Source of the DNA: Ectothiorhodospiraceae bacterium
Lineage (GTDB): Bacteria > Pseudomonadota > Gammaproteobacteria > Nitrococcales > Halorhodospiraceae
Reading direction: 5' to 3'
DNA: 56,417 nt
Assembly: GCA_003552625.1 (NCBI GenBank)
Contig: PUNM01000113.1
Coordinates: 1 to 56,417 of the forward strand
Shown: piece after piece, positions 1 to 56,417 of the stretch
How positions within the stretch are numbered: position 1 is the first letter of the stretch
Layout: each line of letters begins with the position of its first letter
Notes under the pieces: generated by a model
Database searches by the model: none
What the model saw: the letters and a program-made list of their open reading frames with translations, nothing else
Told to the model about the DNA's origin: nothing
Position numbers and translations under genes: made by a program

Positions 1-258
1 CCCGTAACCAGGGTGAACGGCGTCCGCCCCGGCCATCTTCGCGACCCGGATGACCTCGTCGATGGAGAGGTAGGCCTCGACCGGCCCCATGCCTTCGCCA
101 ATCGGATAGGCCTCGTCCGCCTTGAAGCGGTGGAGCCCGAGCTTATCCTCCTGGGCGTAGACGGCGACGGTGCGCTTGCCGAGCTCATTGGCCGCGCGCA
201 TCACCCGAATGGCGATCTCGCCCCGGTTGGCGATGAGGATTTTGTGAAACAGAGCCAT
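1..258 (-). CDS. pyc: Pyruvate carboxylase / biotin carboxylase, N-terminal part (cut by window edge)
   Basis: The first 86 residues of a biotin-dependent carboxylase are visible; the rest lies beyond base 1. The protein opens [19 protein letters not shown], the ATP-grasp biotin carboxylase N-terminus, and continues with [27 protein letters not shown] and ADAVHPGYG. The [13 protein letters not shown] segment is typical of single-chain pyruvate carboxylase rather than AccC of acetyl-CoA carboxylase. Pyruvate carboxylase makes oxaloacetate from pyruvate, bicarbonate and ATP in the cytosol. A separate 2-oxo-acid carboxylase A subunit or an acyl-CoA carboxylase alpha chain cannot be excluded without the C-terminal part. 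The start is the ATG at 258. Confidence 0.75.
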
Positions 259-504
259 GGATTCCCCGTGCGAACAGTGAGTACCGCGTCAGTTTACACG
301 GCACGGCGCGTACGAGCCCATCCACCTGCCAGGTAACGCGAACGGGCTCAACCACCTGGGTGCCGTCGAGATCCAGAATATCCCGAGAACGGGCTGCCCA
401 CGTGTAGCGACATGTCGGTGCTTGCGGAGCGTTCAGCGGATTGGGCGAGGCAAAGATGTCTTAATCCGCGTCAGGACCGGAGATCGGCTCAACCTGCACC
501 TGCA
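259..504. other. Intergenic stretch upstream of the carboxylase gene
   Basis: No convincing gene, RNA or terminator is seen here. A minus-strand frame stays open for about 70 codons but has no start codon with a ribosome binding site and no recognisable family motif. The stretch probably holds the carboxylase leader and promoter plus decayed sequence following the transglutaminase remnant. Confidence 0.4.
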
Positions 505-825
505 TCACACTCGGCACGGCAGGCGGTCCGACGGCGCGCCCGGCTGTTGCTCGACGCCTGCCGGCACGCGAACATCGGCGCTCACCGATATGGTAAGCGC
601 TCCCGCAGAAGCGAGCAGGCGCTGGCAGGCATTGCCGTAGAGGTCGCGGTACTCCGTGATGGTCAGGCTTGGCCGCACGGCGTAGCGATCCCGTGCCACC
701 CACTGCCGTCCACTGCTGCGCGCGCGCAGCATGAAGAGCATGAGGCTCTCGCCCTCCAGCTCGAGCTCCAAATGGCAGCTGACTCGTAACCATGCTTGCT
801 GGGGACCCTCCTCGGCACGCGCCAT
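505..825 (-). pseudogene. Remnant of a transglutaminase-like protein (N-terminal domain only)
   Basis: The frame reads MARAEEGPQQAWLRVSCHLE, then LMLFMLRARS, QWVARDRYAV, ITEYRDLYGNACQRL and ISVSADVRV. This pattern (beta-strand Leu-rich start, MLR-R, EY-D-YGN-CQRL, AD) is the bacterial transglutaminase N-terminal domain that precedes a papain-like core in proteins of about 270-300 residues. Here the frame stops after about 106 residues, and no Cys-His-Asp transglutaminase core follows on the same strand before the carboxylase gene. It therefore looks like a truncated, non-functional remnant. A short free-standing protein is possible but less likely. No clear ribosome binding site precedes the ATG at 825. 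Confidence 0.5.
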
Positions 826-940
826 TGAGCGATGCTTGGTGGGCTCCTGGGCCCGTCCAAACCTGCCGGCTGCCCGGTTATGGCGGATTGCAGGGGCCGC
901 GAAGAACAAGCACGGCCCCAGTGTACGTCACCGACCATGC

Positions 941-1468
941 TTAGCGCCCCTCGGCAGCCCGCAGCAGGGCGGCACAGAACGCCGGCAGGTCGTCGGGCCT
1001 GCGGCTGCTGATATGCCCACCATCCACCACTACCTCCCGATCGACCCAGTCGGCGCCGGCATTGCGCAAGTCGTCGATCAAGGCCGGGGAGCTGGTGTAG
1101 GTCCGGCCCGCCACGACGCCCGCCGAGATGTTCACCCAAGGGCCGTGGCAGATCGAGGCGACGACCTTGCCGCCCTCGCTCATGGCTGCCGTCAGCGCGG
1201 TGACCGTTTCAGACCGGCGCAGCTTGTCGGGCGCCCAGCCGCCTGGGATCACCAGCACATCGAAATGCCCGGGGTCGGCATCCGCCAGCTCGATATCGGC
1301 GGTCTGCGGGTACCCGTGCTTGCCGAGGTAGCGATCCCCGGCCGTGGGCCCGGCAACCGTTACTCCCAGGCCCGCCTCGATAAGACGGTACTTCGGATAC
1401 TGGAGCTCGAGATCCTCGTAGTCCGTGTCAACCAGGATCAGCGCGTGGCCGCTCGTGTGATGCGACAT
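941..1468 (-). CDS. pfpI: DJ-1/PfpI family protein (PfpI/YhbO-type deglycase or protease)
   Basis: 175 residues with the DJ-1/PfpI fold. The nucleophile elbow is ASICHGPW with Cys107 followed by His108, and an acidic residue near position 18 (DTDYEDLE) is placed to support the cysteine, as in the PfpI/YhbO branch. The segment VLVIPGGWAPDKLR is the family's glycine-rich loop. Members have been described as intracellular proteases or as deglycases acting on glyoxal and methylglyoxal adducts; the sequence does not say which. The start ATG at 1468 has a strong AGGAGG site about 6 bases upstream. It is one of two DJ-1 family genes in the window; the other is YajL-like. Confidence 0.85.
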   Translation of the reverse strand: MSHHTSGHALILVDTDYEDLELQYPKYRLIEAGLGVTVAGPTAGDRYLGKHGYPQTADIELADADPGHFDVLVIPGGWAPDKLRRSETVTALTAAMSEGGKVVASICHGPWVNISAGVVAGRTYTSSPALIDDLRNAGADWVDREVVVDGGHISSRRPDDLPAFCAALLRAAEGR

Positions 1469-1536
1469 GGCAACCTCCTGCGCGGTTTTCTACGGCCATG
1501 GCATACCGCTCGCGCGGGCCAGACAACCCGCCTCGT

Positions 1537-2727
1537 CTAGGGGAGGTCGGAAAGCGGACCGCCCCCTCGATAAGGGGTGTGCGCATCGAGGACCTCAATG
1601 GCCTCTGCGACCATCTCGCGCTCGTGAGCAATAAACTCGGCGACCCCCCGGCGCAACCCGGGGTGCACGATCCAATGAGCAGCAAAGGTCGGCACCGGCG
1701 CGTAACCGCGGTGCAGCTTGTGCTCCCCCTGCACCCCGGCCTCGACGCGCACCAGGCCCGCGGCGATGGCCCGCTCGATGGCCTGGTAGTAACAAAGCTC
1801 GAAGTGAAGGTGGGGCACACGCTCGCGGGTGTCCAGCCGGCAGCCCCAATTCCGGCCGTAGAGCGCTTCCGTGCCGTAGAGGTGCAGTGCCCCGGCGATC
1901 CACTCACCATCCAGGCACGCCATGATCCAGAGCGCCCGGTCGCCAAGGCGGGCGGCCAGCTCCGCGAAGAAGCCGCGTGTCAGGTATCCCGGGCCGAACT
2001 TCTGCCAGCAGGTCTGCTGGTAGAGTCGATAGAAGGCGTCCAGGTGCTCGGGCTGGACCTCCCGACCGCTGAAGGTGTGGATTTCGACGCCACTCTCCGC
2101 CACAAGACGGCGCTCCCGACGAATCTCCTTGCGCCGCCGGTGACTGAGATGGGCAAGGAAATCGTCGAAGTCCCGGTAGCCCGCGTTGTGCCAGTGGTAC
2201 TGATGCGCAGTCCGCTGCAGCCACCCGATCCTGCCGAGCGCCTCCCACTCCTCGCGCCGCGGGAAGGTGATGTGGATCGAGGAGAGCCCAAGATCCTCGC
2301 ACATTGCTGTCAGCTCACCGGCGAGGGCCTGGCGCACGGCACCCCGATCGGCAGCATCGGGGTGGACAGCGAGGCGCGGCCCGGTGACCGGGGTGAAGGG
2401 GACGCTGACCTGGAGCTTGGGGTAATAGCGGCCACCGGCCCGCTCAAAAGCGTCCGCCCATCCCCAGTCGAAGATGAACTCGCCGAAGGAGTGATTCTTG
2501 ATGTAGGCCGGGCAGACACCCACCGCACTACCATCCGGCCCACGGGCGACCAGGTGGCTGGGCTGCCACCCCGTGGCGGCCTTGGCCGAGCCGCTGCACT
2601 CCAGCGCCGCCAGGAAGCCATGGCAGGTAAAAGGCTCCTGACCCCCGGTGCAGGCATCCCACTCGGCCGCCGGGATCTGCTCAATGCTGTCGAGCCGCTC
2701 GATAAAGATCGGCCGCTGTTCCGTCAT
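1537..2727 (-). CDS. GNAT/FemAB-like acyltransferase of the DUF482 family
   Basis: About 396 residues. The conserved blocks of this family are visible: FTCHGFLAALE near residue 40, then KNHSFGEFIFDWGWADA, GGRYYPKLQVSVPFTPVTGPR, FDDFLAHLSHRRRKEIRRER and AGVQGEHKLHRGY near the C-terminus. Proteins of this kind have a double acyl-CoA N-acyltransferase fold related to FemAB peptidyl transferases; the substrate is unknown and a role in peptidoglycan recognition is only an annotation tradition. I chose the ATG at 2727 (MTEQRPIFIER) over the in-frame ATG at 2811, because the extra N-terminal residues are basic and lack family similarity. It has no operon partner. Confidence 0.8.
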   Translation of the reverse strand: MTEQRPIFIERLDSIEQIPAAEWDACTGGQEPFTCHGFLAALECSGSAKAATGWQPSHLVARGPDGSAVGVCPAYIKNHSFGEFIFDWGWADAFERAGGRYYPKLQVSVPFTPVTGPRLAVHPDAADRGAVRQALAGELTAMCEDLGLSSIHITFPRREEWEALGRIGWLQRTAHQYHWHNAGYRDFDDFLAHLSHRRRKEIRRERRLVAESGVEIHTFSGREVQPEHLDAFYRLYQQTCWQKFGPGYLTRGFFAELAARLGDRALWIMACLDGEWIAGALHLYGTEALYGRNWGCRLDTRERVPHLHFELCYYQAIERAIAAGLVRVEAGVQGEHKLHRGYAPVPTFAAHWIVHPGLRRGVAEFIAHEREMVAEAIEVLDAHTPYRGGGPLSDLP

Positions 2728-3028
2728 CGCGCTAGCCCGCTGGTTCCTGACCCCGTCTGCCCAATCGCGCCGGAACCATGATCGCCCGTCTGCACTACGG
2801 AATCGTTGCACCCTGAGCGCGGTATTGAGGCCCGCTCAGAGGGTATTGCGACCGTCGCTCTCGGTACACCGAGCCCGTCGTCGCCCCAACTTCGAGTGCG
2901 CCGGGGTCTGGACGATCCTGTTCATGTTAACGTCCATACCGCATTGACGGCTCCGTGACCGGGGTGCTCTTTTGCCCTGGAGGCATTCAGCGTCAGCCCT
3001 CAAGTCGAGCGTGCGAGAGTCTTTGACC
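2728..3028. other. 300-base intergenic region between divergent acyltransferase and yjbQ genes
   Basis: This divergent promoter region has no supported gene. It contains a near-perfect palindrome at 2860-2873 (CTCGGT-AC-ACCGAG). The heptamer GGTATTG occurs twice, starting at 2821 and 2842. No tRNA-like T-arm or riboswitch core was recognised. Confidence 0.5.
2860..2873. repeat. 14-base inverted repeat, possible operator
   Basis: CTCGGT-AC-ACCGAG is a perfect six-base inverted repeat with a two-base centre, sitting in the divergent gap between the DUF482 acyltransferase and yjbQ. Its short spacing is more like a dimeric repressor site than a terminator, since no T-run follows on either strand. 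No regulator family is assigned. Confidence 0.3.
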
Positions 3029-3448
3029 ATGAAAATCGAGCAGCAGACCCTAAGCGTCCAGACCCGCGGCCGCGGGACCCACGAGCTCACCCAATCACTG
3101 GCTGAGGCTATCCGCAAGAACGGTGTGACCCGTGGCCTGGCGCACGCTTTCTGCCATCACACCAGCGCCTCCCTGATGATCACCGAAAATGCGGACCCGA
3201 CCGTGCGCGCTGACCTGGAACGGTTCATGGGGCGCTTAGCGCCGGATGGTGATCCCATGTACGAGCACGACATGGAGGGTCCGGACGACATGCCGGCCCA
3301 TATCCGCAGCATACTGACCGGCAGCGGGGTCACCATCCCGGTCAGCGGTGGCCGGCCGGCCCTGGGCACGTGGCAGGGTCTCTACCTTTGGGAGCACCGC
3401 AGTGGCGGCCACAACCGCAAGGTAACGCTGACCCTGATCGGGGATTGA
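3029..3448 (+). CDS. yjbQ: YjbQ family protein (secondary thiamine-phosphate synthase, UPF0047)
   Basis: 139 residues, the usual length for the family. Signature motifs are FCHHTSASLMITENADP, DMEGPDDMPAHIRS and GTWQGLYLWEHR near the C-terminus; the paired histidines and the GTWQG loop form the presumed active site. E. coli YjbQ has a weak thiamine-phosphate synthase activity, hence the name, but its physiological role is unsettled. The ATG at 3029 is preferred over the upstream in-frame ATG at 2972, because family members begin at the MKIEQQTL-like strand. It precedes the ABC transporter by 39 bases and could be cotranscribed with it. Confidence 0.9.
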   Translation: MKIEQQTLSVQTRGRGTHELTQSLAEAIRKNGVTRGLAHAFCHHTSASLMITENADPTVRADLERFMGRLAPDGDPMYEHDMEGPDDMPAHIRSILTGSGVTIPVSGGRPALGTWQGLYLWEHRSGGHNRKVTLTLIGD

Positions 3449-3487
3449 TCACCAGGTTGACCGCATTACCACCACGCAGGGCCTCTT

Positions 3488-5284
3488 TTGCGCAAGTTCA
3501 GGAAGAACCACTACTCCGGTGAACGACCCAACTGGCGGATCATCGCCAGTCTTCTGCCCTACCTGAACGAATTCCGGAACCGGGCGATACTGGCAGTCGC
3601 CCTGCTGGTGCTGGCCAAGGTGGCCAACGTGCTGGTTCCGGTGGCGCTGAAGTTCCTCGTCGACCACCTGGACGAGGTTCGCGGCACCGAGGCGGCCCTG
3701 TTCGTCCCCCTGGCTCTCGTACTTGGTTACGGTCTGCTGCGCTTCGCCTCGACCTTGTTCCAGGAGCTGCGGGATGCCGTCTTCGCCCGGGTGGCCGAGC
3801 GGACCATGCGGCGAGCGGCACTGCGCGTGTTCGAGCACCTGCATCGGCTCGACCTGGGGTTCCACCTGGCCCGGCGAACCGGCGCCCTGGCCCGTGACAT
3901 CGAGCGCGGCACCAGCGGCATGTCGTTCCTGCTGCGCACGCTGGTCTTCAACATCGTGCCCACGCTGCTCGAGGTGGCACTGGTGGCGCTGATCCTGGCC
4001 GTCGCTTTCGACTGGAGCTTCGTGCTCACGGTGATGCTGGCCGTGGCCCTCTACATCGCCTTTTCACTGGCCGTGACCGAGTGGCGCACGCGTTTCGTGC
4101 GCGAGGCCAACGAGATGGACAACCAGTCGAACACCCGGGCCGTGGACAGCCTGCTCAACTACGAGACGGTCAAGTATTTCAATGCCGAGCGCTACGAGGC
4201 GGAGCGCTACGATCGCGACCTGGCTGCCTGGGAGCAGGCACGCATCAAGCACCGGCTCTCCCTGGCCGCGCTCAACTCCGGTCAGGCCTTCATCGTGGCC
4301 GCGGCGATCACGGTCATGATGGGGATGGCCACCCTCCAGGTCCTGGACGGGCGCATGAGCCTGGGCGATCTGACCATGATCAACGCCTACCTGCTGCAGC
4401 TCTTCATCCCCCTCAACAACCTGGGGTTCGTCTATCGGGAGATGCGCGAGTCGCTGATCAATATCGAGCGCATGTTCGGCCTTATGGACCAGCACCCACA
4501 GGTGCCCGACCGACGCGATGCAGTGCCTCTGGCCCCGGATGGCGGACGCATTCGCTTCGCAGGCGTGCGTTTCGGCTATCAGCCGGACCGGCCCATCCTG
4601 CGCGGCGTCGATTTCACGGTGGAACCGGGCCAGAAGGTGGCGCTGGTGGGGCCCAGCGGGGCCGGCAAGTCGACCATCGCCCGGCTGCTCTTCCGCTTCT
4701 ACGACGTCGATGACGGGCGGATCACCATCAATGGCCAGGACCTGCGCGACGTGACCCAGCACAGCCTGCGCGCCGCGATCGGGGTGGTGCCGCAAGATAC
4801 CGTGCTTTTCAACGACACCATCCGTTACAACATCGCTTACGGCCGCCCGGACGCCAGCGAGGCCGAGATCCACGAAGCGGTGCGCCGGGCGCACCTGGAT
4901 GGGTTCATCAGCGAGCTGTCCGAGGGGCTGGATACCCTCGTCGGCGAGCGGGGCCTGAAGGTCTCGGGTGGCGAGAAGCAACGGATCGCCATCGCCCGGG
5001 TACTGCTCAAGGACCCGCCATTGCTGATTCTCGACGAGGCGACCTCGTCGCTGGATTCCGCTTCGGAGCGTGCCATCCTGGCGACGCTGCAGGAGGTGGC
5101 CGCGCAGCGGACGACACTGGCCATTGCCCACCGTCTATCCACGATCCAGGATGCCGACCAGATTCTTCTCATCGATGGTGGCCGGATCATCGAGGCGGGA
5201 ACCCACCGTGATTTGATCCACCGTGAGGGCGCCTACGCGCGCCTGTGGCGCTACCAGGAGGGGATCGCTCCGCCGCCGGACTAG
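3488..5284 (+). CDS. Atm1/HMT-type ABC exporter, fused permease and ATPase
   Basis: 598 residues. Residues about 20-320 form a six-helix exporter membrane domain; residues about 340-590 form the nucleotide-binding domain with Walker A GPSGAGKST, Q-loop VPQDTVLF, signature VSGGEKQR, Walker B LLILDEATSSLD and H-loop IAHRLSTI. The cytosolic segments NYETVKYFNAERYEAERY and TMINAYLLQLFIPLNNLGFVYRE are characteristic of the Atm1/HMT1 branch, which exports glutathione-linked sulfur or metal conjugates. Substrate is inferred from the branch only. The start is taken as the TTG at 3488, since no earlier ATG exists in frame near it. The 3' end overlaps the convergent membrane protein gene by 4 bases. 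Confidence 0.85.
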   Translation: MRKFRKNHYSGERPNWRIIASLLPYLNEFRNRAILAVALLVLAKVANVLVPVALKFLVDHLDEVRGTEAALFVPLALVLGYGLLRFASTLFQELRDAVFARVAERTMRRAALRVFEHLHRLDLGFHLARRTGALARDIERGTSGMSFLLRTLVFNIVPTLLEVALVALILAVAFDWSFVLTVMLAVALYIAFSLAVTEWRTRFVREANEMDNQSNTRAVDSLLNYETVKYFNAERYEAERYDRDLAAWEQARIKHRLSLAALNSGQAFIVAAAITVMMGMATLQVLDGRMSLGDLTMINAYLLQLFIPLNNLGFVYREMRESLINIERMFGLMDQHPQVPDRRDAVPLAPDGGRIRFAGVRFGYQPDRPILRGVDFTVEPGQKVALVGPSGAGKSTIARLLFRFYDVDDGRITINGQDLRDVTQHSLRAAIGVVPQDTVLFNDTIRYNIAYGRPDASEAEIHEAVRRAHLDGFISELSEGLDTLVGERGLKVSGGEKQRIAIARVLLKDPPLLILDEATSSLDSASERAILATLQEVAAQRTTLAIAHRLSTIQDADQILLIDGGRIIEAGTHRDLIHREGAYARLWRYQEGIAPPPD

Positions 5285-5931
5285 TCGTCGGCGGGAATCC
5301 GCCCGCCGTTCAAGCGGCGCAGAATGATCGCACCGATCCACTCCAGCCAGGCCACGGCACGATCGCGCCAGACGACGAGGTCCTCCAGCAGTGCATCGAC
5401 GCGGGCCCAGTAGCGCAGAACCAGCCGAAGAATCCCCCAGGCTGCGGCGAAGCCCAGCCCAAAGCTGACCAGATAGGCAATCACGCCCGGTTCCTGGCCG
5501 CCGCCGACGAAGATCAGGCTACCGCCCAACAGCAAGCCGATGGGCACCAGCAAGGCCAGGCCGAGCAAGGCTTCCAGAGCGTTGCGCAGGGCCAGGCGGC
5601 CGCCACCGAGGTGGCTGCGAAGGTCCACCCCTTCAGGCCCGCTGAGGCCGAGCAGATCCCACACCCCCAGGCGATAGCCGAGGAAACGGCCCACTGCCAT
5701 GGCAAAGAGGACGCCCCAGGCAGGTATCGCAGCAATGACGGCGGTCAAGGCGAGGAACACGAGGAGTATGATCGGCCCAAGGAGGACGGCGACCAGGGAA
5801 CCCGCCTCCAGGCCATGCCCTGCCCAGGCGGCATTGAGAAGGGCCAGCCCCACCCAGTGGAGGATGTAATACATGAGCAGCGCGAAAACCACGGCTGCCG
5901 TACCGATCCAGGCCTCACGGCTCCAGTGCAT
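5281..5931 (-). CDS. Hypothetical integral membrane protein
   Basis: 216 residues with about five hydrophobic segments (near residues 8-32, 43-65, 68-85, 112-138 and 148-170) and a basic, amphipathic C-terminal tail containing RYWARVDALLEDLVVW. No catalytic motif or known family was recognised. The ATG at 5931 follows a GGGAG-like site. It is transcribed toward the Atm1-type exporter and overlaps its stop codon by 4 bases, and it is divergent from the cytochrome gene, so it is probably a single-gene unit. Function unknown. Confidence 0.6.
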   Translation of the reverse strand: MHWSREAWIGTAAVVFALLMYYILHWVGLALLNAAWAGHGLEAGSLVAVLLGPIILLVFLALTAVIAAIPAWGVLFAMAVGRFLGYRLGVWDLLGLSGPEGVDLRSHLGGGRLALRNALEALLGLALLVPIGLLLGGSLIFVGGGQEPGVIAYLVSFGLGFAAAWGILRLVLRYWARVDALLEDLVVWRDRAVAWLEWIGAIILRRLNGGRIPADD

Positions 5932-6084
5932 GCCTGCTCCCCTGTCATTGTGGCTCGACCACGACAGCTTACGGGCAAATCCGCAGTGTTGACTACGGCA
6001 GCAATGTCGCGCCTTGCTGGGTGACGCAACCCGTGCGCGGCTCTAAACTTCCAGTCAAGACTCGACAAGAGAGGACATAAGGAG

Positions 6085-6627
6085 ATGCTTCGACTGCTAC
6101 GTCTCGTAGTGATCCCTCTGATCGCGCTCCTTTTGCTGGCCTGTAACGATTCGGGGCAGCCGGCGGAGACCACCGAAGAGCCTTCGGACCCGCCCGCCGA
6201 GACCGCGGAGGCGACGGAAGCCGGGGCAAACGGGCCAGAGGAGGCGGAGGCGCCCGACGCTGCCGACCAGCCAGCCGCCGACAGCGGTGAGCCGGCTACC
6301 GCAGAAGATCCGAACAACGACGCAGGCGATACGGCCGCCGCGCCGGATAACACGGCCCCGGCCACGGTCGAGGAGCAGCACCCCGGCCTCGCCATCTACC
6401 GCGGCGGCACAGCACCGACCTGCCGCTCCTGTCACGACCGCGGGATCGCGGGTGCACCCCTGCTTGGGGATAGTGCCGACTGGGCCGACCGGTCCACGGA
6501 TGTGGAGGAACTGCTCGAGAGCACCCTCTCCGGGAAGGGCGCGATGCCCGCATACCGTGGCCGCGCCGATGAGGACGATCTGCGCGAGGCCATTCGCTAT
6601 ATGCTCTCGACGCTCGACGCCACGTGA
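6085..6627 (+). CDS. Membrane-anchored mono-heme cytochrome c (lipoprotein with acidic linker)
   Basis: 180 residues in three parts. Residues 1-20 are a lipoprotein signal with lipobox LLAC (Cys20). Residues about 21-100 are a low-complexity linker rich in Glu, Asp, Ala and Pro. Residues about 100-180 are a small class I cytochrome c domain with heme site CRSCH (Cys113, Cys116, His117) and probable axial Met154 in GAMPAYRG, as in the c5/c4-like family. It is expected to be lipid-anchored, with the heme domain held away from the membrane, and to pass electrons in the periplasm. The ATG at 6085 has AAGGAG just upstream. Its stop overlaps the GTG of the ABC1 kinase gene (GTGA). Confidence 0.85.
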   Translation: MLRLLRLVVIPLIALLLLACNDSGQPAETTEEPSDPPAETAEATEAGANGPEEAEAPDAADQPAADSGEPATAEDPNNDAGDTAAAPDNTAPATVEEQHPGLAIYRGGTAPTCRSCHDRGIAGAPLLGDSADWADRSTDVEELLESTLSGKGAMPAYRGRADEDDLREAIRYMLSTLDAT

Positions 6628-7943
6628 GCGAGCGCCGGCCTCAACGCGTCCCCAGCGGCCGCTGGGGACGCCTCTATCACCTGGGCCGTGCCACCGGGGA
6701 TCTGGCACTCGGCATGGGCTGGCGCGGCCTGCTTGAGATGACGGGAACCAGCGAGGGCAGCGGCCCCATCACTCTCAGCCCGGAAAGGGCGCGGCGGCTC
6801 ACCGAGCGACTCGGCCGGATGCGCGGGGCCGTGATGAAGTTCGGGCAGCTGCTTTCCATGGATGGTGCCGATATCCTCGACCCGAATGTCGCAGAGGTCA
6901 TGGGCGCGCTTCGCCAGGGGGCCGACCCCATGCCCTTGAGCCAGCTTGATAGCGTTCTACGGCGCGAGTGGGGGCGTCGGTGGCAGGAACGCTTCACAAC
7001 GTTCGAGTTCTCTCCTCTCGCCGCCGCCTCGATCGGGCAGGTACACAGAGCGCAAACCGCCGATGGGCGGGATCTGGCCCTGAAGATCCAGTTCCCCGGC
7101 GTTCGCGAGAGCATCGACAGCGACCTGGACAATCTCGCTTTCCTGCTTCGCCACTTCGACGCGCTCCCGGAGGGCGTGGCGGTGGACCCCCTTCTCGACG
7201 AGGCTCGCCGCCAGCTCCACCAGGAGGCGGACTACCTGGCGGAGGGTCGGGCGCTGCAAGCCTACGCCGCGGCCCTGGGGGACGATCCGGAGATCATCCT
7301 CCCGGCCGTCCACCCCGACCTGACCTCGGAACGCATTCTCGCCATGGACTTCATGAGCGGAGAGCCCATCGATCACCTGGCGGACCGGATCAACGATCAA
7401 AAAGCACGGGATCGCGCAGCGACCCTGCTCAGCCGCCTCAGCCTGCGTGAACTCTTCGAGTTCGGCCTCGTCCAGACCGATCCGAACTTCAGCAACTTCC
7501 TCTATCAGCGGGAGTCGGATCGACTGGTGCTGCTCGATTTCGGCGCCACGCACTCAGTCGCCCAAGGGTGGGTCGAAGCGTACCGGCGAATGGGTCGGGC
7601 CGCCTCGAAGAGCGACCGGGGGGCGCTGGAGGACGCTTGCCGAGAACTCGGCTACTTGCACCCGGGCGCCACCGCCGAGCAGCGGGAGGCGCTTCTCAAC
7701 CTGCTGGAGATGACCAGCGAGCCGTTACGCCATCCGGGGGTCTTTGACTTCGGAGCGTCGGATCTCTTCGAGCGGGTCTACCACCGGGGGCGGTCGATGT
7801 TCTTCGCCGACCGTTTCAGCGGTGCACCGGCCCCCGAGACCCTCTTCCTCCACCGCAAGTTCATGGGCACGTTTCTTCTCTGCCGCAAGCTCCGGGCCCG
7901 GGTGGACATCGCCGGCCTGCTTGAGCCGTACTTGCGGGAGTGA
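6624..7943 (+). CDS. ABC1/UbiB-family atypical protein kinase-like protein (not UbiB itself)
   Basis: 439 residues. ABC1-family hallmarks are present: the invariant-lysine motif GAVMKFGQLLSMDGADIL, the alanine-rich nucleotide loop AAASIGQVHRAQ, ALKIQFPGV, the catalytic-like QTDPNFSNFL and the metal-binding LVLLDFGATH. True UbiB is encoded at 40698-42362 beside ubiE and ubiJ, so this is a second, paralogous member of the AarF/ABC1 group without the C-terminal transmembrane pair of UbiB. Target unknown; a role in isoprenoid or quinone lipid handling is the family-level guess. The GTG at 6624 overlaps the cytochrome c stop codon, so the two are translationally coupled. Confidence 0.85.
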   Translation: MSERRPQRVPSGRWGRLYHLGRATGDLALGMGWRGLLEMTGTSEGSGPITLSPERARRLTERLGRMRGAVMKFGQLLSMDGADILDPNVAEVMGALRQGADPMPLSQLDSVLRREWGRRWQERFTTFEFSPLAAASIGQVHRAQTADGRDLALKIQFPGVRESIDSDLDNLAFLLRHFDALPEGVAVDPLLDEARRQLHQEADYLAEGRALQAYAAALGDDPEIILPAVHPDLTSERILAMDFMSGEPIDHLADRINDQKARDRAATLLSRLSLRELFEFGLVQTDPNFSNFLYQRESDRLVLLDFGATHSVAQGWVEAYRRMGRAASKSDRGALEDACRELGYLHPGATAEQREALLNLLEMTSEPLRHPGVFDFGASDLFERVYHRGRSMFFADRFSGAPAPETLFLHRKFMGTFLLCRKLRARVDIAGLLEPYLRE

Positions 7944-7946
7944 TGG

Positions 7947-7972
7947 GCAGCGGCCCGGTGGCGGGCCGCTGC
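7947..7972. terminator. GC-rich hairpin between convergent genes
   Basis: GCAGCGGCCCG, a four-base loop, then CGGGCCGCTGC: a perfect 11-base-pair stem just after the ABC1 kinase stop and before the stop of the convergent PH-domain gene. There is no T-run, so it may act as a weak bidirectional terminator or an RNA-stabilising hairpin. Confidence 0.55.
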
Positions 7973-7979
7973 GAGGGCG

Positions 7980-8825
7980 TCAGTACCCTTGGTGGATAAT
8001 CTGGCGCACCCCTTCGGGATCGACGACACCGGGCACCTTGAAGCCGCTGCCATCTTTGCAGACGAAGCTCAGGCGCCCATAGCCGAGCACACGCCCCGCC
8101 CACCTCTGATAGACCCCCACGGCCTGGATCCGGTCCCGCTCGAGCACCCGGGTGGTCCGGACGACGAGTCCCGTACCGACGATGAGTTTTTGCGGGGTAA
8201 GCTCCAGCTCCGTATTCAGGAAAGTGCTCAAGGCATAGGCTGCCGTGCCGGGCAGGACGATGAGGTAAAGAACGGTGGCGATCACGTAGCCGACGGTGCC
8301 GAACGGCCCCACCGCCAGCAGCAGCGTCACCGTCAGCACGAGGATGGTCGGCAGAAAGACCCCCCAGTGGATGTCTGCCTGGTAGACGATCTCCTCGTAG
8401 GGCTCGAGCATCGTCTCGGCCAGTCGATTCCGGTCCCGCGTCGAGATTGCCAGAAGCACGAGGATGACCGCTGGCGGAAGCAGCATCAGGCCGGCCACCA
8501 GGAGCATTGTCCCCGGCGCAGTACCGAACCAGGCCACCCCGATGACCAGGCAGAGGATGGAGGCGATAGCAAGCCCGAGAGCCGTGATGTTCAGCCGCCG
8601 CCGCCAGTCCAGGCCACTGCGGACGCCCTCCGCCGCGTGCGTTGGCCACCAGCGCATGAGCGCGGAGATCAAAGCCGCCGGGAAAAGCACCACGAATGCG
8701 AGCAGGAAGCCGAAGGCACCCTCGCCCCAGACCAGGAAGGTCCCAATCAGCGCAATGGCCGCGCCGATCGCCAGGGCATAGGTGAGCCAGCGCCCCCAGG
8801 GTCGGTTCCGGGTATCCGTGTTCAT
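7980..8825 (-). CDS. Membrane protein with C-terminal bacterial PH domain
   Basis: 281 residues. Four to five hydrophobic helices (about residues 13-55, 80-125 and 150-200) are followed by a bacterial pleckstrin-homology domain of the YdbS/DUF304 type: ELELTPQKLIVGTGLVVRTTRVLERDRIQAVGV, then GRLSFVCKDG, FKVPGVVDPEGV and IIHQGY. Such proteins are membrane-embedded and of unknown function. The ATG at 8825 is preceded by AAGGAG about 8 bases upstream. It lies 24 bases downstream of DoxX on the same strand, so the two are probably cotranscribed. Confidence 0.75.
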   Translation of the reverse strand: MNTDTRNRPWGRWLTYALAIGAAIALIGTFLVWGEGAFGFLLAFVVLFPAALISALMRWWPTHAAEGVRSGLDWRRRLNITALGLAIASILCLVIGVAWFGTAPGTMLLVAGLMLLPPAVILVLLAISTRDRNRLAETMLEPYEEIVYQADIHWGVFLPTILVLTVTLLLAVGPFGTVGYVIATVLYLIVLPGTAAYALSTFLNTELELTPQKLIVGTGLVVRTTRVLERDRIQAVGVYQRWAGRVLGYGRLSFVCKDGSGFKVPGVVDPEGVRQIIHQGY

Positions 8826-8849
8826 CTTCTTAGCTCCTTCGTGGTTAGC

Positions 8850-9314
8850 TCAGGGCAGCAGCCGGTCGTACTGATCGCGCACCCAGTGATCCGCGCTCAG
8901 ACGGCCTCCGCCGGCTCCGACGAAGGCGAGGGCGATCACCCCATAGAGCACCGCCATCTCCTTGCTCGGCTCACCGGGGGCGGCGAACAGCGGGTCACCG
9001 GCGTGGGCGCCGAAGGCGGCGACCAGCATGGCGATCAGGATCGCGGCGGCGGCGGGGCGCGTCAGCAGGCCGGCCGCCAGCAACAGGCCACCCACGAACT
9101 CGGCGATGCCTGCGAGCCAGGCGAAGAACAAAGGCAACGGGAAGCCGAGCGCATCCACGGTATCGACGAACCCTGCCTGCGGGGGGATCTTGCCGATCCC
9201 GTGGCCGAAGGCCATCATCAACCCGGCAGCGACACGCAGCGCGGTGATGGTCGCTTCCGCCACGGCCGCGGCCGGCGATACCCCACCGAAGAGTACCTCG
9301 CGCAAGAGCTGCAT
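8850..9314 (-). CDS. DoxX family membrane protein
   Basis: 154 residues, the family's typical size, with four predicted helices. DoxX features include RVAAGLMMAFGHGIGKI, FFAWLAGIAEFVGGLLLAAGL, a central AAAILIAMLVAAFGAHAGDPLF and VIALAFVGAGGGRLSADH at the C-terminus. DoxX proteins are small quinone- or sulfur-metabolism-associated membrane proteins with mostly unknown roles. The start at 9314 has a good GGAGG site 7 bases upstream. It is followed by the PH-domain protein gene, suggesting a two-gene unit. Confidence 0.85.
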   Translation of the reverse strand: MQLLREVLFGGVSPAAAVAEATITALRVAAGLMMAFGHGIGKIPPQAGFVDTVDALGFPLPLFFAWLAGIAEFVGGLLLAAGLLTRPAAAAILIAMLVAAFGAHAGDPLFAAPGEPSKEMAVLYGVIALAFVGAGGGRLSADHWVRDQYDRLLP

Positions 9315-9347
9315 GGCGTCCTCCGGGATTGCACTGATTCAGGCGCC

Positions 9348-9364
9348 GGTACGAAAACGGTACC
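9348..9364. repeat. Short inverted repeat upstream of doxX
   Basis: GGTAC, seven bases, GTACC lies about 35 bases upstream of the DoxX start codon, where a promoter would be expected. It could be an operator or chance; nothing further supports it. Confidence 0.2.
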
Positions 9365-9452
9365 AGCTGTGGTTGCTATGACCCTAGCGCCTGGGCCGGG
9401 GCGCTTCAACGCACTCACCGCCGCACCCCGAGCGGGCCGGGAGCAGCCGGGA

Positions 9453-10394
9453 TCAGGGGGCGAGTTCGTGCACCCAGGCCCCCGCAACCAGGCCCGCAGC
9501 GGCACCCAGAGTCAGTAAAAGCTGGAAGACGCCTGTGCGGGCCAGGCACAAATTGTAGACCTCAGCATGCTCTGCCCCCGCCAGCGCGCGCCAGATACGG
9601 ATCCCGAAAGGCATGGCCGCCAACCCCAACGCAGCGCCGGTCCAGGGGGTCCCCAGCGTCGCGATCGCCAGCAGACCGAGCACGACGCCAACCAACAGGG
9701 TGCCGAAGAGCCAGATGGAACCACGGGCGCCGAGACGGATGGCAAGCGTCCGGCGCCCCGCTTTCCGGTCGCCGTCAAGATCGCGCAGATTATTGACCAG
9801 CAGCACCGCCGCAGCCGGCAACCCGACCACAAACCCCATCATCAAGGCAGGCACTGTCACTTCGCCACTGTGCAGGTAGGCGACACCGCCGACGGCCACC
9901 AACCCGAAGAAGACGATCACGAAAAACTCGCCCAAGGGCCCGCGCGAGATGGGACAGGGCCCTCCCGAGTAGGCATAACCCGCGGCCACGGAGAGCAGCC
10001 CGAGCACGAGAATGGGCCATCCCCCGATAGCCACCAGATAGAGGCCGCACAGGACCGCCAGGGCGAAGGCTCCGTAGGCGGCCCCGAGCACCTGCCGCGC
10101 ACTGAGCCAGCCTCGCGCGGTCACCCGCACCGGGCCCCGGCGCTCCTCGGTATCGGTCTGGTTCAGTGCGTCCGCCGCATCGTTCTGAAGATTGGTCCCG
10201 ACCTGGATCGCGGCGGCGGAGAGCGCGGCCGCGAGTGTTATGTCCGGGCGGGCGACGCCCGCCTCGACCCAGCCGACGGCCGAACCAGCGAGCACCGGGG
10301 ACAGGGAGAGCGGCAGCGTCCGCGGGCGAATGGCATGCCAGGCAACCACCGCCCAACCGGGCCGTGAAGACGTTTGCGTCATCGACGGATCCAT
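9453..10394 (-). CDS. menA: 1,4-dihydroxy-2-naphthoate polyprenyltransferase (MenA-like UbiA family)
   Basis: 313 residues with eight to nine membrane helices. Both Asp-rich prenyl-diphosphate/Mg sites of the UbiA superfamily are present: NLQNDAADALNQTDTEER near residue 70 and NNLRDLDGDRKAGRRTLAIR near residue 200. The N-terminal AIRPRTLPLSLSPVLAG and the LQND(A/Y)AD pattern match MenA, which prenylates dihydroxynaphthoate to demethylmenaquinone, rather than UbiA. No other men gene lies nearby. UbiE at 39364 would serve as the methyltransferase for both quinones. Either ATG, 10394 or 10382, could be the start; neither has a good ribosome binding site. It is divergent from moaD. Confidence 0.8.
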   Translation of the reverse strand: MDPSMTQTSSRPGWAVVAWHAIRPRTLPLSLSPVLAGSAVGWVEAGVARPDITLAAALSAAAIQVGTNLQNDAADALNQTDTEERRGPVRVTARGWLSARQVLGAAYGAFALAVLCGLYLVAIGGWPILVLGLLSVAAGYAYSGGPCPISRGPLGEFFVIVFFGLVAVGGVAYLHSGEVTVPALMMGFVVGLPAAAVLLVNNLRDLDGDRKAGRRTLAIRLGARGSIWLFGTLLVGVVLGLLAIATLGTPWTGAALGLAAMPFGIRIWRALAGAEHAEVYNLCLARTGVFQLLLTLGAAAGLVAGAWVHELAP

Positions 10395-10462
10395 GCGAGA
10401 AATTGACCCTGATTCCGGGGGTTTCGGGCTACGGACACCCTAGCGTAAACGAGGTGATTGTG

Positions 10463-10492
10463 ACCTGTCCGTGAAGGCAGGTCCAGCCTGCC
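10463..10492 (+). promoter_or_regulatory. Two mutually exclusive hairpins in the moaD leader
   Basis: ACCTG at 10463-10467 can pair with CAGGT at 10478-10482. Alternatively, GGCAGG at 10476-10481 can pair with CCTGCC at 10487-10492. The two stems share bases and end just before the GAGGTGA ribosome binding site of moaD. This is the layout of a small leader switch, but both stems are short, so coincidence is possible. It does not resemble the longer molybdenum cofactor riboswitch. Confidence 0.25.
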
Positions 10493-10503
10493 GAGGTGAA
10501 GCG

Positions 10504-10743
10504 ATGCGCATCGAGCTTTACGGGGTTCTCTCCGAAGTGGCCGATACTTCGGCCTTCGACGTCGCCGTGCCGGTGGATGCGACGGTGGCGGACGTGCTCG
10601 CCACCGTCGGGGCGGAGCGCCCGGAACTCACCCCCCACCTGGAGCGCGTCGCCGTGGCCATTGGCGACAGGCTGGTTCATTCGACGGATTCGGTCGGCAA
10701 CGCCTCGGAGCTTGTGCTGCTTCCCCCGGTCAGCGGCGGCTGA
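10504..10743 (+). CDS. moaD: MoaD/ThiS family sulfur carrier protein
   Basis: 79 residues with a ubiquitin-like beta-grasp fold. The N-terminal MRIELYGVLSEVA and the C-terminal LVLLPPVSGG end in the Gly-Gly required for adenylation and thiocarboxylation, as in the small subunit of molybdopterin synthase. Such proteins carry sulfur into molybdopterin or, in other branches, into thiamine or other pathways. No MoaE, MoeB or other molybdenum gene lies beside it, so molybdopterin is a family-level assignment. The ATG at 10504 follows GAGGTGA 6 bases upstream and is preferred over the in-frame GTG at 10471. Confidence 0.8.
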   Translation: MRIELYGVLSEVADTSAFDVAVPVDATVADVLATVGAERPELTPHLERVAVAIGDRLVHSTDSVGNASELVLLPPVSGG

Positions 10744-10756
10744 TCCGTGGCCGCCA

Positions 10757-10966
10757 CTATTTGCGCAGGATCCAGAGGATCAGGGTCAGCACGCCACTGA
10801 CCAGAAGCATCGTGGTGATCGGGAAGTAGAAGCGAAAGCCTTCCCGCTCGATGACGATATCCCCCGGCAGGCGGCCCAGCCCGAGCTTACTGATCCAGGG
10901 CCAGGCCAGCCCGATCACCACCAGGACGACACCGAGGGTAATCAGTAGACGCGGAATCTCCGACAT
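10757..10966 (-). CDS. DUF2905 family small membrane protein
   Basis: 69 residues with two hydrophobic helices (about residues 7-26 and 48-66) around the family signature LGRLPGDIVIEREGFRFYFP. DUF2905 proteins are short two-helix membrane proteins of unknown function, found widely in bacteria. The start is the ATG at 10966. It lies 14 bases after rpiA on the same strand, so it is likely cotranscribed, and it is convergent with moaD. Confidence 0.85.
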   Translation of the reverse strand: MSEIPRLLITLGVVLVVIGLAWPWISKLGLGRLPGDIVIEREGFRFYFPITTMLLVSGVLTLILWILRK

Positions 10967-10980
10967 CGCCGCCGCTGAAC

Positions 10981-11643
10981 CTACTCCGCAGTCATGCGCC
11001 GCACACCGGACTCGGTGCCCACCAGCAACAGGTCGGCGGGACGCAGGGCAAACAGCCCGTTGGTCACGACGCCCGGGATATTGTTCAGCGTCTGCTCGAG
11101 CTTGAGCGGCTCAGTGATCGACAGCCCGTGCACATCGAGAATGATATTCCCGTTGTCGGTCACAAAACCTTCACGCAGTTCGGGGCGTCCGCCGATGCGG
11201 ACCAACTCCCGGGCGACGGTGCTGCGGGCCATGGGGATGACCTCAACCGGCAGCGGAAACGCGCCCAGCACATCAACGATCTTGCTCTCGTCGGCAATGC
11301 AGACGAAGCGCTGGGAAGCCGAGGCGACAATCTTCTCCCGCGTCAGCGCACCTCCGCCACCCTTGATCAACTGCAGAAACCGATTCGCCTCATCCGCACC
11401 ATCAACGTACAGCGGCAGCCGCCCCGCCGAGTTGAGATCGACGACATCGATTCCGTGATCCTTCAGGCGCGCCGTGGTCGCCTCCGAGCTGGAGACGGCG
11501 CCGCGTATGCGATCGCGCATATCGGCCAGGGCGTCGATGAAAAGGTTCACGGTGGAGCCTGTGCCCACACCGATCACTGCGTCTTCCTCGACAAATTCCA
11601 GGGCTGCCTCGGCCGCGAGGCGCTTGCCGTGATCCTTGCTCAT
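10981..11643 (-). CDS. rpiA: Ribose-5-phosphate isomerase A
   Basis: 220 residues, full length. Signature blocks are [15 protein letters not shown] near residue 25 (phosphate-binding loop), [27 protein letters not shown] near residue 80-105, and [10 protein letters not shown] near the C-terminus; the KGGGGAL-REK segment carries the catalytic Lys and Glu region. The enzyme interconverts ribose 5-phosphate and ribulose 5-phosphate in the pentose phosphate and Calvin pathways. The ATG at 11643 follows AGGAGG. It is divergent from ilvA, a neighbourhood also seen in E. coli relatives where rpiA lies close to a threonine deaminase gene. Confidence 0.95.
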
Positions 11644-11683
11644 CGTTCCTCCTGGCCATTATCCGTGTCGTGGGTTCGGTCAG

Positions 11684-11712
11684 GGCGCCTGTAGCGGTAT
11701 GCTGTAGGCGCC
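11684..11712. promoter_or_regulatory. Inverted repeat enclosing the candidate ilvA -10 box
   Basis: GGCGCCT at 11684-11690 and AGGCGCC at 11706-11712 form a perfect seven-base inverted repeat. The second arm abuts the ilvA ATG, and a -10-like TATGCT (11698-11703) lies between the arms. No purine-rich ribosome binding site is visible, so the ilvA message could be leaderless or very short-leadered, with the repeat acting as an operator. The promoter assignment is weak. Confidence 0.35.
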
Positions 11713-13281
11713 ATGACTACCCATCATAACCAAGTCGACGCACAGCCCGGCAAACACGCAGAGACCAGCGAACGGGAATACCTCGAGCGCATACTCACGG
11801 CCTGCGTGTACGACGTGGCAGAGCAAAGCCCGCTGGAGCCGGCACCGATCCTGTCCAGCCGGATCGGCAATCAGCTGCTGCTCAAGCGCGAGGACCTGCA
11901 GCCGGTCTTCTCCTTCAAGCTCCGAGGCGCCTACAACCGGATCATTCGCCTCTCCGAAGAGGCGCGCCAGCGGGGCGTCATCTGCGCCTCCGCGGGCAAC
12001 CACGCCCAGGGAGTGGCGCTTTCGGCCCGGCGTCTGGGCATTAACGCGACCATCGTAATGCCGCGGACCACGCCGCAGATCAAGGTGGACGCCGTCCGGC
12101 GCTTCGGCGGTAACGTTGTCCTCCACGGCGACGGCTACGACGCCGCTTCCGCCAAGGCGCAGGAGCTGATCGAGACCGAAGGGCTGACCTACATCCCTCC
12201 TTACGATCACCCCGACGTCATCGCCGGCCAGGGGACCGTGGGGATGGAGATCCTTCATCAGCACCCGCGGGATATCCACGCCGTCTTCATTCCCGTCGGT
12301 GGCGGAGGCCTGGCTGCCGGCATCGCGGTCTACATCAGCCAGCTCCGTCCGGATATCCGGATCGTGGCCGTGGAACCCGACGATGCCCCCACGCTTGCCG
12401 CCAGTCTGGAAGCCGGCGAGCGCGTCCGCCTGGATCAGGTCGGGCTCTTCGCCGACGGCGTGGCCGTCCGTCAGATCGGCGAACACACCTTCCCGATTCT
12501 CCGGCAGTACGTGGACGAGGTCGTCCTTGTCAGCACCGACGAGATCTGCGCCGCGATCAAGGACGTCTTCGAGGAGACGCGCTCGATCCTCGAGCCTGCA
12601 GGCGCACTCGGGGTCGCCGGCGCCAAGAAGTACGCAGAGACCCGCGGAATCCACAATAAGACCCTGGTGGCGATAAACAGCGGCGCCAACATGAACTTCT
12701 CCCGCCTTGCCCACGTGGCAGAGCGCGCCGAACTCGGCGAACACCGGGAGGCGGTCCTTGCCGTCACCATCCCGGAACGCCCGGGGGCCTTCCGCACCTT
12801 CTGCGAGACCATCGGCGAGCGGCCGATCACCGAGTTCAACTACCGCATGGCGGACCCGGATACCGCCCATGTCTACGCGGGCATCGCGCTGCAGCGCGGC
12901 GACGAGGAGCGTCACGGGCTGATCAAGCAGCTGCGCGGTCAGGGCTACCCTGTCCTCGACCTGACTCAGGATGAGATGGCGAAGGTCCACGTGCGTCACA
13001 TGGTCGGTGGCCGCGGTCACGGGGTCGAGAGTGAGCGGGTCTTCCGCTTCGAGTTCCCGGAGCGCCCCGGCGCCCTGATGCAATTCCTGGCGAGCCTCGG
13101 CGGCCGCTGGAATATCAGCCTCTTCCACTACCGCAATAATGGAGCCGCCTACGGGCGGGTGCTCTGCGGCATCCAGGTACCGCAGGATGAACACCAGGCC
13201 TTCATGGCCTTCCTCGACGAACTCGACTACCAATTTGCGGAAGAGACCGACAACCCGGCGTACAAGCTATTCCTCAGTTAG
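11713..13281 (+). CDS. ilvA: Threonine deaminase (biosynthetic threonine ammonia-lyase)
   Basis: 522 residues. The PLP-binding core has the Schiff-base lysine in FSFKLRGAYNRI near residue 73, the Asn-loop SAGNHAQGVALSA and the glycine loop PVGGGGLAAG. Two ACT-like regulatory repeats follow, from about residue 335 (AVLAVTIPERPGAFRTF) and residue 435 (FEFPERPGALMQFLASLGG). The tandem domains and length match the isoleucine-feedback-regulated biosynthetic enzyme rather than the short catabolic TdcB. It converts threonine to 2-oxobutanoate, the first step to isoleucine. The polysaccharide deacetylase gene follows 28 bases downstream on the same strand. Confidence 0.95.
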   Translation: MTTHHNQVDAQPGKHAETSEREYLERILTACVYDVAEQSPLEPAPILSSRIGNQLLLKREDLQPVFSFKLRGAYNRIIRLSEEARQRGVICASAGNHAQGVALSARRLGINATIVMPRTTPQIKVDAVRRFGGNVVLHGDGYDAASAKAQELIETEGLTYIPPYDHPDVIAGQGTVGMEILHQHPRDIHAVFIPVGGGGLAAGIAVYISQLRPDIRIVAVEPDDAPTLAASLEAGERVRLDQVGLFADGVAVRQIGEHTFPILRQYVDEVVLVSTDEICAAIKDVFEETRSILEPAGALGVAGAKKYAETRGIHNKTLVAINSGANMNFSRLAHVAERAELGEHREAVLAVTIPERPGAFRTFCETIGERPITEFNYRMADPDTAHVYAGIALQRGDEERHGLIKQLRGQGYPVLDLTQDEMAKVHVRHMVGGRGHGVESERVFRFEFPERPGALMQFLASLGGRWNISLFHYRNNGAAYGRVLCGIQVPQDEHQAFMAFLDELDYQFAEETDNPAYKLFLS

Positions 13282-13309
13282 CCACCGATTCGCGGGGAGC
13301 GAGTGAACG

Positions 13310-14422
13310 ATGCGATCCGATTTGAAATACCTCCTGAGCCTTGCCGCCACGGCGACTTTTGCCGGCAGCACCCTCGCCATGGGCCAGCCCCAGGACGCCC
13401 CCGTTGACGACGAGTGGGTGGAAGCCGACGGCAGCGCCGTGGTCTTCATGTACCACCGCTTTGGCGAAGACCGCTACCCCTCCACCAGCGTGAGCCTGGA
13501 ACAGTTCGAGGACCAGCTCGACTACCTCGAGGAGAACGATTTCAACATCTGGTCGGTCGAGAAGGTCATCGATGAGATGCGCTCCGGTGGCGAACTGCCT
13601 GAGAAGACCGTGGCGATCACCGTTGATGACGCCTACGCCTCGGTCTACGAGGAGGCTTATCCGCGGCTCAAGGAACGCGGCTGGCCCATGACCGTCTTCG
13701 TGGCTACCGATGACGTGGACTCGGGACGTGCCGCGTACATGAGCTGGGATCAGATGCGTGAGATGCAGGAATCCGGGTTGGTCACCTTCGCCAACCACTC
13801 ATCCACGCACGACTATCTCGTTCGTCGCGACGAAGACGAAGACCTTGACGCGTGGGAAGAGCGCATGCGGGAGGACCTCAATAACGCGCAGGAGCGCCTC
13901 CAGGAAGAGCTGGGCGAGGAGGTCAACACCGACCCGAAGCTCTACGCCTACCCCTTCGGCGAGTATAACGAGCGCCTGGCTGAGATCATCACGGACAAGG
14001 GCTACTACGCGTTCGGCCAGCACTCCGGGGCACTGGGCAGTGTCGAGGACCCGCGGGCCCTGCCGCGCTATGCGGTCAATGAGCAGTTCGGCGGCATGGA
14101 CGACTTCAGCCTCAGGGCACGCAGCCTCCCCCTGCCCGTGGCGAAGATGGAGCCCTTCGAACCGATCATTAACGACAACAACCCACCGCGCATGGAGATC
14201 GAGCTGCGCGAAGACGCCGATGTGGCGACTGGCCGTCTCAACTGCTTTGCCAGCGGCCAGGGAGTGATGGACATCGAGTGGCTCGATGACGACCGCAGAC
14301 GGTTCGCGGTAGAGGCCGACGAGTCCTTCGGGCAAGGCCGCGCCCGCTACAACTGCACGGCGCCGCACCGTGACGGCAGCGGGCGCTTCTTCTGGTTCAG
14401 CAAACAGTGGCTGAACTACTGA
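13310..14422 (+). CDS. Secreted polysaccharide deacetylase (carbohydrate esterase 4 / NodB domain)
   Basis: 370 residues. Residues 1-23 look like a signal peptide (hydrophobic LLSLAATATFAGSTLAMG). The NodB domain begins at AVVFMYHRFG near residue 44 and holds the metal- and catalytic Asp pair in AITVDDAY (motif 1) and the two histidines in NHSSTHDYL (motif 2). The C-terminal 90 residues are acidic and cysteine-containing (LNCFASGQG, RYNCTAPH), without a recognised domain. The MYHRF start resembles PgaB-type deacetylases. It probably acts on an exported or cell-wall glycan; the substrate is not evident. A hairpin terminator follows the stop. Confidence 0.85.
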   Translation: MRSDLKYLLSLAATATFAGSTLAMGQPQDAPVDDEWVEADGSAVVFMYHRFGEDRYPSTSVSLEQFEDQLDYLEENDFNIWSVEKVIDEMRSGGELPEKTVAITVDDAYASVYEEAYPRLKERGWPMTVFVATDDVDSGRAAYMSWDQMREMQESGLVTFANHSSTHDYLVRRDEDEDLDAWEERMREDLNNAQERLQEELGEEVNTDPKLYAYPFGEYNERLAEIITDKGYYAFGQHSGALGSVEDPRALPRYAVNEQFGGMDDFSLRARSLPLPVAKMEPFEPIINDNNPPRMEIELREDADVATGRLNCFASGQGVMDIEWLDDDRRRFAVEADESFGQGRARYNCTAPHRDGSGRFFWFSKQWLNY

Positions 14423-14430
14423 GCGCCCAG

Positions 14431-14461
14431 GAGGGCGGGCTCACTCCGAGAGCCCGCCCTC
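14431..14461. terminator. Bidirectional hairpin terminator overlapping a coding end
   Basis: GAGGGCGGGCTC and GAGCCCGCCCTC form a perfect 12-base-pair stem with a 7-base loop. It lies between convergent genes and its minus-strand copy includes the last codons of the Bax-like gene. A short TTC follows on the plus side. It probably ends both transcripts. Confidence 0.75.
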
Positions 14462-15457
14462 TTCAGCCTCCACCGCGGTGGCCTCTCTCATTTCCTCTTT
14501 GCGAAGCGCCAGTCCATTGAGCCGCTGTAGCTCGTTGAACCGAATCATCGAACGCACCTCTTCCACGTAGTCCTGCCCCCGCTCCGAGTAGGCCTCCAGG
14601 CCCGCAGCCAGAGCCTCGCCATCCAGGGACCGACCTTCCGCCCGGGCCTGCTCACGCTGCTCGCGGAAGTCGTCGTAAGCGTGACCGACATTCAGCGTGA
14701 AGTAGTAGGAACGGACGGCACGCTGCAGGCTCGGAAAGACGCGGATACGGTGCGTCTGGCCCTCGCCGCGGCGCTCCGGGATCAGGCCCTCCTCCTGAGT
14801 CCAGGTCCATTCCCCGAAGAGGTTGTTTGCTTCCCGTGTAAAGCGGGATGTGCCCCAGCCACTCTCGTTGGCCGCCTGAGCCATCGCCATGTCCACCGGG
14901 ATTTCGTCGAGGCGGCGCAGAAGGTCGGTCACGGCACCCTCTTCGTCGAGGTCGACGCGGTAGTGCTCGGCGAGGGATTCCAAACGCTCCTCCTCGGGTG
15001 CGGTGAGTTCATCGGGGCGATCTGCAGCCTCCTCCACGAACTCCCGCGCCTCGGCCAGGCGCGCGTTCTCCGCGAGCATGACCGGCGTCATGACCCGATA
15101 GAAGATCTCTTTCCGATCCGCAACACTGGTCTCGGCCAGATCCTCAGGGAACGCCCGGGCGGTTACCGGTTCTACCACGTCCTCCGGTGGCCACTCCCTG
15201 CCCCCACGTTCGCGGAGGCGCTCAAGCAGTTCCTCAGCCGGCCCGACCTCGACCTCCTCCAGCTCCGGGACGGCGAAACGCTCCGGCACGTCCAGTTCTT
15301 CGACATCCAGTGGCGCTTCGGCAGGCTCTCCTTCCGGCGGCGGCTCTGCGGCATCGTGGGCCCAGAACGCCACCACCAGCCCCGTTACCGCGGCGACAGC
15401 CATGCTCGCCAGGGTCCAGCGAAATATGCCGAGGTTGTGCTGCGTGGTCTGGCTCAT
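14441..15457 (-). CDS. Bax-like glucosaminidase-domain protein
   Basis: 338 residues. After a cytosolic stretch, one N-terminal membrane helix (about residues 10-30) is followed by a long acidic, proline-rich region. The GH73-like N-acetylglucosaminidase domain then has the catalytic-Glu motif QAANESGWGTSRFTREANNLFGEW in its second half (shown by ANESGWGTS, NNLFGEW), followed by SLQRAVRSYYFTLN and YSERGQDYVEEVRSMI. This arrangement matches the E. coli Bax family, membrane-anchored and predicted to cut peptidoglycan glycan strands. The ATG at 15457 has AAGGAACGG upstream. Its last codons form one arm of a terminator hairpin. Confidence 0.85.
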   Translation of the reverse strand: MSQTTQHNLGIFRWTLASMAVAAVTGLVVAFWAHDAAEPPPEGEPAEAPLDVEELDVPERFAVPELEEVEVGPAEELLERLRERGGREWPPEDVVEPVTARAFPEDLAETSVADRKEIFYRVMTPVMLAENARLAEAREFVEEAADRPDELTAPEEERLESLAEHYRVDLDEEGAVTDLLRRLDEIPVDMAMAQAANESGWGTSRFTREANNLFGEWTWTQEEGLIPERRGEGQTHRIRVFPSLQRAVRSYYFTLNVGHAYDDFREQREQARAEGRSLDGEALAAGLEAYSERGQDYVEEVRSMIRFNELQRLNGLALRKEEMREATAVEAEEGGLSE

Positions 15458-15524
15458 GATCCGTTCCTTCTGTTGGTCGTGCAGCCGGCTCCCGCCCCGT
15501 AGCGAACAGGGCACGAACAATCCC

Positions 15525-16355
15525 TTACATATCGCTCAGATGGCGGCCAAGGAACCGCTCCAGGCCGTCGGTGTAAACCTCCCCGCTGACCCGGAAGCCG
15601 GTATTGTGGTCGCCGCGGATGCGCAGCAATTCCGCATCCGCGGGCGCGTTTTCGACGAGCGACTCGGCGTGATGGAACGGCACGATCTCATCGTCCGGGC
15701 TGTGGACAACAAGTGCCGGAACCCGGGCCTCCGCAAGGTAGTCGGCGGTCGCATACTCCAACCGCGTGAGCAACCGAGCCGGGTAGATCGGGTAGAGGTC
15801 GCGGGCAACGTCCCGGGCCGAGGTGAACGTGGACTCCAGAATCAGGGCGGCGGGTTGCACCTCCCGCGCAGCGCTCGCTGCAAGTGCTCCGCCCAGCGAT
15901 CGACCGTGGAAGATCAGCTTATTCGCCGGCACCTCCGCCTCGTCCTGGACCCAGCGGGCGACCGCCCGCGCATCATCGTGCAGCCCGCGCTCGTGGGCCC
16001 GCCCATCGCTGCGGCCGTAACCCCGATAGTCGAAGATCACGACGTCCAGACCCAGGTCCCGAAGGATGTCGATGGTGTCCAGACGGTGGGAGATATTGCC
16101 GGCGTTCCCGTGGAAGAAAACCACTGTAGCCCGCGGATCCTCTGCAGCGATCCACCAGCCGTGCAGGGTAACGTCATCCGTGCTGGGGATGTGCAGCTCG
16201 CGGTACGTCCAGCCGCGGTCACCCGGAGTCGCCTCGAGTTCCCGGCCGGGGACCTCGGGGAGGTGAACCAGTCGTCCCTGGGCCAGGAAGAGCAGCAGGC
16301 CGATGCCGAGGTAGGCGAGCGCACCCGCCGAAAGCAGGCTCAGCAGAAGACGCAC
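15525..16355 (-). CDS. Membrane-anchored alpha/beta hydrolase
   Basis: 276 residues. Residues 1-25 are a hydrophobic anchor (LLLSLLSAGALAYLGIGLLL). The hydrolase fold follows, with the oxyanion segment FFHGNAGNIS, DYRGYGRSDG, the nucleophile elbow GRSLGGA carrying the catalytic Ser, the acid in HSPDDEIVPFHH and the His in RGDHNTGF. It resembles the ABHD13/YfhR-like serine peptidase-esterase group; substrate unknown. The start is the GTG at 16355, with a GGAG site inside the 3' end of the EVE gene 2 bases upstream, so the two are probably coupled in the zapA-6S-fau-EVE unit. Confidence 0.85.
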   Translation of the reverse strand: MRLLLSLLSAGALAYLGIGLLLFLAQGRLVHLPEVPGRELEATPGDRGWTYRELHIPSTDDVTLHGWWIAAEDPRATVVFFHGNAGNISHRLDTIDILRDLGLDVVIFDYRGYGRSDGRAHERGLHDDARAVARWVQDEAEVPANKLIFHGRSLGGALAASAAREVQPAALILESTFTSARDVARDLYPIYPARLLTRLEYATADYLAEARVPALVVHSPDDEIVPFHHAESLVENAPADAELLRIRGDHNTGFRVSGEVYTDGLERFLGRHLSDM

Positions 16356-16357
16356 GA

Positions 16358-16825
16358 CTACTCCGTCTCAGCGAGCCGGCGTATGGTTTCCCACTGCGCT
16401 TCCGTGACCGGGACGATGGAGAGGCGATTGCCCCGCCGCAGCAGCGGGAAACCCTCCAGTTCCGGCGTGGCCTTGAGTTCGTGAAGGGGCACCAATCGCG
16501 GCAGGCGCTCCCGGAAGCGAACATCCACACAGAACCAGCGCGGGCTTTGCGGGTCACTCTTGGCGTCGTAATGGGGATCCTCCGGGTCGAACGCCGTCGG
16601 GTCGGCGTACGGCTCGCTGGCGATCTCCATGACGCCGACGACCCCAGGCGGCTTGGTATTGGAGTGGTAGAAGAAGGCAAGGTCACCAGGCCTCATGTGG
16701 TCCCGGATCATGTTGCGGACCTGGTAGTTGCGCACGCCGTCCCACATGTCCGTGCCCGCCGGCGCTGCCTCCAGGTCGTCGATCCCGAAGACATCCGGCT
16801 CGGACTTCATCAACCAGCGGTTCAT
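16358..16825 (-). CDS. EVE domain protein
   Basis: 155 residues, the whole of which is one EVE domain. The family blocks are WLMKSEPDVFGIDDL at the start, WDGVRNYQVRNMIRDHM near residue 28 and GDLAFFYHSN near residue 47, followed by GVVGVMEIASEPY. EVE domains share the PUA-like fold and are thought to bind modified bases in nucleic acids; human THYN1 is a homologue. The ATG at 16825 overlaps the stop of fau (ATGA), so the genes are translationally coupled. Confidence 0.9.
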   Translation of the reverse strand: MNRWLMKSEPDVFGIDDLEAAPAGTDMWDGVRNYQVRNMIRDHMRPGDLAFFYHSNTKPPGVVGVMEIASEPYADPTAFDPEDPHYDAKSDPQSPRWFCVDVRFRERLPRLVPLHELKATPELEGFPLLRRGNRLSIVPVTEAQWETIRRLAETE

Positions 16826-17433
16826 GCTTGCTCCTGGCTTGCGTCCCGAACCGGCAGCTTGGCATAGCCGCGCTCGGTGATCACGCCTTCGAGCGGCAGG
16901 TCCCAGCTTGCGCCGGGAACGCGGGGCGCCTGCTGGACCGTGAAGGCCAACCCGATCAGGCGCGGGGGCTGCCAGCGACGCCCTTTCCGGTCGGCAAAAG
17001 TGGCGTCGTAGTAGCCACCCCCCATCCCGAGCCGCCGGCCGGCCGCATCGAAGCCCACCAGCGGCAGGAACACCACGTCGAGCTGGCGCCGCAGAGCAGC
17101 TGGCGCCGCCGCCGGATAGGGCTCAGGGACGCCGTAGCGGTTGGGGCGCAGCGCGGTCCCCGGTGCAAATTGGCGAAACTTCAGGCACCGGCTGCCCGGC
17201 CGGATGACCGGCAGGTAGACATCGACACCGGCGCACCAGAGGCTGCGGATCAGCCCCCCCGTCGGCACCTCACCGTCTGCGTCCAGATAGCAGGCTACGC
17301 GTCGGGCACGAAGTTGAAGCACGCAGGCCAGGGCTTCGCGCCGTATCCGGTCTCCCGCGGTGCGTCGCCAGGAGGCCGGCAAGCTGCGTCGCTGCCTGCG
17401 AAGATCGCGTCGAAGGGAGCGCTTGACGTCCAA
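16822..17433 (-). CDS. fau: 5-formyltetrahydrofolate cyclo-ligase
   Basis: 203 residues. The N-terminus KRSLRRDLRRQRRSL is the usual basic helix; the ATP/substrate region is LPLVGFDAAGRRLGMGGGYYDATF, containing the hallmark GMGGGYYD loop, and the end has VPGASWDLPLEGVITE. It converts 5-formyl-THF to 5,10-methenyl-THF with ATP and so links to one-carbon folate metabolism. The start appears to be a TTG at 17433, since no in-frame ATG fits the conserved N-terminus. It lies directly downstream of 6S RNA on the same strand, the classical gammaproteobacterial ssrS-ygfA arrangement, so it may be cotranscribed with it. Confidence 0.9.
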   Translation of the reverse strand: MDVKRSLRRDLRRQRRSLPASWRRTAGDRIRREALACVLQLRARRVACYLDADGEVPTGGLIRSLWCAGVDVYLPVIRPGSRCLKFRQFAPGTALRPNRYGVPEPYPAAAPAALRRQLDVVFLPLVGFDAAGRRLGMGGGYYDATFADRKGRRWQPPRLIGLAFTVQQAPRVPGASWDLPLEGVITERGYAKLPVRDASQEQA

Positions 17434-17466
17434 AGGGTGCGGTCCAGAAGGGGAGCGTTAAAGACG

Positions 17467-17657
17467 GGGACATCCCCCGCATGTGCCGTACAGGCCTGCC
17501 CTTGAACCCTACGGTTCAGGTAGGGACGGGGGGAACTGCCTTAGGCTTTCCGCCCACGGCGGACATGCTCACCGGACAGCTCACGGCCCGGTCCCTTGGG
17601 CATTGCTCTGAGGCTCAAGATAACTCGGCCTGCGATCGGTCACCGCAGGGGATGCCT
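17467..17657 (-). ncRNA. ssrS: 6S RNA
   Basis: The region between zapA and fau matches 6S RNA in position and sequence. Read on the minus strand, it contains GGTGAGCATGTCCGCC and GCGGAAAGCCTAAGGCAGT, corresponding to GGTGAGCATG and AGAAGCCTTAAAACTG of the E. coli RNA, then CCTGAACCGTAGGGTTCAAG, matching the 3' hairpin. The 5' end near 17657 (GCATCCCCTGCGGTG) can pair with the 3' end near 17467 (CACATGCGGGGGATGTC) to close the long stem. 6S RNA mimics an open promoter and binds sigma-70 RNA polymerase in stationary phase. Ends are estimated to within about 5 bases. Confidence 0.92.
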
Positions 17658-17696
17658 TGCACGCATGATCGCCCACCAAGCCGCACCGCGCAAGGC

Positions 17697-17984
17697 TCAA
17701 GAGCCATCCACCGCCTCGGCGATGCGGGCATCAAGCCGCGCCAGACGCTGACGGACATCCGCAAGCTGTTCGTTCTCCGCCTGTGCAGCCAGGAGTTCGT
17801 GCGCAATGTTCAGGGCAGCCATGACGGCCACCCGATCCGTACCAACCACCTTGCCGCTGTTACGGATCTCACGCATCTTGCGGTCCACATAGTCGGCGGA
17901 CTGCAACAGTTCGTTGCGCGCCTCCTCGGGACACGCCACCGTGAAGTCCTGATCCAGGATCCGTACTTTGACCGCCTCGGTCAT
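17697..17984 (-). CDS. zapA: Cell division protein ZapA
   Basis: 95 residues. The N-terminal strand VKVRILDQDFTVACPEE and the following helix with ELLQSADYVDRKMREIR, then DRVAVMAALNIAHELL, are the ZapA signature; a coiled-coil C-terminus completes the domain. ZapA binds and bundles FtsZ filaments at the division ring. The ATG at 17984 follows the stop of the ZapB-like gene by 3 bases, giving an operon of coiled-coil protein, ZapA and then 6S RNA, as in related gammaproteobacteria. Confidence 0.95.
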   Translation of the reverse strand: MTEAVKVRILDQDFTVACPEEARNELLQSADYVDRKMREIRNSGKVVGTDRVAVMAALNIAHELLAAQAENEQLADVRQRLARLDARIAEAVDGS

Positions 17985-17987
17985 GCG

Positions 17988-18200
17988 CTACTGCTCCATA
18001 GCCTTTAGACGGCTAATCATGGACTCGATCTGGGAACGGGCCATCTCGTTTTTCTCCTGCAACGACGCCCGATCGGCCTGAAGCTGCTCTTGCGCTTCGC
18101 GAAGTACACGATTCTCCTCGCGCAGGCGCTCGCACAGATGGACCAGCCGCTCTACGCGCTGCTCAAGCCTAACCAGTTCTTCGACCGAGTAATCAGACAC
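17988..18200 (-). CDS. TIGR02449-type short coiled-coil protein (ZapB-like)
   Basis: 70 residues forming one continuous amphipathic coiled coil, with heptads visible in VRLEQRVERLVHLCERLREEN and LQEKNEMARSQIESMISRLKAME. The family is known by its position directly upstream of zapA, and a ZapB-like role in organising the Z-ring is inferred from that. The start is the GTG at 18200, with GGAGGTGA about 6 bases upstream. Confidence 0.85.
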   Translation of the reverse strand: MSDYSVEELVRLEQRVERLVHLCERLREENRVLREAQEQLQADRASLQEKNEMARSQIESMISRLKAMEQ

Positions 18201-18307
18201 TTGGAGTCACCTCCGCTTATCGCCGACTATAGACCGCCGGTAGGGCACGGTCAATCGGCTGCGCCCCTGTTAGGATGAATGCTCAGCAGCCTGCCAAGAG
18301 GAGCGTC

Positions 18308-18862
18308 ATGGCGAGCGGAGAACGATACGAGGGCGTCGCCGAGGTACTCGACGCAGTCGGCACCGCGGTGGGAGCGGCCGAGGCGCACGGCATGCTTACC
18401 GGCATGCTTACCGGCCAGGAAGAGACCAGCCAGGCCCGCTGGATTGCGGAGGTCCTGGCCGACACGCAACCGCGCGGCGAAGAGGCCCGTGCCTGCCTGG
18501 AGACCCTCGCTCTTCTCTATGACGAGACCGCCTCCGAGCTGGCCGATGACGCCATGGGTTTCTCGCCGCTGGTGCCTTCCGAGGACCAGCCGCTGCCCGA
18601 CCGCGCCCGGGCCATCGCGGCCTGGTGCGGCGGTTTCCTCTTTGGGCTCGGACGCACCGAGCCCGGCTCCGATGCGCAGCTGCCCGCCGAGGTTCGCGAG
18701 TTTCTCAACGACGCAGCGGAGATCTCCCGGGTCGCCGCGGAGCCGGCGGACGATGAGGACGACGAAGGCGCCTATACGGAACTCGTCGAGTACATCCGTG
18801 TCGGGGTGCTGCTCTGCCGCGAGCACATGGGACACCCTCTGCAGCACTCGGAGCACTCATGA
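18308..18862 (+). CDS. ygfB: YecA/YgfB family protein (UPF0149)
   Basis: 184 residues. Family motifs are EAHGMLTGMLTGQEE near residue 30, the FLFGLG segment (CGGFLFGLGRTE) mid-protein, and AEISRVAAEPADDEDDEGAYTELVEYIRVGVLL near the C-terminus. YgfB-type proteins are helical; in Pseudomonas, YgfB has been linked to control of ampDh3 and beta-lactam resistance. I chose the ATG at 18308, with GAGGAG upstream, over the ATG at 18275, which has no site. A perfect 12-base tandem duplication at 18389-18412 encodes MLTG twice. It overlaps pepP by ATGA. Confidence 0.9.
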   Translation: MASGERYEGVAEVLDAVGTAVGAAEAHGMLTGMLTGQEETSQARWIAEVLADTQPRGEEARACLETLALLYDETASELADDAMGFSPLVPSEDQPLPDRARAIAAWCGGFLFGLGRTEPGSDAQLPAEVREFLNDAAEISRVAAEPADDEDDEGAYTELVEYIRVGVLLCREHMGHPLQHSEHS

Positions 18863-20208
18863 GCGAACCCATGGACCCCATCCGCTCCGCCGCGCTGCGT
18901 CGTCAGCGTCTTGCCGAGCGGATCGGCGAGGACGCCGCGCTGGTCGTGCCGGCCGCACGGGAGCAGCCACGCAACCGGGACGTGGAACACCCCTTCCGGC
19001 AGGACAGTGACTTTTCCTACCTCACCGGCTTTCCAGAGCCCGACGCGGTGGCCGTGCTGACACCGGGCCGTGAAGAGGGCACCTTCACCCTCTTTGTCCG
19101 TGACCGGGCGCCGTCCGCGGAGCAATGGTCGGGTCGCCGCGTGGGCCCGCAGGGAGCGCGCGAGGTCTACGGGGCCGATGAGGCGTGGCCGATCGAAGCA
19201 CTCGACGAACAGCTGCCTCAGCTACTGGTCAATCGGGACCGGTTGATCGCTCCGCTCGGGCGCGACGAGCGCTGGGATCACCGGTTGCTGACCTGGCTTC
19301 AGGCAGCCCGTCGCGCCGCCCGGGGACGCGAAAGGGCGCCGCAGCGGATCGATCTGCTCGACGACAATCTCCACGAGCAGCGCCTGATCAAACAACCCGA
19401 CGAGTTGGAGGCCATGCACCGCGCGGCCGGCATCTCCGTCGCTGCTCACCGTCGTGCCATGCAGGCGGTCCAGCCGGGGATGCGCGAATACACGCTGGCC
19501 GCCGAGCTCATCGGCATCTTCCACCGCCACGGTGCGGAGCCCGCCTACCCGAGCATCGTCGCCGGTGGGGCAAACGCCTGCGTACTCCACTACGTCACGA
19601 ACCGCGACGAACTGCAGGACGGCGATCTGGTCCTGATCGATGCGGGCGCCGAGGCCGAGGGATACGCTGCCGACATCACACGGACCTTCCCGGTCAACGG
19701 CACTTTCACCGGGGAGCAGCGGGCCGTCTACGACATCGCGCTGGCGGCACAGAAGGCCGCCATTGACGAAGTCCGGGCGGGCAGGGACTTTGATTCGTTC
19801 CACCAGGCGGCCACCCGCATCCTCACGGAAGGGATGATCGAGCTCGGCTGGCTCGAGGGCGAGCGGGATTCGCTCATCGAGCAGGGTGCGCACCGGCGCT
19901 TCTTCCCCCACCGCACCGGGCACTGGTTGGGGGCGGACGTCCACGACGTCGGCCGCTATGCCGTCGGCGGTCAGTGGCGCACGCTGGAGCCGGGCATGGT
20001 GGTCACCGTAGAGCCCGGACTCTACTGCCCACCGCAAAGCGAAGGCGTGGACAGCCGCTGGCACGGGATCGGCGTACGCATCGAAGACGACGTGGTGGTC
20101 GAGCAGGAAGGACCGAGGGTGCTCACGGACGCCGTTCCCAAGGAAGCGGATGAGATCGAGGCCATGATCGCCGCCGTTCACAGCGCTTATTACGAGGACT
20201 CGGACTAG
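18859..20208 (+). CDS. pepP: Xaa-Pro aminopeptidase P
   Basis: 449 residues. An N-terminal creatinase-like domain (RQDSDFSYLTGFPEPDAV) precedes the pita-bread metallopeptidase core from about residue 175. Two-metal ligands are visible: Asp in LIDAGAEAEGYAADITRTFPVNG (two Asp), His in FFPHRTGHWLGADVHDVG, Glu in VTVEPGLYC and Glu in GVRIEDDV. It removes N-terminal residues preceding proline. The ATG overlaps the ygfB stop, and ubiH follows 3 bases after its stop, preserving the ygfB-pepP-ubiH order known from E. coli. Confidence 0.95.
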   Translation: MSEPMDPIRSAALRRQRLAERIGEDAALVVPAAREQPRNRDVEHPFRQDSDFSYLTGFPEPDAVAVLTPGREEGTFTLFVRDRAPSAEQWSGRRVGPQGAREVYGADEAWPIEALDEQLPQLLVNRDRLIAPLGRDERWDHRLLTWLQAARRAARGRERAPQRIDLLDDNLHEQRLIKQPDELEAMHRAAGISVAAHRRAMQAVQPGMREYTLAAELIGIFHRHGAEPAYPSIVAGGANACVLHYVTNRDELQDGDLVLIDAGAEAEGYAADITRTFPVNGTFTGEQRAVYDIALAAQKAAIDEVRAGRDFDSFHQAATRILTEGMIELGWLEGERDSLIEQGAHRRFFPHRTGHWLGADVHDVGRYAVGGQWRTLEPGMVVTVEPGLYCPPQSEGVDSRWHGIGVRIEDDVVVEQEGPRVLTDAVPKEADEIEAMIAAVHSAYYEDSD

Positions 20209-20211
20209 ATC

Positions 20212-21429
20212 GTGTCGGCCCGCGAGTACGACGTCATTATTGCCGGAGGCGGCCTGGTCGGCGGGGCGCTTGCGTGCGGACTGGCCCACGTGGGGGCCCG
20301 CGTCGCCGTGATCGAGGCCATCCCACCGAGCCACGCGGAGCAACCCAGCTTCGATGAGCGAACCACTGCGCTGGCGCCTTCTACACGCAATATCTTTACA
20401 GCGTGGGGACTGTGGAGCGATCTGGCAGGAGCCATCACCCCCATCCGCCATATCCACTGCTCGGAGCAAGGGGTTCTCGGCTGCACCCATCTCGACGCGG
20501 AAGCCGAAGGCACCGACGCCTTGGGCTGGCTGGCCCCCAACCGGGCCCTTGGCGCCACCTTGAACCGCCGGCTTGCAGCGACCGCGGGCGCGGACGTCTA
20601 TACACCCGCGGAACTCACCAGCCTGGAGAGGCGCGCCCAAAACATCACGGTCACGGCTAGTGGAGCGCAAGGCGAACACCTGCTGCGCGGCAGCCTCCTC
20701 GTGGCCGCCGATGGCGCGCGCTCGCGCACCCGTGACATGGCGGGCTTCTCTGTGGCCATGCAGGACTACCGGCAGAGCGCAGTCATTACCAATGTCACGC
20801 CGTCGCGCCACCACGACGGCTGGGCCTACGAGCGCTTCACCCGCAGCGGTCCCATGGCGGTACTGCCCATCAGCGAGGGACACTCGACCGTCGTCTGGTC
20901 GCTATCCCACACGGCTGCTGCAGAACGTGCCAGCGAGCCGGACGAGGTCTTCCTGGCACAGATGCAGAAGGCCTTTGGCTACCGGCTGGGCCGCCTGAAG
21001 GAATGCACCCAACGCCACGTCTATCCGCTTCATGGAGTCCACGCGCCTCGCCTGGCCGGCGAGCGGGTGGCCCTTGCAGGCAACGCGGCCCACGCGCTTC
21101 ACCCGGTGGCGGGCCAGGGCCTGAACCTCTCCCTGCGGGACGCCGCTGAACTCGTCGAGATCGTCCACAGCGCGTTGAGCGCGGGCGAGGACCCCGGCGC
21201 AGAACCGGCGCTGGCCCGTTACAGCCAGCGCCGGCGCGCGGATATCGAGCGCACGCGCGCCTTTACCAACAGCCTGCTGCGGGGCTTTGCGATACCCGGG
21301 CGCTTTCCGCGCGCCGTCCGCGGTGGCGCACTGTTCACACTCAGCCGCTGCGGCCCGGCGCGCCGGGCCTTCATCCGCCTGGCTGCGGGTGAAATGGCGC
21401 CGGTGCCGAAAGCCGCTTGCCAAAAATAA
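20212..21429 (+). CDS. ubiH: 2-octaprenyl-6-methoxyphenol hydroxylase UbiH
   Basis: 405 residues. A flavin monooxygenase of the UbiH/COQ6 family: FAD loop VIIAGGGLVGGALA at the N-terminus, the DERTTALAPSTRNIF segment, the DG motif VAADGARSRTRD near residue 165, and GNAAHALHPVAGQGLNLSLRDA near residue 280. It hydroxylates the ubiquinone ring. It is assigned as ubiH rather than ubiI because of its position after pepP. A ubiI/visC gene usually follows in this cluster but here an iron transporter takes its place. GTG start at 20212. A Fur-like box overlaps its stop codon. Confidence 0.85.
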   Translation: MSAREYDVIIAGGGLVGGALACGLAHVGARVAVIEAIPPSHAEQPSFDERTTALAPSTRNIFTAWGLWSDLAGAITPIRHIHCSEQGVLGCTHLDAEAEGTDALGWLAPNRALGATLNRRLAATAGADVYTPAELTSLERRAQNITVTASGAQGEHLLRGSLLVAADGARSRTRDMAGFSVAMQDYRQSAVITNVTPSRHHDGWAYERFTRSGPMAVLPISEGHSTVVWSLSHTAAAERASEPDEVFLAQMQKAFGYRLGRLKECTQRHVYPLHGVHAPRLAGERVALAGNAAHALHPVAGQGLNLSLRDAAELVEIVHSALSAGEDPGAEPALARYSQRRRADIERTRAFTNSLLRGFAIPGRFPRAVRGGALFTLSRCGPARRAFIRLAAGEMAPVPKAACQK

Positions 21430-21444
21430 ACAAGAATCATTATC
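21426..21444 (+). promoter_or_regulatory. Fur-box-like sequence upstream of fbpA
   Basis: The right half AATCATTATC (21435-21444) matches the last ten bases of the 19-base Fur consensus exactly; the left half matches 3 of 9, giving 13 of 19. It starts at the ubiH stop codon and lies 37 bases before the fbpA ATG. It fits iron-repressed control of the transporter, and is AT-rich against a GC-rich background. Confidence 0.7.
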
Positions 21445-21480
21445 ATCCCGGCTGTACGATTACGAATACGAGGGAGCGCC

Positions 21481-22488
21481 ATGAGCCGCCGAACACCGAT
21501 CATCATTGCGGCACTTGCCGGGGCCGTCGCCATCACCGGCTGCGATACCGGCGATGACGAACTGACCGTCTACTCCGCCCGTCAGGATCACTTGATCAAG
21601 CCGATTCTGGAGCGCTTCATGGAGGAGACCGGCACCCCGGTCCGGTTCGTCACCGATGATGCCGGGCCGCTGATGGAGCGCCTGAAGGCGGAGGGAGAAC
21701 GCACTCCGGCGGATATGCTGCTTACGGTGGACGCTGGCAACCTCCACCAAGCGACGGAGAACGACCTGCTCGCCGAGGTGGACTCGGAGACGCTGCGTGA
21801 GCGCATCCCGGAGCATCTGCGCGACCCGGAGGACCGCTGGTTCGGGCTCTCCGTGCGCGCCCGCCCGATCATGTACAGCCCGGAGCGCGTCGATCCCGAA
21901 GAGCTCGATACTTACGCCGGGCTGGCCGACGAGAAGTGGGAAGGCCGCCTGTGCGTGCGCACCTCGCAGCAGGTCTATAACCAGTCCCTGGTCGCCATGC
22001 TGCTCCACCACCACGGCGAGGAGGAAACCACACGCATCGTCGAGGGGTGGGTCGATAACCTGGCAACCTCGCCTTTCTCCAACGACACCTCCGTGCTCGA
22101 GGCCATCGAGGCCGGACAGTGCGATGTGGGCATCACCAACACTTACTACCTCGGACGGCTGCTCCGCGACGATCCCGATTTCCCAGTGGAGGTCTTCTGG
22201 CCGGACCAGGACGGTCATGGTGCCCACGTGAACGTCTCGGGGGCGGGGATCACGCGCCACGCCTCCAACCCGGAGGCGGCGCGGGAGTTGCTCGAGTGGC
22301 TGGCCAGCGACTCGGCCCAGGAGCAGTTCGCCGCTCTCAATCTCGAGTATCCGGCGGTTGAAGGAGTGGAGTGGGACCCTATCGTGCAAGAGTGGGGCGA
22401 GTTCAAGCCGGACACCATCAACGTCAGTGAGGCGGGGCGCCTGCAGCGTCAGGCGACGATGCTCATGGACCGGGCGGGTTACCGCTAA
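21481..22488 (+). CDS. fbpA: Ferric iron ABC transporter substrate-binding lipoprotein (FbpA-like)
   Basis: 335 residues. A lipoprotein signal with lipobox ending at Cys21 (AITGC) is followed by a class II periplasmic binding fold: ELTVYSARQDHLIKPILERF, TPADMLLTVDAGNLHQ, WFGLSVRARPIMYSPERV, WEGRLCVRTSQQVYNQSLVA, and IEAGQCDVGITNTYYLGRLL. The Tyr pair in ITNTYYLG and the early YSAR motif are typical iron ligands in FbpA/FutA proteins. It brings ferric iron to the FbpB permease encoded 3 bases downstream. It lies behind a Fur-like box. Confidence 0.9.
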   Translation: MSRRTPIIIAALAGAVAITGCDTGDDELTVYSARQDHLIKPILERFMEETGTPVRFVTDDAGPLMERLKAEGERTPADMLLTVDAGNLHQATENDLLAEVDSETLRERIPEHLRDPEDRWFGLSVRARPIMYSPERVDPEELDTYAGLADEKWEGRLCVRTSQQVYNQSLVAMLLHHHGEEETTRIVEGWVDNLATSPFSNDTSVLEAIEAGQCDVGITNTYYLGRLLRDDPDFPVEVFWPDQDGHGAHVNVSGAGITRHASNPEAARELLEWLASDSAQEQFAALNLEYPAVEGVEWDPIVQEWGEFKPDTINVSEAGRLQRQATMLMDRAGYR

Positions 22489-22491
22489 ACC

Positions 22492-24144
22492 GTGGGAACG
22501 GCGGCCGCGCGACTGCGCTACACGCTCCGCCTGCGCCGCCTCTGGCAGCGCATCGGCCCCTGGCGCGTACTCGCCGTAGGCGCCGGTGCGCTGCTCTTCA
22601 CTCCGATCCTGGTCACGCTGCTCGCCTGGCTGAACCCGGATCACGAGGTCTGGCGCCACCTGGCTGAGACCCTCCTGCCGGAGATTCTGCGCAATACCGC
22701 GATCCTGATCTTCGGCGTCGGCAGTGCCGTACTCGTCATCGGGGTCGGGCTGGCCTGGCTAACCGCCGTGTGTGAATTCCCCGGTCGGCGGTTCTTCGAT
22801 TGGGCCCTGATGCTGCCTCTAGCCGTACCGGCCTACGTCCTGGCGTTCGTCTTCGTCGGTTTTTTTGAGTACGCCGGCCCGCTCCAGACCGCACTCCGGG
22901 ACCTGTTCGGCAGTGATTTCCAGCTGCCCTCGGTGCGTTCGGCTCCCGGGGTCGTACTGGTCATGGCGCTGGTCTTCTACCCCTACGTCTACATGCTCAC
23001 CCGCTCGGCCTTTCTCTCCCAGGGGCGCGCACCGCTCGAGGCCGCACGTATCCAAGGCCTCTCCCCGTGGGCGGCGTTCTTCCGGGTGGCCATCCCCATG
23101 GCGCGGCCGGCGATCGCGGCGGGGACAGCGCTCGCGCTGATGGAGACTCTCGCCGACTTCGGTGCGGTGGCCATATTCAACTTCGAGACATTCACCACGG
23201 CGATCTATCGCGCTTGGTTCGGTTTCTACAGCATCAATGCAGCTGCCCAGCTGGCGGCGATCCTGCTGCTGATCATTCTCAGCGGACTGTGGCTGGAGCG
23301 CCGCGCTCGGGGTCGCGCCCGCTTCTCCCAGGGCAGCACCCAGCGGCTGGAACGAATCCAGCTGCGCGGCTGGCGGCGCTGGGCGGCAACCGGCGCTGCT
23401 TCCACAGTGCTCGGGCTCGGCTTCGTGCTTCCGCTCATCCAGCTGGCGGTATGGGCCTCGGGCCGGCTGGAGGACCTCAATGCCACCTACCTCGGCCTTA
23501 TCCAGAACACGCTGACGCTGGGGATTGCCGCTGCCGTCATCACGGTCGCCCTGGCCTTGCTGCTCGCCTACGCACGCCGGGTCCAGCCGGATCGCCTGAC
23601 GCAGAATGCGGTCACCGCGGCTACGCTCGGTTACGCGCTGCCAGGCGCTGTTCTCGCCGTCGGCATCATGCTCGCGCTCACTTGGCTCGACCACCTGCTC
23701 GCCGCCGCCATTGCGCCCTGGGGCGGGTTGGGGACCACGTTCCTGGCTGGCAGCATCGTGGCCCTGCTGCTTGCCTACGTCGTGCGCTTCATGGCGGTCG
23801 CCTACGGGGCCGTGGACAGCAGCCTGGAGCGGATCCGCCCGGTCCTCCGGGATGCAGCGCGGAGCCTCGGGGCCGGGGATCGCGAGGTCATCCGGCGCGT
23901 CTACATCCCTATCGTGACACCGGGCTTGCTGACGGCATTGCTGCTCGTTGGCGTCGATGTCATGAAGGAAATGCCGGCGACCCTTCTCCTCCGGCCGTTC
24001 GGCTGGGACACGCTGGCCGTTCGGATCTTCGAGTTCACCACCGAGGGCGTCTGGGATCGTGCCGCCGTTCCCGCGCTGACCCTGGTGGCGGTCGGCCTGG
24101 CACCCGTGGTATTGCTGGTACGTGGATCCGCGAAGGCGCACTGA
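22492..24144 (+). CDS. fbpB: Ferric iron ABC transporter permease (FbpB-like)
   Basis: 550 residues, with two fused MetI-type permease halves of about six helices each. The two ATPase-contact loops are visible: EAARIQGLSPWAAFFRVAIPMARPAI near residue 180 and DAARSLGAGDREVIRRVYIPIVTPG near residue 455. This two-halved layout is the FbpB/SfuB family for ferric iron. The GTG at 22492 follows fbpA by 3 bases. The usual ATPase (FbpC) gene is not next to it; the gcv operon follows, so the ATPase must be encoded elsewhere or shared. Confidence 0.9.
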   Translation: MGTAAARLRYTLRLRRLWQRIGPWRVLAVGAGALLFTPILVTLLAWLNPDHEVWRHLAETLLPEILRNTAILIFGVGSAVLVIGVGLAWLTAVCEFPGRRFFDWALMLPLAVPAYVLAFVFVGFFEYAGPLQTALRDLFGSDFQLPSVRSAPGVVLVMALVFYPYVYMLTRSAFLSQGRAPLEAARIQGLSPWAAFFRVAIPMARPAIAAGTALALMETLADFGAVAIFNFETFTTAIYRAWFGFYSINAAAQLAAILLLIILSGLWLERRARGRARFSQGSTQRLERIQLRGWRRWAATGAASTVLGLGFVLPLIQLAVWASGRLEDLNATYLGLIQNTLTLGIAAAVITVALALLLAYARRVQPDRLTQNAVTAATLGYALPGAVLAVGIMLALTWLDHLLAAAIAPWGGLGTTFLAGSIVALLLAYVVRFMAVAYGAVDSSLERIRPVLRDAARSLGAGDREVIRRVYIPIVTPGLLTALLLVGVDVMKEMPATLLLRPFGWDTLAVRIFEFTTEGVWDRAAVPALTLVAVGLAPVVLLVRGSAKAH

Positions 24145-24177
24145 GCCGGGCGCAGGGTCCACCAACCGGGGCCGTGT

Positions 24178-24206
24178 TTGGGTTTCCCCGGGTTTGTGCG
24201 TATAGT
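24178..24206 (+). promoter_or_regulatory. Candidate sigma-70 promoter of the gcv operon
   Basis: A -10-like TATAGT at 24201-24206 with a weak -35 TTGGGT at 24178-24183 (17-base spacing) lies 30 bases before the gcvT ATG. The gap is too short for a tandem glycine riboswitch, and none was recognised. Confidence 0.4.
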
Positions 24207-24236
24207 ATCTCGCCACCCTAGCCATCGATTCCGAAG

Positions 24237-25319
24237 ATGCCGCATCAAACCCCGCTCTACGAAGAACACGCGGGCGCCGGCGCCCGTATTGTCGATTTCG
24301 CCGGTTGGGCGATGCCGCTTCACTACGGCTCGCAACTGGCTGAGCACGAAGCCGTGCGCACCCACGCCGGCCTTTTCGATGTCTCCCACATGGCCATTAC
24401 CGACCTCGGCGGCGAGCGAGCGCGCGATCTCCTGCGCTGGCTGCTGGCCAACGATGTGGCCAAGCTGGACGAGCGACCCGGTCAGGCGCTGTACAGCTGT
24501 TTGCTCAATGAACGCGGCGGCGTCATCGACGACCTGATCGTCTACTACCGCGAGCCGGGCAACTACCGGGTGGTCTCCAACGCGGCGACCCGGGACCGGG
24601 TTCGCCCCCTGCTGCAGGAAGAATCCCAGCGCCTCGGCGTAACGTGCAGCGCCCGTGACGATCTGGCCATGATCGCCGCGCAGGGGCCGCGGGCGGCCGA
24701 GCTGGTGGAGCAACTCTTCGGCGATCAAGCCGCAGCGGCTCTCGCGTGCAAACCCTTCCAGGCCGCACTCATGGGCGAGGTCTTCGCCGGGCGCACAGGC
24801 TACACGGGCGAGGATGGCTTCGAGTTGATCCTCCCCGCGGACTCTGCTCCGGACCTTTGGCGCCGGCTGGTCGCCGCGGGCGCGCAGCCGTGCGGCCTGG
24901 GGGCGCGGGACAGTCTTCGGCTGGAGGCCGGTCTGAACCTCAACGGCCACGAGATGGACGAGCAGACCACGCCGCTGGAGTCGGGCCTCGGCTGGACCGT
25001 GGCTTGGGATCCGGCGGACCGGGACTTCGTCGGCCGCGCCGCCCTGGAAGCGCAGCGGGCGCAGGGTTCCCCCTGGCGACTGGTTGGGCTTGTGGTGGAA
25101 GGGCGGGCACCCGCACGGGAAGGGTATACCGTCCACACCGACGCCGGCGACGGAGTGATCACCAGCGGCGGCCACAGCCCCACCATCGGCGGGCCGATCG
25201 CCCTGGCGCGCGTACCGGCGGCGGCCAAGGACGACTTCCGCGTCGTCATCCGCAAGCGCGAGGCCACCGCCCGGCCGGTCAAACCGCCCTTCGTGCGCCA
25301 TGGTAAGGTACGCGTATAA
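24237..25319 (+). CDS. gcvT: Glycine cleavage system T protein (aminomethyltransferase)
   Basis: 360 residues. Conserved blocks: [12 protein letters not shown] near residue 43, the [13 protein letters not shown] segment, [17 protein letters not shown] near residue 185, the [16 protein letters not shown] loop, and [18 protein letters not shown] near residue 305. The folate-binding T protein releases ammonia and methylene-THF from the aminomethyl-lipoyl group on the H protein. It is the first gene of gcvT-gcvH-gcvPA-tpx-gcvPB, all on the plus strand. Confidence 0.95.
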
Positions 25320-25378
25320 GCCGGTCGAACCGTGTCGATCGGGCAGAAATTCATACCGAATCGCGAGGAACGCATCCC

Positions 25379-25771
25379 ATGAGCCAGGTACCCGAAGACC
25401 TCAAGTACACCCAGAATCACGAATGGGTCCGCCTTGAGGCGGATGGCAGCGTCACGGTAGGCATCACCGATCACGCCCAGGAGTCGATCGGCGACCTGGT
25501 CTTCGTCGAGGCACCGGAGCCGGGCACCAGCGTACAAGCCCAGGAGGCCTGCGCGGTGGTTGAGTCGGTCAAGGCCGCATCGGACGTCTACGCCCCGATC
25601 TCCGGGGAGGTCACGGAAGGCAATGAGGCCCTCGCCGACAGCCCGGAGGCCGTCAACAGTGACCCTTACGGGGAAGGGTGGATCATGCGCATCCAACCCG
25701 CCGATGCTGGAGAGCTCGACGGCCTGATGGATGCTGCCGCCTATCAGCAGCTGGTGGCCGACGAGGGTTAA
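25379..25771 (+). CDS. gcvH: Glycine cleavage system H protein
   Basis: 130 residues, full length. The lipoylation lysine lies in [17 protein letters not shown] near residue 65, preceded by [22 protein letters not shown] and followed by the GWIMRIQP beta-strand. The lipoyl arm shuttles the aminomethyl group among the P, T and L proteins. The ATG at 25379 has a GAGGAA site upstream; gcvPA starts 28 bases after its stop. No gene for the L protein (dihydrolipoyl dehydrogenase) is in this cluster. Confidence 0.95.
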
Positions 25772-25799
25772 CGCCACCTGCGAACACGGGACCCAAACC

Positions 25800-27182
25800 A
25801 TGCCGTTCGTACCACATACAGAGCAGGAGGTCCGCCAGATGCTCGACACCATCGGTGTCGAACGCATCGAGGACCTCTTTGACGAGATCCCGGAGTCGCT
25901 GCGGAATGCCTCGATCGAGGCCGTGGCGCCGGGAATGACCGAGATGGAGGTCACCCGGCTGATGCGCGGGCGAGCCGCGCAGGATGAGCAGCCCGCCTGT
26001 TTCATCGGCGCCGGGGCCTACGACCACCACGTCCCCGCCGCCGTCTGGGAGCTCACGACCCGCGGCGAGTTCTACAGTGCCTACACGCCGTACCAGGCGG
26101 AGGCATCCCAGGGGACGCTGCAGCTCATCTACGAGTTTCAGACCATGATGTCGGAACTCACCGGCCTGTATGCGGCCAACGCTTCGCTCTACGACGGCGC
26201 GACGGCGCTCGCCGAGGCGGTGCTCATGGCTGTCCGTGCAAACCGTAAGGCGAAGAGCAAGCGCGTGCTCATGCCCCGCACGGTGCATCCGCATTACCGC
26301 CGGGTCGTGGAAAGTATCGTCGCCAACCAGGGCATCGAGCTTGTGGAGGCCCCGCTGGACGATACCGTTGGGCGTATCGATCCGGAGGCACTGGGCCGGT
26401 TCGAGGATGAGCCCTTTGCCGCTGTGGTCATCCCGCAGCCGAACTTCTTCGGCGCCCTCGAAGAGGTCGATCGACTGACTGACTGGGCCCACGGCCTGAA
26501 CGCGCTCACCATTGCCGTGTGCAACCCGGTCTCCCTCGCCGTCCTGACGCCCCCCGGCGAGTGGGGCACGAAAGGGGCGGATATCGCCTGTGGTGAGGGG
26601 CAGCCGCTCGGCATCCCGCTCTCCTCGGGCGGGCCGTACTTCGGCTTCATGACCACCCGCAAGGAGCACGTCCGGCAGCTGCCAGGGCGAATCGTCGGGC
26701 GGACCGTGGACGCCGACGGGCGTACCGGCTATACGTTGACGTTGCAGGCCCGGGAGCAACACATCCGGCGCTCCAAGGCGACCTCGAACATCTGTACCAA
26801 CCAGGGTCTGATGGTCACCGCTGCCACAATCCACATGGCGCTGCTCGGTGCAGAAGGGCTGGGCCGCGTAGCAGCGGTCAGCCACGAACGGACCCGCGAG
26901 TTGGTGCAGAAACTGACAGCCATCGACGGCGTTGAACGTCTCTTCGATGGGCCGTTCTTCCACGAGGTGCCGCTGCGGATTCCCGCGCCTGCCGAAGAAG
27001 TGCTCCCCCGGCTCGCCGAGAAAGGCGTCCTGGGCGGGTACAACCTCACCCATGATTTCCCGGAGTGGGGACCGACGTTGCTCGTGTGTGCAACCGAGAC
27101 CCGGACCTCCGAGGAGATCGAACGGTTTGCGCGGGCTCTCGAAGAGACCGTTGGCCAGACCGGCCAACGCGCCCGCGCCTGA
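25800..27182 (+). CDS. gcvPA: Glycine decarboxylase P protein, N-terminal subunit (subunit 1)
   Basis: 460 residues, the usual size of the N-terminal half of the split P protein. Signature blocks are [45 protein letters not shown] and QFQTMM-like [11 protein letters not shown], then [14 protein letters not shown]. Subunits 1 and 2 form the PLP-dependent heterotetramer that decarboxylates glycine and transfers the aminomethyl group to H protein. Start is the ATG at 25800. The second subunit is not directly downstream: a thiol peroxidase gene lies between. Confidence 0.93.
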
Positions 27183-27219
27183 CTCACGACCGCGTCCGTC
27201 GCGGAGGAGGTAACGCGCC

Positions 27220-27717
27220 ATGGCCACGATCACCCTAAAAGGCTCTCCGTTCCAGACCTGCGGCGAGCTTCCGCAAACCGGGGCATCGGCACCGGAGTTT
27301 CGCCTTGTAGACGGCGAACTCCAGGACCATCGGCTCGCCGACTTCGGCGGCCAGCCGCTGGTCCTCAACATCGTGCCGAGCCTGGATACACCGGTCTGCA
27401 GTGCCTCCGCGAAACAATTCAGCCAGCTCGCCGCGACTCATCCCCAGGTCCGTTTCGCAACGGTCTCGGCCGACCTCCCCTTCGCGCAGCAGCGCTTCTG
27501 CACCAGCGAGGGGGTCGACAACGTGGTGATGCTGTCGACCATGCGCGACGGTGCCTTTCAGCGTGACTACGGCGTCCGCATCGAGAACGGCCCCATGGAG
27601 GGCCTCTGCGCGCGGGCCGTGGTGGTGATCGATGGACAGGGTCAGGTCACCTACACCCAGCTCGTTCCGGAGATCGCCCAGGAGCCGGATTACGACGACG
27701 TCCAGCGCGCTCTGTGA
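27220..27717 (+). CDS. tpx: Thiol peroxidase Tpx (atypical 2-Cys peroxiredoxin)
   Basis: 165 residues. The peroxidatic Cys is in [14 protein letters not shown] near residue 60 and the resolving Cys in [13 protein letters not shown] near residue 94; the C-terminal [21 protein letters not shown] is typical. Tpx reduces hydrogen and alkyl hydroperoxides with thioredoxin. The ATG at 27220 follows GGAGGAGG. It sits between gcvPA and gcvPB with its stop 2 bases before the gcvPB ATG, so it is translated as part of the glycine cleavage operon. The reason for the linkage is unknown. Confidence 0.93.
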
Positions 27718-27719
27718 CC

Positions 27720-29192
27720 ATGACTGAGGAGTCCGAAGCCGTGCTCATCTACGATATTAGTCGCGAGGGGCGACGGGCCTACGCCCAGGCCCCCTCCGAA
27801 TCCCCGAGTGCCGAGAGCATTCCGCGGCGCTTTCGGCGGCAGACCCCGCCGCAGCTGCCCGAGGTCTCGGAACTGGAGACGGTGCGCCACTACACGAGGC
27901 TCTCGCAAAAGAACTTCGCAATCGACACGCACTTCTACCCGCTCGGTTCGTGCACCATGAAGTACAACCCGAGGGGGGCGAACCGACTGGCGATGCTGCC
28001 GCAGTTTCTGGAACGCCACCCGCTTGCGCCCGACGAGACCGGACAGGGGTTCCTGGCCTGTATCCATGAACTGCAGCAGGATCTGGCCGTCATCACCGGG
28101 ATGCAGGACGTCACCCTCTCGGTCATGGCCGGCGCTCAGGGCGAATTCGCCGGCGTCGCCATGATTCGCGCCTACCACGAGGCACGGGGCGACAGCGAGC
28201 GCACCGAGATCATCGTGCCGGACGCCGCGCACGGGACGAATCCGGCCACGGCGACGATGTGCGGCTACAAGGTCCGGGAGATCCCCACCGGATCGGACGG
28301 CGATGTGGACATGGAGGCCTTCAAGGCTGCCGTGGGACCGCAGACCGCCGGGATCATGCTCACCAACCCCTCCACCGTGGGCGTCTTTGAGCGCCGCATC
28401 GAAGAGATCGCCGCGATCGTGCACGACGCCGGCGGCCTGCTCTACTACGACGGCGCCAACCTGAACGCCATCCTGGGCAAGGCGCGCCCCGGGGATATGG
28501 GGTTCGACGTCATCCACATGAACCTGCACAAGACCTTCTCCACGCCGCACGGCGGGGGCGGCCCCGGGGCCGGCGCCGTCGGGGTCAGCGAGCGTCTGCT
28601 TCCTTACCTCCCGATCCCGCGGGTGACCCGGGAGGGCGATCGGTATCGGTGGCTGACCGAGACGGACTGCCCGCAGAGCATCGGCCGCCTGTGCACCTTC
28701 AACGGCAACTCCGGCGTGCTGCTTCGCGCCTACGCCTACGTGCGGATGCTCGGCCGTGAGGGCATGCCGCGGGTCGCCGAATACTCTACGCTCAACGCCA
28801 ACTACCTGATGAAGCGCCTCCAGGAGGAGGGCTTTACGGTGGCCTATCCCGACCGGCGGGCGAGCCATGAGTTCATCGTCAGCCTCAAGCATGAGGCCAA
28901 GGAGCTGGGTGCCAACGTCATGGACTTTGCCAAGCGGCTCCTGGATCTGGGCTACCACGCGCCGACCACATACTTCCCGCTCCTCGTGCCGGAGGCACTG
29001 CTCATCGAGCCCACGGAGACGGAGTCCAAGCATGAGCTCGACGGCTTCGTGGAAGCGATGGTCCGGATCCGTGAAGAGGCCCGCGAGAATATCGATATGG
29101 TCAAGGGTGCGCCGTACCGACTGCCCGTTCGGCGGCTCGATGACGTCAAGGCGGCTCGCGAGCTGGACCTGCGCTGGCAGCAGGCCTCCTAG
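27720..29192 (+). CDS. gcvPB: Glycine decarboxylase P protein, C-terminal subunit (subunit 2)
   Basis: 490 residues, the standard size of subunit 2. The PLP lysine is in [20 protein letters not shown] near residue 265, with [14 protein letters not shown] just before it. Other hallmarks are [31 protein letters not shown] and TEPTESKH-like [12 protein letters not shown]. It completes the glycine decarboxylase with gcvPA. The ATG at 27720 is preferred, although a GTG at 27714 overlaps the tpx stop. A GC-rich hairpin follows the stop, ending the operon. Confidence 0.95.
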
Positions 29193-29209
29193 AGCCCCTT
29201 GATCTCACC

Positions 29210-29233
29210 GGGGCGGCCTCTCCAGGCCGCCCC
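29210..29233 (+). terminator. Hairpin terminator after the gcv operon
   Basis: GGGGCGGCCT, a four-base loop, AGGCCGCCCC: a perfect ten-base-pair stem 17 bases after the gcvPB stop. The following bases are TCCC rather than a T-run, so termination may be partial. Confidence 0.65.
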
Positions 29234-29241
29234 TCCCACAA

Positions 29242-29316
29242 GCTTCAAGTCGCAAGTGGATGCCGAGCCCCTCGATCCGTCGACGCGAACGGGCTACTTG
29301 CAACTTGGATCTTGAA
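29242..29316. repeat. Spaced inverted repeat upstream of the PfkB-family kinase gene
   Basis: GCTTCAAGTCGCAAGT (29242-29257) and ACTTGCAACTTGGATCTTGAA (29296-29316) are imperfect inverted copies of a TTCAAG-CAAGT motif. Short repeats of this AAGTTGCAAG kind are common in intergenic regions of proteobacteria. This may be a remnant or a binding site before the kinase gene. Confidence 0.35.
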
Positions 29317-29344
29317 ACGCACACTTCCAATTGGAGGGATGAAT

Positions 29345-30295
29345 ATGTCCGCCATTATCAGCGGCTCCGTCGCGTTCGATACGATCATGGTCTTCCACGA
29401 CCGCTTCCGGAATCACATCCTCCCGGAGCAGGTTCACATCCTCAACGTCTCGTTCCTGGTTCCGTCGCTGCGCCGCGAGTACGGTGGCTGCGCCGGCAAC
29501 ATCGCCTACAACCTCAAGATGCTCGGTGAGGAGCCGTTGACGCTGGCGACCGTCGGCGCCGACATCGGCAGCTACGCCGACTGGATGAGCAGCCACGGCA
29601 TCGAGCAGCGCTACATCACCACGCTCAACGAGCACTACACCGCTCAGGCCTACATCACCACGGACATGGACGATAACCAGATCACGGCTTTCCACCCCGG
29701 CGCCATGGGCGAGGCGCACACGGTGGACGTCCCGCGGGATACGGGCGCCAAGATCGGTGTCGTCGCTCCCAACGGCCCCGAGGGCATGGTCAAGCACGCC
29801 CGGCAGTTCGTGGATGCCGGCATCCCCTTCATCTTCGACCCGGGTCAGGCCATGCCTGCGTTCGACGGCGACCAGCTGCGCGAGTTCGTCGATGGCGCCA
29901 CCTGGGTGGCAGTCAACGACTACGAGTCGCGGATGCTCACCGAGAAGACCCACATGGAGCTCGAGGATATCGCCAGCAAGGTCGAGGCACTGATCGTCAC
30001 CCGCGGCGCCGAGGGCTCTCACATCTACACCAACGGGCAGGTCATCCACGTCCCCGCAGCCCCGATCAGCCAGGTCGCCGACCCCACCGGCTGCGGCGAT
30101 GCCTTCCGCGCCGGCCTGCTTTTCGGCCTGATCCGCGGCATCGACTGGGAAACCACCGGCCGCATCGCCTCCCTGATGGGTGCGATCAAGGTCGAGCAGA
30201 GCGGCACTCAGAACCACAACTTCGATGCGGAGACGTTCAAGAGCCGTTACCAGTCGGCCTTCGGCCGCAGCCTGGACGTCCCGGTGGGCCGCTGA
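29345..30295 (+). CDS. PfkB-family kinase, adenosine kinase-like
   Basis: 316 residues. The ribokinase fold is clear: GSVAFDTI near the start, GGCAGNIAYNLKMLGE near residue 50 (substrate-binding glycines), NDYESRML, and the anion-hole and catalytic-base motif DPTGCGDAFRAGLLFGL near residue 255. Length and the AGNIAYNLKMLG block resemble bacterial carbohydrate kinases often annotated as adenosine kinase; the natural substrate is uncertain. I chose the ATG at 29345 because GGAGG lies 7 bases upstream; the in-frame ATGs at 29312 and 29339 fit less well. It is a single-gene unit ending in a terminator. Confidence 0.85.
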   Translation: MSAIISGSVAFDTIMVFHDRFRNHILPEQVHILNVSFLVPSLRREYGGCAGNIAYNLKMLGEEPLTLATVGADIGSYADWMSSHGIEQRYITTLNEHYTAQAYITTDMDDNQITAFHPGAMGEAHTVDVPRDTGAKIGVVAPNGPEGMVKHARQFVDAGIPFIFDPGQAMPAFDGDQLREFVDGATWVAVNDYESRMLTEKTHMELEDIASKVEALIVTRGAEGSHIYTNGQVIHVPAAPISQVADPTGCGDAFRAGLLFGLIRGIDWETTGRIASLMGAIKVEQSGTQNHNFDAETFKSRYQSAFGRSLDVPVGR

Positions 30296-30322
30296 GGACT
30301 CGCCCGACGTCCGCCAACTCCG

Positions 30323-30356
30323 GGGCCCCGTACGCCGAAGGCGCGGGGCCCTTCTT
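30323..30356 (+). terminator. Rho-independent terminator after the PfkB-family kinase gene
   Basis: GGGCCCCG and CGGGGCCC pair perfectly around an inner CGCC-GAA-GGCG hairpin, followed by TTCTT. It sits 28 bases after the kinase stop and before ampD. Confidence 0.8.
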
Positions 30357-30376
30357 CATTCCGGACGAGGCAGGCG

Positions 30377-30961
30377 GTGGCAGCAGAGCAATACCACATC
30401 GACACCGGCAGCGGGCAGCTCTATCCGGCCAGGCAGGTACCGTCGCCCAACCAAGGCCCCCGGCCTGAAGGCACGCCGATTGACCTCGCGGTCATTCACG
30501 CCATCAGCCTGCCGCCCGGAGAGTTCGGAGGCGACGCCATCGACCGCCTCTTCACCAATCGCCTCGACCCGCAGGCGCATCCCTACTTCGCCGGCATTGC
30601 CGGGTTGCGCGTCTCCGCGCACCTGCTCATCCGCCGCCACGGCGGTACGACCCAGTATGTGCCCTTTCACCGGCGGGCCTGGCACGCCGGGCGCTCCAGC
30701 TTCGCAGGCCGAACCGAATGCAACGACTACTCCATCGGCATCGAGCTCGAGGGCGATGAGCGGCACTCGTTCACGGCGGCCCAGTACCGGGCGCTGAGTG
30801 GCATTCTGGCCGCGCTGACCCGCACCTACCCGGGGTTGGGGCGGGACCGCATCGTCGGCCATGCCGACATCGCACCGGGGCGCAAGACCGATCCGGGCCC
30901 GCGGTTCGACTGGGATCGGCTTTTTGCAGAACTCGACCGGATTACGACTCGGGGCACTTGA
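30377..30961 (+). CDS. ampD: 1,6-anhydro-N-acetylmuramyl-L-alanine amidase AmpD
   Basis: 194 residues with the amidase_2 fold. Zinc ligands are visible: His in VIHAISLPPGEFGG near residue 37, His in GHADIAPGRKTDPGPRFDW near residue 160 and Asp in the same segment; WHAGRSSF and NDYSIGIELEGD are conserved. The enzyme splits anhydromuropeptides in the cytosol during peptidoglycan recycling. The start is the GTG at 30377 with GAGGCAGG upstream. Its 3' end overlaps apaH by 20 bases tail to tail. Confidence 0.93.
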   Translation: MAAEQYHIDTGSGQLYPARQVPSPNQGPRPEGTPIDLAVIHAISLPPGEFGGDAIDRLFTNRLDPQAHPYFAGIAGLRVSAHLLIRRHGGTTQYVPFHRRAWHAGRSSFAGRTECNDYSIGIELEGDERHSFTAAQYRALSGILAALTRTYPGLGRDRIVGHADIAPGRKTDPGPRFDWDRLFAELDRITTRGT

Positions 30962-31775
30962 GGCTATGGACGGTCTCGCTGCCGTCGTCGATGCGCACGG
31001 CGGTCAGCGTGTTCCCCCATTGGCACCCGGTATCGATACTCAGGACCCCGCTGTCATTGTGGAATCCGAGTAGTGACCAGTGCCCGGTGACCAGCTTCAC
31101 CGGATCCGGCCGGGCCCGAAGCCGCTGACGGGCCTCGAACCAGGGGTAATGTCCCTCGGGCGCCTGATGCGGGGTGCCCTTGTAGCGCAGGAGCAACCGG
31201 CCGCTGCCGTCTACGAAGCGCATGCGCATGAACGCGTTGGTAATGAACCGAAGGCGCTCAAAGCCCTCCAGCTCATCCGACCATTCCGACGGCAGGTTAC
31301 CGTAGATGTTGTCCATGAAATCGAAGAACGGGATACCGCCACGCAGTGCGTGCTCGAGTTCCCTCGCCCGCAGCTGGGCCTCAGCCACGCTCCAGGCTGG
31401 GGGGAGCCCGGCGTGGACCATGGCGTAGCCGTAGTTCTCGTCAAGGTGCATGACCGGACGCCGACGCAGCCACTCGATTAACTCATCGGCATCCGGTGCA
31501 TCCAGCGTGGCCCGCAGGGTGTCCGAACTCTTGAGCCGGCCGTGGCCGCACCAGACGGACATCAGATGGATGTCGTGGTTGCCAAGAACGGTTACGGCCC
31601 GGTCCCCGAGTTCGTTGCGGACCAATCGCAGCACACCGAGCGAGTCCGGGCCGCGGTTGACCAGATCCCCGACGAACCAGATCCGATCCTCCGCCGGGTC
31701 GAAGCGGAGCTCGTCAAGCAGCCGACGCAGCGGATCGCAGCAACCCTGGATATCCCCGATCGCGTAGGTGGCCAA
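30942..31775 (-). CDS. apaH: Symmetrical bis(5'-nucleosyl)-tetraphosphatase ApaH
   Basis: 277 residues, full length. Metallophosphatase motifs are YAIGDIQGC at the N-terminus, WFVGDLVNRGPDS near residue 35, VLGNHDIHL near residue 63 and GHWSLLGF near residue 228. It hydrolyses diadenosine tetraphosphate to two ADP. The start is a TTG at 31775 (MATYAIGD), with GGAGGG about 5 bases upstream. It converges on ampD with a 20-base overlap. Confidence 0.93.
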   Translation of the reverse strand: MATYAIGDIQGCCDPLRRLLDELRFDPAEDRIWFVGDLVNRGPDSLGVLRLVRNELGDRAVTVLGNHDIHLMSVWCGHGRLKSSDTLRATLDAPDADELIEWLRRRPVMHLDENYGYAMVHAGLPPAWSVAEAQLRARELEHALRGGIPFFDFMDNIYGNLPSEWSDELEGFERLRFITNAFMRMRFVDGSGRLLLRYKGTPHQAPEGHYPWFEARQRLRARPDPVKLVTGHWSLLGFHNDSGVLSIDTGCQWGNTLTAVRIDDGSETVHSLKCPES

Positions 31776-31818
31776 ACTGCCCTCCTGTCTCTCCGTACGG
31801 CATCACGGCCTGCGGGTC

Positions 31819-32931
31819 TCAGGCCGGCGCGGCGCCCTTGAGCTTCTCCCGCAGAGCGCCGAGCAGGCTGTTATGGGCCTCGACAAACGCCTCTATGCCC
31901 TCGCGCTCCAGTTCCTCCATAAACGCCTGGAAGTCGACCCCCAGGTCGGCGAGGGCGTGCAGCTCATCCACCGCACCCGATACCCCCTCTTCCAGCCGCC
32001 GCGCCGGCTGGCCCGAATGAAGGTACGCGTCATAGGTCGCCGGGGGAAGGGTCGTCACCGTCTCCGGCCCGGCCAGCGCCTCCACGTAGTAGGTCTGAGG
32101 ATAGCGATCGCCCTTGACCCCCGTGCTGGCCCAGAGCAACCGCTGCGGACGGGCCCCCGCCGCGGCCAGCGACGCAAACTGATCCCCGTGGAACACATCC
32201 TGGTAGAGCCCGTAGGCGGCGCGCGCATTGGCAATGGCAGCGCGCCCGCCCCACTCCTCGAATGCCTGCGGGGCCTCCTGCTGGAGCCAGGCGTCGACCT
32301 TGGCGTCGAGTCGGCTGACGAAGAGACTCGCCACGGAGGCCGGCTCGCTCACCGGCTCGCCCGCCTGGCGGCGGCGCTCCAGGGCGCGCACGTACGCCTG
32401 CGCGATCTCGTAATAGCGCTCGACACTGAACAGGAGGGTCACGTTGACCGGAATGCCTCGGACAATCAGTTCCTCGAAGGCCTCCACGCCGGCGGGCGTG
32501 GCAGGAACCTTGATCATGACGTTGGCCCGGGCAACATCGGCGTGCAGCCGCAGCGCCTCGGTCACCGTGCCGCGCGCATCGTGGGCGAGGCCGGGCTCCA
32601 CCTCCATGCTTACGTAGCCATCGACCCCGGCGCTGCGATCGAAGACCGGCCTCAGGACATCCGCAGCGATCCGGATATCCTCCATCGCCAGCTGCTCATA
32701 AACACCGGATGGATCGGTGCCAACCGCGGCGACTGCCTCCTGAATCGCCTGGTCGTACTCGCTGGTGCCCCCGATCGCCTTTTGAAAGATCGCGGGGTTC
32801 GTGGTGACGCCGCAGAGGGCGTCGCGATCCACCCGTTCCTGCAGACCCTGCGGCAGCATCCCGCGGTGGATGTTGTCGTACCAGACGCTCTGGCCGAGCG
32901 CTGCCAGCCCCCGAAGCGGATTCTCCGTCAT
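31819..32931 (-). CDS. tal: Transaldolase (long, actinobacterial/cyanobacterial-like type)
   Basis: 370 residues, the size of the longer transaldolase class. The Schiff-base lysine is in NVMIKVPATPAGVEAF near residue 143; the N-terminal LAALGQSVWYDNIHRGML and VTTNPAIFQKAI and the C-terminal LLWASTGVKG and TYYVEALAGPET are diagnostic. The enzyme transfers a dihydroxyacetone unit in the pentose phosphate pathway, fitting with rpiA nearby. The start is placed at the ATG at 32931; the ATG at 32943 is also possible. An apparent -10 TATACT lies on the minus strand at 32971-32976. Confidence 0.9.
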   Translation of the reverse strand: MTENPLRGLAALGQSVWYDNIHRGMLPQGLQERVDRDALCGVTTNPAIFQKAIGGTSEYDQAIQEAVAAVGTDPSGVYEQLAMEDIRIAADVLRPVFDRSAGVDGYVSMEVEPGLAHDARGTVTEALRLHADVARANVMIKVPATPAGVEAFEELIVRGIPVNVTLLFSVERYYEIAQAYVRALERRRQAGEPVSEPASVASLFVSRLDAKVDAWLQQEAPQAFEEWGGRAAIANARAAYGLYQDVFHGDQFASLAAAGARPQRLLWASTGVKGDRYPQTYYVEALAGPETVTTLPPATYDAYLHSGQPARRLEEGVSGAVDELHALADLGVDFQAFMEELEREGIEAFVEAHNSLLGALREKLKGAAPA

Positions 32932-33024
32932 GGCCAAGCCCATTTCCTGAAACTGTCTGATGGTTGGATCAGTATAACGAGGGCCCCCAGACACGGGAAC
33001 CAAGACGCGGGGCGTCCGGGTTCC

Positions 33025-33053
33025 CTGACCCGGCACCCGCGAGTCGGTATAAT
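33025..33053 (+). promoter_or_regulatory. Sigma-70 promoter of the lptM-lysA-dapF-xerC operon
   Basis: A perfect -10 TATAAT (33048-33053) with -35-like CTGACC (33025-33030), spacing 17 bases, lies 38 bases before the lptM start. Confidence 0.65.
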
Positions 33054-33090
33054 CGAGACTTTTCCCCACGACCCCGGTGGAGGTACCACG

Positions 33091-33204
33091 TTGCGCACTT
33101 TCCTGGCAGCTGCCGTGCTGATCGCGGCGCTTATCACCGCCACCGCCTGCGGGCAGAAAACGGATCTCTACCTCCCGGATGAGGCCGAAGAGGGCGAGGC
33201 ATGA
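33091..33204 (+). CDS. lptM: LPS-assembly lipoprotein LptM (YifL)
   Basis: 37 codons, from the TTG at 33091 with GGAGG about 7 bases upstream. The product is a short lipoprotein: a hydrophobic signal ends in the lipobox TATAC (Cys15), then GQKTDLYLPDEAEEGEA. The C-G-x-K-x-D-LYLP motif is the hallmark of LptM, which assists disulfide maturation of LptD. Its stop overlaps the ATG of lysA. In many gammaproteobacteria lptM stands just upstream of dapF or lysA-dapF, which supports the call. It would be missed by length-based gene finders. Confidence 0.9.
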   Translation: MRTFLAAAVLIAALITATACGQKTDLYLPDEAEEGEA

Positions 33205-34457
33205 GCGATTCCGCGTTCCATCGCCGCAGCGGCCGGCTTTTCGCTGAGGAGGTCGCCCTCGAGGAGGTTGCCGCGCGCTACGGAACCCCCTGCTACGTCT
33301 ACTCCCGCGCCGCCATCGAGGGCCGCTGGTCACGCTACTGCGAGGCGCTCGGGGACCGCGGCCAGGTCTGCTACGCCGTCAAGGCGAATGGCAATCTGGC
33401 ACTGCTCGGCCTGCTGGCACAGGCTGGAGCCGGGTTCGACATCGTCTCCGGCGGGGAGCTGGCCCGGGTCCTGCGCGCCGGAGGGGACGCCGGTCGCGTT
33501 GTCTTCTCCGGCGTCGGCAAGGGCAGCCGCGAGATCCGCCGCGCCCTGCTTGCCGGCATCCGGTGCTTCAACGTGGAGTCGGGCGCCGAACTCGAGCGCA
33601 TCGCAGCGATCGCCGCGGAGACCGGAACGCGGGCGCCGATCGCCCTGCGGGTGAACCCCGACGTCAATCCAGAGACCCACCCCTACATCGCCACCGGACT
33701 GGCCGAGAGCAAGTTCGGCATCCCCCTGGAGGAGGCCACGGCGCTCTACAGGCAAGCCGCCGACCACCCCAGCCTCGATGTCCGCGGCATCGCCTGCCAT
33801 ATCGGCTCCCAGCTGCTGAACGTCGCACCGCTGCGTGAGGCGGCCGAGCGGGTGCGGGAACTCCTGGATACCTTGCAGGCGCTCGATATCCCCATCGAGC
33901 ACGTTGACATGGGCGGGGGGCTCGGCGTCCGCTACCGGGACGAATCGCCCCCCGATCCGGCAGACCACGTGGAGGCGATCCTGCCCCCGTTCACAGAAAC
34001 CGGGGTGGAGATTCTCATCGAGCCCGGGCGCGCCATCGTAGCCGAGGCCGGCGTGCTGCTGACACGGGTGGAGTATCTCAAGGAAAACGGCGCACGCACC
34101 TTCGCCATTGTGGATGCCGGCATGAACGACTACCTCCGTCCGGCCCTCTACGATGCTGAACATACCCTCGAGCCCATCAACACCGGAGCGGGGAGGCCAC
34201 TGCGGCCCCTGGATGTGGTCGGACCGGTCTGCGAATCCGCCGACCGCTTTGCCACCGGCTACCCCCTCTCGGTCGAGGCCGGGGACGTACTGGCCGTGCG
34301 CAGCGCCGGCGCCTACGGATCGGCGATGAGTTCCCAGTACAATGCCCGCCCGCGCCCGCCGGAGGTTCTTGTGGACGGGGGGCAGACGCACCTGATCCGT
34401 GAGCGCGAAACCGTCGACGACCTGATGCGCGGGGAGTCGCTGTTACCCGGAGGGTAG
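33201..34457 (+). CDS. lysA: Diaminopimelate decarboxylase
   Basis: 418 residues. PLP lysine in CYAVKANGNLALLGLL near residue 56, the SGGELARVLRAG and HIGSQLLNV motifs, GGGLGVRY, the EPGRAIVAEAGVLLTRVEYLKE block and the catalytic-Cys segment GPVCESADRFA near residue 345. It makes lysine from meso-diaminopimelate. The ATG overlaps the stop of lptM. dapF follows 3 bases after its stop, giving the last two DAP-lysine steps in one operon, though the enzymes act in the order DapF then LysA. Confidence 0.95.
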   Translation: MSDSAFHRRSGRLFAEEVALEEVAARYGTPCYVYSRAAIEGRWSRYCEALGDRGQVCYAVKANGNLALLGLLAQAGAGFDIVSGGELARVLRAGGDAGRVVFSGVGKGSREIRRALLAGIRCFNVESGAELERIAAIAAETGTRAPIALRVNPDVNPETHPYIATGLAESKFGIPLEEATALYRQAADHPSLDVRGIACHIGSQLLNVAPLREAAERVRELLDTLQALDIPIEHVDMGGGLGVRYRDESPPDPADHVEAILPPFTETGVEILIEPGRAIVAEAGVLLTRVEYLKENGARTFAIVDAGMNDYLRPALYDAEHTLEPINTGAGRPLRPLDVVGPVCESADRFATGYPLSVEAGDVLAVRSAGAYGSAMSSQYNARPRPPEVLVDGGQTHLIRERETVDDLMRGESLLPGG

Positions 34458-34460
34458 GCC

Positions 34461-35345
34461 GTGCAGTTCACGAAGATGGAGGCGCTCGGCAACGACTTCG
34501 TCGTCGTTGACGGAATCAACCAGTCCTTGGCCCTGACGCCGGCCACAATCCGCCAGATCGCCGACCGGCGAGCCGGTGTCGGTTGTGACCAGCTGCTCAT
34601 CGCCGAGCCTCCGGCCCACATGGCGGCGGATGTCCGCTACCGGATCTACAACGCCGACGGCACGGAGGCAGAGCACTGCGGCAATGGTGTGCGGTGCCTT
34701 GCCCGGTTCCTGGTCGACCGGGGCCTGACCCGTTCCGAGCGGCTGCGCATCGAGACCGACGGGCGAATCACCGAGACCGAGGTCCTGCCGGACGGTCGCG
34801 TGACCGTGGACATGGGCGTCCCTGAACTTGACCCGCAGCGCATACCGTTCCGCGCGCCGCGCCAGGAACTCGATTACCGCCTGGCCACCTCGCAGGGCGA
34901 GCGGATCATCGGCGCCGTGTCCATGGGCAACCCCCACGCGGTGCTTGCCGTGGATGACATCCACACCGCCCCTGTTGCCACCCTCGGGCCCGAGATCGAG
35001 CAACACCCCCGCTTCCCGCGGCGGGTGAATGTCGGCTTCATGGAGATCCACGGCCGAGACCGCATCCGCTTACGCGTCTACGAACGCGGCGCCGGCGAGA
35101 CGCCCGCCTGCGGTACGGGAGCCTGTGCAGCGGTCGTCGCCGGCCGCCTCTGGGATCGACTCGACGCCCAGGTGGCCGTCGAGCTGCCCGGGGGGACGCT
35201 CATGATACAATGGCGCGGCTCCGGCCGGTCCGTATGGATGACCGGCGCCGCGCGCACGGTCTTCCGCGGCGAGATCGACCTCCCGCCGGAGCAGGCGAAG
35301 CCGCACGAGCCCTCGTCCGCAACCAGGACACAACGCCTTGACTAA
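34461..35345 (+). CDS. dapF: Diaminopimelate epimerase
   Basis: 294 residues. The catalytic cysteine pair is visible in EHCGNGVRCLARFL near residue 75 and ETPACGTGACAAVVAG near residue 220. Other hallmarks are MEALGNDFVVVD at the start and GNPHAVLAVDDI. It isomerises LL- to meso-diaminopimelate. The GTG at 34461 follows GGAGGG. The C-terminal tail past residue 270 is unusual and charged, and its end overlaps the DUF484 start. Confidence 0.95.
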   Translation: MQFTKMEALGNDFVVVDGINQSLALTPATIRQIADRRAGVGCDQLLIAEPPAHMAADVRYRIYNADGTEAEHCGNGVRCLARFLVDRGLTRSERLRIETDGRITETEVLPDGRVTVDMGVPELDPQRIPFRAPRQELDYRLATSQGERIIGAVSMGNPHAVLAVDDIHTAPVATLGPEIEQHPRFPRRVNVGFMEIHGRDRIRLRVYERGAGETPACGTGACAAVVAGRLWDRLDAQVAVELPGGTLMIQWRGSGRSVWMTGAARTVFRGEIDLPPEQAKPHEPSSATRTQRLD

Positions 35346-36048
35346 GACCGCTAGCAGCCGATCCGCGCCAACCGTCGATGAGCAGGCCGTACTCGACTAT
35401 CTGGCGGACCACCCCGATCTGTTCTTGCGCCGTCCGGAAGCACTTGCCGGGCTGACACTTCGCCACGACTGCGGGGATGCCGCCTCGCTGATCGAATATC
35501 AGGTCCGCATCCTGCGCGAGGAGAACACGACCCTGCGCCGGCGCATGGACGAGATCGTCCGCGTTGCCCGTCACAACGACGGTACCGCCGAGCGTCTCCA
35601 CGAACTCACCCTGGAGCTTCTCGCCACCGATGACCTGCAGGCTGGCGTTGAGTCGCTGCGTGCAGGGCTGCGCGAAGGGTTCCACGCCGATGCGGTAGGG
35701 ATGCTCCTGGTTGCGCCGCAGAGTAACGCCCGCCCGGCCGGCGATCCGATTCCGGAGATCGTCCCCGCCGACGACGCTGCGCTCGAGCACTTCCGCGACA
35801 TCCTCGACCGGGGACGGCCGAGCTGCGGCACGCCGACCGACGCGCAGCGCCGTGTCCTCTTCCCCGATACAGAGCAAACCATCCACAGTGCCGCCCTGGT
35901 CCCGATGGTGGATGACCGCTGCATCGGTCTGCTCGGCATTGGCAGTCAGGACGCCGACCGCTACCACGCCGGGCAAGGCACCGTCTTTCTTCGGCGCCTC
36001 GGCGCCATCGCCGCCCGCGTTCTGGACCGTCTGCTGCGACAGAGGTAG
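35338..36048 (+). CDS. DUF484 family GAF-like protein
   Basis: 236 residues. The N-terminal segment QAVLDYLADHPDLFLRRPEAL is the DUF484 signature, a coiled-coil linker follows (YQVRILREENTTLRRRMDEI), and the C-terminal half is a GAF-like domain ending in LFLRRLGAIAARVLDRLL-like FLRRLGAIAARV. Function unknown; the family is fixed between dapF and xerC in gammaproteobacteria. The start is a TTG at 35338 overlapping the last codons of dapF, with AGGA upstream. Confidence 0.9.
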   Translation: MTKTASSRSAPTVDEQAVLDYLADHPDLFLRRPEALAGLTLRHDCGDAASLIEYQVRILREENTTLRRRMDEIVRVARHNDGTAERLHELTLELLATDDLQAGVESLRAGLREGFHADAVGMLLVAPQSNARPAGDPIPEIVPADDAALEHFRDILDRGRPSCGTPTDAQRRVLFPDTEQTIHSAALVPMVDDRCIGLLGIGSQDADRYHAGQGTVFLRRLGAIAARVLDRLLRQR

Positions 36049-36051
36049 GCC

Positions 36052-36990
36052 GTGACCCCGGCGGAGTGGTTGCAGCGTTTCGATCGCTACCTCGGTTCGG
36101 AACGTCGCGTGGCCGCGGAGACCCGCACTCGGTATCACCGCGATCTTCAGCGTTTCCTGGCCCACTGCAACCACCACGGCATCGACGAGTGGGCCGCGGT
36201 GACGCCGGCCACCGTGCGACATTTCACGGGTAACGAGCGCCGGCGCGGCCTGGCGCCCGCAACACTCGCCCGGCAACTCGCCGCGATCCGGACGCTTTTC
36301 CGCTTTCTGATCCGTGAAGGGGCGGCCACCGCCAACCCCGCCGCCGACGTGCGGCCGCCGAAGGCGCAACGCCGGTTGCCGAGCACGCTGGACCCGGACG
36401 AGGTCGCCGCGCTGCTCGATGGCTCCACGGATGACGGGCTTCAAGTGCGTGACCAGGCCATCTACGAACTGGTCTACTCCAGCGGGCTCCGGCTCACCGA
36501 GGTGACCACCCTCGACACCGCGGACATCGACCTGCGCGAGGGCATCGTTCGCGTCACCGGCAAGGGCGCCAAGGACCGTGTTGTGCCCGTCGGCCGCAAG
36601 GCGCGCAGCGCCATTGAGGCGTGGCTGGCGCGTCGCGGCGAGTACGCCCGGCCAGAGATTGCCGCGCTCTTCGTCGGCCGGCACGGTCGCCGGCTGACCG
36701 GCCGCAATGTCCAGGAACGCCTGCGCCGCCTGGCGCGGCTGCGGGGGGTGCAACGCCGCGTCCATCCACATATGCTGCGCCATTCCTTCGCGACCCATCT
36801 CCTTGAATCCAGCGGCGATCTGCGCGCCGTCCAGGAGTTGCTCGGGCACTCGGACATTGCCACCACCCAGATCTATACCCACCTGGATTTCCAGCACCTG
36901 GCGCGGGTCTACGACCGGGCGCACCCGCGTTCGAGGCGGCGCAGCCGGCCCCGCTCGGAACCCGACGCCGGGGATGATCAGGATCGATAG
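36052..36990 (+). CDS. xerC: Tyrosine recombinase XerC
   Basis: 312 residues. The N-terminal SAM-like DNA-binding domain (ETRTRYHRDLQRFLAH) is followed by the catalytic domain with Arg in SSGLRLTEVTTLDTAD, Lys in GKGAKDRVVPVG, HMLRHSFATHLLE, LGHSDIATTQIYTHLDF with the nucleophile Tyr. With XerD it resolves chromosome dimers at dif. The start is the GTG at 36052. Its position as last gene of the dapF-DUF484-xerC operon supports XerC rather than XerD. Confidence 0.93.
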   Translation: MTPAEWLQRFDRYLGSERRVAAETRTRYHRDLQRFLAHCNHHGIDEWAAVTPATVRHFTGNERRRGLAPATLARQLAAIRTLFRFLIREGAATANPAADVRPPKAQRRLPSTLDPDEVAALLDGSTDDGLQVRDQAIYELVYSSGLRLTEVTTLDTADIDLREGIVRVTGKGAKDRVVPVGRKARSAIEAWLARRGEYARPEIAALFVGRHGRRLTGRNVQERLRRLARLRGVQRRVHPHMLRHSFATHLLESSGDLRAVQELLGHSDIATTQIYTHLDFQHLARVYDRAHPRSRRRSRPRSEPDAGDDQDR

Positions 36991-37033
36991 AACCGAGCAG
37001 CCCCGACGTCGACCCGAGGGCTACGCTGTCGGG

Positions 37034-37039
37034 TACAAT
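37034..37039 (+). promoter_or_regulatory. Candidate -10 box for hslVU
   Basis: TACAAT lies 27 bases before the hslV start. No clear -35 is present, and no sigma-32 heat-shock promoter (CTTGAA with CCCCAT) was found in the short gap after xerC. Confidence 0.3.
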
Positions 37040-37065
37040 GAGCGCCGCGATCAGAAGGAGGCACC

Positions 37066-37620
37066 TTGGAGCAACTGCACGGCACGACAATACTGGCGGT
37101 GCGCCGAAAGGGCGAAGTGGCCCTCGGCGGGGACGGGCAGGTGACCCTCGGCCATACGGTCCTCAAGGGGAATGCGCGTAAGGTCCGACGGCTCTACCAC
37201 GGGCGAATCCTCGCCGGCTTTGCCGGGGCCACGGCGGATGCGTTCACACTTTTCGAACGCTTCGAGGGGCAACTGGAGAAACACCACGGGCAGCTGGCCC
37301 GCTCGGCCGTGGAACTGGCCAAGGAGTGGCGCTCGGATCGTGTGCTGCGCCGCCTGGAGGCGCTCCTCGTCGTGGCTGACGCGGAGACGGTCCTGACCCT
37401 CTCTGGCACCGGGGACGTCATCGAACCGGAGCACGATCTGATGGCCGTCGGCTCCGGCGGGGCGTATGCCCAGGCTGCCGGCCGCGCCCTGCTTGAGTCC
37501 ACCGAGCTCTCGGCCGCCGAGATCACGCGCCGCGCGCTCGAAATCGCCGGTGACATCTGCGTCTATACCAACCGCCACATCACCGTCGAGACACTCCCCG
37601 ACAGCCCCGAGGAGACGTGA
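37066..37620 (+). CDS. hslV: ATP-dependent protease peptidase subunit HslV
   Basis: 184 residues. The short propeptide MEQLHG is expected to be removed to expose the catalytic Thr of [16 protein letters not shown]. Other blocks: [35 protein letters not shown], and [12 protein letters not shown] near the C-terminus. It forms the two-ring proteolytic core of HslUV in the cytosol. The start is a TTG at 37066 with an AGGAGG site 7 bases upstream. hslU follows 2 bases after its stop. Confidence 0.95.
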
Positions 37621-37622
37621 CC

Positions 37623-38957
37623 ATGTCCGAAGCCACGATGACCCCGCGGGAAATCGTCCAAGAGCTGGATAAGCACATCGTCGGCCAGGGGGAGGCCAAG
37701 CGCGCAGTCGCCATCGCTCTGCGCAATCGGTGGCGGCGGATGCAGGTGGACGACCCGCTGCGCAGCGAGATTACACCCAAGAACATCCTGATGATCGGGC
37801 CCACCGGCGTAGGCAAGACCGAGATCGCGCGGCGCCTGGCGCGCCTGGCGCGCGCGCCTTTTATCAAGATCGAGGCGACAAAGTTCACGGAAGTGGGCTA
37901 CGTCGGCCGCGATGTGGAGTCGATCATTCGCGATCTGACAGACCTGGCACTAAAACTCGTGCGCGAAGAGGCTATGGACCAGATGCGCCACAAGGCCGAG
38001 CGCGCGGTGGAGGAGCGGTTGCTCGACGTCCTGCTGCCCGGCCCCAGCTCCGGTGACGACAGCAGCCGCGAGACCTCGAGTTCGACCCGGGAGAAATTCC
38101 GCGAAAAGATCCGCCGCGGCGACCTCGACGACCGTGAGATCGAGATCGAGGTGCAGGCCGGTGGGGGCGGGGTGGACATCATGGCCCCCCCGGGTATGGA
38201 GGAGATGTCCCACCAGCTCCAGGGACTGTTCCGCAACCTCGGGCAGGAGCGCACCCAGCGGCGCAAGATGCCCGTCCGGGAGGCCAAGCGCGTGCTCCGC
38301 GAGGAGGAGGCCGCCAAGCTGGTCAATGAGGAGGAGGTCAAATCCGAGGCGATCAAGCGCGTCGAGGAGCAGGGCATCGTCTTCCTCGACGAGATCGACA
38401 AGGTGACCAAGCGTGCCGAGCAAAGCGGCGGAGGCGACGTCTCCCGGGAAGGCGTGCAGCGGGACCTGCTGCCGCTCGTCGAGGGCGCCACCGTCTCCAC
38501 GAAACACGGCATGGTGCGCACGGATCACATCCTCTTCATCGCCTCCGGCGCGTTCCATGTCGCCAAACCGTCGGATCTGATCCCGGAGCTGCAGGGGCGG
38601 CTGCCGATCCGCGTGGAACTCGACGCCCTGGGGACCGAGGAGTTCGTGCGCATCCTGACCGAGCCGAGCAGCTCGCTGGTCGCGCAGTACCAGGCGCTGA
38701 TGGCCGCCGAGGGGCTCTCACTGAGCTTTACCGATGACGGGGTGCGCCGCATCGCGGAGGTTGCACGCCAGGTCAACGAGCGCACCGAGAACATCGGCGC
38801 CCGGCGCCTGCACACGGTCATGGAGCGGCTTCTCGAGCAGCTCTCTTACGAAGCGGCTGATCTCGGCGGGCAAACACGCACCATCGATGCCGACTACGTG
38901 GACCAGTACCTGGCCGGGCTTGCCGAGGATGAGGACCTGAGCCGGTACATCCTCTAG
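37623..38957 (+). CDS. hslU: HslU ATPase subunit of HslUV protease
   Basis: 444 residues. N-terminal [30 protein letters not shown], Walker [16 protein letters not shown] near residue 60, the pore-loop region [12 protein letters not shown], the inserted I-domain rich in charged residues, Walker [15 protein letters not shown] near residue 250, and the sensor-2 [13 protein letters not shown] segment. It unfolds substrates and feeds HslV. The ATG at 37623 is used; a GTG at 37617 overlaps the hslV stop. Confidence 0.96.
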
Positions 38958-38983
38958 GACGACCCGAAACGGAAGGACCGGAA

Positions 38984-39367
38984 ATGCCCACGCCGACCGA
39001 TATCCGGTTGCACCGCGGCTCTCGCAGCCTGGAAGTGACCTTCGATGACGGCGCACATTTCACGCTCAGCTGCGAGTACCTGCGCGTCCATTCCCCCTCG
39101 GCGGAGGTAGCCGGCCACGGCCCCGGACAGGAGGTGCTCCAGGTCGGCAAAGAGAGCGTCAATATCGTCGGAGTAGACCCGGTCGGCCATTACGCGGTGC
39201 GCCTCCGCTTCGACGACGGCCACGACTCCGGGCTCTACACCTGGGACTATCTCTACGACCTGGGCAGCAATCAGAATGCCTACTGGCAGCGCTACCTGGA
39301 GCGCCTGGAACAAGCCGGTTATCAGCGAACCCCTCATCAAGAGCAGGGGCAGGAGAGGACAGAGTGA
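38984..39367 (+). CDS. DUF971 family protein
   Basis: 127 residues. The family core reads LHRGSRSLEVTFDDG, then EYLRVHSPSAEV and GLYTWDYLYDLG near residue 88. DUF971 resembles the N-terminal domain of gamma-butyrobetaine hydroxylase, without the dioxygenase part; its job is unknown. The family is commonly placed between hslU and ubiE in gammaproteobacteria, as here. Its stop overlaps the GTG of ubiE. Confidence 0.88.
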   Translation: MPTPTDIRLHRGSRSLEVTFDDGAHFTLSCEYLRVHSPSAEVAGHGPGQEVLQVGKESVNIVGVDPVGHYAVRLRFDDGHDSGLYTWDYLYDLGSNQNAYWQRYLERLEQAGYQRTPHQEQGQERTE

Positions 39368-40113
39368 GTGAAGACAGCACGACCCATTTCGGCTATCGGC
39401 AGGTCCCGCTTGAGGAGAAGGCGAAGCGGGTCGCCTCGGTCTTCGACTCGGTGGCCGACCGCTACGACCTGATGAACGACCTCATGTCCGGCGGCCTGCA
39501 CCGGATCTGGAAGCGCCAGACCGTCGGACGGACGCTCATTCGCCCTGGCCACCACGTCCTCGATCTCGCTGCCGGGACCGGCGACCTGGCCAGCCACGCT
39601 CTGGAGAAGGTCGGCCCCGAGGGCCGCGTCGTGCTCAGCGACATCAACCACTCCATGCTGGCGCGCGGTCGCGACCGGATGATCGACCAGGGCGTCGGCC
39701 CGCGGGCCCACTACGTGATCGCCGATGCCGAAGAGCTTCCCTTCCCGGATGGCTCCTTTGATCGCGTGACCATCGGCTTCGGCCTGCGCAACGTCACGCG
39801 CAAGGAGAACGCCCTGGCGGAGATGCGCCGCGTCCTTCGGCCCGGCGGGCGGGCAGTGATCCTGGAGTTCTCCCAGGTCTACGTGCCGGCGCTGCGGCCG
39901 TTCTATGATCTCTACTCGTTCCGCATCATGCCGCTGATGGGGAAGCTGGTCGTCAATGACGCGGAGAGCTACCGCTACCTGGCCGAATCGATCCGCATGC
40001 ATCCGGATGCACCGACCCTCAAGGGCATGATGGAAGAGGCTGGTTTCGAGGATTGCGACTACACGCTGCTCACCGGCGGTGTGGCCGCGATCCACGCCGG
40101 CTGGGTTTACTGA
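39364..40113 (+). CDS. ubiE: Ubiquinone/menaquinone C-methyltransferase UbiE
   Basis: 249 residues. Class I SAM methyltransferase: the SAM loop VLDLAAGTGDLA near residue 62, RYDLMNDLMSGGLHRIWKR near residue 35, GFGLRNVTRKENALAEM near residue 138, and MHPDAPTLKGMMEEAGF near residue 215. It C-methylates the demethylquinone ring in both ubiquinone and menaquinone synthesis, which is relevant because a menA gene is also present. The GTG overlaps the DUF971 stop. ubiJ starts 12 bases after its stop. Confidence 0.95.
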   Translation: MSEDSTTHFGYRQVPLEEKAKRVASVFDSVADRYDLMNDLMSGGLHRIWKRQTVGRTLIRPGHHVLDLAAGTGDLASHALEKVGPEGRVVLSDINHSMLARGRDRMIDQGVGPRAHYVIADAEELPFPDGSFDRVTIGFGLRNVTRKENALAEMRRVLRPGGRAVILEFSQVYVPALRPFYDLYSFRIMPLMGKLVVNDAESYRYLAESIRMHPDAPTLKGMMEEAGFEDCDYTLLTGGVAAIHAGWVY

Positions 40114-40125
40114 ACACCGCCAACC

Positions 40126-40701
40126 ATGCTCGATACGCTGCTCAACCGCATCCTGAGCCTCGATCCAAATGCCGGGCAGTTGCTGGAGCCGCTGGTCGGG
40201 CGCCGGATCCGTTTTGTCATTGACGGGCTGCCGGAGACCACGGTGCGTTTCCATGCCCACGGTGTGGATCTGAGTGAGCGCCCGAGTCCTGGGGACGAAG
40301 TGGACGCAGAGGTCCACGCCAGCCGTGAAGCCCTGCGGGCACTGCTGTTCGAAGGCAGCGACGCCGTCGGCCGGTTCCGGATCCGCGGCGAGATCTCCGT
40401 GGTTGAGCGCCTGCGCGACCTTTTCCAGAACCTCCGTCCCGACTGGGAGGAGCCGCTGACCCGCATACTCGGGGAGCGGCTGGGGCGCTGGAGCGCGCAG
40501 ACCGCCCGTGACTCCGCAACATGGACCTGGGAGACGGCCGACCAGGCCAGTCGTGATCTTGCGGAGTGGCTGACCGAAGAGTCCGGCCTGCTTGCGCATC
40601 CGGAAGAGATCCAATCCTTCCTCGACGATGTGGACCGGCTCCGCGCCGACGCGGACCGGCTGGCCTGGCGGGTGCAGCGCCTGGAGCGGAGCCGGTCATG
40701 A
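40126..40701 (+). CDS. ubiJ: Ubiquinone biosynthesis accessory factor UbiJ (SCP2 domain)
   Basis: 191 residues. An SCP2 lipid-binding domain occupies the N-terminal half ([22 protein letters not shown], then FHAHGVDLS and [35 protein letters not shown]), and the C-terminal part is a helical, charged segment ending in a coiled coil. UbiJ is part of the soluble ubiquinone-synthesis complex with UbiK. Its order between ubiE and ubiB matches E. coli. The stop overlaps the ubiB ATG. Confidence 0.9.
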
Positions 40702-42362
40702 TCGGGCCGCGCCGCCTACTCCGCCTGACCCGGATCCAGCTGGTCATGCTGCGCCACGGCGTGGACGACGTGGTCCTTGCCGCACCGATTTTCCGACCAT
40801 TGCGGTTCCTCGTCCTCTTCATGCCGTGGCGCTGGGTGCGCCGGAAGGCGCCGCGCGGCGTCCGCGTCCGTCGCGCGCTGGAGGATCTCGGACCGATCTT
40901 CGTCAAACTCGGCCAGATCCTATCCACCCGCCAGGATCTGCTGCCGACCGATGTGGCGCGTGAGTTGGCGCGGCTCCAGGACCGCGTACCCCCATTTCCG
41001 CACGAAGACGCGCGGCGCATCGTGGAGCGGACCTACGGCTGTCCGATCTCGGAGGTTTTCAGCCACTTCGAGGACACACCGATTGCGTCGGCCTCCATCG
41101 CGCAGGTCCACGGAGCGCGACTGCTCGATGGGACCGAGGTGGTCGTCAAGGTCGTCCGCCCGGGCATACCCGCGGTGATCCGGCGCGACCTGGATCTGCT
41201 TTACACGGCGGCGCGCCTGGCCGAGCGCTACGTCCCCGACGCCCGTCGACTGCACCCGGTGGAGGTCATCTCGGAGTTCGAGAAGAACCTCTACGATGAG
41301 CTCGACCTGATGCGCGAGGCAGCGAACGCGTCACAGCTGCGCCGGAATTTCGAGGGTTCCGACCTGCTCTACGTCCCTGCGGTCTACTGGCGGTATACCG
41401 GCCGCAACGTGATGGTCATGGAGCGCATGTACGGGCTGCCGATCAGTGACGTGGAGACGCTCCGCGCCCACGGGATCGATCTCAAGAAGCTCGCCGAGCG
41501 CGGTACGGAGATCTTCTTTACGCAGGTGTTCCGGGACAGCTTTTTCCACGCCGACATGCATCCGGGCAATATCTTCGTGGATCCCACCCGGCCCACCGAG
41601 CCGCGCTACATCGCCATCGATTTCGGCATCATGGGTTCGCTGGCGCCGACGGATCACCACTATCTGGCCGGCAATTTCATGGCCTTCTTCAACCGCGACT
41701 ACCGTCGGGTGGCGGAACTGCATGTGGAGTCCGGCTGGGTCCCTCCGGGGACGCGCGTCGAAGAGTTCGAAGCCGCCATTCGCACCGTCTGCGAGCCGGC
41801 CTTTGCGCGGCCGCTCCACGAGATCTCCTTCGCGCAACTGCTGCTGCGGCTGTTCCAGACCGGCCGGCGCTTCAACATGGAGGTCCAGCCGCAGCTGGTC
41901 CTGCTGCAGAAGACGCTGCTCAATATCGAGGGCCTCGGCCGCACCCTCTATCCGGAACTGGATCTCTGGACCACGGCGAAACCCTTTCTGGAGCGCTGGA
42001 TGCGTGAGGAACTCGGGCCCGCGGCGGCATTGCGCAATATCCGCAAGCAGCTGCCCGAGTGGAGCGAGAAATTGCCTGAGCTGCCCGCCCGCATCGACCG
42101 GGGACTGGACGATCTCTCCAGCGTGCGGGCGGAATTGAGCCGCCACTGCCGGGAGATGGAACACCTGCGACGCGAGGTTGACCGCGGTAATCGACGGGTC
42201 TATGCGGCCATCGCCGGGGGCGCACTCATCATTGCGGGCCTGCTGGCGCCACCCGGTGAAACCCCGACCGATCTTTCCGAAGTCTCCGCGGTGACCTGGG
42301 GCCTGGGCGGCGTCGGCGTGGTCGCGCTCCTCGCTGCGCTACCCCGAAGGCGCGGCGGCTAG
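40698..42362 (+). CDS. ubiB: Ubiquinone biosynthesis ABC1 kinase-like protein UbiB
   Basis: 554 residues. UbiB-family hallmarks: [18 protein letters not shown] near residue 70, the alanine-rich [12 protein letters not shown] near residue 130, the catalytic-loop analogue [14 protein letters not shown] near residue 285, [13 protein letters not shown], and a pair of C-terminal membrane helices ([16 protein letters not shown] and [17 protein letters not shown]). It is an ATPase needed for ubiquinone head-group modification. The ATG at 40698 overlaps the ubiJ stop, and its stop overlaps yajL tail to tail by 4 bases. Confidence 0.95.
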
Positions 42363-42928
42363 CCCGCGTAGCGCAGGTGCGCTGGCGGCCGCTGCAGGCC
42401 CTGCTCTACCTCGGCGGCCTTCTCCTCACCGAAGAGGACCTCGATCAGCTGCAGCGCGAAGTCCATGGCTGTCCCCGGCCCGCGCGAGGTAATCACAAAG
42501 TCGTCCACAACCACTGTTGCCTGTTCCGGCGTCATGCCGTACGCCTCCAGATGCCCCGGGAACGCTGTGGCCCTGCGCCCGTCGAGGATTCCGTTGGCCG
42601 CGAGCACTCGGGGGGCGGCGCAGATGGCCGCGATCCAGTCGCCGCGGTCATACTGGCGCCGCAGCATTCCGGCGATGCGCTCATCGCCCTCAAGCCGCTC
42701 CGCGCCTCCGACGCCACCGGGCAGGACGATGAGATCGAAGCGCTCGCCCGTCACCGCATCCAGTTCCACATCCGGCTGTAACGTAACCCCGCGACTGGCT
42801 TTCACCGTGCCCGTATCGAGCCCGGCAACGACCACGTCGGCGCCCGCCCGGCGCAGCAAGTCCACCACCGTGACCGCCTCCAGCTCCTCGGCACCGTCCG
42901 CCAGCGGAAGCAAAACCCGTACACTCAT
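42359..42928 (-). CDS. yajL: YajL-like DJ-1 protein deglycase/chaperone
   Basis: 189 residues. The active-site Cys103 lies in [11 protein letters not shown] with Glu15 in DGAEELEAV nearby; [12 protein letters not shown] and FPGHLEAYG are YajL/ThiJ features. YajL has been described as a chaperone and protein deglycase protecting from oxidative and glyoxal stress. The ATG is at 42928. It is the last gene of the minus-strand envC-ctpA-yibQ run, 17 bases after yibQ, and overlaps the ubiB stop by 4 bases. Confidence 0.85.
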
Positions 42929-42945
42929 GGCTGCACTGCCTCCTT

Positions 42946-43752
42946 TTAATCTGCGCTCGAACCCGTACGCCCCACCAGTTTGCTGGCCGGAACCAGCCGC
43001 ACACCGCGCCCCGGTAGCCGCGGAAGCTCTCGCTCAAGAAGTTCGAGGGTCTCTGGATACGGGTGCGCTATGGCGATCATGCCATCTTCCACCCGGGCCC
43101 TTTCAATGAACACCTCGAATTGCCGCTCGATCACCTCCGGATCCCGCTGCGGATCGATGAACACGGCCCGGGCTGCCGTCTCCAGGCCGTTTTCCCGGGC
43201 CAGCTGCTCCGCCACGGTGCGAGCCGAACTGCGGCTGTCGATGAAATAAAAATCGCCGCGGCTGGCCAGTTCATCCATCACCCAGTCCATATGACCCGGA
43301 TGGCGGGGCAATAGGCTGCCCATGTGATTGTTGACCCCGGCAGCCTCGGGCACATGCTCGAGCGCTCGGGCCACGGCCTCGCGAACCTCCTGCTCATCCA
43401 TGTCCAGGAACAGTCCGCCCGGCCCCGGATCCACATCGGCTTTGGGCTCCATGGGCAGATGGAGCATGACCTCTCGTCCCCTCGCTTTCGCCCGCCGGGC
43501 GAGCGTTCGCGCATGGGGGGTATGCGGCAGGATGGAGATCGTCACCTCGGCGGGCAGATCCACACTGCGCTTGCCGAGTCCCCGATGGTCACCAACGTCA
43601 TCAATGATCAGGGTCGCGGGGTTCCCCGCGGGCTTGGAGGTAGCCGTTATCTCGGGGAAGGGCAGCGCCCCCGGGCTGGGGGCGGCTTTCACAACGGATG
43701 GAGCCAGGGGAACCAACAGCGTCAGAGCGAGCGCAATCGCAACCGGCCGCAT
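42946..43752 (-). CDS. yibQ: Divergent polysaccharide deacetylase YibQ (DUF610)
   Basis: 268 residues. A signal peptide (residues 1-23, ALALTLLVPLAPSVVKA) precedes a NodB-like fold: LIIDDVGDH near residue 50, REVMLHLPMEPK near residue 93, GVNNHMGSLL near residue 138, DFYFIDSRSSA and IAHPYPETLELL near residue 225. The paired acidic and His residues (IDDxG, NNHMGS) mark the divergent deacetylase family. The substrate is unknown; the gene is part of the envC-ctpA-yibQ envelope cluster. Its start overlaps the ctpA stop by one base. Confidence 0.88.
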   Translation of the reverse strand: MRPVAIALALTLLVPLAPSVVKAAPSPGALPFPEITATSKPAGNPATLIIDDVGDHRGLGKRSVDLPAEVTISILPHTPHARTLARRAKARGREVMLHLPMEPKADVDPGPGGLFLDMDEQEVREAVARALEHVPEAAGVNNHMGSLLPRHPGHMDWVMDELASRGDFYFIDSRSSARTVAEQLARENGLETAARAVFIDPQRDPEVIERQFEVFIERARVEDGMIAIAHPYPETLELLERELPRLPGRGVRLVPASKLVGRTGSSAD

Positions 43753-45017
43753 CAGCGTTCCTCAAAAATCCGCAGTCCACGGAGCAGGTTCAGGGCCTCG
43801 AAGAGGACATAGTCCTCCCTGGCCAGATCGGCAGCTTCCTCCTCGGCCTCGGAAGGCGCCTCGCGGTGGCCCGGCTGGTCCGGGTGCGCCGGTGGCGTCG
43901 CCCGCTCGGTCAGCTCCAGCTCTTTGACGGGGATGTCCGGCTGGATACCCTCATCCTGGATCGATCGCCCCTGGGGGGTGTAATACCGTGCCGTGGTGAG
44001 CTGGATAGCGGCGCCATCGAGCGGCAATACGCTCTGCACCGACCCCTTGCCGAAGCTCGCCTCGCCCAGTACCACGGCCCGTCCATGATCCTGCAGGGCC
44101 CCGGCGACGATCTCCGACCCCGACGCCGAGCCGCGATTGATCAGTACCACCAGCGGTGCACCGTGGATGCGGTCCACCGGGTTAGCGTGGTGTTCACTGG
44201 CCGCCTCGGCCACACGCCCCTCGGTGTAGACAATCAAGCCGTCGCCCAGGAAGGTATCCGCCACGGCAACGGCGCTGCTCAGCACGCCGCCCGGGTTGTT
44301 GCGCAGATCGAGGATGATGCCGTGCAGGGCACCGTCGGCATCGGCCACCAATTCGTCGAGTGCCGTGCCCAGGTCCCGCGCGGTCCGTTCCTGGAAACGA
44401 CTGATCCGAACATAACCGTAGCCTGGCTCCAGCGTCCGGCTGCGAACACTATCCACCTGCACAGTGTCGCGCTCCAGCTCCAGGGTCTCCGGCTCGTCGC
44501 GTTCATCGCGCAGAATCGTCACGGTCACGGACGATCCCGGCTCACCCCGCAGACGTTGAATGACCTGGTTCAGGCTTTGGTCGCGCACCGCCTCGCCATC
44601 CACCTCCACGATCAGGTCACCGGCCTCGATGCCGGCACGGCTCGCCGGGGTGTCATCGATGGGAGCGATGACCCGGATGCGGTCCCCGTCGCGGCTGAGC
44701 TCGAGCCCGACGCCGCCATACTCGCCGCGCGTTCCCTCCTGGAGCTCTTCGAAAGCCTCCGCGTCCAGGTAACCGGAGTGGTCATCAAGCTCAGAGAGCA
44801 TGCCGCGTATCGCCGCGCGGAAAAGATCAGCGTCGTCCACCTCATCGACGTAATCGCGCTTGATGCGGCTGTAGACCTCGGTCAGCAGTTCCAGCTCCTG
44901 CATCGGGAGTGCTTCAGTATCCTCCGCACCGGCCTCAGCGAGCGCCGTTGCGGGCGAAGCGATCAAACCGACGATGAGAAGAAGGCTTGCGGCGGTGAGC
45001 AGACTGCGGGATTGCAT
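43752..45017 (-). CDS. ctpA: Carboxy-terminal processing protease CtpA (S41 family)
   Basis: 421 residues. Residues 1-28 form a signal peptide. A helical N-terminal region (YSRIKRDYVDEVD) is followed by a PDZ domain (GVGLELSRDGDRIRVIAP, ASRAGIEAGDLIVEVDG) and the S41 serine-lysine catalytic core with GIILDLRNNPGG, the nucleophile Ser in NRGSASGSEIVAGALQD and the Lys in GEASFGKGSVQ. It trims periplasmic proteins, often peptidoglycan hydrolases. The ATG at 45017 has GAGGAG upstream. It sits between envC and yibQ. Confidence 0.93.
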   Translation of the reverse strand: MQSRSLLTAASLLLIVGLIASPATALAEAGAEDTEALPMQELELLTEVYSRIKRDYVDEVDDADLFRAAIRGMLSELDDHSGYLDAEAFEELQEGTRGEYGGVGLELSRDGDRIRVIAPIDDTPASRAGIEAGDLIVEVDGEAVRDQSLNQVIQRLRGEPGSSVTVTILRDERDEPETLELERDTVQVDSVRSRTLEPGYGYVRISRFQERTARDLGTALDELVADADGALHGIILDLRNNPGGVLSSAVAVADTFLGDGLIVYTEGRVAEAASEHHANPVDRIHGAPLVVLINRGSASGSEIVAGALQDHGRAVVLGEASFGKGSVQSVLPLDGAAIQLTTARYYTPQGRSIQDEGIQPDIPVKELELTERATPPAHPDQPGHREAPSEAEEEAADLAREDYVLFEALNLLRGLRIFEER

Positions 45018-45057
45018 CGGGGCTCCTCGGCGAATGGACAGAGTGTCGGGGTGGACG

Positions 45058-46212
45058 CTAGCGCAACCAGGCCATCGGGTTCTGTGGCTCCTGGCCATGG
45101 CGGATCTCGAAGTAGAGACCGGGCTCGCGGCGCGTCCCGCTGCGGCCCACGGTGGCGACTACATCCCCGCCTCCGATCCACTCCCCCACATCGACGTAGA
45201 GCGCTTCCGCATGCCCGTACAGGGTCAGGAAGCCATCGCCGTGATCAATAATGACCAGCAGCCCAAGCCCGCGCAACCAATCACTGAACACGACCCGCCC
45301 CGGGGCCACGGCCTCCACGTCGGTGCCGAGCTCTGCCTCCACGACGATGCCCGTACGCTGCAGCCCGCCGCTGCGCGACTCGCCGAATTCAGCGACCACC
45401 TCCCCGCTGACCGGCCACGGGAGTTCCCCCTGGACGCGGGCAAAATCCTCCGCCGGGGACAGATCGTCCGGGACATCGGCAAGGCGGCCACGCAGGTCTT
45501 CGAGCAACGCCTCTTGTTCCTCGGCCGCCTCGGCAATGCGCTCGGCTTCCTCGCCACGCTCAGCGATCCGCTCCTCCAGGGCAGCACGCCGCTCGTCCCG
45601 ATCCGCCTTCCGCTCTTCCAGCCGCTCCTGCTCAGCGAGGGTCTCCGCCTCAACCCGCTCCAGGCTCTCCATTTCGGCTTGAAGCTCGCGGCGCAGCGCC
45701 GCCAGCGAGCGCAGTGCCTCCGAGGCAATCTGGATCTGCTCCGCGCGGGCCTCATTGAAGTAGTCGTGGTAAACGAGCAGCCGCTGCGCGGTCGCCGGTT
45801 CCTGCTCGCTGAGCAGAAGCCGCAGCTGGCCGCGACCACCGCTGATATAGGCGGCAACAATCTGTTCGGCCAGGGTATCCTGGTGTTCCGATAACTCCTC
45901 GGACTTCGCTTCGTACTCGGCGCGCAACTCATCCACCCGATCGGCGAGTTCGGACTGCTCCTCCCGCAGCTCCGCGACCTTGCGCGAGGCACTGCTGACC
46001 TGCCGCTCCAGCTCGGAGATCTCAGCCTCCACCTCGTCGTGCTCAGCACGATCGGCCTCCAGGGCTTCCTCGATCGCGGCGAGGTCGCTGCGCAGTTCCT
46101 CAAGCTCCTCGCGCTCGGCGTCGTAATCCTGTGCCTGGAGCGGCCCCGCCAGCAGCAGGCCACCGCTCAGAAGAAGCGTGACCGGTACCATCCGGGCTCG
46201 GCTGGCCCTCAT
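45058..46212 (-). CDS. envC: Murein hydrolase activator EnvC
   Basis: 384 residues. A signal peptide (to about residue 28, ending GPLQAQ) is followed by a long, strongly acidic coiled coil (residues about 30-250) and a C-terminal LytM (M23) domain (PWPVSGEVVAEFGE, GLLVIIDHGDGFLTLYGH, GLYFEIRHG). The usual HxH metal ligand near the end is replaced (GLYFEIR instead of GPHLHFE-like), so the LytM domain is degenerate, as expected for an activator of AmiA/AmiB amidases. The ATG at 46212 has GGAG upstream. gpmI, often found next to envC, is absent here. Confidence 0.92.
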   Translation of the reverse strand: MRASRARMVPVTLLLSGGLLLAGPLQAQDYDAEREELEELRSDLAAIEEALEADRAEHDEVEAEISELERQVSSASRKVAELREEQSELADRVDELRAEYEAKSEELSEHQDTLAEQIVAAYISGGRGQLRLLLSEQEPATAQRLLVYHDYFNEARAEQIQIASEALRSLAALRRELQAEMESLERVEAETLAEQERLEERKADRDERRAALEERIAERGEEAERIAEAAEEQEALLEDLRGRLADVPDDLSPAEDFARVQGELPWPVSGEVVAEFGESRSGGLQRTGIVVEAELGTDVEAVAPGRVVFSDWLRGLGLLVIIDHGDGFLTLYGHAEALYVDVGEWIGGGDVVATVGRSGTRREPGLYFEIRHGQEPQNPMAWLR

Positions 46213-46296
46213 AGCAACTCCGCGGTTCGTTCTCGCAAAGGGTCCATGGTAGCGCGGAATCGCGCCCGATCGCCTGCAGGGGCGCAGGACGGCTGG

Positions 46297-46302
46297 TATC
46301 AT
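46297..46302 (+). promoter_or_regulatory. Candidate -10 box of the yibN-secB-gpsA operon
   Basis: TATCAT lies 38 bases before the proposed yibN ATG in the divergent gap with envC. No good -35 is visible. Confidence 0.3.
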
Positions 46303-46339
46303 TGCCGGCTGAATGGCAACGATGAGGACGCCGGTTTCC

Positions 46340-46783
46340 ATGCAGGAGTTCCTGGAGTTTGTACAGAATAACTGGGGCCTTGTGCTCGCCTTTGTGCTGA
46401 TCCTTGGCTGGTGGATTGGCGGTGAGCTCTTCCACTGGCTCAGCGGGGTCAAGGTCGTCGATGGGGAGACAGCGACCCGGCTCTATAACCGGGAATCGGC
46501 TCGGTTTATCGACATGCGGCCGCGCAAGGATTACGAGAATGGCCACCTTCCCGGCGCTTTCAGCATGCCGGAGGCGGAATTTGATCAGCTGATCGACAAA
46601 CTGCGCAAAGAGGCGCAAAACGATCCGCCGCTGATTGTCTACGACGATAACGGTCCGCAGGCAGCCCGGGTTGCCCGCAAGCTCCGGCGCGCCGGGTTCA
46701 ACCGCGTCTACCGCCTCAAGCACGGTCTGCGGGCCTGGCAGGGTGCCGGTTATCCGATGGAAAACGTCAAGGCAAAGGGTTAA
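46340..46783 (+). CDS. yibN: Membrane-anchored rhodanese-like protein YibN
   Basis: 147 residues. One N-terminal membrane helix (residues about 13-33, GLVLAFVLILGWWIGGELF) is followed by a rhodanese fold: ARFIDMRPRKDYENGHLPGA, LIVYDDNGPQAARVARKLRRAGF and KHGLRAWQGAGYP. The active-site loop has YDDNG where active rhodaneses have a Cys, so sulfurtransfer activity is doubtful, as for E. coli YibN. The start at 46340 (MQEFLEFVQNNWG) matches the conserved family N-terminus. The grxC gene normally between yibN and secB is missing. Confidence 0.9.
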   Translation: MQEFLEFVQNNWGLVLAFVLILGWWIGGELFHWLSGVKVVDGETATRLYNRESARFIDMRPRKDYENGHLPGAFSMPEAEFDQLIDKLRKEAQNDPPLIVYDDNGPQAARVARKLRRAGFNRVYRLKHGLRAWQGAGYPMENVKAKG

Positions 46784-46787
46784 AACC

Positions 46788-47315
46788 ATGGCAGAACAAA
46801 ACGGCAATGGCAGTGCCGCCGCCAGCGGACAGAGCGAGAACCGGCAGCGCTTCCAGATCGCGAAGGTCTATCTCCAGGATGTCTCCTTTGAGGCGCCGAA
46901 TGCTCCCGCGGCATTCCGCGATGAGTGGAAGCCGCAGATGGACGTGGAGCTGGGCACCCAGTCCAAGGCCATCAGTGAGGGCGCCTACGATGTCGTGCTG
47001 ACGGTCACCGTCACGGCGCGCAATAATGAACAGACGGCCTACCTCTGCGAGGTCAAGCAGGGCGGGGTCTTCCGCCTGGAGGGCTTCCCGGAAACCGATC
47101 TGGAGCGGGTGCTCGGAGCTTACTGCCCGGCGCAACTCTTCCCGTTTGCCCGCGAGGCGATCAACGACCTGGTGGTCAAGGGCGGTTTCCCGCAACTGCT
47201 GCTGGCCCCGGTCAATTTCGAGGCCCTCTACCAGCAGCAGAAACAGCGCCGCCAGTCCGGGGAGCAGACTGAGCAGGGCAACACCTCCAGCGCAACCGGC
47301 GAGCAGAACGCCTGA
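46788..47315 (+). CDS. secB: Protein-export chaperone SecB
   Basis: 175 residues. The SecB core reads QRFQIAKVYLQDVSFEAPNAP near residue 20, TVTVTARNNEQTAYLCEVKQGGVF near residue 80, and CPAQLFPFAREAINDLVVKGGFPQLLLAPVNFEALY near residue 120, shown here in parts by FPFAREAI and GGFPQLLLAP. The tetrameric chaperone holds preproteins for SecA. The ATG at 46788 is 4 bases after the yibN stop; gpsA follows 4 bases later. The C-terminal Gln/Glu/Ser-rich tail is longer than usual. Confidence 0.95.
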   Translation: MAEQNGNGSAAASGQSENRQRFQIAKVYLQDVSFEAPNAPAAFRDEWKPQMDVELGTQSKAISEGAYDVVLTVTVTARNNEQTAYLCEVKQGGVFRLEGFPETDLERVLGAYCPAQLFPFAREAINDLVVKGGFPQLLLAPVNFEALYQQQKQRRQSGEQTEQGNTSSATGEQNA

Positions 47316-47319
47316 GGCC

Positions 47320-48345
47320 ATGGTACGGATCGGCGTGCTTGGGGCGGGCGCCTGGGGGACGGCGCTTGCCATCGTCCTTGCCGGTAACGGGCATCGGGTC
47401 CGACTCTGGACCCGGGATCCGGAGCACGCCACGGCCCTGGAGCAGGATCGCGAGAACCGTCGCCATCTCCCGGGCTGCCCCCTCCCGGAAACCCTGAGCG
47501 CCACTGCTGACCTGGAGAAGGCTGTCCACGGGGCCGACTGGCTGCTCGTGGCCGTACCCAGCGGCGGCTTCCGCGGGCTCCTGCAGCAACTCGCGCCGCA
47601 CCATCCTGGCAAGATCGTGTGGGCGACGAAGGGTCTGGAGTCCGGGTCGGGTGGCTTCCTCCACGGCGTCGTTACGGAAACCATCTCGCCGGAGCCCGCG
47701 ATGGCCGTTATCTCCGGCCCCAGTTTCGCCGCCGAAGTCGGCCGCGGTCTGCCCACAGCGATCACCGTGGCCGCCACGCGGGAGGACCTCGCCGACGAGG
47801 TTGTGCGCGCCTTCCATAATGAACGGTTCCGCCCGTACACCAGCGCCGACATGGTGGGTGTACAGCTCGGAGGCGCCGTCAAGAATGTCCTCGCCGTTGC
47901 CACCGGGGTCAGTGACGGCCTGGGTCTCGGTGCGAACGCCCGCTCGGCGCTGATCACCCGCGGACTGGCGGAGATCTCGCGTCTCGGGGCGGCCCTGGGG
48001 GCTGATACCCAGACGCTGATCGGGCTCGCCGGCATGGGGGACTTGATCCTCACCTGCACCGACGACCAGTCCCGCAATCGCCGCTTCGGCTTTGCCCTCG
48101 GACGTGGAGCGAGCATCGACGAAGCCCTGGGGTCCGTCGGCAGCACCGTCGAGGGCGCCCGCACCGCAGCGGAGCTCCATGAACTGGCCCAACGCTACAA
48201 TGTGGACATGCCGATCTGCCGGACGGTCCACCAGGTTCTGACCGGTACCCTCCCGCTGGAGAAGGCGGTCCGGGAGCTAATGGAACGGGACCCCAAGCCG
48301 GAATTCCGTAACCCGCCGGAGAACAGCGGCATGGGCAGCTCCTGA
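47320..48345 (+). CDS. gpsA: Glycerol-3-phosphate dehydrogenase [NAD(P)+]
   Basis: 341 residues. The dinucleotide loop GVLGAGAWGTALA is at the N-terminus; PSGGFRGLL, the SGPSFAAEVGRGLPTAITVA segment, catalytic Lys in LGGAVKNVLAVATG near residue 187, and GLAGMGDLILTCTDDQSRNRRFG near residue 238 are conserved. It makes glycerol 3-phosphate from dihydroxyacetone phosphate for phospholipid synthesis. It is the last gene of yibN-secB-gpsA and is convergent with ntrC, 7 bases away. Confidence 0.95.
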   Translation: MVRIGVLGAGAWGTALAIVLAGNGHRVRLWTRDPEHATALEQDRENRRHLPGCPLPETLSATADLEKAVHGADWLLVAVPSGGFRGLLQQLAPHHPGKIVWATKGLESGSGGFLHGVVTETISPEPAMAVISGPSFAAEVGRGLPTAITVAATREDLADEVVRAFHNERFRPYTSADMVGVQLGGAVKNVLAVATGVSDGLGLGANARSALITRGLAEISRLGAALGADTQTLIGLAGMGDLILTCTDDQSRNRRFGFALGRGASIDEALGSVGSTVEGARTAAELHELAQRYNVDMPICRTVHQVLTGTLPLEKAVRELMERDPKPEFRNPPENSGMGSS

Positions 48346-48352
48346 GCCCGGC

Positions 48353-49768
48353 CTACTCCAGCCCGAGCTCTTTGATCTTTCGGGTGAGCGTATTACGGCC
48401 CCAGCCCAGCAGTCTTGCCGCTTCCTGGCGGTGCCCCCCGCTGCGCGCCAGAGCCGCTTTAATCAGGGTCCGCTCAAAGGTCGGAAGTGCGTCTTCCAGC
48501 AAATGGTGGCTGCCACTGGCCAGTGCTTGATCGGCCCAGCGCGCCAATGCGCTCTGCCAGTCGGTCCCCGAGGCCGGTACGGCGCCGGTGCTCGCCTCCG
48601 TTGACTCACGCAAATCGCCGGGCAGATCCTCCGGAACAATCTCCTGGCCGCTGGCCATGACCGTCAGCCACCGACAGGTATTCTCCAACTGCCGCACGTT
48701 GCCCGGCCAGTCGAGACGCATCAGTAACCGCTCCACATCCGGATGCAGCACCTTGGGCTCGACATTGAGCTCTTCCGCCGCGGCGGTCAGAAACCGCCGG
48801 GCCAGGGCCGGGATATCCTCGCGGCGCTCGCGCAGGGAGGGTAGCTGGATCCGGATGACATTCAGACGGTGGTAGAGATCCTCCCGGAATACGCCGTCGG
48901 CCACCCGGCGCTGCAGATCCTGGTGGGTGGCTGCAATGATGCGGACATCCACCTTCATGGCCGTGTGCGCCCCCACTCGGTAGAACTCGCCATCGGCGAG
49001 CACGCGCAGCAGCCGGGTCTGCAGGTCTGCTGGCATGTCGCCGATCTCATCGAGGAAGAGCGTGCCGCCATCGGCCTGCTCGAACCGGCCGCGCCGGGCC
49101 TGCTGCGCCCCGGTGAATGCACCTTTCTCGTGGCCGAAGAGTTCCGACTCCATCAAGTCGTGGGGTATGGCAGCCATGTTCAGTGCCACAAACGGACCCG
49201 CCGAGCGCGGGCTGTGGCGATGCAAGGCCCTTGCAACCAGCTCCTTGCCACTGCCCGATTCACCGGTGATCAGGACGGTTACGCTGGATCGCGAGAGCCG
49301 GCCGATGGCGCGGAAAACCTCTTGCATCGCCGGCGCTTCGCCAAGGATCTCCGCGGATCCGGCATCGTCATCGGGACGAGCGGAGGATGTCGGCTGCCGG
49401 CTGGCGACGGCGCGGCCGGCCAGCTCCACGGCCTCATCCACGTCGAAGGGCTTCGGTAGGTATTCGAAGGCGCCGCCTTCGTAAGCCGAAACCGCCGCAT
49501 CGAGATCGGAGTAGGCCGTGATCACAATGATGGGCAGGCCGGGGTTGGCCTCCCGAAGCCGGCGCAGCAGTTCCAGGCCGTCGGTTCCCGGCATGCGGAT
49601 ATCGGTAATCAGGCAGTCCGGCTCTTCACGCTCAATGGCCTCGAGGGCATCGTCGCCGCTGGCGAATCCCTCCACCCGATAGCCGGCGCGGTGCAGGGCC
49701 TTATCCAGCACCCAGCGAATCGACCGATCGTCATCAACAACCCAGACCAACGCCTCGCGATCCGTCAT
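48353..49768 (-). CDS. ntrC: Nitrogen regulator NtrC (sigma-54 activator)
   Basis: 471 residues. Receiver domain with phospho-acceptor Asp56 in LITDIRMPGTDGLELL; AAA+ domain with Walker A GESGSGKELVARALH near residue 170, the sigma-54 contact loop GAFTGA, Walker B LFLDEIGDMP, and R-finger region; and a Fis-like helix-turn-helix at the C-terminus (HRQEAARLLGWGRNTLTRKIKEL). It activates sigma-54 promoters of nitrogen genes when phosphorylated by NtrB. The ATG overlaps the ntrB stop (ATGA). Confidence 0.95.
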   Translation of the reverse strand: MTDREALVWVVDDDRSIRWVLDKALHRAGYRVEGFASGDDALEAIEREEPDCLITDIRMPGTDGLELLRRLREANPGLPIIVITAYSDLDAAVSAYEGGAFEYLPKPFDVDEAVELAGRAVASRQPTSSARPDDDAGSAEILGEAPAMQEVFRAIGRLSRSSVTVLITGESGSGKELVARALHRHSPRSAGPFVALNMAAIPHDLMESELFGHEKGAFTGAQQARRGRFEQADGGTLFLDEIGDMPADLQTRLLRVLADGEFYRVGAHTAMKVDVRIIAATHQDLQRRVADGVFREDLYHRLNVIRIQLPSLRERREDIPALARRFLTAAAEELNVEPKVLHPDVERLLMRLDWPGNVRQLENTCRWLTVMASGQEIVPEDLPGDLRESTEASTGAVPASGTDWQSALARWADQALASGSHHLLEDALPTFERTLIKAALARSGGHRQEAARLLGWGRNTLTRKIKELGLE

Positions 49769-50835
49769 GAGTCCGTCTCCATGGGTAGCCAGATGGTAAA
49801 GACCGTCTTCCCGGGCTCGCTGACGCACTCGATCAGCCCCCCGAGGCGACTGATCAGGCTCTGTGCGATGGGCAGGCCCAGACCGGTGCCTTCTGCCCGC
49901 GAGGTCACCATCGGATAGAAGATCTGTTCCTGTTGCTCTGCCGGGATCCCCGGCCCGTCGTCGATGATGTCGATACGGGCAACGAGGCGGTGCGGCTTTT
50001 CGGCAATGGTGAACTGGCGCTGGGTCCGGGTCCGAAGCGTAATCTGCCCACCCGGCCCTGTCGCCTGGCGGGCATTGCGAACCAGGTTGAGTACGGCCTG
50101 AACCAGGTGGTTCTGCTCGGCCCGGAGCAGAGGGATACTGGGGTCGTAATCGCGCTGGATGGTGACGCCGGGGGAGTCGGGGCCTTCCTCCGCATCCTCG
50201 GCCACGGCGAGGGAGCGAACGTGCTCCAGAACCTCGTGGATATTGACCCACTCCTCACGCGCCGGGGCATTGGGGCCGAGAAAGGCATCAACCAGCTGCT
50301 GCAGTCGATCTGCCTCGCTGATGATGACCTGAGTGTATTCGCGATGCTCGGTGCCCGGAAGCTCCGCTTCAAGAAGCTGCGCCGCCCCGCGGAGTCCCCC
50401 GAGTGGATTCTTGATCTCGTGGGCAAGGCCCCGGATCAGCTCCTGAACGGCCCGATTCTGGGAGAGGAGGTGCTGCTCCCGCGTAATTCGCGCGTGCCGG
50501 TCCACCTCGGCAATCTCGACCAGAACCCGATCGGCGGCCAGTGGCGTAATGGTGCAATCCACGGTCACCGGGCGCTCACTGTGGACCGGCAGGCGCCGCT
50601 CCCGCTGGGTATAGGCGCCCCCGGTGCGCATTGCCGTGGCAATCAGCTCGTGGAGGAGATCGGCACCACGCAGCGCCTGGGCGATGGGCTGCCCGAGGAT
50701 CTGGCGACTGCTGACGCGAAAGAGGGTCTCCGCCGCGTGGTTGACGAAAACCACATGGAGATCCCCATCCACCAGCAGTACGGCGGTGGTCATCTCTTCG
50801 AGAAGCTGACCACTGATGTCGATGGGCTGATTCAT
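49765..50835 (-). CDS. glnL: Nitrogen regulation sensor kinase NtrB (GlnL)
   Basis: 356 residues. A PAS domain (MTTAVLLVDGDLHVVFVNHAAETLF) is followed by the H-box GLAHEIKNPLGGLRGAAQLLE with phospho-acceptor His139, the N-box NLVRNARQATG, and G-box motifs DDGPGIP and GTGLGLPIAQSLI. It phosphorylates NtrC under nitrogen limitation and is controlled by PII. The ATG at 50835 is used; an in-frame ATG at 50916, with a better AAGGG site, would add 27 residues. The gene is separated from glnA by a terminator. Confidence 0.93.
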   Translation of the reverse strand: MNQPIDISGQLLEEMTTAVLLVDGDLHVVFVNHAAETLFRVSSRQILGQPIAQALRGADLLHELIATAMRTGGAYTQRERRLPVHSERPVTVDCTITPLAADRVLVEIAEVDRHARITREQHLLSQNRAVQELIRGLAHEIKNPLGGLRGAAQLLEAELPGTEHREYTQVIISEADRLQQLVDAFLGPNAPAREEWVNIHEVLEHVRSLAVAEDAEEGPDSPGVTIQRDYDPSIPLLRAEQNHLVQAVLNLVRNARQATGPGGQITLRTRTQRQFTIAEKPHRLVARIDIIDDGPGIPAEQQEQIFYPMVTSRAEGTGLGLPIAQSLISRLGGLIECVSEPGKTVFTIWLPMETDS

Positions 50836-50935
50836 ATCAACTTGCTGTGCAAGGCGCGGGCCAACCGCCGGCCGGCGCGCGACACCGTCTTCAGGGGGAA
50901 GAAGCGGCTGCCTCATGCACCCTTCTGGTGCAACC

Positions 50936-50968
50936 AAAAAGGGCGGAAGCCTTTCCGGCCCCCGCCCT
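50936..50968 (-). terminator. Rho-independent terminator after glnA
   Basis: On the minus strand AGGGCGG pairs with CCGCCCT across a short loop, followed by a T-run (TTTTT). It lies about 30 bases after the glnA stop and would reduce readthrough into glnL/ntrC. Confidence 0.85.
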
Positions 50969-50999
50969 GACCCGCGAAACGCGCTGCGCTGCGGTCCGT

Positions 51000-52415
51000 T
51001 CAGACGCTGTAGTACATGTCGAACTCGACCGGGTGGGTGGTCATGCGCAGGCGCGTGACATCGTCCATCTTCAGCTGAATGTAGGCGTCGATCAGATCGT
51101 CGGAGAAGACACCGCCCTGCTTGAGGAACTCCCGATCGTTGTCGAGCGCCTCGAGGGCCTCGTCCAGCTGGAAGGCCACCTTCGGGATCTCCTTCTCCTC
51201 CTCCGGCGGCAGGTCGTAGAGGTCCTTGTCCATCGCCTCGCCGGGGTGAATCTTGTTGCGGATGCCGTCCAGGCCGGCCATCAGCATGGAGGCAAAGGTC
51301 AGATACGGGTTGCCCGTCGGATCCGGGAAGCGGACCTCGATGCGCCGCGCCTTCGGGTTCGCCACATACGGCACCCGCACGGAGGCTGAGCGGTTGCGGG
51401 CCGAGTAGGCCAGCAGCACCGGCGCCTCGAAGCCCGGGACCAGGCGCTTGTAGCTGTTGGTCGAGGCGTTGGCGAAGGCATTGATCGCCTTGGCGTGCTT
51501 GATGATCCCGCCGATGTAGTAGAGCGCCTCCTCCGAGAGCCCGCCGTACTGGTCGCCGGCAAAGATGTTCTTGCCCGACTTGGAGATGGACTGGTGGACG
51601 TGCATGCCGCTGCCGTTGTCGCCGACCAGCGGCTTGGGCATGAAGGTCGCGGTCTTGCCGTAGGCGTGGGCGACGTTGTGGACGCAGTACTTGAGGGTCT
51701 GCAGCTCGTCGGCCTTCTTCACCAGGGTGCGCGCGGCGACGCCGATCTCGCACTGACCTGCGGTGGCGACCTCATGGTGGTGAACCTCGGGCTCCAGGCC
51801 CATCTCCGTCATGGCCTGGCACATCGCCGCGCGAATGTCGTGCAGCGAATCCACCGGCGGCACCGGGAAGTACCCCCCCTTGACGCCGGGGCGGTGGCCG
51901 ATGTTGCCGTCTTTGTAGACGCGCTCCGAGTTCCAGCCCGCCTCCTCGGAATCCACTTTGTAGAAGGTGCCGCTCATGTCGGCGCCCCAGCGGACATCGT
52001 CGAAGACGAAGAACTCCGGCTCGGGACCGAACAGCGCCGTATCACCCAACCCGGTGGAGGCCAGATAGGCCTCGGCGCGCCGGGCCACTGAACGCGGATC
52101 GCGATCGTAGCCCTGAAGGGTACTGGGCTCGAGGATGTCGCAGACGAGGTTGAGCGTCGGCTCATCGTAGAAGGGATCGAGGGTCGCCGAGCCCGGGTCG
52201 GGCAACATGATCATGTCCGACTCCTGGATCCCCTTCCAGCCCTGGATCGATGAGCCATCGAACATCGAGCCGTGCTCGAAGAGGTCTTCATCGACCTGGG
52301 AGGCCGGTAGGGTGACGTGCATCTCCTTGCCGCGGGTGTCCGTAAAACGCAGGTCGACGAATTTGACGTTCTCGTCCTCGATGAGCTTGAGGACCTCTTC
52401 TGCGGTATGCGCCAT
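51000..52415 (-). CDS. glnA: Glutamine synthetase, type I
   Basis: 471 residues. Active-site and metal motifs: [13 protein letters not shown] near residue 50, [12 protein letters not shown] near residue 130, [10 protein letters not shown] near residue 265, and [10 protein letters not shown] near residue 335. The adenylylation site Tyr lies in [10 protein letters not shown] about 75 residues from the end, so this is the GlnE-regulated GSI-beta form. It makes glutamine from glutamate and ammonia. The ATG is at 52415. It is followed by glnL and ntrC on the same strand, the standard nitrogen-control cluster. Confidence 0.97.
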
Positions 52416-52457
52416 AGCTGATCTCTGCCTCTGCATCGAATGTTACACGGGTGAAGT

Positions 52458-52474
52458 TGTACCGTCGTGGTGCA
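52458..52474 (-). promoter_or_regulatory. Candidate NtrC-binding dyad upstream of glnA
   Basis: On the minus strand the site reads TGCACC-N5-GGTACA, one base off the perfect NtrC dyad TGCACC-N5-GGTGCA. It lies 43 bases upstream of the glnA ATG. No sigma-54 promoter (TGGCAC-N5-TTGC) was recognised in the short gap, so it could repress a sigma-70 promoter or act with an undetected promoter. Confidence 0.5.
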
Positions 52475-52561
52475 ACCACCCGCGATCGCGCCTTATTGTG
52501 GGGCATTTGGACGAGTGGCGCACGGTTTCTGTTCGTCGCGGCGCGCTGCAGGGGTGCAGCG

Positions 52562-52795
52562 TCAGCCGGAACCAACCCGCAGACGTACGTAGATCTCTTG
52601 CCCGGATTCCCGGGTCTCGATCACCTCGTGGCCGTGGACGCGGGACCAGGCCGGAATATCCTCAAGAACGCCGGGGTCCGTGGCAACGATCTCAAGCTCG
52701 TCGCCAGCGGCCATCCCGGCAACCGCCGCCTGCGTCCGGATTACCGGCATGGGGCAGAGCAGGTTGCGACAGTCGAGGGATTCACTTGCTGCCAT
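52562..52795 (-). CDS. TusA-family sulfur carrier/sulfurtransferase
   Basis: 77 residues. The SirA/TusA fold starts LDCRNLLCPMPVIRT, with the persulfide Cys14 in the CPxP motif and an extra Cys9; ATDPGVLEDIPAWSRVHGHEV is the rest of the domain. TusA proteins relay sulfur for tRNA thiolation or, in sulfur oxidisers, in dissimilatory sulfur metabolism. The ATG at 52795 lies inside the 3' end of the PP-loop gene (14-base overlap), so both are made together and it probably delivers sulfur to that protein. Confidence 0.85.
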   Translation of the reverse strand: MAASESLDCRNLLCPMPVIRTQAAVAGMAAGDELEIVATDPGVLEDIPAWSRVHGHEVIETRESGQEIYVRLRVGSG

Positions 52796-53846
52796 GCTGG
52801 CCTCCCACATACCAGTCATCGGGGACCGCCTCCGGCGGTAGCGGTGCCACGCGCAGGCTCCGGCTGGTGCCGTCGCGCTCGATGGCCTCAACCTCCACTT
52901 CATCGGCACTGCGTCCGGAGGAGTAACGGGCGACGAGCCGCGCCGCCAGGTCCAGGTCCTGCTCGCTCGCCGAACCGTCGAGCAGAGCAATGGGTCCCCC
53001 GTGGCTGACGGTACGCAGATGAGTGAACTGCTTGCGGTACCCTTCCAGGAAGCGCGTCTCGCCCTCCTCGCGGGCGATGATCAGCTTGAAGTGGGGCCGG
53101 GGACGGAGGTGGCGACCGACCTTGAGCAGCATGATGTCGTCCATGTCGTAGTTGCGCGCTCCGCGCGCCTCCCAAAGGTCGGCGAGCTTGGCGGAGTAGG
53201 TCTCATCGGTGAGGAAGCAGCAGCCGCCGGCCGGTTGCGCCCAGGTTTCGATTCCCAGCCGCTTGGCGAGGGCCATTTGCGGCTTACGGGAACGCCCGGA
53301 GAAATCGTAGAGCTGGTCTCGATCCACCCAGCCCTCGCGCTCAGGGCGTGTCGGCTCCAGGAGCTTCGCACTCAGTGGCCGAAGCAGCCGATCCTCGGCA
53401 CCGGACTCCCGGGTCACCACCGGCAGGTGCTTGCGCGTCTGCGACTTCGGCCGCTGCCCGATGACCTCGCCGGAGATGATGAAGTCGTAACCGTTCGCCT
53501 CGATCCACTCGAGGGCCTTGCCGACCATGAAGATCTTGCAGTCCAGGCACGGGTTCAGGTTGGCCCCGTACCCGTGACGGGGATTGGTGAGGACCTCCTT
53601 GTACTCCTCGATGACATCGACGATGTGCAAGGGTATGCCCAGCTGCTCAGCGACCCAGAGGGCATTGTTGCGCTTCGGTCGCTCCTGGTCCTGACGGCGT
53701 ATGGCGTGAGTGTGCCCCTCGACGCAGAAGCCGGTAAAGAAGTTGATCCCCTCGACATGCACGCCCTGCTCCTGGACCACGCGGGCGGCGAGCATGGAAT
53801 CGAGGCCGCCGGAGATCAGCGCCACAGCCTTTGGCTGGTCAGTCAT
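52782..53846 (-). CDS. PP-loop tRNA-thiolase-like protein with C-terminal NFACT-R-like domain
   Basis: 354 residues. The N-terminal PP-loop (AdoMet/ATP pyrophosphatase) motif is SGGLDSM (residues 12-18). Cys pairs occur as CLDC (100, 103) and GGCC (209, 210), with [14 protein letters not shown] between. The family is usually annotated as tRNA 5-methylaminomethyl-2-thiouridylate methyltransferase but differs from true MnmA (no matching MnmA C-terminal domain). The C-terminal part (residues about 235-330, [27 protein letters not shown]) resembles the NFACT-R RNA-binding domain seen in some tRNA thiolases. Product unknown. It overlaps the TusA gene, suggesting direct sulfur transfer. ATG start at 53846. 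Confidence 0.7.
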
Positions 53847-53907
53847 GGCCGGTTTCGATCCGTTCCGAATGTGACGGCGATTCTACCAAAAACGCCCGGT
53901 ATCCCCG

Positions 53908-53936
53908 TGCAAGGCGCGCCCGCGCCTCGCTATACT
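53908..53936 (+). promoter_or_regulatory. Candidate promoter of glyQS
   Basis: A -10 TATACT at 53931-53936 lies 46 bases before the glyQ TTG. The matching -35 is poor (TGCAAG at 53908-53913, spacing 17). Confidence 0.4.
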
Positions 53937-53981
53937 GCGCGGCTACGTCGAAAACCGCCGCGAACACCAACGGAGGCGAGC

Positions 53982-54899
53982 TTGGCCGAGCGACCGCGGG
54001 ACTTTCAGGACCTGATTCTTCGGCTCCAGGAGTACTGGGCCCGACAGGGATGCGTGGTGGTGCAACCGCTGGATATGGAGGTCGGCGCGGGCACATTCCA
54101 CCCGGCAACCTTCCTGCGAGCGGTAGGCCCGGAGCCCTGGCACGCGGCCTACGTGCAGCCCTCACGCCGGCCCACGGACGGCCGCTACGGCGAGAACCCG
54201 AACCGCCTGCAGCACTACTACCAGTACCAGGTGGTGCTCAAGCCCTCGCCGGCGGATTTCCAGGAGCGCTACCTGGGCTCGCTGGAGCAGCTCGGCATCG
54301 ATCCCCTGGTCCACGACATCCGTTTTGTCGAGGATGACTGGGAGTCGCCGACACTCGGCGCCTGGGGACTCGGCTGGGAGGTCTGGCTCAACGGCATGGA
54401 GATCACGCAGTTCACCTACTTCCAGCAGGTAGGGGGCCTCGACTGCCGGCCGGTGATGGGCGAGATCACCTATGGGCTCGAGCGGATCGCCATGTACCTT
54501 CAGGACGTGGAGAGTGTCTACGACCTGGTGTGGACCGAGACCGACGCAGGACCGGTGACCTACGGTGATGTCTTCCTTCAGAACGAACGGGAGCAGTCGG
54601 CTTACAACTTTGAGCACGCACCGGTTGCCGAGCTGCGAGAGGCCTTCGCGTTGCAGGAGCGGGAGTGTCAGCGGCTCGTCGAACTCGGTCTGCCGCTGCC
54701 AGCCTACGAGCAGGTCCTCAAGGCCTCGCACACCTTCAACCTGCTCGACGCCCGCGGGGCGATCTCGGTGACCGAGCGGCAGGGCTACATCCTACGGGTG
54801 CGGGATCTCGCCCGCGCCGTAGCGCACGCGTATTACGAGGCGCGTGAGGCCCTCGGTTTCCCCATGCTCCGAGAGAAGGAGTCGCAGCAAGATGGCTGA
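53982..54899 (+). CDS. glyQ: Glycine-tRNA ligase alpha subunit
   Basis: 305 residues. Class II synthetase motifs: [41 protein letters not shown], shown in parts by YWARQGC and [43 protein letters not shown] near residue 60, and [14 protein letters not shown] near residue 170. It charges tRNA-Gly together with the GlyS beta subunit. The start is a TTG at 53982 with a perfect GGAGG 7 bases upstream. glyS starts 8 bases before its stop. Confidence 0.95.
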
Positions 54900-56417
54900 A
54901 TATCGACCGCTGCTCATCGAGATCGGCACCGAGGAACTGCCGCCGAAGGCCCTTCGGCGGCTCATGGATGCATTCGCCGAGGATCTGGTCAATGCGCTCG
55001 AAGAGGCGCGACTGGAGCCGCAGGGCGTGCACCGCTACGCCACCCCACGGCGCCTCGCCCTGTTCATCGAGCAGCTGCGCACGCAACAGGCCGACGCGCC
55101 GTTGGAGCGATTGGGGCCCAAGGTCGAAGCAGCCTACGACGAGGCGGGCGAGCCAACCCGGGCAGCGCTGGGCTTCGCCCGCTCCTGCGGTGCGGAATTG
55201 GCGGATCTGGAGGTGGTCTCCACGGACAAGGGTGATCGCCTGCGCTGGCAGGGCGTCGAGCGGGGACAGCCTGCCACCGATCTGGTCCCGGAGCGGGTCG
55301 AGAACGCCCTCAAGGGTCTCCCGATCCCGAAACGGATGCGCTGGGGCAGCGGGGAAGTGCAGTTCGTCCGCCCCATCCACTGGTGCGTCGGCCTCCTTGG
55401 GGAGAGCGTGATCCCGGGGTCGATTCTCGGCATCCCAATCGACCGGGTCACCTACGGGCACCGCTTTCATGGTGCCGGCCGACAGGGGATCGAAATCTCG
55501 CAGCCGTCCGCCTACGCCCAGATACTGCGCGATCAGGGTTGGGTCGTTGCGAGCTTCACGGAGCGCCGCGAGGCCGTTTACGAAGCGGTGCAGGCACAGG
55601 CTCGGGCGGCTGGCGGCGAACCCGTCGGGGATGAAGCGCTCTTCGATGAAGTAGCCGGACTGGTGGAGTGGCCAGTGGCCCTGACCGGAGACTTTGACCA
55701 GCGCTTCCTGGCGATGCCCGAGGAGGCGCTGATCTCCAGCATGCAGGGCCATCAGCGCTGCTTCCCGGTGCGCGCGGCAAACGGTGAGCTGACCGCGCGC
55801 TTTGTAACGGTGGCCAACATTGAGAGCCGCAACCCGGACGAGGTGCGCCGCGGCAATGAGAGGGTGATCCGGCCCCGTCTGGCCGATGCCGAGTTTTTTT
55901 GGCACCAGGACCGGCGTACGCCGCTGGGCGAGCGTCTCAGCGGGCTGGAGGAGGTTACCTTCCACCGCCGCCTAGGGACGCTGCAAGCCCGCAGTCAGCG
56001 CATCGCGCGCCTAGCGCGCTCCATTGCAGAGCGGATTGGGGGTTCCGGCACGGCGGCGGAACGCGCCGGCCTACTGTGCAAATGCGATCTCACTACCGAG
56101 ATGGTGGATGAATTCCCCGAATTGCAGGGGATCATGGGCGGCTACTACGCGAGCTCCGACGGTGAGCCGGAGGGCGTCGCTCGCGGGATCGCAGAGCACT
56201 ACCGCCCCGCATTCGCCGGGGATGAACTGCCTGCGAGCCTGGAGGGCCGAGCGGTCAGCATCGCCGACCGGGCGGATACGCTGGTGGGAATCTTCGCCGC
56301 CGACGGCCCCCCATCGGCGGAGAAGGATCCGTTCGGGCTGCGCCGCTCAGCCATCGGCCTCCTGCGGTGTCTGATCGAGGGCGGACACCCCGTATCCCTG
56401 CGGGGCCTGTTCGACGA
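54892..56417 (+). CDS. glyS: Glycine-tRNA ligase beta subunit, partial (cut by window end)
   Basis: The first about 508 residues are in the window. It begins [21 protein letters not shown], with the [13 protein letters not shown] block near residue 45, [18 protein letters not shown] near residue 145, and [16 protein letters not shown] near residue 285. The HD-type segment [19 protein letters not shown] is seen near residue 405. The beta subunit binds tRNA-Gly. The ATG overlaps the glyQ 3' end. The ORF runs to the end of the window without a stop. Confidence 0.93.

Follow-up and report, generated by a model that had tools for sequence, protein, structure and literature searches.

A TusA-coupled PP-loop/NFACT-R fusion protein as a probable tRNA 4-thiouridine synthase in place of ThiI

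Gene organization of the locus

The window, i.e., the whole stretch of 56,417 nucleotides analyzed here, comes from contig PUNM01000113.1 of an Ectothiorhodospiraceae bacterium. Near one of its ends, two genes of the minus strand overlap. One encodes a protein joining a PP-loop part to an NFACT-R_2 domain (hereafter the fusion) and the other a TusA-like sulfur carrier. The features of the region are the following.

51000-52436, minus strand: glnA, one flank of the fusion-tusA pair, named from the ORF translation
52562..52795, minus strand: TusA-like sulfur carrier of 77 aa with its ATG at 52795 (PF01206; conserved adjacency)
52745..52756, minus strand: CPMP motif with the TusA persulfide cysteine, from the sequence (CP[ML]P in 26/26 listed adjacent TusA)
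52782..53846, minus strand: PP-loop/NFACT-R_2 fusion gene, 354 aa, proposed tRNA s4U synthase (PF18297 and orthologues)
52809..53117, minus strand: NFACT-R_2 domain, residues 244-346, proposed RNA binding (PF18297; RqcH NFACT-R fold)
53217..53222, minus strand: Cys209-Cys210, Cys210 aligned to ThiI Cys344 and MnmA Cys199
53439..53471, minus strand: ThiI-type ATP-contacting DI-loop of 11 residues (126-136)
53538..53549, minus strand: CxxC with Cys100 and Cys103, proposed cluster ligands (aligned to the CxxC of MnmA 9hln)
53796..53813, minus strand: PP-loop motif SGGLDS, residues 12-17
from ~53.98 kb, plus strand: divergent glyQ-like gene, the other flank of the pair, named from the ORF translation

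The ORF of the fusion starts with ATG (354 codons), and its stop codon region overlaps tusA by 14 bases (52782-52795). Compared with most orthologues, the fusion of the window has a C-terminal extension of seven residues (348-354, window 52782-52805), and it is this longer C-terminus that extends the overlap to 14 bases. No tRNA genes were found within the window. A sequence-only reading of this DNA had described a 354-residue PP-loop protein with SGGLDS and cysteines at 100/103 and 209/210, and a CPxP TusA gene overlapping it by 14 bases. Both descriptions hold, the first in ORF 52782..53846(-).

Domain composition and predicted structure

The first half of the fusion matched the Pfam PP-loop profiles PF03054 (43.8 bits) and PF02568, the ThiI profile (37.6 bits). 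With NCBIfam it scored 45 bits against MnmA (NF001138/TIGR00420), over residues 8-134 only and under a cut-off of 284, and 34.9 bits against ThiI (TIGR00342), under a cut-off of 264.5; the TtcA equivalog model (NF007972) was absent among its NCBIfam matches at E<=10. By profile, the PP-loop lies between MnmA and ThiI, slightly nearer MnmA. The protein starts directly at the PP-loop, with no NFLD and no Pfam match to THUMP. Residues 244-346 match NFACT-R_2 (PF18297) with an E-value of 8.8e-34 (116 bits, cut-off 26.9). The TusA-like ORF, which carries the CPxP motif as CPMP, matches PF01206 with an E-value of 9.9e-22 (77 bits, cut-off 28.6) and scores 43.5 bits with the strict TusA equivalog, below its cut-off of 78.

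The AlphaFold model of the fusion has an overall pLDDT of 86, with values under 50 at residues 206-209. Its residues 245-348 align to the NFACT-R of RqcH (8s1u) with a Z of 14.3 (2.1 Å over 102 residues), and the NFACT-R-like C-terminus previously proposed for residues 235-330 is thus recovered by the profile match and by the predicted fold. While this domain resembles that of RqcH/NEMF in both respects, the fusion lacks NFACT-N, NFACT-C, and the coiled-coil, and joins NFACT-R to a catalytic sulfurtransferase domain. For the catalytic part, the structural ranking puts the Thermotoga maritima ThiI-RNA structure 4kr6 first (Z 14.8, 169 residues, 2.8 Å); LarE structures rank near it, with Z up to 14.0, and MnmA entries reach 12.4 or less. 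As YcfA, LarE, and other PP-loop proteins lie at most 1 Z from ThiI, the fold by itself is not decisive.

Conserved cysteines, DI-loop, and association with TusA

Compared with the fusions of 30 further genomes from its class, that of the window is 61-75% identical, with a mean column identity of 75%, and its closest named relatives, at 74-78% identity, come from Ectothiorhodospiraceae and Halorhodospira MAGs. Cultured bacteria with the fusion include Sedimenticola selenatireducens DSM 17993 and Thiohalobacter thiocyanaticus. We aligned 123 sequences, seven of them from other classes of the phylum with 50-56% identity. The SGGLDS motif and five cysteines (Cys41, Cys100, Cys103, Cys209, and Cys210) are invariant in all 123. 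The CxxC plus a further cysteine expected of [4Fe-4S] tRNA thiolases is present in the fusion as Cys100, Cys103, Cys209, and Cys210, and archaeal TtuI, a [4Fe-4S] enzyme, reportedly has the same set. The combination sought for ThiI, SGGxDS with an equivalent of Cys344, is found as SGGLDS and Cys210. Cys210 aligns with both ThiI Cys344 and MnmA Cys199; around C210-F, as around the CxxC, the fusion can be aligned with MnmA.

The DI-loop reads GExxGQRxxSQ in 123/123 sequences and matches the GExLGQVxSQT of ThiI, with a Gln-Ser spacing one residue longer than in the latter. Neither MnmA nor TtcA of E. coli has a loop of this type, and the MnmA of the window genome lacks it as well. In T. maritima ThiI, the loop residues Gly286, Glu287, Gln291, and Gln295 contact ATP (PMC4041423); the correspondence of residues to this numbering is our own count. 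The DI-loop, the top fold rank of 4kr6, and the alignment of Cys210 point to a kinship of the PP-loop with ThiI.

In 108 of the 118 assessable loci, other classes included, the next gene downstream of the fusion encodes TusA in the same orientation. Taken with the 61-75% identity of the window protein to its orthologues in the class, this is well beyond chance. In most of the listed loci there is an overlap of 4-13 bases between the start codon of tusA and the stop region of the fusion gene, suggestive of translational coupling. The ten loci with a fusion but no adjacent TusA are L013, L027, L033, L052, L057, L062, L073, L074, L120, and L135.

Other sulfur transfer genes of the window genome

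We searched the contigs of the window genome with profiles for other sulfur transfer genes. As this genome is 93.6% complete, the absence of any single gene is uncertain. It has a separate ordinary MnmA of the D-type (NPDILC, 411 bits). A full ThiI is absent, the only matches to the ThiI profile being the fusion and, weakly, MnmA, and there is no match to TtcA at E<=1e-20. We found no match to TusE/DsrC and no TusBCD-like cluster. A single DsrE match was considered as TusD and dropped, since its signal-like N-terminus makes it look like an exported DsrE-like protein. A second TusA, also with CPMP, lies on another contig (G000:C31, L007:1480-1746, minus strand) and is unlinked to the fusion gene; with neither TusE nor a TusBCD-like cluster detected, it may serve MnmA. 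The genome also has a complete RudS (TudS and DUF1722).

Distribution of the fusion, ThiI, and RudS

RudS is a TudS-DUF1722 protein that removes s4U from tRNA, and two groups of its hosts have no ThiI, for which either ThiI homologues of another architecture or a lack of s4U was proposed (PMC11417400). We analyzed two overlapping samples, one of 184 genomes of the class, drawn evenly and at least 90% complete, and one of 397 genomes of the phylum. The fusion was scored by PF18297, full-length ThiI by a score of 246 bits or more, and RudS by a search for DUF1722. All associations were assessed with Fisher tests, which treat genomes as independent and ignore kinship.

In the class sample, the fusion is found in 94 of 184 genomes and full-length ThiI in 13, with no genome having both (p 5.7e-5 with genomes as independent). 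The phylum sample, which overlaps the former, gives the same picture: 36 of 397 genomes have the fusion, 120 have ThiI, and none has both (p 1.5e-6). Within the order of the window genome, which has the fusion, ThiI is found in genomes G062 and G180.

The distribution of RudS follows both proteins. Among the 52 genomes of the class sample with a DUF1722 match, some of them partial, 6 have ThiI and 46 the fusion, and RudS is found in none of the 77 genomes with neither. The association between RudS and the fusion among the class genomes lacking ThiI has a p-value of 2.3e-15, again taking genomes as independent. By our count, the 46 genomes are spread over 43 families. The contrast is also seen within families: G165 has the fusion and RudS, whereas G038, of the same genus, has neither, and the same goes for G037 and G164. 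In the phylum sample, RudS occurs in 104 genomes, 85 with ThiI and 19 with the fusion, and in 0 of the 241 with neither (p 7.7e-20); of the 30 genomes from other classes that have the fusion, 15 carry it. RudS is missing from 48 of the 94 fusion genomes of the class sample, which is expected for an optional eraser but adds no support.

Two side observations concern the matches themselves. In several genomes of family f181 (e.g., G190, G198, G204, and G220), an extra, shorter DUF1722 match, covering some 70-80 of the 117 positions in frames of 230-300 aa, occurs beside the full RudS, in two cases about 1 kb from it. The matches to the TtcA model in the class sample fall into two sharp groups, of about 318-495 and 188-242 bits, the latter of which looks like a separate TtcA-like subfamily that is common in fusion genomes.

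Proposed function and alternative explanations

The sequence-only reading had regarded the target and the modification as unknown. The distributions of ThiI and RudS now narrow the candidate modification to 4-thiouridine in tRNA, and we consider it very probable that the fusion and its TusA form a compact tRNA s4U system standing in for ThiI. The evidence, strongest in its genomic part, is comparative throughout: domains, DI-loop, cysteines, coupling to TusA, exclusion of ThiI, and the RudS pattern. The fusion resembles ThiI/TtuI, the synthase of s4U at tRNA U8, in its PP-loop fold, ATP-contacting DI-loop, cysteine at the position of Cys344, and proposed product. It differs from ThiI/TtuI in having no N-terminal ferredoxin-like, THUMP, or rhodanese domain, and instead a C-terminal NFACT-R and a coupled TusA.

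One could argue that the fusion, guided by NFACT-R, thiolates C4 of a uridine in some RNA other than tRNA, or in tRNA at a site different from position 8, and that RudS erases this mark. Its RNA-binding module is indeed unrelated to THUMP, and the NFACT-R of RqcH binds 50S-tRNA complexes (8s1u). Yet the substrate reported for RudS is s4U of tRNA (PMC11417400) and the exclusion of ThiI suggests that the product is the same, which makes this explanation improbable in our view. We give still a little less credit to a second MnmA-like enzyme making 2-thiouridine in tRNA, at U34 or elsewhere, with TusA as a shortened relay. MnmA gives the best PP-loop profile score, and the fusion shares with this U34 s2U synthase the PP-loop, the cysteine at the position of Cys199, and the CxxC of C-type MnmA, in regions that can be aligned. 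However, it remains far below the MnmA cut-off, it has NFACT-R where MnmA has its C-terminal region, it carries a ThiI-type DI-loop that the MnmA proteins of E. coli and of the window genome lack, and the search of the window genome turned up neither TusE nor a TusBCD-like cluster. An MnmA-like role would also leave the exclusion of ThiI and the RudS pattern unexplained. As the genome has a true MnmA, displacement of MnmA by the fusion was dropped; the fusion itself is not an ordinary MnmA.

A replacement of TtcA, the enzyme making 2-thiocytidine at position 32, would account for the missing TtcA match in the window genome, and TtcA is also a Cys-rich PP-loop enzyme. When tested, TtcA over its cut-off was found together with the fusion in 34 genomes, any TtcA-like protein was present in 80 of the 94 fusion genomes, and full TtcA showed no association with RudS (p 0.30); the idea was dropped and seems to us very unlikely. 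A LarE-like transfer of sulfur to a small molecule, with no role in RNA, has the close LarE folds in its favor but is hardly credible: the protein has the ThiI loop and, in NFACT-R, a domain for binding RNA, and its distribution is tied to RudS and exclusive of ThiI.

A putative mechanism for tRNA 4-thiolation

If the fusion is indeed an s4U synthase, a cysteine desulfurase would load persulfide sulfur onto TusA, which would pass it directly to the fusion. The PP-loop domain would use bound ATP to adenylate the target uridine, most likely U8, at O4, while NFACT-R would position the tRNA, taking the RNA-binding place of the N-terminal ferredoxin-like and THUMP domains of ThiI. Cys100 and Cys103, together with Cys210 (or Cys209), may hold a [4Fe-4S] cluster relaying the sulfur, or may act as a persulfide/disulfide pair, and sulfur would finally replace the AMP on the uridine. 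The assignment to s4U comes from genomics; the chemistry, the site U8, the cluster, and a direct hand-over of sulfur by TusA are inferred. A [4Fe-4S] mechanism has been reviewed for archaeal U8 thiolases, MnmA, TtcA, and TtuA (PMC10067955), and the CxxC and further cysteine predicted as ligands in the fusion would fit it. The cluster-based working of MnmA is disputed (PMC11784392), and hence a persulfide/disulfide mechanism may also apply to the fusion. Since neither DsrC/TusE nor a TusBCD-like cluster was found, a short relay from TusA to the PP-loop is plausible, in line with the previous suggestion of a route distinct from the standard TusA-BCD-E-MnmA one.

A proposed second class of bacterial s4U synthases

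Burroughs and Aravind reportedly predicted in 2014 (RNA Biology), from domain architectures, that NFACT-R in other architectures acts together with TusA-like proteins in a tRNA 4-thiouridylation pathway not described before. If so, the s4U idea itself is not new, whereas the test with RudS and ThiI appears to be; our analysis adds the exclusion of ThiI, the dependence of RudS, and the match of the DI-loop. Text searches of the literature retrieved no paper joining NFACT-R with TusA and none with an experimental test of the fusion protein.

We think it likely that the fusion represents a second class of s4U synthases that is widespread in bacteria, THUMP-less, guided by NFACT-R, probably Fe-S-dependent, and equipped with its own TusA. 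It would take the place of ThiI in many families of the sampled class and, in genomes without ThiI, provide RudS with its substrate. The fusion is perhaps the missing synthase of the RudS genomes reported without ThiI, and thereby offers a specific enzyme for the gap left by s4U-erasing genomes in the RudS study (PMC11417400). If this is true, s4U, and the near-UV sensitivity of tRNA, would be predicted in many bacteria scored as s4U-less, given how much more often the fusion than ThiI was found in the class sample. It would also follow that evolution has combined one and the same modification with two RNA-binding modules that are unrelated to each other and with two routes of sulfur supply.
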